64,000 nt of DNA from Turbatrix aceti (taxonomy: Eukaryota > Nematoda > Chromadorea > Rhabditida > Panagrolaimidae): positions 62,001 to 126,000 of the forward strand of contig OZ017767.1 in the NCBI GenBank assembly GCA_963969345.1, written 5' to 3'. Shown here piece by piece: positions 1 through 64,000 of the stretch (position 1 is its first letter; every line of letters begins with the position of its first letter). Below the pieces are notes generated by a model. The model saw nothing but the letters and a program-made list of their open reading frames with translations. It was not told the DNA's origin and did not search any database. The position numbers and the translations under genes were made by a program.

Positions 1-665
1 CCCCACATCTGTCGTGGCCTTCTGCCAAGTTTAGGGCCAAGGTGACTCATTTTCTCCCTTCTCACTCACTTAAGCGATGAAAGTAAAAGGAAAAGGAAGA
101 GATGGGGCAAGATGACTTGTCAAAACAAACACTGACAATTTGTTTTACCTCTGATCGCAGGCAATGACTAACAAATCCTCTCCTCTGATCGCAGGTGTCC
201 TGCCGTAAGTTACAGTTCAATGTTCAAAAAAAGAGTTTTTTCACACGTTCGCCCCAAATATTATGTTTTTGAAAAACAGTACCACAATTTTTTGATTTGT
301 GTTAACAAAACTCAAAACACATTACTGGCCTGGCTGAGCTTATTTCCGGTCGTGTGTCCCGGGTCATGGGCCCCTGTCACGAAATGGGGATAGAGCGAAA
401 TAGAAAAGCTACAAACTTTTTTTTGTTTTTGCCCATCTGCAAAAAAAAAGTGAAATAAAGTGGGTCTCCTTGCCAGTCGTCGTCGTAGTCGCCAAACGAT
501 CCGAAAAAAGTAGCGAGACACAACTTGCATTTTTTTACATTAGCTAGACTGGACCCAGTAATGCAAGTTGGTTTTTTATGGCGGCTTGGGTAGGTCGCAC
601 GGGAAAAAAAGCATTACTTTTATCAGTTTTTTTGGGTAGAAAAAACACTAACCGTAATGTTGTGA
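1..665. repeat. Direct repeat, copy 1 (665 bp, matches 6900-7564)
   Basis: This block is base-for-base identical to 6900-7564, as far as I can read it; position n matches n+6899. Identity stops sharply at 666 against 7565. The left limit is unknown because copy 1 starts at the window edge. On the minus strand the block carries the last 13 bp of the third exon, the last intron and the terminal exon of the repeat-protein gene at 377-2853. The perfect identity means a very recent duplication, gene conversion or an assembly error. Confidence 0.95.
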
Positions 666-2853
666 ACGGTGGTGTCGATGGAAGCGTGAGCGGTGGATTC
701 AACAGCTGCTGCGGCTTCAACAGCTTTTTTGACGACAACCTCAGCAGCATCAGTCGTGACATCGGCGACGCTCTGAATGTCATCAGATGCCACCTGAGCG
801 CCGGAAGAAATAATCTTGGCGCCGTCGTCGACTACAGCCTGAACAGCTTCAGTCGTGGCATCAGCAGCGTTTTGAGCAGTTTCGGTAGTAGAATCAATAG
901 CTTCAGTGTTGACAGCAGCCTGAGAGTCTTCCACGGCAGCGTTGATCAAGTCAACGCCGGAATTGACAGTTTCTTGAGCAGCGTCAGCGGCATCGAAAGC
1001 TGCATCAGACACAGCATGAGCAGCTGCGGCACTAGTATCGACAACTGCGTTAGCAGCATTGGTAGGCACTTCAGCGCTAGTTTCAACAACTTCGGCGCCA
1101 GTGTCGACGATCGTTTGGGCACTGTCTTGGACAACTTCAACGCCGGAGTCGACGGTCTTAGATGCCGATTCAACAGCATTGGATGCAGTGTCAACAACAA
1201 CCTGGGCTCCATCCTGAACAACCTCAGCACCAAAATTGACGACTTCTTGAGCAGCGTTGGTAGAATCAGATGCTGCATCAGTCACAACGTTTACAGCTGC
1301 GGCACCGGTGTCAACGACGGCTTGAGCACCGTCTTGAGCACCTTCGACACCAGATTCAACAGTACTTTGCGTATTATCAGCGGCATCCGATACAACGTTG
1401 GAAACAGCTTCATCAGCTGCAGAGCCGGCATCAACGACGGTGTTTGCGGCGTCAGAAGCAACATCCTGAGCAGCATCAATACTGTCGTCGATCGCATTGT
1501 TTGTGGTGACGACGACCTGTTCAACAGTTTCTCCGACGTTATCAACGACTTCGTCAGCAGCCTTGGTGGCATCAGAAGCTGTGTCAGACACAGCGTGAGC
1601 AGCTGCAGCACTGGTGTCTATAATAGTAACAGCAGCATCGGAAACAGCTTCAGTGCCAGTAGAAGCAGCTTCAGTGCCAATGTCAACGACATCCTGGCCA
1701 GCATCTTGAGCTGCTTCAGCGCCGGAAGAAACAACGTTGGTGGCTTTGTCTGCGACGTCCTGAGCAGCATCAGTGGCGGCATTAATTGCAGCAACACCGG
1801 TGTCGACAACAACCTCGCCGGAATCTTGCACGAGCTGAGAGCCAAGGGTAAGAGCTTTAGAGCCTGTGACAACGGCTTCATCAACAGTTTCGGAAACGTT
1901 GTCAGCGACAACCTGGGCAACTTCGACACCGGAGTCAACGGCTTTGGTAGAGCTGTCGACCACTGTTTCAACGGCTTCAGATGTGGCAGAAGTGGCGTCG
2001 TAGACGAGTTTGGAACCGGCGTTCGATGCCGTTTCAGAGGCGGCAGATGATACTAAAAAATTATTTTTCGTTAAACCACAAAAATAATTTTCTGAATGAA
2101 AATACCAGATTCAGCAGCATCCCCAGCCGCACTGGCAATAACGTTCGCCTGTTCGGTGGCTCCTTCGACAGCATCCACAGCGACATTGGCAACCGCCTCG
2201 CCGACAGCGCTGACAGCTTCCACGGTGCCCTGAGCAACGTCAGATGCAGTTTCTCCAGCAGAGTTGGCAGCATCCGTTGCAGCCTGGCCGGCGGTGTTGG
2301 CAGCGTCGACGGTGGCGTCAACAGCATTTTGAGCAAATGTGGAGACTGCAGTACCTGATTCCGATAATTTTTCACCGACTGCGCTGGTGACAGACGAAAA
2401 AGCGTCCGTCGTGGAGGCGGCAGCGCCCGAGACAGCATCTGAGAGGCGTTTGGTGAGGGGCTGAAATATAACTATGAAAATCATTTTTGGGTGTTGCTAA
2501 AAAATGAAAACGCTAACCTTTTCGGTCGTAACTGCTTGATCAACGTTTTTGCTAGTCGTGTTTTCAGCCGCTGTACCAAGGTGTTTGACAGCGATAATTT
2601 CTTCCTCACCAGCATTGTCCTGAGGTTCACTACTGTCAGTGGTCAGTTGGTTGATAGCATCCGTAGCCTTAGACTTGATGTTTTCCAGAAAATCTCCGCT
2701 AATCTGAATGCCATCCTTGCCATTATCAACGAGAGCCTGCGTAGCGCCGGTAACGCTGTCAACGGCAGCGTTGACGTTGTCTTGCGCAGCTGGCAGTACT
2801 TCATCGACGAGTTTGCTGCTGAGGTTGGCAATGACGTGGTCCGAGTCGGTCAT
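377..2853 (-). CDS. Large Ala/Val/Asp-rich repeat protein, LEA/synuclein-like
   Basis: Four exons read on the minus strand: 2853-2518, 2460-2106, 2052-653 and 436-377 (716 residues). All junctions have GT..AG ends and the sum is a multiple of three. An acceptor-like TTTCAG lies about 30 bp upstream of the ATG, a possible spliced-leader site. The protein has no Cys or Trp and is built from degenerate units of about 11 residues around themes such as VVDTGAEVV, AAQDVA and AHAVSDTA, predicted to form long amphipathic helices. This resembles group 3 LEA proteins, synucleins or perilipin-type 11-mer proteins; such proteins act in desiccation tolerance or lipid-surface binding. There is no signal peptide or membrane segment. 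The last exon adds a short basic-hydrophobic tail (MGKNKKKFVAFLF) and lies inside the 665-bp duplicated block. The function is inferred from composition only; a structural or spacer role is also possible. Confidence 0.8.
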
Positions 2854-5800
2854 GATGTCGGGATCGCTATCTATTCGAAACTGAAATGCACATTTTAGAA
2901 TTTATTTGTTGTTGAAAACCGATTTAATATTTATAAATGTACAATTATGTACAACAACACGCATCAACTAAAAATCGAGTTTAAAAGTATTTTTACATTC
3001 TAAAAATTAATCTTCTTTTACGAAAAAAATCAGTGGTTAGCAAAGTAACTAAAATATTGAAGTACGAGTATCCAAAAAATCACAAGAACTCAAAAAAAAA
3101 GAACAAGAAAATTAATTGATTTTTCAGACACTTCAGGCACAATCAACCCGTCGAATGCATAATAAATTAAATTGTCAGGCCAGCAAGTGATTTCAAGCTT
3201 CCGGGCCAGGGGTTGTGTCGATAATGCAGGCCCCCTGCTTATCGCTTGCGATCACAAAAAAAAAGGAAACACGAGGGTGCATAAAATTTCTGCTGACTAA
3301 GTAAGCAGACAAGCAAAAAGCGGGGGTTTTGTTTTTCCGATGTGTCACGGATGTGCGTTGAAACGAAACAAAAACAAGGAGCCTAAATTTTAAAAAACAT
3401 AAAAAACGAAAAATTCACTTTCGTGAAATAGATTCCATCGGAATCTAAAAACAACAGAAAAAAATTAACCCTGGGCTCATTATTTCTTGTGAGTATCAAA
3501 TCCAATCAGGTTTTGGGTCAAAATTATTTTAACGACATGGCATATTATCCTAATACACATTTTAACATAATTAGACAGCTTACGAGAGCGAAAGTAAGCT
3601 GTGCCACCTGACACATTCATCATCATCCGCTACCCTCTGACTGTCTTCTTTGTTGCTCGCTCGAACCTCCCCCTGCTTTGTACTTGTCGTTTGATCGCAA
3701 AAAATCAAGACGACTTGCTGCAACAACAAACACACTTTTTTGTTAAAATTTTTTTTGACGAATTTTAACATTTGATACTTGGTCAAACAATGAGGTGTTA
3801 CAACAGTATTTACACACTCATAATTGAACATCAGACAGAACAAATGCCAATCCTAATTTTAATGCTACAATATATCGGCACGGCCGTTCGGCCTGGAGGA
3901 ACAAGTTTTCAATTATTATGATAAATAAAACAAGGTATGCACAATGTAATGACAGCACATTCATTTTTATGGACCATTACACAACGTTCTCGCTAGCCTA
4001 GATCACATGAATTTGAGTATCTATTGATAAAAAACATTAAAACATGAGCATGCAATCATGGGAAACGTAGCAAAAAACAATATACTTTTAATTTAAAAAT
4101 TGTTTGGTGAAAAATTTTGAGACTCGTACTACAACGAAAATAAAATTTTATGATGTGTACTTTTTCCCAGCACTTTAAAGTGAGCGATCACAATGAAAAA
4201 GACAAAAATTTATAATTAATAGCAGCATAATGAAACATAAATCATTCCCGACACATTCATGTGATAGCTTGGGCGCCTGACAATTAATTAGGGGAAAACG
4301 GAGAGAAGAATGACTTTGGTATGCAACCGATGAATTGGTATGCGTTTCTGTCAGAAGCGCGTTGCATCGGTAGTACGGTTTATTAGTTTTACATGTCCCT
4401 TATTACTTGTGCACGTGTATCAACCTTTGTGTGCAAAAAATGAATGTCAAGTCATGGAAAATAATAGAACAGAAATCAGAATTATTGCAACAATTTCTCT
4501 GATTAATGTTTTCACATGCAGACCATGAGACAATTGTGCAGTTAACTGCTAATGGCGATCACGTGAACCTTTTCAAATTACTCCTAGTGCAGTTCGTGAT
4601 CTGAAATGACAATGCTGTGCGAATGCTGCTTTTCCGGAAGAAATCAGTGAGATAATGTGTCGGAAAGCAATGATTAATCGGAAAGTGGTCAGTCGAGAAC
4701 GCAATCTGTCACGAGACAAATCAAAACCGCTAAAAGGTCATTTCGCAGAAAAGATCAGACTAAAAAACTGCAAAAGTAAACTTTCGCAGTTACGACCACC
4801 GTTTTGCTGGAGTACTCTGATGCAAAAAACTATTAAAAAAATGGAATAAGTATATATATATCGTGCACCGCAAATTTGTTCTATGCCAGAAAATTATTTC
4901 CGGTACAGAAAAAAACGTGTCAAACATCCCCAAAACAAACTGTTATTTATTCCGGACTTGTTGTTAACAGATATGACACTTGCCCCTACAAACTGGTATT
5001 GCATGACCTTTGAAGAACAACATACTGCAGTCTTGATTCCAGTCAATGTACACTCAGCTTAAAAGCAAAAACAACATCACTTCGTGCCGTTGTACAGATG
5101 ATGCCTTCGATGGATTTTTGATGAAGTCGTCACGACATATTTTTATTTCAACGAACTGTCTGCAATGAATTTGACAGACTGGGCAAGAAAGCTAATGCTA
5201 CAAACATTGTATGCATAAAACGTTAGGGTCTTTCCATGATAGTTGTGCAAAAAAAACTACAAAACAAGTTTATTTGTTTTTGTTCACAGTTCAATTAAGA
5301 CCAAAATGTGTTAAAAATAAGTTTTATTTTTTTGACTCCATCAGTTCGCAAAAAATAATTATGATGTTGTTAGTGTGAAAAATTGAAAATGTTATAACGA
5401 ATCATCAATTTTTGATGTTTCCATCACGCAGTGCTAAAAACATATTAATGTTTATTAAAATATTCTATTTTTTTTATTTTTAGACATTTGTGTCTTTAAA
5501 ATTTCAGCCGTAAAAAACGTCGAAAAAGTCTACAAGTTCCTATCTTATTTTCTATGCGTTTGAAAAATGTAAAAGAAGAACATCCTTGATTTCATGAAAA
5601 AAATAGTTCCGAAACAAGTCACAAACAAAACAATCAAACAATTAAAAAAAAATCCCGCGCTGCCTAACAAGCGCTCGCCAGGCCACCTTCCGAGGCCATG
5701 AACCGACGACAACCTCTTCGTGCAATCCCGATACTCTTTACTATCTCTACACTTTTTGTGATGAATAATTCAACACGAGTAAGAGTAAAAAATATAAAAT

Positions 5801-6899
5801 GTAAAATGTAAATGTAAATTTAAAAAATCTAACACAAGTGATTTGGCGTACCCGATAATAAACACATGCTGGTAACAAAATGAAAAAATCACATAAAAAG
5901 TTTTATAAGTGTGTCTATCGCGTATACAAGGATGTACATATGTAAAAAGTGTATGTACATGGGCACATGCATGAGAAGTGTTGACGGAACAAATTTCAAT
6001 TAAAAAAATTATATTTTTACATTTTTACAAACTGAAATAGTAATTCATTCTTCTTTCTCTCCGATCTGCAATACACCCCACCAAGCACACCCTTTTCCAA
6101 ATTTCGAAAATTCAAGCGACCGACATTATGCTACTTTAAACCCCAGGCCATTCCCGACTGCCACACTTGTTGTGGCGATAATCGGACACGCCGGGCGGAG
6201 AAGAGAGGGGTGTCTGCATGAGTCCACGTACAAGCTCTGCAAGCAAGCGATGTATCCGAAGAAGAGCTACTACGGCCTGACACGAACAATGCGTACCAAT
6301 TCCCATCCTGGGCCCCGGCCTTTCGCCAGGCGTTCGTTTTTTTGGGGGGTTCAATCAGGAAAAAACACAGCCAGTGAAAAAATGATGAGAGAGAAAGAGA
6401 GAGAGATCGAGATCGAAAGTGAGATAGACAGGCAGAAAAAATGTGTGGCTGTATTACAACTGGACAGCGGGAAAGAGTTTAGCGCAGGTAGACTTGCACC
6501 TTACGTTTCTTAGGCTATTGACTGCAGATAGCCTAAGAACCATCGGTAAATTTTTTGCATTGCACAGGTTTCGCGAGCATTACAAAAGGCTTAGTAATAG
6601 TACAAAAAACCGATCAGAAGTATTAAAATTACGACTATTTTTCAATCGCGATCTATTCTATCATTCAAAAATGGAAATAACTCTGAAGTATACAAAAGAA
6701 CAAGAGCACACAATCTCAAATAGACAAACGCAATATTTATTTACAAGCTGAAACGGAAAACACATCCCTAGTTTAACTCGGCTCAACTAATTTTACGTTA
6801 ACTACATATTTTGAAAATCCCCCCTCTCGTCCAAGCCTTTGCCTCTGACAAAAGCAAGCAGTAAGTTGTGCATCAACGATTCATTCGATCACAACGCAC
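2854..6899. other. AT-rich intergenic region
   Basis: About 4 kb without a convincing gene. It holds many short A and T runs and a few more GC-rich islets (around 3190-3245, 5650-5740 and 6060-6360). The reading frames present are short, lack splice-supported continuation and show no family resemblance. The part next to 2853 presumably contains the promoter of the repeat-protein gene. No tRNA-like B box was noticed. Confidence 0.6.
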
Positions 6900-7564
6900 C
6901 CCCACATCTGTCGTGGCCTTCTGCCAAGTTTAGGGCCAAGGTGACTCATTTTCTCCCTTCTCACTCACTTAAGCGATGAAAGTAAAAGGAAAAGGAAGAG
7001 ATGGGGCAAGATGACTTGTCAAAACAAACACTGACAATTTGTTTTACCTCTGATCGCAGGCAATGACTAACAAATCCTCTCCTCTGATCGCAGGTGTCCT
7101 GCCGTAAGTTACAGTTCAATGTTCAAAAAAAGAGTTTTTTCACACGTTCGCCCCAAATATTATGTTTTTGAAAAACAGTACCACAATTTTTTGATTTGTG
7201 TTAACAAAACTCAAAACACATTACTGGCCTGGCTGAGCTTATTTCCGGTCGTGTGTCCCGGGTCATGGGCCCCTGTCACGAAATGGGGATAGAGCGAAAT
7301 AGAAAAGCTACAAACTTTTTTTTGTTTTTGCCCATCTGCAAAAAAAAAGTGAAATAAAGTGGGTCTCCTTGCCAGTCGTCGTCGTAGTCGCCAAACGATC
7401 CGAAAAAAGTAGCGAGACACAACTTGCATTTTTTTACATTAGCTAGACTGGACCCAGTAATGCAAGTTGGTTTTTTATGGCGGCTTGGGTAGGTCGCACG
7501 GGAAAAAAAGCATTACTTTTATCAGTTTTTTTGGGTAGAAAAAACACTAACCGTAATGTTGTGA
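6900..7564. repeat. Direct repeat, copy 2 (665 bp, matches 1-665)
   Basis: Identical to 1-665. On the minus strand it begins with the codons for HNIT, a GTTAGT donor and the downstream terminal exon. Upstream of the breakpoint (7565 onward) the sequence is unrelated to the repeat-protein gene, so the same 3' end is attached to a different upstream exon. Confidence 0.95.
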
Positions 7565-7740
7565 GCCGGATATACCGGAGTTTGATGGTGAGACGGCGGT
7601 TCGTCTGCTGGAGACATATCCTGACTTCCTTCGATATGTTTCATATTTTTTGAAATACCTTCCACAAGCTGAAAACCCGAACTTTCAAGAAAGACAGTGT
7701 CAACTGTGGTTTTAAAACATTTTTTAATGCACACGCGCAA
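7276..7740 (-). pseudogene. Small gene or fragment fused to the duplicated terminal exon
   Basis: A 63-codon frame starts at 7740 and stays open to the duplicated donor at 7552. A TTTTCAG acceptor inside it makes 7668-7552 (39 codons, phase 0 at both ends) an alternative exon. Spliced to the duplicated terminal exon at 7335-7276 it would give a protein of roughly 80 residues that ends like the 716-residue repeat protein. The upstream part is polar and not repetitive, and no family is recognised. It may be a chimeric gene, a remnant, or the 3' end of a gene whose upstream exons I cannot define. The frame is preserved across the junction. Confidence 0.4.
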
Positions 7741-8118
7741 AATAAAAAAATGATCAATAAGTGGCTAACATACCTCCTTTTCTACTTACCTCTTCTCATG
7801 ATCGTGTTTCTCATTTTTTGCAAACTCATCAGGTGTTCTGACGTAAGCTTACCAGCACCTGCTCTTGTTTTGCGAAAGAAAAAAAAATCATTTTCGACAT
7901 TGACATGTGAGTGGAACCGCCTCCCCATTATCCTTGTCTTCTTGAATTGTAAATATAAAAGTTTAACTGGTACAAAATGTCAAAAACAAAGATTTGAGAA
8001 AAATGTATTATACACTTTGGGTTGTAGGTCCTCCTCGTTTTATTTTTCAATTCATAGATATGTACTTATTTTAGTAAATTTTATTTACGTACAAAAAATT
8101 CCAACAAAAAATAATGTG
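7741..8118. other. Short intergenic region
   Basis: 378 bp between the fused fragment and the stop of the nucleotidyltransferase gene. AT-rich, with no supported feature. Part of it is presumably 3' UTR of the minus-strand gene at 8119-9596. Confidence 0.5.
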
Positions 8119-9596
8119 CTACCTGCACTTAAGCTTGGAAAACCACGGTTTCCACTCCGCGTAACTTCGAAACTGTGCAGCCTCGGGGAAGTTAGGAAAT
8201 GAGTCCATGAGCATACCGGAGCGCATTTTTCGGTAAATAAAATCGAAGGCTGTCTTGAAAGCATCTGGTATGTATTCCGATCCGCAGATGGACTTGGACG
8301 CGTACGGGTCGTAGAGAAGAAGCTTGCATCCAGCGTTGCCTAGGATTCTTCTGAAAATTTTTACAGTCCCTTACAATAATATAAATTATTCCCGGATCCA
8401 ACCTCTTAACAGCCAACCCGCGATGAATAAAAATTTCGGTATTGGACGGGTTGAAAGCCTTGTAGTAGTTGACCATTTCGACGACAAGCTCACCAGCCGA
8501 CATGCTATTCCTGCTCCTCCATCCAAGAACGACGGGGTCAATATCGCCATATGTCAAGCTCAGTACCTTTGAAATTTCCAACTCGGGTCCGACGTATTGG
8601 GGATGGGTCTTGCAGAGGACAGGAAGCACGGGTTCATGCAACTGAAAACTTTAATTTCAAAAAAACTGCAGCACGGATCGAGAAGCAAGCCTAAAATCCA
8701 AACTCACAGCTCTGGACTGAAGAAAATGAACCGTAAGCATAGTAAGGTGGTAGCTGGAAAGCAGGCCACCCTTCGAGTTGCGAAGGCCGAGGGCTTCAAA
8801 AAGTCGCTTGAAGTAAAAGTACACCATGGGAAGGCGAGGATCGGCGAGGACGTAGTGCTTGACAAGATTCGTGTTACGGATACCCTGGAAGTTGAAAAGC
8901 GGAACGTGGATGTCAACCGCAAAGCCCGAACGAAAAAAAGCTATTTGTAGCGGCACAACGGCTTTGGACAGCGTTTTTATGTCGTCAATTGCGAAAACCG
9001 AATCGACAGAAACCAATTCACGGGTCAGATGTTCCAATTGGTCAAAAAAATCTTAAAACACAGAAAACGCCTCCAATCAATTCAAAAAATAGCTTACAAT
9101 GACGGAAATCGTAATCAGAAGCAATGTCGTCGTAAAACGTCGGGTCATCGGTGTAGAAGCAAAGGTCGATATCCGAGCTCTGATCAAGAACCAATCCATT
9201 GGCCATCGATCCGACAGGCACTAGCCTCACCCTGGGCGTGCAAATGTGCTTTTCAATCGTCTGGATCAAAGGTTGGCGGTCGGCTAAGAGCTAGAAGCGT
9301 AAAAATGCTCCGCATCTTACAAATCCGAATAAAATCACACCTTTTTATGAACCCTGACCCTGCGCTGTTCGTAAGAATCCAGCAGCTTATTCAGATACTT
9401 TATCCGCCTCGAATACTGGCTGCACACGTATTTAGGAAAGCTAACTGGAGGTGGCTTAGAATCCGTTAAAGTCACTGAAAACGAAGAATGAAGTAGGCAA
9501 TGTCGCAGAAGACAAACCTGATTCTATTGAAGCTGTTGAAAACCCATGTATCTGCCGATGCCATCTTGAAAGCAAAATACGAACCATCAAAGACAT
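8119..9596 (-). CDS. Non-canonical poly(A)/poly(U) polymerase (GLD-2/PUP type)
   Basis: Six exons: 9596-9518, 9474-9341, 9290-9098, 9051-8708, 8641-8403 and 8350-8119 (406 residues). The introns are 43-66 bp and all phases agree. The protein adds A or U residues to RNA 3' ends. The nucleotidyltransferase signature VGSMANGLVLDQSSDIDLC carries two metal-binding Asp residues, and a third sits in AVDIHVP. The helical part GLLSSYHLTMLTVHFLQ and a PAP-associated region (GDIDPVVLGW, SAGELVVEMVNYY, LYDPYASKS) follow. There is no zinc finger or RNA-binding domain, as in Cid1 and nematode PUP or GLD-2-like enzymes. The second exon (SKPPPVSFPKYV, a basic helix) leads into the catalytic core. The first exon is the least certain part: it supplies the only in-frame ATG but has no family support. 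Nucleotide preference cannot be told from the sequence. Confidence 0.85.
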
Positions 9597-9775
9597 AAAG
9601 AGTGGCGAATTCGTTATTAGTTGTACGCAAGCACCGGATTTTAAGTAAAACAATTTTTGGCAAAGCGAACCAAAGAAACAATTTTGAAAAACACAGCACG
9701 CGGATTTTCCTACGAGCGCTGCGTTGCAACTTGCGTGCAAGCCTAAAAATTGTCAATCAGACCTAAAACCGTTAC

Positions 9776-10124
9776 CAGTGTTCCGCTCTGGCCAAAATCA
9801 AGAGTCGACTCTTTCGACTCCGACTAACAGAATCGACTCTTTGACTCCAAGTCAAAATAGGTTAACAGAAAATGCATCAATAAACGCCTAAAACTTCGTG
9901 CTTTCATCTTTAACGAGTTTTTATTTTACAAAATCATAAATTTGGCACCAAAAATGGCTATAAAAGTGTATTTTTTTCAAAAAATTTTCATCAAAGAGGT
10001 GACTCCAAAGAGTCAAAAAGTCATTTGGTAAAAATCGACTCTCGACTCTGACTCTGACTCGCGACTCTCAGAGTCAGAGTCAGAGTCAAAGAGTCGACTC
10101 TGAGTCGGAGTCAGCGGAACACTG
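9776..10124. mobile_element. hAT-like MITE with GACTC/GAGTC subterminal arrays
   Basis: A 349-bp non-autonomous element. Its termini are inverted repeats: CAGTGTTCCGCT at the left and AGCGGAACACTG at the right. It is flanked by an 8-bp duplication, ACCGTTAC (9768-9775) and ACCGTTAT (10125-10132), with one mismatch. A CAGTG terminus plus an 8-bp TSD is typical of hAT elements. Inside both ends are dense opposed arrays of GACTC and GAGTC motifs able to form a foldback. There is no coding sequence. It lies between the nucleotidyltransferase gene and the SNF gene, about 250 bp upstream of the presumed SNF splice-leader site. Confidence 0.88.
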
Positions 10125-10411
10125 ACCGTTATTGTCTTTGAATAAAGAATTCTACTTTATTCATGCAAAAATCGTCGTTATGATCTGCATGATTACTATC
10201 ACCTGCTTCAATGGCTGCATAAACGATGGAGTAATCGTTGCATTTTTTTGTTTGCGAATCAAGCCCTTGCGTGCAAACAACGATCTATCCGACGAGCAAT
10301 AGCTGTTTCTACCATCGTTTATAACGCTGTATGTTTTTCACTTTGATACCAATAAACTGCTGTTTTTTAGGGAACTTCGTATCGACTGTCATAATTCGTG
10401 CGCCGATTGTT

Positions 10412-12564
10412 ATGCAGACTCCACAAAGTGGCCCTCCGGGACCGACACCACCTCACGTTATCGCCGCGGTACCACCTCAGGGTGTTAATCATGCTGGCGT
10501 GGCACCACAGCCGTCTTCTGAGGATGCAAAACTGTCGTTATCAAACTCTAAGGAGCAATCGGGAGAAGGCAAGAAACCTGAAGAATCAGCTCGGGCCGTT
10601 GTTCTTTCGGATCAAAACGGGAATCAAGATGGCGACTCTCCAGATGTGGATACCCATACAATGGAAGGAACTCCTAAGAAGTCGAAATTGGCGTTCTTGT
10701 CTAAATTTTCTCTGGCGAGTTACGCCATCGGCCTTGGTAATGCCTTTATCATACCGTACTGTTTCTTCAACACCGGGAGAGGCAAGTTCCTCACCGTAAT
10801 CACGAGCCATAAAAATTGTTTTTAGGTGCTTTCCTCATTCCCTTGGTTTTTTGCTACATCTTTGTCGGCATTCCAATGCTTCTCATCGAAGCCGTGGTCG
10901 GTCAGTACTCCGCATTGCACCCAAATGTCGTCTTCTCCCGCATCTCGCCTATCCTCAACAGTATCGGTGGCATGTTTTCGATGGTTACGTTCTATCGCTC
11001 TCTCTATTACATGCCCTTCCTGTCGGTTTTGCTCTACACCGCTGGCATGGCGATCGAGGCGGAACACAAGCCATACGAGACTTGCTATACCACAGATTGC
11101 CTGTCTTTTGCACAGGTAGACCAGTGCGCGTCTTACTGGAGGACGGACATGGACGTCTTCAGCCTACTCCAGCTGAACAGGACTTGTCTGCACCCGTACA
11201 TGGTTGTTTTCAATACATCGCATACCATTAGGGTTGGGCCTTTTACGGATTACTACGAGAAGGTTGTTTTTGATCCCCAGAATTCTGAGCTGTCGTATTT
11301 CATGCTCGCCTCACTGCTCGGAGGCTGGCTCATCGTCGCGTGCCTAGTTTCGTTTTCTACCAAGTTCATGATGTACATGTCATCTGTCATCGGCATCATT
11401 GCGGTGCTGATGACTATTGTCTGCTTTATCTACACGGTGATGCAGGACGTGCCAACGGATCTGTACAGGGAAATGTTCTCACCCCAGTGGAGCTATATGA
11501 TGGAGACGAAAACATGGGGTCTGGCAATCACTGTCACCTTGTACTCACTTAGCTTGTGCGATGGTGGCGTCATTCGTCTGACATCGTACAACAGTTTTAA
11601 CAACAATATCATGATCGATGTCATTATTACGATTGTTGTGGATTTGGCGGTCACAATGATGCATATCATAATTTTTGCTCTAAGTTCAGGCTATATCATT
11701 AGTAAGTTAAATTAAATAATTATTTTTGAGCATTTCTTTGCAGGCGAACTGTATCCCAACACACCTGACACAAAGTATTGCGAGCAACTTCTTATCAACT
11801 CCAACGACGGTTATATCCTAGCCGCGTTCCCCGAGTTCGCTTTCCGCGTTTCCTCGCCCATGGTTGCGACAGTAATGACCTGCATCTACGTCGTCAGCAT
11901 TGTCATGACGTCGTTCCAGAGCGTGCTGGCTTCCTTCGAGACCCTCGTCGCTTCCATTATCTACCGCCTCAAGGTGACGTCACTTTGGGCCCGAATGCTC
12001 GTGGGTATCATGCTTTCTGCTATGACGGCTGGCTTCTGCGTTTACCTCATCACGCCCACGGGCATTCCCCTCATCTGGTTGTTCCTCGACAACGCAATGA
12101 TTATCCTGACTGTCGTTGCTTTCATCGAGGTCATTGCTTTAGCCTATTTCTACGGATACGATAATTTTTGCCGAAATATCGAAACCATGATTGGATGGCG
12201 TCCAACCTTTGTTCATTACATGGAAATTGCGACGTGGAAAGGCATTACCCCGCTTTTGCTCGGATCAAACGCCGTCGGCTTTTTCGTCAACTACCTGATT
12301 AACCTCATTTCTGGTAACGATGACGTTGCCATTGCTACCGGAACTACGCAGACGATCATGGTACTCAGCAGCCTAATGTACATAATTTTTATTTTTTTTA
12401 CCTTTTTGACGTCATATTTCAGAATCGTACCCATCTACATTGGAACCCAACTTTTGCGTCTCAAACGTGAAAACCGCAAAACTAGTGTCCTCTTCACGCC
12501 TGCTGCAGATTGGGGGCGTTATCAGGCCGTCATTCAGAATGAAGCTTTTGATGAAAACAATTAG
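10412..12564 (+). CDS. SLC6/SNF family transporter, divergent
   Basis: Exons 10412-10781, 10826-11701 and 11744-12564 (688 residues). An acceptor-like TTTTTTAG ends at 10370, 42 bp upstream of the ATG. The protein is a multi-pass plasma-membrane carrier of the sodium:neurotransmitter symporter family, which moves amino acids or neurotransmitters with Na+. A proline-rich cytoplasmic N-terminus of about 90 residues precedes SYAIGLGNAFIIPY (TM1), GAFLIPLVFCYIFVGIPM (TM2) and a long extracellular loop with paired Cys and N-glycosylation sites (NRT, NTS). The TM1 family motif NVWRFPY is replaced by NAFIIPY, so the conserved Trp and the gating Arg are missing. Substrate and ion coupling may therefore differ from classical members. 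The first intron starts with GC rather than GT: only that splice restores the family motif GRGAFLIP in frame. The next gene starts 290 bp downstream on the same strand. Confidence 0.93.
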
Positions 12565-12856
12565 AGCATGCAGAACATGCCTTGTTTTTTTAAATGAAAT
12601 ACGTGTACATTTGTTCGATTTCGAGTCGAAACCGGGAGTGACAGCGGGGAATGGCTCTCGGCACGAGTAGAAAAGAGTCGAAAACAAAAAAAATGACTGC
12701 ATTACGGTAAGCTAGAAATAAATTGCGCCGCGCTAACGTAAGAAACGTCGTCAGTTTGCGCGCGCAAATTCCATTCCCACAAAAAAAAAATTGAGCGCGC
12801 ACGAACGACGCCGATTTTTTTTTGTCTGGGTTTGGTTTGCCGCCAAAAAATTGAGA

Positions 12857-15131
12857 ATGCCAATCTCTTCTCTAAGCGAAAGACCAACTCTGCGTGCATC
12901 TTTGTCATCACTGTCTTCGTATCGACCGATCACTAATCCAAATCGACCATTGCCTACCCCACAGTACATGCTTCTGTCTGGTTCCGTGATCCGTGATAAC
13001 AATAAGAGCTACGTAGTTCGGACTCACCTCGGAAGTGGTACGTATGGATCGTGTTATTCCGTTGTCGACGCAGAAACATACGAGAAGTTTGCCATCAAGT
13101 ATTCCAAGTATTCAGACACTACGGCTCACGGCAAAAGGGTAAGTTTTGGGAAAATAATGGTTGATTTTTTCTGTACACAAACTGACTTCCAGAACATCAA
13201 AGAAGCCAAAATAGGGACACATCTGCATCACGAAAACGTTGTAAAACTTATTCGAGGATTCCAGTTCGAAGACGGCTACTTCGTCATGATGGAGTACTGC
13301 AAGCGTGGATCACTGCACACTCTCCTCCGTCGAAACTACCTAAAACCCGGCTACGACGATTCAAGGTTTTTCATCAAAGAAGTGAGTTTTAAAAAACATT
13401 GGATCGTTAACAATTGTTCGGCGATCAATTTCAAATAGTCATGATTTTTTTCGTGAGATCTTGTACGCATGCGTTGCGTTACGTTTATTTTGTATTTTTA
13501 TGACTCTATTTTTACTTTTTTTTAGATTGCCAAAGGCTTGGAGTATCTCCACAGTACTTGCTTGATCAAGCCGGTCATCCACTGCGACCTGAAGCCAAGC
13601 AACATCCTGGTAGACAGCTACTATCGCCTCAAAATCGCCGATTTTGGTCTTTCCTACTGTCCTAAATTGGGCGACGTGAAAGAGGTATATCGTCGTGGCA
13701 CTCGCGGCTACATCGCGCCTGAGTTTTATGAGAAAAACATCCCAACGACGGCATCTGACATTTGGTCTCTGGGCTGCTGTGCTTTTCAGATTATCAAGGG
13801 TTTTCTACCCTTCAAAGCTGATACTGTACCTCAAAAACAAGTCATCATGCCCTGGCACGACGCGGCGCCCGTTGTAAAGGAATTGTTTGAAAGATGTTTG
13901 GAATTCGTACCGGCACAAAGGTCAACAGCTACGTCGTTGCTTACTGAGCTGGATTTGCTAACTTCCCTGACGCACACCTACTTGCCATTGTCTTCGATGC
14001 TAAGGAACGGCAGGCACCTTGACGACCCGGAAGTGACAATGCATTATGTAGTTCAGTTGCTTTCTTTGCCTATTACTAGCGAGGTTGATTCTCGTCGTGC
14101 TCTGCCCCAAATTCACTTGGTTTATCAGGAGTACGATTTGAGACAGCGATTGCTGGCCTACAGACTCTCTGATGATTCCTACGGCTTGTTTTTCGGCTGC
14201 ACAACCAAGTGTTTTGCAGTAAACAGAAATGGGTGAGTACTGTTTTTGACTGAAAGAGGTATTTTTTCGTAAAAAAGGTCGTATTTGTAAAAAATCTCAT
14301 TTTTCCAAATTCGATATTTTTGCGACTTTTTTAGATATTTTTTCTATCGAGCGGGGTACAATAGTGTGATGAACGTCTACCATCCTCTGGATGCTCCCTC
14401 GGAACTCGAAAAGCACTACAAACAACTTCGTAAATTTTTCCCGCAGCTCCCAGAAAATGTGATCACAAACGATGCGGTCTGGATTTCGGATCCGACGGAG
14501 ATGGCCAGACGTCATGTGCTGCTCAACTTTTGGATACAAACTACCAGTTCAACGGCTTTTCTCCTAAGCGATATGTCTTTTCACATTCATTTTAACGTGA
14601 GTCATTTGTGATTTTTCTGTTTTGTTAGATCAAGATTTTTTTCAGAAGAATGTTAAACTTTACACATTGTGCGCTAAAAAATGGATTTTAATGTGCACGA
14701 ATTTTAACATCCCTCGCTTGTACAGCTGGTGTGCTACTAGTTATGGAGAATTGGCGTTTAGCGGTGGTTCACTAGAAGGTCACGAAAAAAAACGACGATA
14801 TTTGCGGAGAGGATGCAAGATAGCCCAAATTTGCATCGAAGAATTGCGGTAAGCATTGACAATTTTTTGAAACTTTTGTTTTTATTGACAGCTGGCGTAC
14901 AACAAAAAAGAAGTCAATATTTATCGAAAATCGTAAAAGAATTCATATTTGGCGAAGCCTTGTATTTTAGAATTTTTATGTTTATCTTTTTATATACCGT
15001 GTTGGGTCTAAGGGGTGCAATTTTTTGTTTCTGATCATATTTGTTTTAATTTTTATAGCCATTACACGACCCAGGAGAGCAGGACCGATTCTACTTCCTC
15101 CGATGCAACTATCACTGACTATTATCCTTGA
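12857..15131 (+). CDS. Divergent polo-like kinase with degenerate polo-box region
   Basis: Exons 12857-13138, 13193-13381, 13526-14232, 14335-14596, 14646-14848 and 15059-15131 (571 residues). The kinase domain has a glycine loop (GSGTYG), a catalytic Lys (FAIK), DFG and APE. The catalytic-loop Arg is replaced (HCDLKPSN instead of HRD), which predicts activation that does not depend on activation-loop phosphorylation. Downstream, YRLSDDSYGLFF and WIQTTSSTAFLLSDMSFHIHF line up with the two polo boxes of PLK1. The PLK1 pincer motif HTK aligns with NVK, so the phosphate-binding His is absent, and the polo-box Trp appears to be Tyr. Polo kinases control mitosis and centrosomes; here phosphopeptide targeting is probably lost or altered. 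The start is set at MPISS; an earlier in-frame ATG at 12791 would add 22 residues. The fold assignment is mine from motif order, not from a search. Confidence 0.78.
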
Positions 15132-15846
15132 TTTGGTGTAATTATTTTGATCCATTTATTAAATTTGTTTAATGAACAGTAATTTTTGAGCTATTTTTAA
15201 AACACTTTTTTGTTAATTAGGTTTTTGAACTTTTTACAAACAAATCAAGATTATGGAAATCTGAAGAATAGCGTTCGGGGGCAATGAAATGTCTCTGCAA
15301 ACCCAGGTTTGATGCCCTGAATAGGTGCGTTGACCATGACTCGAAATGTTTGTGGCCTAGTTTATGATATGACGATGACAAAAAAATTCAGCTAGCCTCA
15401 TTTTTAAAAGTTTTATTGTGTGCAAATAAAGAGGTGAAGGAGGCGAGTGTCGTGGAAAATAATCTAGATGAACCGTTTTTATATTTAAAAAAGGACGATA
15501 AACCAATACAATGTGTTTTTAACGTCGTTTTATTAATTTAGGAAAATATTGTACTTCTTTTTTGGTTCTGTTCATGTTATAAAGCATCCGGCAATTGACA
15601 AACTGAACACGCCCATAACCCAATAGAGGGTGTGGAAAATTGATCGTAGTAATGCTTACTTGAATCACGTCTGTAAACAGCATTGATATTGCTCTGTTTT
15701 TCACTGGCAGATTGATAATGGAATGGACCCCTTCCCTTGCATATGCGCTTCAACTCTATCAGTTGGCTTGTGTTTGCGATTTACCTGTCGTTTGTGATAT
15801 TTTTTTAACATATTTAATTCTGTTAATCGTAAAGTTGTCTGTAAAT
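15132..15846. other. Intergenic region between kinase and fucosyltransferase
   Basis: About 715 bp of AT-rich sequence containing the kinase 3' UTR and the fucosyltransferase promoter. Two short minus-strand frames lie here but have no splice support or family resemblance. Nothing else is seen. Confidence 0.5.
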
Positions 15847-17257
15847 ATGGTTTTGTAAGTTCGAATGAATATAATATTATTTCACAATTTTTTGAAATTA
15901 TTTTTAGACTTAGACCTTCGTTTCTAGTCGCTATTGTCGTCATTATGCTATTCTGCGTTGGTTTTTATTTCACGTCTTCGTCATCATTGATGTCCTCAAT
16001 AAGCGATTCTTCTGCCAACGATGATCCTCAAAATTTTATAACACTAAAGTTTGAAGCAACTAGGAATTCAAATGATAAATCATCGGGGAATGTAACTGAT
16101 TTGTCGGCAACGGTAAATTATTCATATACGACGCTAACAGAGCATACTTTATCAACGAGGGTTACTGATTTTTCGGCAAATATAACAACAACAAGCCTTA
16201 TTCCACTCAAGCAAAAAAATGAAACCGCCGAAAAATTTATTACGAGTTCGGGTCTTTGGTGTGGGGGTCTGGGTAATTTGGTCAGTGTCATGCTTTGTTT
16301 AAAATTTAATTTCGAATGTTCAGATGTTCCGCCAAGCTGCATTACTAGGACTTGGCAAAACATTTGATCGCATACCCTATACCAGCGATTACAGTAACTG
16401 TGACACACAGTTGCCTAAACTTATCAAATTTTTTCCAGCTCTGAAAACTAAATTGCGGGTGGTAGTAGGTTGTTTCTGTATTTTTACACAAAAAAATACT
16501 TTTCTTTTAGGGAAACATTGAAAAAGAAGAGCGACGCGAAATTACATTTGGTATGACAGATCAACACTTTGACGATCCTCTGAGCATCCACCAATCTCAC
16601 CAAAAATATTTCCACTTAAGGGGAAACTACCTACAGTCTTACAAATATTTTCGACACGATGCAGAAGATGTATTGAGACTCTTTGAATTCAGTCGGGAAA
16701 CAAAAGAAGTCGCATCACGATACTTTCGCAGGCTTCCGTCTGATAAGAAGAAGCTCTGCATGCATTTCAGAAGAACTGACTTCAGTCATCATGTCTACCT
16801 CCAAAGTCAGCCAGATTTTATCTTTGCCACTCTGGAGTATTTAACCCAGTTCTACAAGAACAACGAAACACATCTCATGCTGTTCACTGAAGACAAAACT
16901 TTTGCCAAGGAAATCCGAAGCAATTTAACAAGTCGATCTCAATCCAACGCCACTTTTCAGAACATCTGGATTGCCGATTTGCCATCCGACGGCGATGAGA
17001 TGTACTTTGCGTCCACTTACTGCGATGCTTTTGTCATGACAGCATCTGGATCGACGTATGCGTGGTGGATTGCGTATTTTCTACCGGACGAACACCCGGT
17101 GTTCTATAACTCTCAGGTTTCCAAAAATAGGGACCAGGCTGCAGATAATTACGATTATGATTATTTTTTGTCCCATTGGATACGATTAAGCCTGATCAAA
17201 CAAGACAACCGACAGATAATCGTCAATGACCAACGATGGAATTTTGAAAAATCATAG
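15847..17257 (+). CDS. Alpha-1,2-fucosyltransferase-like enzyme (GT11)
   Basis: Exons 15847-15854, 15908-16280, 16324-16464 and 16511-17257 (422 residues). The product is a type II Golgi membrane protein: a very short cytoplasmic end, a signal anchor (FLVAIVVIMLFCVGFYF) and a Ser/Thr-rich stem with several N-glycosylation sites. The catalytic domain starts at GGLGNLMFRQAALLGLG, the GDP-fucose-binding start typical of GT11. It contains the family motif HFRRTD and the C-terminal conserved block FASTYCDAFVMTASGSTYAWW. Such enzymes add fucose in alpha-1,2 linkage to glycans; nematodes have large expansions of this family. The donor of intron 3 is one of three closely spaced options (16458, 16461 or 16464), which changes only one or two residues. 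The stop lies 13 bp from the stop of TMEM17 on the other strand. Confidence 0.9.
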
Positions 17258-17270
17258 CACAACTTTCTTT

Positions 17271-18136
17271 TTAGCTGGTTTTCTGTTTGTCAGAAAATGT
17301 TCGAACAAAATTTTGCGGTAAAACTGATACATCAAATTGTCCGTTTAACAATCGACTGAGATTTTCTTGTCCCTGCATGATGGCAACTCCAGCCTGACGT
17401 TGTTTGTCGTCGTTCTCGATGAGGTGCTTGAAACGTTCAACCTGTCGATTTGCGAGTATCCTGATGAGTAAGAAACTAGTCACGCTCTGAAACTTGATTA
17501 CGGTTATTTGTTGTCTAAAACACGGATGCCAAAAATAAATGGTTTGAAAAAATACCTCTATGAGTAAAAAGCATAAATGCAGTCCCAACAAAAATTGCTC
17601 CAAAGGCAAGGGATAAATGTCAAAATTAAATAACAAAAATGCCGCAATCGGAAGCTGCAGGATAGATGTCAAAATCCAAAATCCAGAGAGTTCTGGAATT
17701 TTTTCACCAAGGTTTCCAGCGTAGCCGAGGTAAGGCCTGATGAGTTCGATTGTGATAGAAATGATCAAAATAGCCACGAGAATTACGCGATATGTCGGAT
17801 GAAGGTAATCAAACTGAAAAAAAAAAGATAAATTAATCGGTAGAAAAAAAAACAAGAATCACCTTCATGATGGCACATCCAATAACAGCGATGACAATAA
17901 GGGGGGAAAAGTGAATGTGAAGATGGAGAGTAATTTGTAAAGGCAAACTGCTTTGCATTGCTGCAAAAAATTTTAATTGGCGGAAAAGGCTTTCAACTTA
18001 AAAGTTGCGTCATTTTATAATAAAATAGACGAAATTCGAACTTCAACTTACGTTTGAGTTTTGAGAATGAATTTATCATCCTCGTTTCGATGGGTTCTTG
18101 CTGAGTTGAAGGATTAATATTGGTTGTACTTGACAT
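17271..18136 (-). CDS. TMEM17: Transition-zone membrane protein TMEM17
   Basis: Exons 18136-18052, 17960-17863, 17813-17556 and 17486-17271 (218 residues). An acceptor-like CTTTCAG lies just before the ATG. TMEM17 is a four-pass membrane protein of the ciliary transition zone, in the MKS module that gates entry of membrane proteins to cilia. The most diagnostic block is IELIRPYLGYAGNLGEKIPE with LSGFWILTSILQLPIAAF, close to human TMEM17. The spliced second exon (SSLPLQITLHLHIHFSPL) matches the family's first membrane segment. A polar C-terminus of about 60 residues follows the last segment. In nematodes cilia occur only on sensory neurons, so expression there is expected. The gene converges with the fucosyltransferase and diverges from ubc-17. 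Confidence 0.92.
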
Positions 18137-18525
18137 TTTTGCCAACTGAAAGCATGTAAAAACATGTGTGTTTGCTCTGTGCGTTGTCATGGCGACATCA
18201 TCACATATTTTTCTTGCTTTTCTGATTATTCTGTTTACACTGTACACTGCATTTCTGGATTATTTACAATTCCGTTTTCTTTACGACAAATTATTACACC
18301 ACCAAATTGACAACATACGTCAACGTCTGTAAAAAAATTACAAAGACAAAGAAACGAACAATTGAAGGATCTTGACGCGAAAAAAAATTCTGGGTAGAAA
18401 CTCTGCTTGCATTTTCTCTGCAGTGAGCTCACTTGTGAGCGTTGTTTTGCATATCACCGATCATTATTGCTTTATCTACCACTGTCATTGCATGTTGAGT
18501 ATAAATCGCGTTCATCGTCAACAAC
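18137..18525. promoter_or_regulatory. Shared upstream region of TMEM17 and ubc-17
   Basis: The two start codons point away from each other and are 389 bp apart, so both promoters must lie here or overlap, unless distal exons exist. No X-box (the RFX site of ciliary genes) was identified with confidence by eye. Confidence 0.5.
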
Positions 18526-21009
18526 ATGGGAGGTGTTGTGTCGACAAAGCCGTCGTCGCCGGCAACTGTCAAATTAGTCGGTAAACCAAGCGCATCCACA
18601 GTCGTGCCGTTGGCGACGAAAGCACCTTCGTCAAGAACTGTACAATTCAACGGTGCATCGTGTTCTTCTTCGGACAACCGCATTGTGACACTGCTTTCAA
18701 CCCAGCCATGGAAGATGACCGATATGCTTCGAGTTGTTGGGTGAGATTTACTTTTTAAAACATGTTTTTAGTTTTTTTTAAGACAAACTGCAAATCTGAG
18801 CCTGCAGTTTGTCTTTTCTGAGCGAATGCACTTTTAACTTACAACACCGTTTAGAACACTCGCGGAGGCTAAACCCGAGGCCAAAAAAGAATACTGTGAC
18901 GCGGGCGTGTTGAATGCAATCGTCGAGATGATCAATGGCTACTACCAGTCTGATGACTTACCCAGTCTCTCGGCAAAACGCAAGAAACTCAACAGCAAAA
19001 GTGTTCCAACTTCCGGAGGCGGAGACGGCGGTGTTGGCTACGGTCATGGATCGATCGCTTCGTCCTGGGATGCGGAAAAGGCTTTCACCGATCGTACGTC
19101 TCGGGAAGAGCACACGACATGGCTCGTCTCTGCCCTGACCGCCTACCTCGGGGGTGATACGTGTCGCATCAATCCCGTCAATGTGGACATTCTTGTTCGA
19201 CTCAATAAAAACGCCCCCCATGTTTCTACGGATATTACCAATTTTCTCAAAAACACGTCAACGATTTACTACCTCTGCGAAACTGGTCTCAATAATGACT
19301 CACTTCTTGAAATCGGAAGACAGCTCGACTTTTACCAGGCAATTATGGAGCTTGTCGCGTGCTATTCTCTGATTGACGACCTTTTGCCGACTATTGTGGA
19401 ATCTAGAAAACCTCTTGGACAATCCATTGCCTTGCAACTTGTTCCAAAGTTTGTACAAGTTTGTTCACGCTTGACAGACTCTTGTATCGTCGGTGGTGTG
19501 ACCGATGATTCATTGCTTGCTGATTATGTGAATCGAATCAAAGATTTGGCTGAGGTTTGTTTTTTTTAGAAAAAAAGCGTACTATGTACCGTATTTTTAT
19601 TGGTTCTGGCACGAAAAGTTGAAGTATAGGTGACCCAAATTTCAATATTTAGGCCTGGTCTTGGCACCAAAATTTTTAATTACGGTATGATTTTTATAGG
19701 TTATCTCCATGCGTGCAGGCGAGAGAAAGGTGGAAGTTGCCCCGAATCCTGTCAGAATTGCAGCCGTATCTCTTGAAGCACGTTACGTCGCTGCGCTTCA
19801 AGAATTTCAAGTGTCTACGCACCACCTGATTGACGACAGCACTTCTTTTTTCTGTCAGCATATTACGAGTACACTGCGTTTGGCGAGTCCTGCTTTCTCT
19901 GACAATCGTTTACGAAATCAACGAATCAAAAAGGAAATTGCCCAACTTCAATGCTCGCTTCCACTCTGCCTCAGCAGTAGCATTTTTGTTGCTTTTGATG
20001 AATCTCGGCTTGATGCACTCAAAGTGAGGCTTTTTTTTAGAAAATATGTTGAAAAATATTTTTAGGTTCTCATTACGGGTCCTGAAGACACGCCTTACAG
20101 TAATGGGTTATTTGAATTCGACGTTTACTTTCCCGACCGTTACCCAATGGTGCCTCCGACAGTCAAACTCGTTACAACAGGGGGTGGTTCGTTCCGTTTC
20201 AATCCAAACCTTTACGCCGATGGCAAGGTCTGTCTCTCCATCCTTGGAACGTGGTCTGGCCGTCCCGAAGAAAAGTGGGCACCTCACTCAACGCTGCTGC
20301 AGGTTCTTGTCAGCATTCAGGTTCGTTGTGTTTGAATTTAGCTGTTACAGTAGGGTTTTTTGCTTTGCGTTATTTCTTTCTTGCTTAATTTTATTTACTG
20401 CCCTTCTCACTCAATAGTTAGCACCACATTACATACAATATCATATTGTGAGTCCATGGGACGTCTACCTCTGTTGATGGATGTCGACGCGGACTTTGGA
20501 GTCGAGAAGTCCTGGAGGCATGTTGCGCTACTGCCCCCAGAGTGCGCAGTTCGCGTGGGAGAGGGATAGTTCGTGGCTAGAGCGGAGCTGATATGAGTGT
20601 TGAGAATGATGTCGAGCTTGTCGTGAATGGAATTTGCTCGAGAAAAAAGTTGTTTCTTATGCCTTTTTATTTGTTTCGAATGGCTTTTTAGGCTTTAATT
20701 TTGGTCAAGGAACCTTACTACAACGAGCCGGGCTACGAGGCGCATTCTGAGAACGCTTCTTACCAAGCGCAATCCGTGGCGTACAGCAATCGAGTTGAAG
20801 AAGGCACGTATCGTCTCGCGATCTACGACCAACTTGTCAAGCCTCCGCCATACTTTGCCGAGGTCATCCGCCGCCATTGCTGGTTCAAGCGGGATGCCAT
20901 CATTGCCAGCACCGAAGCATTTCTCCACCGTGCTCCAGGCAGCTCTTCTTCTAGCGTCGCAGCTCTCATCAAAGTTCTTCGCGACATGCCTGATCCCACT
21001 GTTGCCTAA
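18526..21009 (+). CDS. ubc-17: UBC-17/BIRC6-type ubiquitin-conjugating enzyme
   Basis: Exons 18526-18740, 18855-19554, 19700-20023, 20066-20320 and 20692-21009 (603 residues). The C-terminal third is the E2 domain of the BIRC6 (BRUCE/Apollon) type: [31 protein letters not shown], and the catalytic Cys in [13 protein letters not shown]. The extended tail ([10 protein letters not shown], then [14 protein letters not shown]) is characteristic of BIRC6 and its C. elegans relative ubc-17, which lacks the BIR domain and the bulk of the giant vertebrate protein. The upstream 300 residues are helical and correspond to the region preceding the E2 in BIRC6. The role is ubiquitin transfer, in BIRC6 combined with inhibition of cell death and autophagy control. 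The 371-bp fourth intron is mostly filled by an interspersed repeat (20390-20640). Confidence 0.92.
20390..20640 (-). repeat. Interspersed repeat fragment in ubc-17 intron
   Basis: The minus strand of this segment matches 54045-54290 on the plus strand, with clear similarity over about 230 bp from AATTCCATTCACGACAAG to GTGGTGCTAAC and on to a CAGTAAATAAA tail. The other copy ends in an (AAAT)n tract, which suggests the 3' end of a non-LTR retrotransposon or SINE. It accounts for about two thirds of the host intron. Confidence 0.8.
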
Positions 21010-21606
21010 CTTGCTGCCTTCATTTTTGTCATACATGTTCTCCAAAGTGCCTGCGTGCTAAAAACAGCAGCTTTATCTGTTTTTTGAAAAAAATTACGGC
21101 TATTTTTTTCTTTTTTTATCATATCGTAATTTTTTGATCGTACTAGTTTTTGATAATAAATAATTTCGTGATTTTTTTTCTAAATGTCAAAAGAAAAAAG
21201 ACTACCAAATAAGCGGTAATCACACTGACCGATGCATCTGTCCTTTTTTTTGAAAGGTACAAAACTAGTTTTTTCCATTTGTTATTCCATTAGCGGTAAC
21301 TTAGATTCGGGTGATACAGATGGTTTTCTCTGTTGACACCTGTCAGTACTTTGCACAAGCTCGAGCGCAGAGAGCGACGAGCTTTGAAGTGTTTTTGGCA
21401 GAAACTTATGATATCACTAACAACTTCCGCGTTGATTTTTATCACAGATTGTCCTCTTTTTGTTTGTCCAATAAATGTCATACAAAAAATATAAAAACTG
21501 TTTATCCCTTTTTTTGTGCGCATTTTTTGCATCACTTGGATTGTGTGAAAACATGCCTTACCGTAGTCGTCATCCCGAACAACCTGGTCATGTACGATAG
21601 CGACAT
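21010..21606. other. ubc-17 3' flank
   Basis: About 600 bp following the ubc-17 stop. It contains AATAAA-like signals around 21155-21162 and another near 21470, and no supported gene. Confidence 0.5.
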
Positions 21607-21614
21607 GTTCCCTC

Positions 21615-22354
21615 TAGTGTTTGGCTGATACCATTTTTTTGCCATCATGATATGATAGTGATAGTTGCAAACACTATCATGATATGATACTGATATCAGG
21701 ATGATATCAGAATGATATCATGATATCACCAATAATAATGATAGCTTCGATAATTAACCCCAAAAATATTTTTTTTGGAATAAATTTATCATTTTGTCGT
21801 CCAAAAAAGGTAAAGTTTTTGTTTTCTGCGTTTATGCACTGCAAAAAAACACTAAAATTGCGTTGTACATAGGGTTTTCTATTTTGACTTTTTGTACCGC
21901 TCTCCTCGCTCCTTTTTTTTCTAAATTATGTACGCTCGCGCACCGAATTTTTTTTTATGCAGCTGGCTCCACTCCCGCTTTATATTTTTTTCGTTCTTTT
22001 ATCGCTTGCTCTGCCTCCGCTCAGAAGCGGAGCGATTTCAGGAGCGGTCGAAAACCCTGGTGGCACAAAATGTGCAGTGGTCAAAAACGGGCCGCATTTT
22101 CAAATGAGAGTAAAACGGTTTTTAAATATTAAAATATAGAGGATGGCTTTACTCGGATACATAAAAATGAGTATTTTTTACATCAATTGTGAGCAAATGG
22201 CAAAAAAACGGTATTTTAAAGCATATTTTGACGAAAAATCGATATCATGATATCATCCTGATACCAAATCTCATCCTGATTGATACTGATACTGATATCA
22301 TTATCAGTATCAGACTCTGATATCAGGCAAAACCTGATATCAGCCAAACACTAA
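21615..22354. mobile_element. Foldback hAT-like element rich in TGATATCA
   Basis: A 740-bp non-autonomous element flanked by perfect 8-bp duplications GTTCCCTC at 21607-21614 and 22355-22362. The ends are inverted repeats: TAGTGTTTGGCTGATA at the left and its complement (with one extra A at the tip) at the right. Both arms are arrays of GATATCA, TGATAC and related near-palindromic units, so each strand can fold. The middle (about 21780-22230) is AT-rich with a small GC-rich patch and no transposase. The TAGTG tip and 8-bp TSD fit hAT. Confidence 0.87.
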
Positions 22355-22362
22355 GTTCCCTC

Positions 22363-22994
22363 ACTTGAAGACTCAACTGTTCGAAAACTGTTTTTCTTTG
22401 TTTTTTATTCAATGCCGGTGTTTATTCATCACATGCTTATTATCTGCGTGCATAATGTGTATGTGTGACAAAACGCAATAAATCCAAAATATACATACAA
22501 CAATGTACTACAATTTATAAAAAAAACAAAGAGTTCGCTGTTAACTTCGTGGGATTGCTTGGTTGAAGGTACAATAAATGCAATATCAGTCGCAAACAAA
22601 CATATCAACGTAACAAAAAACGGGGGTGTTATTTCTGCATCTCATGGAAAAAATAGAGTAAAGTTTTCCAGATGACTATAGCAAGCCGGCTTTTGATAAG
22701 TAACAATTCGCGCAAAAAACGTATTATTAAAAAGTTATATGAACCCGTGTAAAGGTGAGTGCTGCCGTGGAATATACTCACATCAGAAGGAAATGCAGAC
22801 GCCTCGTGAAAAAAGTTGGCAGACAGTGAATACTAATTTCTTATTAAACACAACCGCAAAAAATGCAATTTTTGATTTAAAACAAATCAGTTAAATTTTT
22901 TGGAATAGAAAAACACCCAATTCCAAAAATAAAGTCGACAAATATGATTGTTATTCTTTGTTTTTAAAAAAACGTGACGATCCATCAAAAAAGA
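22363..22994. other. Intergenic region
   Basis: About 630 bp of AT-rich sequence, probably containing the 3' UTR of the minus-strand gene at 22995-23897. No feature supported. Confidence 0.5.
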
Positions 22995-23897
22995 TTACAT
23001 AATAGAGCAAACGACAGTTTCATCTCTCCTCAACGGCATTGATCCGAGATTTTCATCCCCATCATCGCCGTCTTTTTCGCGGGCAGCGATGACAAATTTT
23101 GGAGCGTAGTAATCGTTTGCTGCTTTTCGTGCTCTCATAATCGCACCCTTGAAAAAACTATCGGGAGCTGCTTGAACCATGGAAATCGTACGGGACCCCA
23201 GACCTACTGTAATAAACGTTTCGTGCATACGATAGTTAAAAAAAGTTTCTAAAATGAGCTGATTTTCAGAGTATTCGATAATCCAGTTGTCAACTTTGGA
23301 CGTCCCAAGAAGTTGTTCCTTGAGTTTTTGGACATCACCGATGGTCAGCAGTCCTTCGATGCCGGTGCCCTTGACGGTGACCTCGGCCGATCGAGCCATG
23401 TTCCGCTTGTCGAGGTGCTTCCAGAGGTACCCCTCGGCCGAAGTCCCGCGATCGATGATGATGCCGACGTCCTCCATCGGAGCAAAGGTGGAGAACAGCC
23501 GTGTGAACAGAAACGTCCAATGGCCCTCGTTTTTGCTCACGTATACGACCTCTGCGAAGTTGAATTCCTCGACCGCTTTGGAGAGTTGAGTCTTCTGGGG
23601 GGTGGTCATGTCGCCGGCAAAGACGAGCCAGTTCAGCTTGCCGGGGATGATGGAGGCGTAGTAGTTGAGGATGTTGACGACTGCCAGCGTCAGGTCCGAA
23701 TCGTCGACGTCGGGCGGGCACTTGTGCTCGGTTTCCTTGCCCGAAGAGGCGTCAAAGGACACTGCGTTGAACGAGACAATGTCTATCGTGAGAGCGACGT
23801 TGGACGGCTCGCCCTGGCACATTACCTTGCATGTCTAAAGTGGCTTGTGCAATCAACCAAAAAAAAGTCGAAAACAAACCTGACACAAAGCGACCAT
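22995..23897 (-). CDS. Unrecognised protein with C-terminal CaaX box
   Basis: Two exons, 23897-23880 and 23834-22995 (285 residues). The first exon encodes only MVALCQ; the junction reads TCKVMCQGEPSNVALTI. I do not recognise the family. The protein is soluble, with no signal peptide or membrane segment. A central mixed alpha/beta part (LNWLVFAGDMTTPQKTQLS, EVVYVSKNEGHWTFLFTRLF) is followed by a C-terminal charged stretch. The last four residues are CSIM, a CaaX motif (Met last suggests farnesylation), preceded by acidic and basic residues, so the protein is probably anchored to a membrane by prenylation. Four Cys occur in the first 30 residues. Codon use is more GC-rich than the flanks (especially 23340-23800), which supports real coding. 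It stands alone between two mobile-element clusters. Confidence 0.75.
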
Positions 23898-24821
23898 TTT
23901 TGTGAATTCTCAGAGGGAAATTGTTGTCTGCCAATCACCTTTGAAGTAAGAGGTAAAACTGAGCTTTTAGAGGCTGAAAGAACCCTGTTATATTAATGTA
24001 AGATGTAAGACACACCCCGAAAACAAAATCGTGCATGGTCACGCCTAAAAAGTTGTATTACGGTCTTGGTTAAAGCTTCATGCGCACACACTCAACCAAC
24101 AGGTGAAAAGAGACTCCCCAGCAGAAGGCGGCAGATTGAAGCCGAACGCAAATGCCAAGCTCTCCTTCTGTCAACTGGCCGGCAACCGACGCCACACGAA
24201 ACGTGACGCACGAAAAACGACTCATTTGTTCGTTTCGCTTTGTAGACGTAATACAAAATATAATTTTTTAACTGTACATTTTTTGTCGTGAAATCATGAA
24301 AAAAGTGATTTCATTGCATAGATATTTCAAAGCATTCAGTGACAAAGCGCCAAGGGTATCAATCGTGCCTAACTGCCACGCAGTGCGTACAGTTCGATCC
24401 GGACCCGATGATCTCTCTACGCAACCTGGGGAACCGCAAGATTCCAAAACAATTATTTGTGTCTAAAATTCGAGAACCGGCAGAAATGCAGAAAGAAAAA
24501 AACAACATAATTATGGGTTATTCCAAAATCCGCACAAATCTTTTAGTTTATGATAACAAATGATAAAGCGTGCCACTTTGCTACCACAAATTGCACAATT
24601 TTTTAACTACGCATCACAAGTGAATTCCGAATTCTCTCGGCGAATCTCAATGCTTTCTCATCTTGTAAGATTTGAAATTTGAACAGAGGAAAATCTAAAA
24701 ACATAAATATATTTTTGAAGATGAAAAAAATACCGTAAAGAATAAAACACTACCTTTTTTTGGCATCTGCAATGCACGCGTTATTTCAGAATCAAAGCCC
24801 AGAGCATCTAAATTTCCCTAG
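23898..24821. other. Intergenic region
   Basis: About 920 bp upstream of the CaaX-protein gene up to the TSD of the LTR element. It presumably includes that gene's promoter. Short frames on the plus strand (24103-24291 and 24339-24563) show no family resemblance. Nothing else seen. Confidence 0.5.
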
Positions 24822-24826
24822 GGAAC

Positions 24827-25176
24827 TGCTACCGGGGCTCCCGGCTAGCTCGCGCTTCCTCGTAGATCCCGGACACTTCGTAGTAGACAATAGTTTATCC
24901 GTAGAATCTCTCGTACAACAACCGTGAACAATTATGCATAAACGATGACTCGATGACGACGACCGCTGCGTGTCCCCAACCGGGACGAGCGCGTGCCACG
25001 CGCGACCTGCCTGCTGCTACGCCCGCCGACCAGAATGATGACTTCGCGTCATCGGTCGCTGCCGATCTGCTTGTCTTGCCGGCGCCCGCTTCCCTCGTGG
25101 CCGCACACGTTCTCTGCCTCGCGCTCGTGGCTCGCTCACCAGTCCCTGGGAGAATGGTCAACCAGTCCCGGTACCA
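24827..25176 (-). repeat. LTR (3' LTR in element orientation)
   Basis: 350-bp long terminal repeat, identical to 26288-26637. It is preceded, in element orientation, by the polypurine tract at 25187-25177. Confidence 0.92.
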
Positions 25177-25995
25177 CTCCTTCCCCCAGCTGACCGTCGT
25201 CGCTGGATCCAACCGGATCCTGCGTCACGCGTCAGCTCAACTGAGCCGACCGGGACTGCGCCTGTAGTCGTCTTCGTCGCCTTTGACTTCCTTCGGTTCC
25301 TCAAACTTCACTCAACTGAGTGGCTTTCATCCTGCTTGACCGCATGCTCAGCCACCTTCTTTCGGTGCCACCAGCAGTCAACCGCCATCCACAAAGGCCC
25401 CTTCTGGCTCGCTGGCCGAAGCTCTGCACTTCCATGAATGCGTTCTTCGTCTTTTGATGACTGCTGCGTAGCCAACTGGCCACCCATGTTGCCAGCCCGC
25501 ATGCGATGCCGTCCACGTAAGGCCCTGGTGATAGTCACGTGACGGCGTGCCTTTCTCATTCTCTTGTTGCTTGCGTGCCCCTGTTGTCTCTGCTCGACAG
25601 GCCATCGACGTACAGCAGGCCCCGCACGTTGCCTGCCGTTCATAAACTTCCTTGACGCGAACCCGGCCTCCTCAGATGAGGGTATCCCCTGCCAATTCTC
25701 TGCATCCTGTGTCGCTGCCGTGCTGCCACCTGCCATTCTTGCAGTCCGCTTGCTTCCCGTATTGATCTCCCTGACCGGCGGCTTCTCTGGATATCCACAG
25801 CGGTGGCATGCCCGAAATTCTTCCATGACGTTTCTGCGTTCCGCTGCCTCTCTTTGCAGCACCTCACGCCAGTACAGTCTTGACGCCACTGCTCGCACTC
25901 GGATTCCTTGCAGCTCAACTGAACTGTAACTGATGATGCAAGCCTGGACCGCCGTCGGCACTTCTCAAAGTCCGTCCATGCCTGACTGAATCACA

Positions 25996-26286
25996 TCACA
26001 ACTGCGACGTACTTGGCGCTTGCTGCTTCCATTCCACCAGCCAACTGGCCTGGTTTCTTCGTCGCCGCAAAATCAAAACATGGCGCGTTGCCTCAGCCAT
26101 TCTTGATTGATTCTGGTCGCAGGCCAAGCCAACTGGCGTGACCTCGGGAGAGCGTCGTTGTCGTTGATCCTCGTTTCTTCTCTCCGCTGCGTGTTGCCGT
26201 AGTGCGTGTGCCGCGTCGCCGCCATCGATCGATCGTAGTCGTAGTCTCTTCTTCCGCGTAGTTGGAATCAGCACTCTCGTCACCAT
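25996..26286 (-). other. 96-codon frame starting at the LTR element's primer site
   Basis: A frame of 96 codons begins with the ATG that overlaps the candidate primer-binding site. It is Arg-rich (TRKKRLRLRS, RRRRNQAS). The same frame in the second element (27469-27758) differs in only one residue (Val5 here, Glu5 there). No retroviral Gag motif is recognised. Near-identity may only reflect recent common origin, so coding is not established. Confidence 0.35.
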
Positions 26287-26287
26287 T

Positions 26288-26637
26288 TGCTACCGGGGCT
26301 CCCGGCTAGCTCGCGCTTCCTCGTAGATCCCGGACACTTCGTAGTAGACAATAGTTTATCCGTAGAATCTCTCGTACAACAACCGTGAACAATTATGCAT
26401 AAACGATGACTCGATGACGACGACCGCTGCGTGTCCCCAACCGGGACGAGCGCGTGCCACGCGCGACCTGCCTGCTGCTACGCCCGCCGACCAGAATGAT
26501 GACTTCGCGTCATCGGTCGCTGCCGATCTGCTTGTCTTGCCGGCGCCCGCTTCCCTCGTGGCCGCACACGTTCTCTGCCTCGCGCTCGTGGCTCGCTCAC
26601 CAGTCCCTGGGAGAATGGTCAACCAGTCCCGGTACCA
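26288..26637 (-). repeat. LTR (5' LTR in element orientation)
   Basis: 350-bp repeat identical to 24827-25176; the candidate primer-binding site follows it at 26285-26271. The TSD GGAAC lies at 26638-26642. Confidence 0.92.
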
Positions 26638-26642
26638 GGAAC

Positions 26643-27109
26643 TTTCTGGCATTTGGATAGCGCTTCAATCCTAATTGTCGGGGGGCCCTTAGAGAGATTG
26701 TATACAATATCCACCTCATTAGCATAAAGATTTAATTGGCGTAACAACAAAATGACTTACTTGCAGTGTATAGAGGGGAATAAAACAACAAAAAACGACT
26801 TTACGGTAACAAACTTTCGGGTGCCTTATTTTCTTATTCGCTCTTAAACCAAGTGATACTGGATGAGGAATAACAAGGCGAGTGTCTGTCGCGTATTCCT
26901 ACGATAAAAAGCACTGTGACTCATGGCATGGGTGCTCGTTGCATTATGTGTACCCATCGTAATTTGAACCTTCAGTAAGGTTATCCAAAGCCGGTGCCAT
27001 TTGGTACATGCTATCGTTATCCTTGCCTGAATGCAAGATTAGTCAAACCCTGTTGATCCTTCAAAAGAACCAACAGATTTGAAACAAAGTCCACCTTCTT
27101 TCATCTTAT
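26643..27109. other. Spacer between two LTR elements
   Basis: About 470 bp of single-copy-looking sequence with no supported gene. It ends at the TSD of the second LTR element. Confidence 0.5.
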
Positions 27110-27114
27110 CTCTT

Positions 27115-28028
27115 TGGTACCGGGACTGGTTGACCATTCTCCCAGGGACTGGTGAGCGAGCCACGAGCGCGAGGCAGAGAACGTGTGCGGCCACGAGGGA
27201 AGCGTGCGCCGGCAAGACAAGCAGATCGGCAGCGACCGATGACGCGAAGTCATCATTCTGGTCGGCGGGAGTAGCAGCAGGCAGGTCGCGCGTGGCACGC
27301 GCTCGTCCCGGTTGGGGACACGCAGCGGTCGCCGTCATCGAGTCATCGTCCTACGTATAATTGTCCACGGTTGTTGTACGAGAGATTCTACTGATAAACT
27401 ATTGTCTACTACGAAGTGTCCGGGATCTACGAGGAAGCGCGAGCTAGCCGGGAGCCCCGGCAGCAAAATGGTGACGAGAGAACTGATTCCAACTACGCGG
27501 AAGAAGAGACTACGACTACGATCGATCGATGGCGGCGACGCGGCACACGCACTACGGCAACACGCAGCGGAGAGAAGAAACGAGGATCAACGACAACGAC
27601 GCTCTCCCGAGGTCACGCCAGTTGGCTTGGCCTGCGACCAGAATCAATCAAGAATGGCTGAGGCAACGCGCCATGTTTTGATTTTGCGGCGACGAAGAAA
27701 CCAGGCCAGTTGGCTGGTGGAATGGAAGCAGCAAGCGCCAAGTACGTCGCAGTTGTGATGTGATTCAGTCAGGCATGGACGGACTTTGAGAAGTGCCGAC
27801 GGCGGTCCAGGCTTGCATCATCAGTGACAGTTCAGTTGAGCTGCAAAGAATCCGAGCGCGAGTGATGGCGTCGAGAATGAAATGGCCGTGCAGTGCAGCA
27901 CAGAGAGGCAGCTGGCGGCCCAGAGCAGCAGCGTCATGGAGGAAGATCGGCCCGGGAGGCAAGCGGACTGCAAGGATGACTGGTGGCAGTGCGGCAGCGA
28001 CACAGGATTGCCGGGAGCCCCGGCAGCA
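27115..28028 (+). mobile_element. Second TRIM-like LTR element, internally deleted (TSD CTCTT)
   Basis: The 5' LTR (27115-27465, 351 bp) is the inverted counterpart of the LTRs at 24827 and 26288, with scattered differences and one 1-bp length change. The internal part (27466 to about 28007) matches the other element's 5' internal half, then jumps to the last 20 or so bases of an LTR (GCCGGGAGCCCCGGCAGCA). The rest of the internal region, the polypurine tract and most of the 3' LTR are missing. Perfect 5-bp duplications CTCTT at 27110-27114 and 28029-28033 show that the outer ends are original, so the deletion was internal or present at insertion. Confidence 0.9.
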
Positions 28029-28033
28029 CTCTT

Positions 28034-28530
28034 ATTGTTTTTTTTATTGCTAAGCACGTTAACACAAAACAATAATTATATTTATACTGTTATCCCGTAT
28101 ATTTCAAAGAATACAACACAGAAAAAAATAGTCTTGTTCGTCTGTCACGAACGAGAACAAAGACAACGCAGTGAAAAAAAAAGACTCTAAAAAATGGGAC
28201 TAGACAAAGATTTGCATCACGCTGCCAGGTTCAAGGTAAAGGTACAAAAATTACTAAAGAAAAAGAGGCCAACAATCCTTGGTCGAATCAAACATTTTTT
28301 AACGTGAAAACTTTTCACTTTTTAGTCGAATCAAGCAAAAAAACCAGTAACAACTGTTAAAGGCACAAAAAAGTTGTGTGTGCCGTGGAAAGTAAAATAT
28401 AAGGTAACACAAAGAAAAAGTGAAATTTCAGCAAATTGTTGGTTGAAAGGAAAAAATTGCAGCCTTCTGATGCACATGAGAAAAGCTTGAGATAGAATAG
28501 AACATTATTATTTAACAGATCGAAAATGCA
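28034..28530. other. GALNT7 3' flank
   Basis: About 500 bp of AT-rich sequence downstream of the gly-7/GALNT7 stop. Presumed 3' UTR; no other feature seen. Confidence 0.5.
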
Positions 28531-31256
28531 TTAATCAATAAACTTTTCAGTCCAAGACCACTTTTGGTAAGGATCACCCGAATTGCAGCTTGTGAGGGTG
28601 ATATCTGCATTTCCACTGGGTTCAGATGCCGTGATGCACTTGTTGTCCTCGCTGCTGCGAATCTGCTGAGTGGATGCGTCATACTTCCAGGGTCCCTCGA
28701 CAGAGCCCTTTGTGCAGTGGCCAGTTCGTGCACGTTTTCCAACCGGCTTGATACACCATTCGCCCTGGGCAAGTTGACCGGCTTCGTTAATGCGAAACAG
28801 CTGAAAGTTTGGTGATGCCGTAAGTTTTCAAGGGGTAAACGGAAAGGAAAGCCCGTGGCATTAGAAAAAAGACGTCAACAAAAATACAAAATGTTCCTTC
28901 GCAAGTTGGCTGATTCTGTATCACAAACAACATTTCACATGCCCAGTTAGCGTTTGGTACAAAGTATTCAGTTATGCTTAGTTTCCTGTGCACGCAAGTG
29001 TCGGTCGAGCAAAGTCAGGCTACGATTACAATTTGTTAAAAAAAAATTGTCGTGACGTTGTTACTAGGTGGTAGGCTCGTGGCGCTACAAGAATAACAAT
29101 TACAAAAACTCGGGGATTACAAAACATATGCCGATTTTACTTTTATACTTCTACTTCAAAAGCGCCAACTACGGAAGTACATTTCAGGCACTCGCAATCC
29201 ACAAAAAATATGCAATTTAAATTCAAATCATTAAAATTTGCCCCCAACAACATACCTGGTTGCCACCGTAGCCGTGACACGGCGTAGCACCGAGTGTTCC
29301 GGGAATAGCACGCCCCATAGTATCCAGACAGCGTCCCGACTTCAGATTCTTCGCTTCACCCCATACAACGTTGTTCGGGAGCTTCGGATAACTTTCCTCA
29401 ACGTCATAGGCGACGTTCTTGACATACCAATCAAAGTTCTTACAGTGAAGGTTTTTACGAAGAGCGAGCTGGGCTGAGATGTCGCCGGGATCCCGCTTCT
29501 GAGCTTGAGGTTCGCGGATGTAGTAGTACTTGGAGTACTCATCCATCCACGTCTTCACCACTCTGACCATGTTGGTCGAAATGACAGGCTTGCCGGAGAG
29601 CTTGCCAAAGCCGTACGGCATATGGGTACGGTAGACGTGTCCGACGTGGGAACAGGGAACAAAGAGAATTCCTCCGCCGCACATCCAGATCTTGAAAGAC
29701 AATTCGTATTGCTCACCTCCCCAGATCTGGAGTCCCGGGTCGTAGTAGCCGAGCTCTTCAAACCACTTCTTGTCGATGGCAAAAAGACCTCCGGCGTGAG
29801 TGGGAGACCGGAAAGGCTGGCTGTGGTGTTTACGGGTTGACGCTTCGCGATCCGAGATCTGTGTTTCCTTGTACAACAGACCCCATTCGAAGATGCCTCG
29901 GAAATGCACGGAAGCGCTGCCGTAAACTCTTCTGTACTCCCATGTGTTCATATCGATACCATCGATGACGGGAACGGTCATGACTTTTCGATTGCGACGA
30001 ATCGGAGCCAGAAGAGGTACCAGCCAGTTGCGATTGACCTCACAGTGAGCATCCAGGAAGATAACGACCTCGGCAGTCGCAGCCATAGCACCGTTGGTTC
30101 GGGTCCGGATTAGGCCCTCGCGTTCCTTGTTTCGGATAAGTTTCACCTTGCCATTGAACTGCTTGACGTACTCGTCCAGCCGGCCTTTGAGGTGTTCTGA
30201 AAACGTATGACGTGTTATCTTGTAAGCAAATCGTCTCGCCAATTTTTTTTCTACTTATATACAAGATTGATTCAATCTGACGTTAAAGGATAAAATCGAC
30301 AGAAAACAAGGTTCTTGTTTCGTTCAGCTCAAAGGCAACGTCGGAAAAAATAATCAAGATTCCAGAAAGCAGATATAAATGCGTATAAAAAATTAGGAAA
30401 CTTTTGAATTACAAAAAAAGTAAGAAAATTACCTTTGTCACTAAAGTCGTCCACGAGAATGATTTCCTTGAGATACCGTGGGGGGCTTCTCAAAATCACA
30501 GAATGAACTGTACGTAGAAGAGGGGTAAACCCTTCGTTGTGGAAGGCAATAACAACTGATGCTGTTGGCAGGTCCTCAGGATAGTGCCAGTACTTGCACC
30601 TAAAAACGATTAATGTTATAAAAACTTTTCATTGAAATAAGAAAACATACTCATCCATCCTGACATCAGAAAGAGATCGGTTCATCGATATCATGTCCGA
30701 TACGTATGTATTGAATCCAAATTCAGACATTGCACGCCTGACTTCGGGTTTATTCGCGTCTACCGACACTGGCTTACCCAGCTCGCCTAAAAACACAAGA
30801 ATAACCTTTTACCATAATTGGAGCAAAACTTACCAGGACCACCGTTGTCTACCTCTTCTGGGGGCTCAAAATTTCCCAAGGTATCGAGCAGAACAACGTC
30901 TGGATCATCAGAACCGGGCAATTCGTCTGAATTTTGGAACGACAGCCGAGGAGCGGCGACAGGGATTTGGAGGACGTGGTCGATGTGCTCCGCATGACGC
31001 TCTTCAGGAGAATCACCAACGGAAGCAAGAAGGAAGATGACAAAAAGGATGCCAATCGCAAAAGCAATAAACTGCACCGTCCTGAAAAACAACCCGTTAG
31101 GCTAGGTTAAATGCAAAAAATGATAAAAACTTACTGATGCCTGAACAGTCGCTTGATCTCATAAAACTTCCGCTTCATCGACATCCCGCTACCAGTCATC
31201 TCTGGTCTGAATTTGTCGTCGAGTGTCAGGGATGATGATATGCCCTGACGAGGCAT
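28531..31256 (-). CDS. gly-7: Polypeptide N-acetylgalactosaminyltransferase, GALNT7/gly-7 type
   Basis: Exons 31256-31135, 31081-30834, 30786-30651, 30599-30433, 30196-29256 and 28800-28531 (627 residues). The enzyme transfers GalNAc to Ser/Thr in the Golgi (mucin-type O-glycosylation). A cytoplasmic tail (ends [14 protein letters not shown]), one membrane anchor ([19 protein letters not shown]) and an acidic stem precede the GT27 domain. The catalytic parts are [10 protein letters not shown], the manganese-binding FLDAHCEVN (DxH), [20 protein letters not shown] (usual GGEN is GGEQ) and SHVGHVYR. The last exon completes a ricin-type lectin domain (CLDT, GGNQLFRI, NKCITAS, YQKWSW) and has no ATG, so it is easily missed. 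The blocks are closest to GALNT7, a follow-up enzyme preferring pre-glycosylated peptides. The start is at 31256, just after a TTCAG acceptor; 31199 is an alternative. Confidence 0.94.
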
Positions 31257-32046
31257 ACAAAAACTGAACTGACAGAGGATGTATTCTCGATGTCGTGTTG
31301 TATGCTGTTGCAAGCCAGTTGACAACGCGCACACGCACACAAAGCCAACACGACATTATTGCGCGAATCACTTTTTTCATTGTGAGGCTGTATTCCTAAC
31401 GCGAAAAAATTAGCAAAAAGTGGATGTAGGTAATTTTTCACCACTTATTTTCAGTCATGGACGCAACAAGCGTGACACAGCGATAAAATTACCAGATAAC
31501 AGTATGTTTGACGGTCGTGGAACTCACGAATTTGTCACAGCTGTGTTAGCAATGCTAACTTAGTATTGCAGTAAAACGTATCGGACGGAAAACGCGTATT
31601 ATTTTTAAAGAGGAGACGCTCATCCGAACCATTAGTCCTCAGTAGCATAGTAACGTATTCAGCACGAAAGCCAACATGGAATTTTTTCAATTGATCGTCA
31701 TTCCGCTGCAAAACAATTTCTTGCATTTAAAAAAATTCTAGGCAAACGATGCAATCAAAAATTATCTAATTTTGCGCTTGTGCTTGGAGCTTTAAGTCCG
31801 TAGAAATTACAAAAAATTGCAGCAATATAATTTGTTATCACTATTGATGAAATAATAAATAAAATATAAAAAGCGCGATCAAAACTATTTTTAAAGGATG
31901 ATAAGAATACAAATGCATCACACACATTTTAAAAATTTACTGAAACTTGGGAACAAAAAACACATTAAAAAATTCGTAACAACAACAAACAACGCAGCAC
32001 AAAAGAATGACAAAAAACTTCTCCGGTAGAAATCAAACATCCACAA
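31257..32046. other. Intergenic region
   Basis: About 790 bp between the gly-7 start and the stop of the pseudo-DEAD-box gene. AT-rich; presumably the gly-7 promoter and the other gene's 3' UTR. Short minus-strand frames (for example 31535-31726) have no support. Confidence 0.5.
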
Positions 32047-33466
32047 TTAAGAGGTACCAACAATCGTGATTTCCTGCGTGTTCCGCCGTAGAACTCCAGC
32101 AAGAGCACACCGATGCTTTTCGTATAACTTCGATGCGATAACAATCCGCTGGCAACCCGGGAGCTAAAAAATAATACTTTCAGTTGACTACGTCATTTTC
32201 ATGATTAAACTTACAGATTCACTTATTTTAAGAAAGTCTGCCATGCCATCGATGGATTGGGCTTTAGTAGAAAGATAAAATGTATCACAAACTACGAACT
32301 TGAGTAATGCCATATCAATCTAAAATATTTTTCGGCAATTGCAAAAAAAAAAACAAAAGCATGCAGAAACTTACGACTTCTCCTTTGGCCATAATCATGG
32401 TGGCTGACGAATTCGCAATGAAGATGTCGCAGACGCCTCGACATGCCTTGATTTCAGATAAAACGTCGTCGCAGTTGACGCAACAAACGACGCATTCCGT
32501 TTTGTAAGCAATCTGTTTGAACACCTCATAGGTAGACTGCGGGTTTTCGGAAACGACGATCACAAATGGAGAAATCTTGCCTTCCCGATTTATCTCGCAT
32601 TCCTGTTTCAAGTAGACTACGTGTTGAACGAGCGAGATTGCGGCACCTGTGGTTGCTCCGAAGCCACTACTAACCCTCACAAGGATGTCCTGATCTGGAA
32701 TATGATTTAAAATGACCAAAAAAAAAAGATTTGAAAAAAACCCTACCTTTAAGCACATTCAGAGAAGGGATAAGCAAGGACTGCAGGTTTGTCAGACGAA
32801 TATAGCCCAGGCGCGCAACATTGCTACGGACTTGGGGCACAATGGTAACGTTCGTAATAACGCTAGAAAAAAATTTTCATGCAAAATCTGTAATTAAAAA
32901 ACATACCTTGTTTTCAGAGGCGAATGATGAAAAACGTGATCAATGAATCCTTGAGAGATAATAGAATCGCTATCAAATCGATAGCGATCGTACTTGGTAC
33001 TTTGATTAACTGGAATTGCGATATGGTCACTCTCAGGTGGCTGCACGTCGTTGAGCAGATGAGGAATGTTAGTGATCTTGACTTCGTCGCCGGTTTCGCC
33101 ATGCCGAAGAGTCAAAAAGCCGGAACAGCTGATTTCGAACACCTCGTATGGCGTTTTCTTCACGCCCGCTGAGACACTCGTCACGCTGGTTTTATAAATA
33201 GCACTATAAAGCATCATTTTAGATACAGAATAAAAAGAAGCAAATTACTCATATTTGGCAACTAAGAGCGCCAAAGGTCGGAATTCAGAAAGTAGGTCAG
33301 CATACTTCTGACACAACTGGAACACCTTCGATCTAAATGGCAGAAGATCGAGTGCGCCATCGTCACCGGGGAATTCCGTATGATATGGATAAAATTTCAC
33401 ATCAGAAAGGAACACTGGCTCACCCATTATGAGATAGCGCAAAGAAAAGCGACCAACAAACGGCAA
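32047..33466 (-). CDS. Single-lobe pseudo-DEAD-box helicase
   Basis: Six exons: 33466-33249, 33203-32907, 32862-32747, 32694-32375, 32319-32215 and 32163-32047 (390 residues, all phases consistent). After a non-conserved N-terminus of about 180 residues, the motifs of a DEAD-box RecA1 lobe appear in order but broken. The Q-motif region GYIRLTNLQ is kept. Motif I is GFGAT instead of GSGKT (Lys lost). Motif Ia is SENPQ instead of PTREL. Motif Ib is NSSAT instead of TPGRL. Motif II is DTFY instead of DEAD (KFVVCDTFY). Motif III is ASK instead of SAT (QRIVIASKLY). The protein then stops (EITIVGTS) where the second RecA lobe would begin. ATP hydrolysis and unwinding are therefore not expected. It could be an RNA- or partner-binding scaffold derived from a Vasa-like helicase. 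The start could be 33466 or 33427. The DEAD-box assignment is inference from motif order. Confidence 0.72.
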
Positions 33467-34040
33467 AAAACGAACATCAAATGACCGAAAAGAAAAAGTT
33501 GAACGCTGGATTGCCGTATACTATATAAGTTACGTCGCTGTTTACGTCCGATTACACATTTCGTGCCAAGAAATTTTGCTCTATCGTACGCCTCTTTCTT
33601 TTGGAGTCGATTAATTGCGCGTTACATTATCGTTTTCGACGCTTATCAGTGCATTTTTAAGCTAATCGCTTGATTTCTGCGAATCATTTGCATTGCTGGG
33701 AACATGGTTAATTCATTTTGCCTGATGCACGAGGTCGTTTATAATTATGAGGCAGAATGTAGGATTTCTTCCCTCGTTGCGATGAAGTGCAATTTGTCTA
33801 GGTCATTTTTCGCCTATTGTTCATATTTATATTTTTTTTCGATTATGCACAACGTGTTGTGCAATTTTTAGCCAAATGCAAGCCAATTCCCAACCGGTTG
33901 CCATCCAAGTATGAATTTTGATATTTACAAAGCATAAAATGAATATTTACAATGCATAATGACCAGAATACTTTTTCTAAAATTCTTATTTCTACATTTT
34001 GTAAACTATTCAATATGATGCCAATGAATTATGGTTCTTA

Positions 34041-34270
34041 GCAGGCCGGACCGAAAAGCGGTGGCCCACTGATGCCCGAAACAAAATTATTTTTAACCGC
34101 GCAAAATCATTTTTATCAGATAGTATTATTTTCTAAATAAAATTAAGTTGTTGTTTTTGTACTTTTCATATACGTTTCTGTCAAAAAAACTGTGTTTTTG
34201 TGTGATTCAGTGGAAAAAATTAAATAGGGCAGGCTAACGCGGGCGCAAAACACCAGCCCGTTTTAGACCC
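34041..34270. mobile_element. Decayed copy of the CGGGCC-type hAT MITE
   Basis: This segment is diverged but colinear with 40632-40865: both run from GGCCGGACC through a similar AT-rich core (AGTATTATTT, AAATAAAGTTGT/AAATTAAGTTGT, TTTTTGTACTTTT) to CCCGTTTTAGACCC. The left tip is lost and no clear target-site duplication remains. Confidence 0.7.
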
Positions 34271-34380
34271 TTGTTATTAAGCGAAAAACTTAATTTGCTG
34301 TTTTTTTGGACGAAAAAAGATTTTTTTTTATTAAAACAAGGCGACCTGTAACTTTTTCCCGAAGAACTTTTAGGTTCTCC

Positions 34381-34416
34381 GCGTTGTAAAACGCGTTGTA
34401 AAACGCGTTGTAAAAC
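34381..34416. repeat. Tandem repeat, 12 bp x 3
   Basis: Three perfect copies of GCGTTGTAAAAC in a row. Confidence 0.95.
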
Positions 34417-34708
34417 TTAGCCCATTTTTCCGATGATTCAGAAGCGTTATAACACGTTTGTGTTGTGGTTCCGTAGGAGGCGTCGATGCGAACTTGAAGT
34501 AATGTTGTGAGTAAAGGGGTACACAAAAAAAGTTTATCCTTTGTAGAATTTGTCGCGCTATTGTTGTGGGAACGAAGTGATGTGTGTAAGTAAGAGTGAA
34601 TGTGATGCTGATGTGCAACGTTATTGTGAGTAATTCTTGTTGAGTAAAAAATTTTTTGAGAGGTGCAAGGGCCATAGGATAGAGTACGATTGTTTGGCGC
34701 ATGACGAT

Positions 34709-35026
34709 CAGGCATGACAAAAGTTGGATGCCGGCCCCGGTGGCCGCGGCCCCTTTTGCCTCCACAAACATATTTAAAAAAAATTTCGTAAAATTCACAA
34801 AATTATAAACAATTTTAATGATTTGTGTTTTTCAAAATGCTTTACATCTTTTTTCTGACCGTATTTTACATAAATTTTACTGCTTTTCAAAAAAAACTAA
34901 GTCAATGTTGCTAAAAAATTTATGATTTTTTTGTCAGAGGGCCACGGTGGACCGTAGGGGTCGGGGCCGAACGGCTAGCAGCCACGGGAGCCGAGGCCGA
35001 AAATTTTCGGCCTCCTGACATGCTTG
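34709..35026. mobile_element. hAT-like MITE with CARGCATG ends
   Basis: A 318-bp element flanked by perfect 8-bp duplications ATGACGAT (34701-34708 and 35027-35034). The ends are imperfect inverted repeats CAGGCATGAC and GACATGCTTG, followed inside by GC-rich subterminal parts (GGCCCCGGTGGCC; GGTCGGGGCCG). The core is AT-rich and non-coding. An 8-bp TSD and a CA(G/A)GC tip are compatible with hAT. Confidence 0.82.
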
Positions 35027-36538
35027 ATGACGATTAGTATACTTTTTAGGGGAGAGGGGAAGGGCTGACTATTCTGATCGATATGTGCCTAGGAAGTTTG
35101 CTCCAGTAGGATGAAAATTTTGTACCATAAATTTAAAAGCAGCTTTTTAACAAATATAAATGTTTTACCAATTGTTTATTTTTTCAAAAATAATTCATGT
35201 GCTGTCTGACAAAAAAAGTATGGCAATTTTTTTTTCAATTGCCGTCGTGTTTGTATAAAAACCATTATTTAAAAAAAATTCAAAATTCAGAAAGCAAATA
35301 AAAAATATTTATATTGACACCTGTCGTTGATACACTACAACGATGTTGTTTTGCGACCGGCTCCTCCTGAAGGGAGAGATACGGGGAGTTCATGCTCACT
35401 ACTCGCTCAGCTCAGCTGTTGCCGGCTCAGAGGGCATCCGTAACAAGCCTTCGAGGTGCTAGCTGTCTTGTCCGGTCTGACATGAGTTTCTTTCAAATCG
35501 ACTCGAAAACCAAGTCAAGCAATAGCGAGCGCAGCCAGCGAGAGCGAAGGAGAAAAAACACACACAGGTCCTGCCCCGCTGCCCCTTTTTCCCTGCCACA
35601 GACAACCACGCCGGACTGCTTTCGTGTGCTTTTTCTTTTTTTTTCTGCTCGACTCACTTTCCTCCTGCTTTTGGCCGGCTTGTTGATGATAGCAGAGTGC
35701 CAAACAATCTTTGTCGTGTTTGAGCACGACTTATTTTTTTTGCGACAACAATTTTTAGCTGAAGCCATAGTACTCGTTGGAGAAGGGATTGCTGGATTCT
35801 GTTTCGATTTCTCAAAACTCTGCCTCGTTACTGGGCTCCTTTTGGAACATTCAAATAGCTTCTGACGAAGCGGAAGGATGTCTGGCGTGATTACGCTTTA
35901 TTCTTATCTTACTCCGCTCTTTACATTTTTTTGCCATCCATCCTCTTTTTTCTCTCTCGTTGACGCTGGCGACGGGATGGCGTTGATGGCGATGGTGCGT
36001 GCTGGTCGTCTTCTCCGGTCTTGCCGAGCAGTAGCATCTGCAAAGAAGATAACAGAAGAAAGACAAGAAGACATGGCATATTTTTTATGACTGTTTGTAC
36101 CACAATATACATATGTAGATCGGACTGTCTGAAAAATCGTTTTTTTTTGTTGATCGAAACCATTGACATTTGAAGTCAAAAAAATACCATGATTGTAAAA
36201 AATATAGTAAAATAAAGTTTTTTTGACTTTTCAAAAACAGTTTGACTTCATTTATTGTTGTCAACGGACAAAAAAAATTTAAAAAAAGTTTTACTTGATT
36301 CAGTTTTTTCTTTCTATGCTTTTTTTTAACTTTGAGTGAAGTTGCGTAAACCGAGTTCAGTTTTTGCTTGGTCTGTTACCTTTCGCTGTTTTTTCACTTC
36401 GATGCATATTATTTAACCTAATTTTCGACGAGGTTGTTTGTCAAAACTTGTTTTTCTGCACTACCTGTCAGTCAGTAGCAACCAACTAGCCAGAAGGTTT
36501 ATTTTGCACGTTGTTCTGATCGTCATCATTTGAACTCA

Positions 36539-37152
36539 CAAGGAAAGTGTCGGGGTTCATTTTGGAATTTCTTCACGAAACTTTGCCAAAAGTTTGATTT
36601 TGCTATGAAAAGTTTATACTGAAAAATTCAGTTGCACCGCTCATGATCTGACAGAGTTACGGTAGTCGAAAATCACGTTTTTACCATTTTTGACGATTTT
36701 TGGCACGTTCTAGCTAACAAACTACGGCATTTTCAGAACCAAGTGGTGTATCACTCGACGTATTTTTTTATGGAGAATCAGTTAAAAATATAATAATGTA
36801 GGGTTGTGACCTTGAAAAATGCCGAAACCAATGTTGGCATTGTGACCTCTTTTCAAATGCAAATTTCGGCATTTTTTAAGGTGGCAAACCTAAATTTTTA
36901 TATTTTTATCTGATTCTCCATGCAAAACTACGTCGATTGATGCACACCCTGATTTTGAAAATAACGTTGTTTGTTAGCTAGAACGTGCCAAAAATCGTCA
37001 AAAATGGCAAAAACGTGATTTTCGACTACCGTAACTCTGTCAGATCATGAGCGGTGCAACTGAATTTTTCAGTATAAACTTCTCATAGTAAAATCAAACT
37101 TTTGGCAAAGTTTCGTGAAGAAATTCCAAAATGAACCCTGACACTTTCCTTG
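36539..37152. mobile_element. Large foldback (palindromic) element
   Basis: Two arms of roughly 290 bp read as reverse complements of each other with few mismatches, from CAAGGAAAGTGTCGGGGTTC at the left to its complement at the right, around a short imperfectly paired centre near 36840. The element is flanked by TCA on both sides (36536-36538 and 37153-37155), a possible 3-bp duplication. There is no coding sequence. It would form a long hairpin when transcribed and could be a source of small RNAs. Confidence 0.85.
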
Positions 37153-37295
37153 TCAGGTATAGAAGTGTTTTTGCGGTTAGAAAATCGAAGAACCATTTTT
37201 CGGCTTGTTGTAATTATAAATATGGCGGTATCAGGTTTTGCATATATGATTTGACAATTTTATGCCCTCCCTGTGACGACCAGACATGAAAACGA

Positions 37296-37380
37296 GCCTA
37301 ATTTTTAGGCCCAGGCACGGGACGCCCCGGCCCGTCGAAAGCCCGGGCTTGGGCCGGGCCGGGCCGGGCACGGCTACAGT
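37296..37380. repeat. GC-rich CGGGC low-complexity patch
   Basis: A short block dominated by GGGCC/CCCGG words (for example GGGCCGGGCCGGGCCGGGC), sharply different from the AT-rich flanks. It resembles the tips of the CGGGCC-type MITE but no complete element can be delimited. Confidence 0.5.
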
Positions 37381-39218
37381 TACAGCATTCGAAGAGGCAA
37401 AGGTGATATAGCAACAATTTCTCAAGCCCGCAATGCTTTTTAAGTGAATTAGAGCGGGCATGGCAAAGTGTAGATAATAATCACGCCTTGTAACCCACAT
37501 TCTGCCCTTTGCTTATTACCCATTGCCCTGGCTTTGCTACTGCCTTGCTTATAGTAAGCATATCGTCAATTAACTTGGCACACACTAATACGCTTTTTTC
37601 TCTATTTTCCACGGCTTTATACCATTCCCCTTTGTCTTTTCTTGGTTTCTGTGTCAGTGCAACAAAAATGAAATGCCCCAAGTTTTACTCCTGATCAAAG
37701 TATGGTACGTCGTATAGTACAAAGTCTCTTCAGTGAGTTTTAGGCTTTTTGAGTCATGAACAGTCGGCTTGGTGTCATCATCGAAGAATATTCCGGCGTT
37801 TTGCGGCAATATATTCTAAAGTCGTTCCTCGTTTTGCTTTTTTGTCCTTTTTTTGTGGTTTCTATTCTATTTTTTTCTTTTCTCAGTTGCGCGTCAGTCA
37901 TGCCCGCTTTAACACACGTTTTTGCACGCACCAAGACTTTTACAGCGACTAGCTAGCTAGCTAGACGACGGAGAAAAGTGGAAAGGGTCGAGTCTGATGT
38001 GAGCTTGGCACTTATTTTTTGCGCTTTCTACCATTTTATATGGAAAAAGTAGTAGTTGTGGCAACGGATTAACTTTAAATTTATTTCAAACTGTTTTTTT
38101 ATATTTCATTGCGGAGTGTCTAGACTGTACTTTGACGCGACGAAAGAACTATGTTATCACGATTTTTGCTGGTACGAGCGCGTTTGTGTGCTTTTTCGAT
38201 AGATTTAGTTTTGTCATAAGTATTACTAAATTTGACCAAAATTCTACGGTATGCCGATTCCATATTTAGTGAGATACCAAATTTAGTTATCAGTGTCCAA
38301 GATGCCTTTTTTCCGAAACTTTGAGGTTGTTTATTTTTGTCACTTTGAGTCTTCGTTTATTCGATCTTTGGCTGCTGTTTATGAAGCAAAGTTTTTTTTC
38401 TGCCTAATGACGATCTTTTTCTTTGACATTACTGGCCTTTTTGTTTTGAACATTTCGATATTGCATTTACTTTTTTTGCACTCTGGTTCACTGTTTTTGT
38501 AGCATCGATTAAAAAACATATTTAATTTGCTGTAAAAAATTAGGAGTAAATTTGAAACTTCTACCCGAATTATGCAGCCAGACAGACAAAATAACAGGCA
38601 AAGCCCCCTTCTTCATGACTCTGACAGGAGAGAGCCCCCTCCCACGACAATAATCTTCATCCGCTTTCACAACCAGTATACAGAAGCTAAGCGAAGAAAA
38701 TGGGAAAAGCTCACAAGAGCAAGAGCAAGCTCTGGAGGCCTTCGTGCGAGCATGGCACTACTCTATGCAAGCATCACGCATACGGGGACTACAACGTTCA
38801 ACATAGCATGACTTTTTTTGGAGCAATGAGGAGGGGAGGGATAAAACAACCAGCCCTTCTCTGCTAAGAGCGTTGCCTGGCGCCGTTGGCACGTGTAAAG
38901 AAACTTTCCTACTATTTATGCGCGTCCACTTTTTTCCTTGACATTAAACTTTTCCTTGTATCGCATTCCTTGTATTTCTTGTAGGTCATTGACATGGATA
39001 CTATCATAAATACAAAATAATGGTGGAGCTTTCCATATTTTCAATATTTTTCACCGGGTCATGATTATTTAGATGAACTTTTTTGGATGTTATCTGAACA
39101 TTCTAAATCTAACAAAAAAAATCAAAAAAGAATAAAAAATTTTTTTATAGTTTTTCTAAATTTATGAGAGCAATAATTAGGACATGAATAAGCTTCCAAT
39201 TGGCTCGGTTACTTTTTC

Positions 39219-39222
<4 letters not shown>

Positions 39223-39308
<86 letters not shown>
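39223..39308. repeat. (AC)43 microsatellite
   Basis: An uninterrupted AC tract of about 86 bp, followed after one GC by a few more AC units. Reading frames through it are artefacts. Confidence 0.98.
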
Positions 39309-39315
<7 letters not shown>

Positions 39316-40625
39316 CATGAGCGTACGAGACTCTCATACGTGTCCCATCCTGGCTCTGTGGCCAGCTGGCTGCTCCTTGCAGCTGGCTAGTTGACTGCAG
39401 AGCAATGTGTCATGCATGTTGTTGGCTTGCTTTCTCTCGTATAATTTTTATCTCTCTCACTCTCGTTTCCGTGCTCTTAAAATAAAATGTATAAAAAATA
39501 TGGCAAGGAAGAAGAAAAATATAATTGATGCTACTACATGCATCGCAGCTCTTTATTTCTTTCCTCTTGCATTTATGCATTGTCTAGCGCAACACAACTA
39601 CGGATGATGTCGTTGATGTTTCAGTTGTTATCATCAGATTGCATTGAAAAATGCTAACATCATTTATATTTTTCAAATTTTTTGTTTCGCGTGCATGACT
39701 ACCATTGTGCGTTCGTGAAAGAAAAGCATGCATGGCATGATGCTGTGTCTTTTATTCTTTTCTTTTTTGGCGTACTTTTTTAATTGGCATCCATTTATGA
39801 CAGGAATTAACGCCTGCCGCATGTCATACACACGACACCAGACAACAGCGATACCGACAAACTAATAGCTTCATGATGTGAAGTATGAACGTGATGCAAA
39901 AAATGTTCACAGGGGTGACAAATACTTGGGCTGGATTATGTAGGGCGGAAAACAGACCATACTGATGATGTAACGAATTCCCCGGTCCTATACTTGGAGT
40001 AATTGCTGTCTTGGTTTGTTTGAATCAGTCGGATTCTAACTTGGAATTTCTGAGATACTGTGCAAATAGAAGCTGACTGCGAGGGTGGCACTTCAGAATA
40101 TTTTTTCTAGGGTAATTTTTTTTTCAACTTTTAAAAAATTAAAAATATTTTTATTCGTTGGCAGAGTGCTTTTCTATATTTGATCTTACAAACTATTCAA
40201 GTTTTTTTATACCATCAAAGTACCACTCATTGTGGTTAGCCTGCTAACAAAGGAAATAAAAGAGTTTTGAAGTTTTGAGAGGATAGGGCGGCATGCAACC
40301 CTTTTTGACCCTCTTCACTACTACTACTGCTGCTGTTACCGAATCGATGACGCATACAACAATTATAAAAGTCGGAGCCAAGGGCACATAAACTTTTAGC
40401 GTTTTAGAAACTTTTAAAGGAAAAATGGGCATGTAGTGAGTCTGGCTTTGGGAACGAGTTTAATTTTTGGTGTTTAAACAGTGTGAAACATCGGTGTAAA
40501 AATCCAGCAATTGTACGTCCAGTTGTTCTTTCAGGAAAAACTTTTATTTTTAAATATCTTTAAGATTTACATTTTGTGTATTTTATTGTTTGCAGTTTCT
40601 ACTTTTTCTTGATTTTTGTTAGCAC

Positions 40626-40867
40626 CAGTGACTAAAACGGGCCGGACCAAAATCCGTCGGCCCGTCTTGGCCCGAAACAAGAATATGTTTGAAAAACAAA
40701 CGCGCTAAATCACTTTTTTTGTGAAAACAATTAGTATTATTTCCTAGAAAAAATAAAGTTGTCTCTTTTTTGCACTTTTATATAAGTTTTTGTAAAACAA
40801 CTGTGTCATTGAAAAAAATGAAATTAAGCGGGCCAATGCGGGCTCGCCCGGCCCGTTTTAGACCCTA
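40626..40867. mobile_element. hAT-like MITE with CTAAAACGGGCCGG ends
   Basis: A 242-bp element with perfect 8-bp duplications GTTAGCAC at 40618-40625 and 40868-40875. Tips are CAGTGACTAAAACGGGCCGG at the left and, read as complement, TAGGGTCTAAAACGGGCCGG at the right, that is a hAT-like YAGKG tip and a perfect 14-bp inner inverted repeat. The core is AT-rich. A decayed relative lies at 34041-34270. Confidence 0.9.
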
Positions 40868-43800
40868 GTTAGCACTTGATTCAAATTTCTCTTTACATTT
40901 GCAACACTTTCGCAGAAAAGTAGGTAGCCTTATACTTAGTGTTATATTTAGCAGTAGACGATGTGCCAGAAGGAGGAGTGAAAAAAAAGGGGGTCTCAGC
41001 TCAGGGACTCGAGGAGATGCCTGGTAATTTGTGAGACTGATTCAGCATGCTAAATTAGAAGGTACTTACTTATATTGTCACGTCAAATGACCTTTTTGAA
41101 AAGTTGTTGGCTGTGAGTGGTGTTACTTCATTATTAAGAAGTTTAATTTCTGTTTTAAAGAAAACATAATTTTTTTATTCTTGTACCTGAAAAGTATGGG
41201 GGCATGAAGCTCGAAGTCGAGCGACCAGAATTCTATTATAACATTACGGTTTTTCGACCCAAGTCATGTTACCATCACATCGTTTTTGTACATTTTGCAT
41301 TTTTCTGCTCTGTCTGAACTACTGGTACCCAGCTGCGTTCTGTCCTTGCCTCATCCATTTACGTCTTCTGCATGCCGAACCAGTCCGTGCTTGTAGGCAA
41401 CTAAAATGTGTGACTGCAGCCAGGGCGACGTGGTTTTCTTGAAACTATGGTTACTAAAAAATTGTAGTGTAGGATTTCTTGGTTTTGGTTTCGTCTTGTT
41501 ATGAGCTGATAGCTATAGTAAGAATGGATTAATTAAAAAAACACTTTTTACAGTTTTTGGTTTTCGGATGAAATTAATATTTTAAAGCACGATTTTATTT
41601 TTCAATTAGTTTGCGCTAACGATATTTCTTTGTTGAGCCGTTGAATAATAAAGGGGACAAACTCTCAGCATCTTTGCGCTTTGATTGGGTTTTTGCAAAA
41701 AAAGCTTTTGGGTTGAAACGCCGCGAGGACAAAACAACATCTTACTCCACCCCCTACTCTCTGCAAATATTTGATACCATTGTGCCGGCCGCTGCTACTT
41801 GCTCTTCTGTTCTCACACTTGCTTACCCGTTTTATCCTTCTACATGCTCGTACTTACCCGTTTTCTTTTTTTTTCTGTGCCAAAAAAATCTATCAGAATG
41901 CATTTGAACGCTGTCTCGCTTTCTTTATTTGGATGCCATCAATCAAATGGATACATACGCGTGTGTGGCAACTATAACGTTGTTCAGTGATTGTGCTGCC
42001 TTGGCTTCGAGTTACCTTTTCACTATGCCACGTTTTTTACTGCTTGACTGTGCTAAATAAAAACTGCTTGTTTTCCGTTTTTTTTCGCACATTTTTGAAC
42101 TTGACAGAAAAAATATTTTTAAACAAAAAAGTTTTCTTTTCCTTAGCGTCACAAAAGGACCAACGAGAGCCTGTGTAATACATAACAGCACAGAACACTG
42201 TATTTGCCTCCCTGCAGCGGCATATGCCTCCTGTTTCCCTGTCACGTCCCCGCGCCTGATGAAAAGAAATTTCTTCTTGCGTCATTGCACGTCATGAAGT
42301 TTTTTTCTACGTTTCTGTTGGCTACAGTGCGCGAATCGGCTTGCTTTCTTGCCGGCTGGCGCCGACTGCTCTGGACAGCGGCTTTGCACGCATTTGCATA
42401 TACGAGAGAGATATGTGTAATGTTTTCTATGTATAAACATAAGCTTGGTATGTTTTCAGTGTTTTTTCTGTCATTGTTGTGGCATAACGCTGGAAGTATT
42501 CACATAGACGGAACCAAAATTTTTTATAATATAGAAAAATATTGCTCTAGACATGAGTGGAAAAAAAGGAAGCTAATTATGTATGAGTTTTGTGTTTGAA
42601 AGCTGGTGAACTGATTGTGGATACTCGTTTGAATTTGAGCGATTGTACTTTTGTTGAATCGAAAGCACGTGTGACATAACGGATTAGTTGATTATACATA
42701 CATAATACTTATTTTTGTCAAATAATAATAGTTGTTTTTTGGTCTTTGTTTGAAGATTTCCTAGTTTTGTAACACAGCCACCATCACGGACGGCACTTAC
42801 TTCGTTTTTTTTAGGATGACTAAAAAAGTCAAAAGCAATATATACAAACTGAGGAAAAAACAACTGTTCATCTTCTGACATGTCTTTTGTTTTGATTACA
42901 TTTAGTTAGCTCGTGGTGGTGGGGGAGGAAATGTTTAGACTGTTTTGCGTGTGTATTATTTTACTTCTTTCCCCTTTTCTGTGCTCTACACAAATTTATA
43001 TCTTTGTTATCTCTACCACACATTAGTCGCTTTCTAATGTTGGTATTATTGATTATGAAGAGTTGAGCGATTATCGGGTTACTTTGGAAGGGGATTTTGT
43101 ACCTTTCGCTCCTTCTTTAGTACCAGAAAGGAATAAGTGAGAGCTGGGCTCAGTTTTTGTTCAATATGTTGTTGTTGATGGATTTTTTTTGACCAGACAA
43201 TGAGTTCTGACAATTTTTTTTACAAAACAATTGCGCTAATTTTTTATCTTTTGGGGACGCGTCCCGTAATGTTTTATGAACGTAGGTTTAAAAAATGAAT
43301 TTATACCGGCAGAAACAAAAACTACTTTTGTTGTTAAAAATGCGGGGGGTAAAAGTCAAAAGAACAATAAAAATAATGTTTTATTTGTTTTGGTTGTATA
43401 CTGTTTTAATGTTGTTTTTCCTGTCAGAGAAAAATTTGTGAAAGATAAATGTACAGTCCGATGTTCCGTCACCGTGCCACAATATTTTTTTTAATACGTT
43501 TTTTTTGGCGCGACATGGCTTTCTTACTATTGTTCTTTATCCCGCCTACCTTATCATCCCTTATCACGTGACGCTTGTTTATTGGACAAAAATATAATTT
43601 GCATGGATTTTGTTTTACTGAGGAAAGTTATTAAAAAATGACCGTGTGTATGTATATAAAAATGTATGCGTGTTTGCTGGTTACAATAAATTTATTTACG
43701 GACCTTGTATATAATTTCCGGTGCCTGTTTTTAGAGTGTATATAATATACAGAAGAATTGGTCGAAAAAAACAAAAAAACGCCGGTGGTACGCTTGTGCG

Positions 43801-44434
43801 TGTGTGTCTTGTCAAAATCCCGTGTCAAAAAAATCAGAAAAAAATTGAGAAAAATTTGTCGGATTTCTTCTATTTCTATACTTGTCCAAAGGCACACGCA
43901 TAAAAAATAAGAAAATTATATTAATTTTTTAATCTGTCTACTATCCTCAGCACAGTTACTGTTTATTATATATTTTTTTGTATCTTGGGCAAAAAAAAAA
44001 TAATAATTGCTCTTTAATTGGTGTTCAGACACACACAATTGTACCATACCTCCATACACACAAACACATATGTTGATTATTTTTTCCGGCTGCTACTTGT
44101 CGTCGACGTCGGACGCTTCATTGTTTGGTTGTAGAAAAAATTGTAAAAAATAATAACAATATCATTTTGACCATTTGTTGCCGTCCTAATCAAGCGCAAG
44201 TAGAATGATTGCGTGAACGAAAAATTCAAGTGCTGCTATGCTACGCCTGTTAGTGAAGTATCATTCTTACTCACTACTAGTATTATCCCTCTCCTGCCTG
44301 GATCAATAATACAAGACCAGCAGTCTAGAACAAGCTCATCACAACTCGCTTCTGTCTGTCACTGCGTGTTGTCCGAACAATATTTTTTCACACTATTTTA
44401 TTTTTTACATTTTATTACTTACCAATAATCAATA

Positions 44435-50292
<5,858 letters not shown>

Positions 50293-50962
50293 TGATCATG
50301 AACAGGAATTTTTTAATACTAATACCTCATTGTTATCTCATCCCGCCAGTTCATTTCACCTTTAGTATTTTTTCATTTTTTTCATCAACCCGACAAACGC
50401 GAGGTAGATACTTGCGAACACGATCGATCTACACGAGGAAGCATTCCAATCCTTGAAATAATTTTTTCAAAGCTTGAAACATAGTCCATTTTTTCACAAC
50501 ATCCATCTCAAGTCAAAAAAACGAGTTATTGCGTAATAAATCTTATTGAATTTTGAACTTTTTGTAGAAACAGTTTGTGTTCTTTTAAGTTTTGCACAAA
50601 TTTTTGCCGATTTTTTTAATATCAATAAAAAGTCACTCCGCCAATAAAATATATAGTTGTGAAATAATAACTTATTTTTATTTCGTTAGAACATGGTTTT
50701 GATACTTTTTTATGCAAAAAAACCTTTTTTTCTGCTTATTTTTTCCATCTTCTATCCTAATTTTTGTTGTTCAACATGAGGAGATACTATCACACAGCAT
50801 TTGCTTATGATTTTGTACGATGTTATCTTTCACACATTGAATTATTCATTAACATACTCAATAAATCATTGTCTAATGATGCGAAAACAAATACAAATTA
50901 GGATTTTGGTTAATTGAAACACGTTTTACAAAAAGTAATGTTTTGAGACTTCAAAAATTTGC
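50293..50962. other. pkc-1 3' flank and ABCG promoter region
   Basis: 670 bp, AT-rich, with several AATAAA or ATAAAA-type signals (for example near 50535 and 50625). No gene supported. Confidence 0.5.
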
Positions 50963-53183
50963 ATGTCAAACACATTATTTTTCTTCGCCGATAATCTGTC
51001 AAACTGTACACACCGAACGAAACCACTGGCAGCAAACACGATGAGCGATTTTCTGGTGACAGGTACTACATCCACACAGGATTCTGCAACAGCGTCGCAA
51101 AAATTCGCAAAAAAGCTTGCACTAGCTAGGAAGGTAAGCAGCGATGGTTCCCAACGAACCCCCAGAACTCTTGTATGGCGTGACATCTGCGTCACCGTGC
51201 CAATGTTTTCTGGGCAAAAAACGGATGGCAATGCCAAACGACGCACCATTCTCGACAACGTCAGTGGTCTAGCCAATCCTGGCGAGACCTTGGCTATTAT
51301 GGGAGGCAGTGGAGCCGGCAAGACGACCCTTCTCAACGTCATCGTCAATATTGACCAGAAGAACATCGAAAAAAAAGGAAGCATCTTGGTCAACGGAAAA
51401 GTTTTGTCAAACAAGGAAATGCGACAAATATCGGCATACGTCCAGCAGGTTGACGTCTTCATCGGCACGCTCAAAGTACGCGAGCAGTTGTGGTACAGCG
51501 CTCAACTCAGAATGGGCCGACATTACTCGAAGGCAGAACGGAAGGCTCGTGTGGAGCAGGTTATCAAGCAACTCGGTCTCTCCAATGCTCAGAATACGAT
51601 AATTGGCATTTCCGGGCGCGTGAAGGGAATTTCTGTCGGAGAAAAGAAGCGATTGGCTTTTGCCTGTGAGATTCTCACTGATCCAATGATCCTCTTCTGT
51701 GACGAACCGACAAGTGGGTTGGACTCATTTATGGCCCAGCAGGTGGTCAGTGCCCTTTCAATGCTTGCGAATAGTGGTAAGACCATTGTCACAACGATTC
51801 ATCAGCCTTCGACAAATGTCTTTAACATGTTTGACAAGTGAGTAATTTTTTTTCACACACTCATAAGTTTGTCGGAAAAAAATTCAGAGTCTGCTTTATG
51901 GCTGTCGGAAAAGCGGCTTACTTCGGATCTCCAAAGTACGTTATTGATTTTTGGAAATCGGTCGATAGCAGCCTGGAGTGCCCCATCACGTTCAATCCAG
52001 CAGATCATTGCATCAAGACGCTTTCTATTGTCGGAAAAACCAGTCAAAATGCGGACGAAAGCATTGTTCGGATTACAAAAATTCGGGAAGCTTTTGAGAA
52101 CTCGTACCTCGGGAAAGAACTCAACCGGCGGACTCATGAGAAGGACGTGGACCAGGAAAATCAAAATGAAGGCGAACCCATGCAGTAAGTTTTAAACATA
52201 TCCGTTTTTTATCATTGTTGTTTCTTCAGGTACGCAGCATCTGCTTGGGTGCAATTCTGGGTGCTTCTCGAGCGATCTGCGTTGACGATCCTTCGCGATC
52301 CTTTGCTCCTAAAAGTTCGATTTATTCAAGTTCTACTGACCGCAATTTTTATCGGCTTTGTCAACTGGCAGACTCCCATCACGGGTCCCACGATTATGAA
52401 TCTCGAAGGAATAATGTTCAACTCAGCACGTGATATGAATTTCATGTTTCTTTTTCCATCAATTACGGTCATTACGAGTGAATTACCCATAGTCATACGC
52501 GAACACAAGAGCCGCATCTACTCCATCGAAGCTTATTACTTGACAAAATCGCTTTCTGAACTTCCACAGTATACGGCACTTGCTCTGATTTATTCCCTTT
52601 TTATATATTTTATGGCTGGATTTTATCTCTCTGCGTATAATTTCTTTATTTTTTTTCTAGTCAACGTTTTGCAGACGTGGGTGGCGTTATCTGTTGGTGA
52701 GTTTTCTTCTGGTAATTTGAAACAAAATTTAGCCGCATTCTATTTTTAGCCTATGTTTTTGCTTGCGTGTTCGCAGAAGATGCCTTGGCTTTGACCTATG
52801 TCCCTGTTTTCGCCCTGCCCATGCTAGTGTTTGGAGGATTTTACATAAATTTCCGCACAATTCCAACCTACTTTATTTGGGCATCCTACATTTCGTGGTT
52901 TCACTACGGCTTTGAATCTCTCGAAATCAATCAGTGGACTGCTATTCACGCCATTCCCGGATGCGAACTTGACACACACGTTTTCAATGCTACGCAGGCT
53001 GAAGTGCTCAACATGGACGACTATTGTCCGGCATCCAACGGAGTTGGTATTCTGAAGCGTAGAGGCGTTGAGTCAACAAAAAAATTCATCTGGATTGACA
53101 TGGCCATTCTTCTTGCCGAAATAATTATTTTTCGAACTATCGGATTGATTGCTTTGATTATGAGGGTCAGATATACCAAGTGA
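50963..53183 (+). CDS. ABCG half-transporter (White/WHT type)
   Basis: Exons 50963-51837, 51888-52184, 52230-52696 and 52750-53183 (690 residues; a start at 51041 would be 26 shorter). The ATP-binding domain comes first: Walker A GGSGAGKTT, Q-loop region AYVQQVDVFIGTLKVREQL, a signature written ISVGEKKRL (second Gly of SGGE is Val), Walker B MILFCDEPTSGLD and the His switch TIHQPS. Six membrane segments follow, including FIQVLLTAIFIGFVNW, YFMAGFYLSAYNFFIFFL and a last loop with Cys residues before LLAEIIIFRTIGLIALIM. This is the reverse domain order of ABCG proteins, which dimerise and export lipids, sterols or pigment precursors. A polyadenylation signal AATAAA lies at 53200-53205. Confidence 0.95.
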
Positions 53184-53419
53184 TTGAATTCAATGTATAA
53201 ATAAAGCTGATGTTAGTTTCGAAAATCCGGCTACAGTTAAAAATGACTAAGATATCTCCAGTATTTAAATTTCATGTCAAAAAATGCTAATTTACGTTCC
53301 GCCTTTATAAAAGACAAAGCATACATCTCAAGCTCGCCACTTTCGTCACTCGCGCGTGTGCGTTTGTCTGACTTGACGCCGCTTCTGACTTCGTCTGATT
53401 ACCCAGGTGTCGCTTCATC

Positions 53420-53667
53420 ATGGCAATCGAGTTTACCAATGACCGGATACTGTATCTTGTCATAGCCTTTTTCTATTCCCCTTGTGCGGTCGCTCATTGG
53501 CAAGGTAAGCTAACGTTACTTGCGTATATTGTTAATCTCTATTTTTAGGCTGCCAGTGTACGAGTGATGTATGGATCACTACAATTCTTTGTATCTTGAC
53601 TGGTGGTATCGGAGGCTTTCTCTACGGAGGCTACGTCATCTGCACTCAGGAAAAGAAAAACGCATGA
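53420..53667 (+). CDS. PMP3/UPF0057-type small membrane protein
   Basis: Two small exons, 53420-53504 and 53549-53667, joined by a 44-bp GT..TTTTTAG intron, give 67 residues. Two membrane helices (RILYLVIAFFYSPCAVAHW and ITTILCILTGGIGGFLYGG) flank a short Cys-containing loop (GCQC). The pattern matches the plasma-membrane proteolipid 3 family (helix with PPLAV, GC loop, winiiLt..G..PG..hA). The family's Pro-Gly in helix 2 is here Gly-Gly. In yeast and plants such proteins affect membrane potential and salt tolerance. The gene lies 236 bp downstream of the ABCG stop on the same strand. Confidence 0.78.
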
Positions 53668-54044
53668 TGAAGCTCTCATCTGATCTCCTCTAACTTCGTT
53701 CCCTGCTAATAACTTCTGATAACTGTCCGTAATTGCAAATTGTTTGACAAATGACTAGATATAAATATGACACGTAGTTGCTGAAAAATTAGAAAGAAAG
53801 ACCAACTTGATGTCTGCGATGCAGACATTTAAGGGTTTATCCAGAAATTACGTCGTCATTGCAAAATCGGGGATTTTTTGGGATGAATTTTTCGAGCCAT
53901 GCAAATTCCTAAAGACCAGTAATCATTATTCTTGAGTCAGAACGGAAATTGAAAGGTTTTTGAAAAGTTTTATAAAAACGGGGAGAATATAACCGACATT
54001 TGACGTCTGGAGTTTGATTCCGGGCCGTGTCGCAGCGGCTTTCT

Positions 54045-54277
54045 CCAGCAAATTCCATTCACGACAAGTTCGTCATCATTCTCAACAGTCAACTCCGCTC
54101 TAGCCACGAACTGCCCCCCCCGCGAGCTGCGCACTCTGAAGGTAGTAGCGCAACATGCCTCAGGACTTTACGACTCCGAAGTCCGCGTCAACATCCATCG
54201 ACAGAAGTAGACGTCCCATGGAATCGCATTAATATATTGTATGTATGCAATGTGGTGCTAACGATTGAGAAAGACAG

Positions 54278-54307
<30 letters not shown>
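54045..54307 (+). repeat. 3' fragment of a non-LTR element or SINE with (AAAT)n tail
   Basis: Homologous to the minus strand of 20390-20640. The plus-strand sequence ends in an (AAAT)n tract at about 54278-54307, the usual 3' end of RTE-like LINEs and their dependants. No reverse-transcriptase motif is visible in the part present. The rest of 53668-54429 (ABCG/PMP3 3' flank and GSK3-like 3' flank) holds nothing else that I can support. Confidence 0.75.
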
Positions 54308-54308
<1 letters not shown>

Positions 54309-54429
54309 CCCTTAAGCATTTTTTTTACCTGCTTTTCAGACTACATTTAATTTTAAAACTAAATTTGCTTTTTATTGTACCTCGATATTCACAAGCTGTA
54401 CAAAAAATTATCAAAGTCATGCTTTTTAT

Positions 54430-56035
54430 TTATTGACCTAATTCGATGCTAGTTGTTTTCGTTTTGCGTTCAATTATTTCACCGCTAATTACTTTCTTCC
54501 GTTCGATTCCAACAAGGCTCGGCAGAGGTTTCTTATTTGGCAGCTTGGCTTCTGGATTTCTCAGGGAGTCAAAAAATGGATGTGCCTGCGCTTCCTTGCC
54601 ACGTAGACGTAGAGGACGCTCGTATCGAAGAACCCTGCAACAGAATCCAAAAAATGCGCTGAAGTAACGTCAACAAACTTGGTCAAAAAATCAGCAGCAG
54701 CTGCTGTCATAGTTTTGTTGTAGCGCTTGATGATACGGTACCAATCAGCCTTTGGATAGTGGTTTTTGAGAATGCGTTCGTCGACGACAGTGCCAGGCAC
54801 GCAGGCGCAAAGCTGTTGAAAAGTTGGCGTACCACAGATAGCAAGAATTTTGCTCAGTTGATCGTCATTGTTGCTACCATAAAAGATGATACGGTTGGTC
54901 AAGAGTTCGGCCAAGATGCATCCTGCTGCCCAGATATCTGTAAGAAGGTGTACGTACTACAAATGCTGGCCAAAAATATTTTACCAATAGTGCAATCATA
55001 GTTTCCAAAATGCATACACAGTTCGGGTGCCCGATAGTACCTGGTCACTTGATACCAACTAAATTTGGATCCTTTTTTGTAGTTCTTAGCGCTTCCAAAA
55101 TCGCCTATTTTGAGTCGTCCGGTATCCATGCAAACGAGCATATTCTCCGGCTTGACGTCCCTAAAAAACAAATTTTTTTGTGCCTACAAAAATAATTTTA
55201 TTCACCGATGAAAAATCTCAAGCTGTTCCATGTGGTGAAGAGCCGAAAAAATTTGATAGGTGAACAACTTGATGTACAGCAAAGGCATGATTTTTCCCTT
55301 CGCAATGTAATGACTCTGTTCTTGTGCAAGCGTAGACGGCATGACGTCCATGACGAGAGTCCACATGGTCATCTTGGTCCTCGGATGAACGCAGACAAAG
55401 TAGTACTTCAGTTTGACGATGTTGATGTGGTTAAGACACCTATGCACGCCAATCTGTCGGTCTTCTCTCGATGGGTCTGGCCAGATTTTTTTGATCGCAA
55501 CCTTCACAGGTGGCCTATTTGGCTTGTTGACATAGCCCAGGAAAACGTCCGAAAACGCACCTGATCCTAGGTGTTCATCCTGTCGTACCGTCAAGTAGCA
55601 AAGTTTGTCGGGATTTGGGTAGTTGGACTCTTTTGCAATTACCTTGATAATGTTGGACTCATCGCCGGTCATGGGATCTATGTCGTCGTCACGATTTGTT
55701 GCCTTTGGTCGCAACTCCAGGTCGTGTTGCCTCATCGCAATTTGATTCTTGAAAAAACACGGATCAAAGTGATCATTTTCTATATTTTCGGTTTTGACTC
55801 CCTTGGCGGCTTCCTGAAGAACTTCTGCTGCAATGTTAACTGCCGGCGATTGAGCTCCTGTTGCTACTGCGTTATTAGAAACGATCGACGAAGTTTTGCC
55901 ACTACTTGTTGATGCTCCCCCAGAGCCTTCCTTCACAACAGCATTGTTGTTGTCCTTTCCTTTTTTTGCGTCTGAAAATGAAAAAAAATTTGCAGAACCC
56001 CAAAATCACTTCGTACCATCCTGAGACGATGGCAT
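54430..56035 (-). CDS. GSK3-like protein kinase, divergent
   Basis: Exons 56035-56017, 55971-55206, 55160-54985, 54937-54679 and 54634-54430 (474 residues). The N-terminal 110 residues are polar. The kinase has GSGAFSDV, the catalytic Lys (VAIKK), HRDVKPENML and DFGSAKNYKKG. The activation segment ends in TRYYRAPEL, the GSK3 signature, with a Tyr at the GSK3 Tyr216 position. DIWAAGCILAELL and the C-lobe end AQAHPFFDSLRNPEAKLPN follow GSK3 closely. Departures are Glu for Gln in the catalytic loop, an unusual YQVTRYYR segment, and a probable Gln for the helix-C Glu (by-eye alignment, uncertain). Nematodes have several such GSK3-like genes, some expressed in the male germ line. The tiny first exon (MPSSQD) is supported by phase only. 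The last exon reads past the stop present in other frames and ends at 54430. Confidence 0.9.
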
Positions 56036-56326
56036 GCCGTCGGAAAGTCGTTGTGCTTACCAGCTGGGAAATGACTGACTGATAGAAGTGCAATGCCGGA
56101 GCGTGATTTCACGTCATGTGATAGCGAGATAATTTTTTATGCTAATTTCATTGATAGCTGTGATAGTGTAAAGAGGACCTACATCCCGGGAACTTCCAAG
56201 TTGTTTTTTTGTGATAGAGGCCTTGATTCCTTTTCTTTTTTTATTTTATAGAACAAATGTCAAGCGAGCAGACTTTTTTCAATGTCTGATTTATTTAGTA
56301 AATTATTTTTATGACAATGAGAAACA

Positions 56327-58683
56327 TTAAACATTTGAAACATTATTCTTACTATAAAGCATAATATAAAGCTCAACCATACTGTCTGCCATTCTTGCTT
56401 TGACACTGTCATTTTCTTTCTTTTGTTCGTTTTCGCTACGACTATCTTCTTCATCATCTGTGTTGCTTCTAAAAAATACATATGTGAGAGGAATTAATTT
56501 TTGAAAAAAAAAACTCACTCAATTTTTTTTTTCAATTTATGGACGAGTTCTTTCAGAGCACTAGGTTTTGTACTGTATGTTACAAACTGCCGGTTTGCAT
56601 TATCTGTTTTTTGGACTTTTTGGAGCAATTCTTTGATGTCACGTGTGGCAATTTGATTACTTTGATTATACTTATCAATTTCATTATGGATAGCAATAAG
56701 TTTTCTTTCGTCATCCATTTCAGTTAGCATAGTATGGATGAAATTATTTTTGAAACCCATGACGTGTTCAAAATCTAAACAACTTCTTTTAACGTATTCA
56801 ACGTCAGATTCTACTTCGTTGAGAGGGCGAGGGTGACGCAGTGTTTTCAACTCTTGTACGCTCTTTGCTTTTGCATTGAATGTTTCAAGAAAACCTTCCA
56901 AATTAATTTGATTAGAAGGTTGAACGTAGTTTCGGATTCTATTTAACTCCTGCTTTTGACGAAGTTGCGCCTCAAGTTCTTTTTGCAAATTCGAAATTTT
57001 GATTTCCGCTTTGGAATCTTCAATGATCGGGGGGCCCATTAAAATTTCGGTGTCGCGCAAAACTTGCTGAACTTGTGATTGAAACAACTGTTCGTCAGAA
57101 ATTTCACCTTCTACGATTTTGATTTCTTTCTTGACCTGTTCACCGATTTGTTCCAGCTTGCTTTCCAATTTCAGATATTTCGTCCGCATGTCAGAGTCAT
57201 CCTCTGTAATTTCCGAAATAGCTTTCAGTTTTAAGAAAGTATCTTGTTTGGACTGCAGAGTGGTGTTGTATAAGTCTTGCAGCCGTTTCAAACAAGCTTT
57301 GGCATCATCGATGGAACCTTTGATCAGTTTTAGCTTTTCAAAATCGTCCGTATACCCTTCGATGTCTTCGGACAACTTGACATACAAACTATTAAACTCA
57401 TTGATTTTTGCCTCGATATATGAGTTGATTTTTAACTTGACACTGTCGGCGTTTGATAACGGCTCTTGAATATGGCAAAGTGTATTCTCGTTGCATGGTA
57501 AAATCTTTTTAACTGCTTGGGATTCTTGAATGTAGTTATCCACTGTGTTGAAAAGGTCGAAATACTTCTTGGCAGTGGGGTTATTGGTCTGCTCATCCGG
57601 TTGCTTTTCCAATTGACAAAAACCGATGTTAACTTCAGGTTCGTTCTTCGATGAATAGCTGTCAGATGATTTTCGATTTTCGTTTAAGGCTGTGACAAAA
57701 AGCGTAAGATGTGGAATGGGTTCAGCTTCAAAAGTCACAACAGAATACCCAGCAACCTGTCCTACGTACGACGTACGCGGAGGCAAAAACTGAGAACTAA
57801 TTTCTTTGGTGGAAACATGGTGCTCAGGTTTTGACAGTTGCATGATTGAGCCATCCAGGTCGGTTTTTTCTTCCACAAAAACATTTGTTTGCCTATTGAT
57901 AGTTGAGTATTTCGCGTCTATGAAAGAAATTTCTCCCGATGAAAGCGTTTCAACGAACTCGGGGATTTTTACTTCTGTAAATTTAAAAAACATTAACTAA
58001 TGTAAGTGACAACAAGTTCCTACCGCCGTCAGATTGAGCAGAAAGTTTGCAAGAAGATGACGACAAATGTACAGCCGCTACATCAGAAAATAAACCCTTG
58101 GGTGTTTCCAGTTCAACAGCGGGTACTTGGATTTCAGAATGTGCAGATTGGGATTCTTGCGCAGTCTCGGAAAGAGTAGCCGACACTTGTGATGTGGTTG
58201 AACGTACTGCTGCTGCCTCGGAAAACGAACTTTTGGGTGCTGTATATTTAGTAGGTATTTCAGTGCGCCTGTTATTAACGTATTCAAATGTTGACGTATC
58301 GACGACATCAGCACAAGATTCCGAAGATGGAAAATCGATATCAAGAGTTGTCGACACCTCTGACACACCTAAAAATTAGCACTGAAATTTTTACATAGTC
58401 AAAGAATTAACTTGCTTTTTTCCAAAGCTTCTGCTGCTGCTTTTCGGTCTAAAAATTTCAGAATAGTATAATAAGTCAAAATACACCATGCAGCAAAACA
58501 TACTGATTTCTGCTTCTATACGTTCGGGCAGTTCAGGGGATGCGGCGTCATTACGGTTCACATCTAAAAGTATCATAAAAAACCTCTGTACATTTTTGTA
58601 AATAAATAAATACCAGCGACGATGATTTCAAAATCGTCGGTTAAATTACTATCGTCACTTGATGGCAAATTTGTGGTAGACAT
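56327..58683 (-). CDS. Acidic coiled-coil protein, family not recognised
   Basis: Exons 58683-58614, 58563-58504, 58448-58416, 58368-58024, 57974-56519 and 56468-56327 (701 residues). The N-terminal 230 residues are acidic, Ser/Thr-rich and probably disordered (DDSNLTDDFEIIVADV). From about residue 300 to the end the protein is predicted helical coiled coil with spectrin-like spacing (SKLEQIGEQVKKEIKIVEGE, ISNLQKELEAQLRQKQELNR). The C-terminus is acidic (TDDEEDSRSENEQ) with no membrane anchor in the spliced frame. This could be a cytoskeletal or nuclear-envelope linker but I recognise no family. Intron 3 uses a GC donor (58415), the only choice that keeps the frame. The gene lies 292 bp upstream of the GSK3-like gene on the same strand. 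Confidence 0.8.
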
Positions 58684-59993
58684 GGTTACAACGTTCGTCA
58701 AATTGCCTGAAAAAATTTGAAAGAAAATTAATGCTCCGCTCATTTTTTGCAAAATCGTTTTTCTGTAAAAATCAACCGCATTAAAAACAGGGAAACGATC
58801 ACGCGTTTGCTTATGGCCGGGCTTGGGCAGGACTGTGACTGTTCAGTAGGCCCAAAAAAGCCCGTTTTGGCCTATTTTTTTCGGGTACCCGACAACACTG
58901 CTATACAACGCAAAAACAGATAAGAAGCCCAAATCATGTGGTACTTTTTTGTTGTTAGACACGGACAAACACTAAAAAAATCGTGTGACAAAGCGGCTGA
59001 CATATCAAAATAACGAGATAATTCAATTTCAAGAATTGAGCAGATGGAATCAAGACTCTTAACGGGCAAATTGTTTTCGGTCCGGGTCGGGCCTGCGACA
59101 AAAAACTGCGACCTTCCTGACCGGGCCCGATATAAGGCACTACAAAAAAAGTTTGTTTTTAGGTATTTTTTAAGTTGCCCGGGCCAGGCAGCACGGGGGG
59201 TTTTGAGAGCCTTGAATGCAACCAAACACACCGTTTTGAGACGGCCACAACTTATCAGTAAGCACGAGTAAATGAAAAATAAAGCAAAAATAAATAGATA
59301 CATCACCACTTGCATCTGCCAGCCTCCGACTACACACACAGCACAAAATCGCCAAGATTTCGATATCATACACGTAAAAACGTGATTATTGATTTCGGAT
59401 TGCTTTGCTTTATATGAAAAGTTACGCTAAACTGTTGCTGAAAAAAAAACTTTTCGGCATCCCATTCATTAGTTATTTAAACGTGATCCGGCCCTATTTT
59501 ATGCCGCGTTGTTACCGATAAGTTTCGGCAACAAGTGTGTTTCACGATATGTAAATCAAAACCATTGATGACAGAAAAATCGAACCTTTACCCGTTTTTG
59601 TTTCAAAAGGTTTCATGAGAAGATCAGTACTATTTTAACAGTCGTTGCCCAAGTCTTCTCAATGTTTCTGCAAAACTTATTAAGAGCCAATCGATGAGCC
59701 AAAACACCTGCTGATAATAACGTTTTTTTTCCAATTCTATTTTATTTTTTCAATAAACAAATTCATGGTTTTTACAGGACACAGCATTAACCATAAAGTT
59801 TTTTCCGATAGCAAACAAAAATAAATAGTAAAACAGAAAGTTAAGAAAAACACCATGTAATAGAAAAATTATTGTGGGAGAACACAGGAGGGGGGGGATA
59901 AGTGGATGGTTCGGTCACATCCCCAGTCAAAGAAAAATCGTCCGTAAAGTCAGTGGTAGCAGAGACAACCAAAGATATCTGCCATGTGTCCCA
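58684..59993. other. Intergenic region with GC-rich repeat-like segments
   Basis: About 1.3 kb between two minus-strand genes. Segments around 58815-58890 and 59075-59215 are rich in GGGCC/CCCGG words, like the MITE tips elsewhere in the window, but I could not define ends or a target-site duplication. A polyadenylation-type AATAAA for the upstream UBX gene lies on the minus strand near 59740-59750. Confidence 0.5.
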
Positions 59994-61365
59994 TCAGAGT
60001 CCAACACGAATCGTAACAACCGAATTAGAGAGTCCAGCTTCTTGGATTGAGCGTTCTTCGTCGTCAACCTTGGCGAGGGGATAGCCAGCAAAAAACGAAA
60101 ACGCATTGTATGCGAGCGCAGGTTCGGCGGTGACAGCAAAGACGCGGAGGTGATTGTGAATAGTCATCGTTGGGTTGAATGTACCCTTGATGCGTTGGCC
60201 ACCCGGAAAGCGAAATTGAATGGCAACAGTCGGCTCGCCTTCCTTCAACTTGGTAGCATCCTGGCCACGGGAACGCATGCGTTCGACAGCCGTAGCAGAG
60301 GTATCGTTAGAGATTTCGACACCAACGATATAGGCGGTGGCTCCACCGGTTTCGGGTACAACAGCACCCAGACGGTGCCCGGCACCCGAAAAGGGAACAA
60401 ATTTGTAGTCACCTGTCTTGCGGTAGCAGTGCACGTCGATCGGACGACTGCCGTATTTTTTAAGAAACTCAGCGGGTTTTTCACGCCGCTTCAAAGCATC
60501 GAGGAATTCAGCGTTGGCCGGATCATCGTAGGTACGGAGAGCGGAGTTGTCGACAGTAAAGCCATTGTCGTACATGTCGACGGTGACAGTGATGACGTTG
60601 CCCTGACCGCTGTAACGAGCCCTGTCGACACCAAAGCCCCGGCTCGAAGCGGATGGTCCGCGGTCAGGATCACGAGGGTCGAGGACTTGCTGACCACTGA
60701 AAAAAAACATTCATCAGAATCAGAATTCAGATAAAATTCAAAAACAGTTTCTGAAGGAAAATCATAGACGACATCACGTGGTGGTGGCGTGATGAACGAC
60801 CAAACTAAAAAATATTTTGAAATAATTGGTAAACTACGACACCGAACAAAACGTAGAACTCCTTCGCTTCGATTTATATAATTTTCGCATAAAAACAAAA
60901 ACGAAACGCATCAGAATTTTAAATTTCATAGGCAACTTCGATAAAAAAAGTAATTCGTCAAAATCAATCGTATAGCCTCTAAACAAACTTTTTTTGCGTT
61001 TTTTGTACACAGACAGACACAACTTGAACACCTCGCAAATCATAGCAGCCCTCCCTGACACAGCATAAGCTCCGATAATTCGTACAACTAAGCTTACAAC
61101 CTCAAAACGTAACGTGAAAGAAAATCTAGATAGAAACTCATAAAAACAGATTCTAAAAGCCACAAAAACTATCGATACCCTCCGCACCAACCTGTGTTCG
61201 CTTCCACCAACGTAATACTGGTTGGGTTCCTCATCCGAGTCTTCTGGATTACTTCCCTCAAGGTTTGGCGGACGAGCGTCATCCGAATTGTTCAGTGTGT
61301 GAATCCTAGAAAAAAAATTATGATTATATCCAAAATCAGGAGATCGATGTAAAAACTCACTTCAT
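59994..61365 (-). CDS. ubxn-2: p47/UBXN2-type p97 cofactor (SEP + UBX)
   Basis: Exons 61365-61361 (only ATG AA), 61305-61192 and 60696-59994 (273 residues). The protein is an adaptor of the AAA ATPase p97/CDC-48. An acidic stretch runs into QYYVGGSEHSGQQVL, the p47 signature. The SEP domain follows (VTVDMYDNGFTVDNSALRTY, DPANAEFLDALKR, FSGAGHRLG), then a C-terminal UBX domain (TVAIQFRFPGGQRIKGTFN, LRVFAV, FAGYPLAKVDDEERSIQEA). The UBA domain at the N-terminus of vertebrate p47 is missing: in the only open frame a stop lies one codon before the start. The first exon is tiny, so an alternative upstream exon cannot be fully excluded. A 495-bp intron separates exons 2 and 3. Confidence 0.9.
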
Positions 61366-61829
61366 CTCTTAGATATATCGTTACCGTTGTCAACCGCGAA
61401 GAAATAAAGCTATCACGGTTGTGACAAAAACGATGACAAACAAAACGCGAGGAAGAAAAATCCACGACAAAAAGAAGAATAGCACCGAGCGTGTGTCGAG
61501 AATCGAAAGACACCGAAGCACGGCGAATTTCGTGCAGAGTTCGCTCAATGCGCACGCTTCTGTTGAATGTTCCAGAATTATTGGCTTGCTTTGTTCTTTT
61601 TTTCGGTATTCAATGGCATCATTAACTGCATTTTGATGCTGTTTGTTTTAATGCAAAAATATGTTAGTTTGTTCTAGTAATACTTAGCGTCGCTTGAATA
61701 TATCAGGGTTTATGATACGTTGTCTTAACAAATTTTGCGTTTTTAGGGTTCTGACAGCGATTTTTTTGCATTGAAAACGTTTTTTGTTTGGTTCTAAAAT
61801 ATTTTGTATATCTTGTTCCACAAGTTAGA

Positions 61830-62000
61830 TCATGTGCGTTTCCGTTGGACTTCACTGATGCCCACAATGTCGCATCTGATGAGCGTTACGGCATGCTCGA
61901 GTTCATCTAGCCGTGATCCCGAAGGTGCTAACGATTTCGCGTTGAAGGTGCCGATGTTGAGGCACTCTGCTTCTTTTGACGTCTTGAAGCTACGTTGACG
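61830..62000 (-). pseudogene. LINE endonuclease fragment
   Basis: On the minus strand this segment encodes LNIGTFNAKSL, a variable stretch, then CDIVGISEVQRK. This is the start of an endonuclease/exonuclease/phosphatase domain as in RTE-like and related non-LTR retrotransposons (metal-binding Asn and Glu in place). The frame ends a few residues later at 61830 and nothing of the rest of the domain or a reverse transcriptase follows, so it is a short dead fragment. The remaining sequence at 61366-62206 holds promoter of the UBX gene and 3' flank of the acyl-CoA synthetase. Confidence 0.75.
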
Positions 62001-62206
62001 CCCGCTACGGCTTCTTTGAACGGAGTCTTTATTTTCCCTTCCTCGCTTCCCCCGTTGAGAACGATAAAAGCTCAGTTGTGCGCGCCAGAGCTCTTTTTTT
62101 CTTACTGGGATGTAATCTCTTTTATTTACGATCACTTGCACAAGAAACACAAACATTCAAGTTACTTCTCACAGGACCAAAAAAAAGTCGTAATCGTGCT
62201 ATGTTT

Positions 62207-63950
62207 TTATAGCTTTCCCTCCTCCAAAAAAAGTTGTTCAATTACTTTTTCAAACTTTTGACGAATAATTTGTCGTTTAAGCTTGAGTGTGGGAGTTAGG
62301 AGTCCGCTTTCGACGGTGAATTCTTCCTTCGTCAGGTGGATGGCCCGGACACGTTCAATAGATGTTAGTCCGTTTGCGCCAGCAAAGGCGTCGAGGGCTC
62401 CGATGACAAGCTTCTTGTTGACAGCCGAATTGAGTTCTTCATCGAAGAGTGCGGCGTTGTTTTGATTTTTGGCAATCTCGCTTTCCAAAACGTCAACATT
62501 GACGACAATTATTGCAACCAAAAACGATTCTGTTGTTTTTCCGTCCACAAAAGCCTGGTTAACAAGCTTGTGCTGGCAGTAGACATTTTCCACCTGTTCA
62601 GGCGACACAAAATCACCCTGTGCGAGTTTAAACATGTTATTCTTCCGGTCGATAATCTGGAGCGTTCCATTGGGGAGCCATTGTCCGATGTCACCGGTAT
62701 GAAGCCATCCAGCGGGATCAATGGTCATGGCAGTGAGATCCGGATCGTTGAAGTATCCCTTCATGATTCCCGCTCCTCGGAAGCAGACTTCTCCTCGATT
62801 TGTTTTGGCAAAATAGCCCATTTCCGGGACGTCAACGAGTTTTATCTGAGCCCATGCTGCGGGAGCACCGACGTGACCGTAACCGGGATCGTAGGGCAGG
62901 GAAAGTGATCCGGCTGCTGCGCACTCGGACTGCCCATAGCTAAAGAAACAAATATTAAATAGAAATTATTATTTTACCTCACCCTTCAACAAGCGGGCAT
63001 CCGTAAACAATTTTTGAAAACTTCATGACTTTTTCGGTGATTGGAGCTCCTCCACTCGTGATTAATTTCAACCTTCCGCCAAATAGCAGACGAAGTTTGT
63101 TCAGAAACAGACGATCCCAGACGGTGTCGTATCGGACGATTCCTGAATCAAGATGCTTTTTCTTTGCAGCAATCGCGAGTCTGAAAAATAATATGTTGTC
63201 GCACGTTTTATGAAAAAAGTTTACCGGAAGACGAATCGCTTGAAGAGCCCGGCTTGTGACACCCGTTGTTGAATGGCATCGTGGAACTTGTTCAGCAACC
63301 GAGGAACAAAAGGTGCAATTGTCGGCTTGAGCACTTGCATATCGTTTAAAAGCTTGGATACGTCGCCTCCGAATAGTCCAATTCGACCTCCAATGTACAT
63401 CATGAAACACTAAATTCTTATTTGCGAATGTATACTTCTAATAAAAATTCTGTTCCAACCTGTAAAATCTGTTCATAAATGTGCGCCGGTGATAGGTAGG
63501 ACAAGTAGACATCGGACGTGTCAAAGCTCATGCAGCTGGGATCGGTTGTCCATTGATAGTAGAGACCACCCATGGCTGTTAGCAGAGATTTATGCGTTAG
63601 CTGGACCCCTTTTGGTTTGCCTGCATTTTTTCAATTGTGATACTTTATTCTCACTTGCTTATAACTTACCTGTAGTTCCGCTGGTGTTGCAGATAATGTA
63701 AACCGAATCTTCGTTTGGCAACACTAACGGTGCAGGGTGTTTGCTTCCAAGTTGCAATATTTTTTCCAATGAGAAAATCTCGAGCTCCTCTGACAGCTTG
63801 ACACTGCCTTCGGACACCAAAGTGTCGTCCGGGTGGAAGATAATAATTTTTTTAAGGTTCGGCATGTCCGAGGCGCTGGTAATGAACTGTTGGGCTCGAT
63901 CTTTAGTGTCACAAAAAATTATTTCAAGATTTGTGGTGTTTATTATGTCG
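62207..63950 (-). CDS. Long-chain acyl-CoA synthetase (ACSL), 5' end outside the window
   Basis: Exons 63950-63670, 63620-63460, 63409-63225, 63180-62983 and 62939-62207 give about 518 C-terminal residues; the N-terminal third lies beyond 64000. The enzyme activates long-chain fatty acids to acyl-CoA with ATP, usually at ER or mitochondrial membranes. The AMP-binding P-loop (ICNTSGTTGKPKGVQLTHKS) is formed across a splice junction. Then come YLSYLSPAHIYEQI, the second motif GYGQSECAAAG with its preceding ITSGGAPI, the AMP-contacting WLHTGDIGQWLPNGTLQIID, and the fatty-acyl signature RKNNMFKLAQGDFVSPEQVE. The C-terminal Lys region reads LTPTLKLKRQ. All match ACSL1/5/6-type enzymes. The first exon boundary (TTTCAG at 63951) is likely but not certain. 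Confidence 0.94.
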
Positions 63951-64000
63951 CTGAAACGCTGCGTTTTGTTTTCTACCGTTTTTTAGGACTTATAAAAAAT

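Follow-up and report, generated by a model that had tools for sequence, protein, structure and literature searches.

A duplicated gene for a probable single-lobe DEAD-box pseudohelicase in the nematode Turbatrix aceti and its possible role as a binding module

A six-exon gene in a probable subtelomeric window

The window analysed here is a stretch of 64,000 nucleotides (C2:62001-126000) from the genome of Turbatrix aceti, which amounts to 59.9 Mb in 28 contigs. The telomere repeat of nematodes is TTAGGC, and a few copies of its complement, GCCTAA, are found at the start of contig C2. Because these repeats open the contig, the window is probably subtelomeric. The minus strand carries a gene of six exons at positions 33427-32047 of the window, which encodes a protein of 377 residues; each of its five introns, of 44-55 bases, begins with GT and ends with AG, and the exon phases fit together. 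Exon 1 (33249-33427) begins with the ATG at 33427-33425 and is also found in the second copy of the gene described below. It is followed by exon 2 (32907-33203), exon 3 (32747-32862), exon 4 (32375-32694) carrying motifs I, Ia and Ib, exon 5 (32215-32319) carrying motif II, and exon 6 (32047-32163), which contains motif III and the stop codon. The 5' boundaries of exons 3, 5 and 6 are placed as in other DEAD-box genes of this genome. The splice sites and the open frame from the ATG to the stop ending at 32047 bear out the six exons with consistent phases of the first-pass annotation. Its end at 32047 stands as well, but not its start at 33466 or its length of 390 residues, as the 13 additional codons contain no ATG.

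The next gene downstream (29223-31101, minus strand) codes for a glycosyltransferase containing Glycos_transf_2 and Glyco_transf_7C domains, presumably of the GALNT kind; a hydrophobic and possibly membrane-anchoring stretch of this protein lies in the open frame 30787-31101. Elsewhere in the window, an open stretch of 584 codons (44895-46649, minus strand) matches DUF229 over nearly the whole profile (E 1.2e-117).

The DEAD-box lobe, its altered motifs and its N-terminus

Residues 183-358 align with the first RecA lobe of DEAD-box proteins through motif III in a profile-profile comparison (hhalign, probability 97%). A DEAD profile generated from 22 of 30 DEAD loci collected from this genome (all but L055, L058, L060, L066, L069, L070, L071 and L073, of which L071 did enter the 17-sequence tree and the motif survey discussed below) gave 32.2 bits for the gene and 32.8 bits for the second copy. 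The best of 4000 shuffled sequences, 2000 of each copy scored on three profiles, reached 7.4 bits on this profile, and 8.1 and 9.7 bits on two sub-profiles. Among solved structures, the one nearest in sequence is that of the planarian vasa-like protein DjVLGB (1wrb), with an E value of 3.3e-4, or 7e-5 using a two-copy profile. A search with the Pfam DEAD profile (PF00270), one of the checks proposed with the first-pass annotation, matched residues 184-316 of the gene product (E 4.4e-4), but its 20.5 bits fall short of the Pfam cut-off of 26 bits; the second copy returned no match in this search. Neither the gene nor the two-copy alignment found a match among 5.8 billion protein sequences, whose nematode coverage is uncertain, and AlphaFold applied to exon 4 alone gave an uninformative model with a pLDDT of 38. 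The Pfam and DjVLGB matches, the hhalign result and the score of 32.2 bits relative to the shuffles support the descent from a DEAD-box first lobe proposed at the outset, and we consider the identity of this lobe shown at the level of sequence.

Counterparts of the helicase motifs occur in the translation in the order in which they were first reported: the Q motif GYIRLTNLQ (32781-32807), motif I GFGAT (32651-32665), motif Ia SENPQS (32534-32551), motif Ib NSSAT (32399-32413), motif II DTFY (32275-32286) and motif III ASK (32128-32136), all on the minus strand. Motifs I, Ia, Ib and II were located by alignment to DEAD proteins and motif III by profile-profile alignment. The Walker lysine, replaced by alanine, the glutamate and last aspartate of motif II, the arginine of motif Ia, the GR of motif Ib and the SAT of motif III are lost. 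The glutamine of the Q motif, the GxG and following threonine of motif I and the first aspartate of motif II are kept, however, and to call every catalytic motif broken, as was done initially, is accurate for the Walker lysine, the acidic residues of motif II and SAT but overstated for these retained positions. Among 23 DEAD fragments of the genome, gathered by a search that favours motif-bearing genes, motif I reads GKT in 20, and the remaining 3 start after it; the DExD pattern of motif II is present in 17, and the remaining 6 end before it. In one of the fragments surveyed, L001, the pattern fell on an insert, the true DEAD being present.

The stop codon lies approximately at the inter-lobe linker, before the position of the second RecA lobe, in approximate agreement with the earlier placement of the stop at the start of that lobe. 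None of the 94 genome matches to Helicase_C (PF00271, E up to 10; a lower bound, from a search that ignores introns) falls within the 64 kb window or within C6:8150500-8160499, around the second copy. These results bear on whether the gene model is incomplete and the second lobe is encoded on a longer isoform or a trans-spliced product. We regard this as very improbable, given also that the stops of the two copies nearly coincide and that a possible polyadenylation signal, AATAAA, is found about 78 bases past the stop of the second copy.

The N-terminal region, residues 1-157 (32912-33427, minus strand), covers exon 1, intron 1 and most of exon 2, and is shorter than the approximately 180 residues first attributed to it. 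Nothing similar to it was detected outside the two copies, whether in Pfam, in the 5.8 billion protein sequences or in the genome itself. By eye it resembled an extended Tudor domain, as would be expected of a Tudor-DEAD protein of the TDRD12/Yb kind. Such a protein is hardly credible here: Pfam Tudor has no match in either copy, and a Tudor profile made from 9 of 12 matched fragments of this genome scored -0.9 bits on the gene and -0.5 bits on the second copy, below the best shuffle at 9.1 bits. The hhalign probability was 0.1%, and the second helicase lobe is absent. The Tudor domain was rejected on the basis of the profile score and of hhalign.

A second copy and the constraint on the protein

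A paralog of 363 residues, 49% identical to the gene product, is encoded at C6:8154617-8155963 on the plus strand; it was the one paralog found among the best candidates, which were those scored. It consists of six exons with the same phases and the same truncation, and its splice sites are intact. Its motifs read DRGAT, SENPES, NSSIS, DTFD and SRK. Both copies depart from DEAD-box helicases at the Walker A lysine (GFGAT and DRGAT), at DExD (DTFY and DTFD) and at SAT (ASK and SRK), and as intact genes that have lost helicase motifs both resemble a pseudohelicase such as Utp25 in this respect. Since the replacements GAT, SENP, NSS and DTF are common to the two copies, they suggest that the loss of the second lobe and of the ATP-site residues predates the split between them. 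Using strand and helix limits set by us from the family, identity between the copies amounts to 13 of 15 residues in the Q region, 8/8 in strand 2 and 13/17 in helix 1, as well as 4/9 in strand 1, 3/7 in strand 6 and 2/6 in strand 7.

The stretches upstream of the two copies (33428-33650 of the window and L022:3950-4117) can also be aligned, with 111 of 168 aligned bases alike and 55 gap columns. Both contain the string TTGGCACGAAATGT, which may be a promoter element common to the two copies.

In a DNA-only alignment of the two copies, codon positions 1, 2 and 3 are alike at 238/360, 247/358 and 188/359 sites, respectively (p 5.6e-6). Tested exon by exon, from 1 to 6, the same comparison gives p values of 0.12, 0.42, 0.00038, 0.053, 0.57 and 0.0011, exons 1, 2, 4 and 5 singly not reaching 0.05. 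Four methods place dN/dS between 0.35 and 0.52, values drawn from a single pair in one genome with dS near 1. For the whole protein LWL85 yields 0.42, with a bootstrap range of 0.32-0.55 (299 of 300 replicates usable); the range is 0.20-0.65 for residues 1-157 (213 of 300 replicates usable) and 0.27-0.58 for residues 158-377. No bootstrap value reached 1, including all 299 usable replicates for the whole protein.

These data have to be weighed against the reading that both copies are dying helicase remnants under relaxed constraint whose frames are open by chance. For a helicase core, a dN/dS near 0.4 is high, and exons 1, 2 and 6 are less alike between the copies than any of the five introns, both of which would fit decay. 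The codon-position signal, the bootstrap values below 1 and the intact splice sites in both copies argue against it, as does a neutral simulation with 20, 25 or 30% substitution per copy: at none of the three divergences did any of the 5000 runs keep both frames open, and one given copy stayed open in 8, 3 and 0 of 5000 runs, respectively, under substitutions only and no indels. Chance survival of two remnants is consequently improbable. The second intact copy, together with the codon-position signal and dN/dS, upholds the initial view of a maintained rather than decaying gene, and shows that coding selection has been at work since the copies split. As judged from these comparisons, the protein is maintained, yet fast-evolving, and its constraint is only moderate because the introns (69-85% alike) are more similar between the copies than the exons (52-71%).

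Origin and possible role

The DDX and GLH labels used for the loci of this genome are our assumption. Three introns of the gene are placed as in other DEAD-box genes. Intron 2, at the 5' boundary of exon 3, is in phase 2 and precedes the glycine of the Q region by 55 bases, a placement shared with L006, L052 and L063; this match is exact in three of the six Vasa-like genes anchored there (L056 has its intron at 52), other DEAD genes not being anchored. Intron 4, before exon 5, lies 33 bases ahead of motif II in phase 0, as in L062, one of 16 DEAD genes examined. Intron 5, before exon 6, lies 27 bases ahead of motif III in phase 0, as in L052, L062 and L063, three of 15 DEAD genes; L006 also shares this position by eye, having been missed by the acceptor filter. 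As this filter seeks T-rich acceptors and misses some introns, absent matches mean little.

Profile scores are less clear than the intron positions. A profile of five GLH-like genes gave 32.4 bits for the second copy and 25.5 bits for the gene, compared with 21.4 and 22.1 bits using a profile of 16 other DEAD fragments; the preference for the GLH-like profile is thus clear for the second copy (11 bits) and slight for the gene. Adding L062, which was chosen for its likeness to the pair and therefore inflates the contrast, raises the GLH scores to 43.2 bits for the copy and 32.2 bits for the gene, against the same 21.4 and 22.1 bits. The best single match of the second copy is the GLH-like L063 (24.4 bits). 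In a reverse search over the collected loci, the best matches outside the pair are L062 (E 9e-5), L057 (E 9e-4), L054 (E 0.004) and L019 (E 0.013), followed at lower ranks by L063 (E 0.039) and L006 (E 0.08).

Descent from another DEAD-box gene, not Vasa/GLH-like, would account for several of the remaining results. The best single match of the gene is the DDX20-like L054 (14.6 bits), ahead of the GLH-like L063 (13.5 bits) and L062 (11.9 bits), hhalign returns the same 95% whether the comparison is with the GLH set or with other DEAD genes, and a tree of 17 first-lobe sequences leaves the pair unplaced on a branch of length 4.0; in the same tree L062, called Vasa-like by eye, falls outside the GLH genes. 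The positions of introns 2 and 5, common to L052 and L063, and the 11-bit preference of the second copy speak against such a source, which we find doubtful. The probable source is a Vasa/GLH-like gene with two lobes whose introns were copied along with it, a judgement that rests mostly on the intron positions. The Vasa-like origin first proposed is therefore favoured by introns and scores, but not by hhalign or the tree.

The pair resembles Vasa/GLH (DDX4) proteins in its first lobe and shares intron 2 and 5 positions with the GLH-like genes of the same genome, but lacks the second lobe, the ATP-site lysine, DExD and glycine-rich repeats in the N-terminus. According to the available text of PMC10378496, all Vasa-specific domains are present in the elegans paralogs. 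L062 and L057 are the best reverse matches of the pair, and L062 shares the positions of introns 4 and 5 exactly; unlike the pair, L062, L056 and L057 keep GKT, DEAD or DEVD, and SAT, and a Helicase_C match adjoins each. L056 (C4:10944175) and L057 (C4:11186928) are divergent Vasa/GLH-like helicases with two lobes, in which DEVD replaces DEAD and motif Ib is altered. They represent a set of Vasa-like genes of this genome that evolves fast.

DEAD-box unwinding needs ATP binding through the Walker lysine and closure against the second lobe. Because both are gone, helicase action is unlikely, judging by sequence, and the gene probably codes for a helicase without a motor that is kept for another job. 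We propose that it is a duplicated single-lobe pseudohelicase, most likely serving as a binding module for partners of Vasa/GLH-like helicases, and assign this reading a probability of about 0.58. The lobe would still fold, its catalytic loops carrying new letters, and deprived of ATP and of a second lobe it would neither clamp nor unwind RNA. The first lobe and the lineage-specific N-terminus would then act by binding, and the module may bind partners of this worm's catalytic Vasa/GLH-like helicases, either holding them or competing for them, perhaps within germ granules. Both the role as competitor or scaffold and the placement in the germline are guessed from ancestry. Competition, if any, would be for first-lobe contacts, because the LOTUS domain of Drosophila Oskar attaches to the second lobe of Vasa and does not bind the N-terminal domain (PMC5458760); a contact of this type is not available to a single-lobe protein. 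A broader version, in which a one-lobe, ATP-free regulator family derived from a Vasa/GLH-like helicase in a nematode lineage antagonises or organises its relatives in germ granules, the new loop residues serving the new job, is possible but tentative.

The protein could instead have kept RNA binding and be an ATP-independent RNA-binding factor, not a competitor that binds proteins. In DEAD-box proteins the first lobe touches RNA via motifs Ia and Ib, whose counterparts are alike between the copies at 4/5 and 3/5 positions. The arginine of Ia and the GR of Ib are part of these RNA-contacting motifs, however, and both are lost, which makes this function rather unlikely. If the gene is indeed maintained with the first RecA lobe alone, half a DEAD-box core would be useful by itself, and the pair with its shared changed loops would offer a clean case for what a RecA lobe binds without ATP.

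Among the closest known systems is Utp25/Def of the SSU processome, which a 2022 paper (PMC9539457) describes as only the second pseudohelicase to be proposed and the first to be fully validated. It is likewise of DEAD-box descent with its catalytic motifs largely gone, and is retained and thought to act as a cofactor, but its two RecA domains are both present and yeast requires it for life (PMC9539457), whereas the gene reported here has one lobe, an unrelated N-terminus and a copy pair in one worm. PriA of Deinococcus radiodurans (PMC4504706, as described in the same portion of PMC9539457) is also a helicase without ATPase and unwinding activity, but a bacterial DNA helicase of other origin. 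Among the literature matches listed on pseudohelicases and on truncated or degenerate DEAD-box proteins, no title or opening of an abstract described a retained gene for a single-lobe DEAD-box protein, and the available text of a study of truncated helicases in tombusvirus replication (PMC7577489) holds nothing on single lobes. The term pseudohelicase, sought under three spellings in a full-text literature search, is itself rare in print, occurring in 4 of 5.39 million papers.

Elsewhere in the genome, the first 10 kb of L027 (contig C3, 17293 bases) showed no sign that this contig is mitochondrial. They include a 1353-codon open frame under code 5, and also open stretches present in duplicate; this is perhaps a mobile element.
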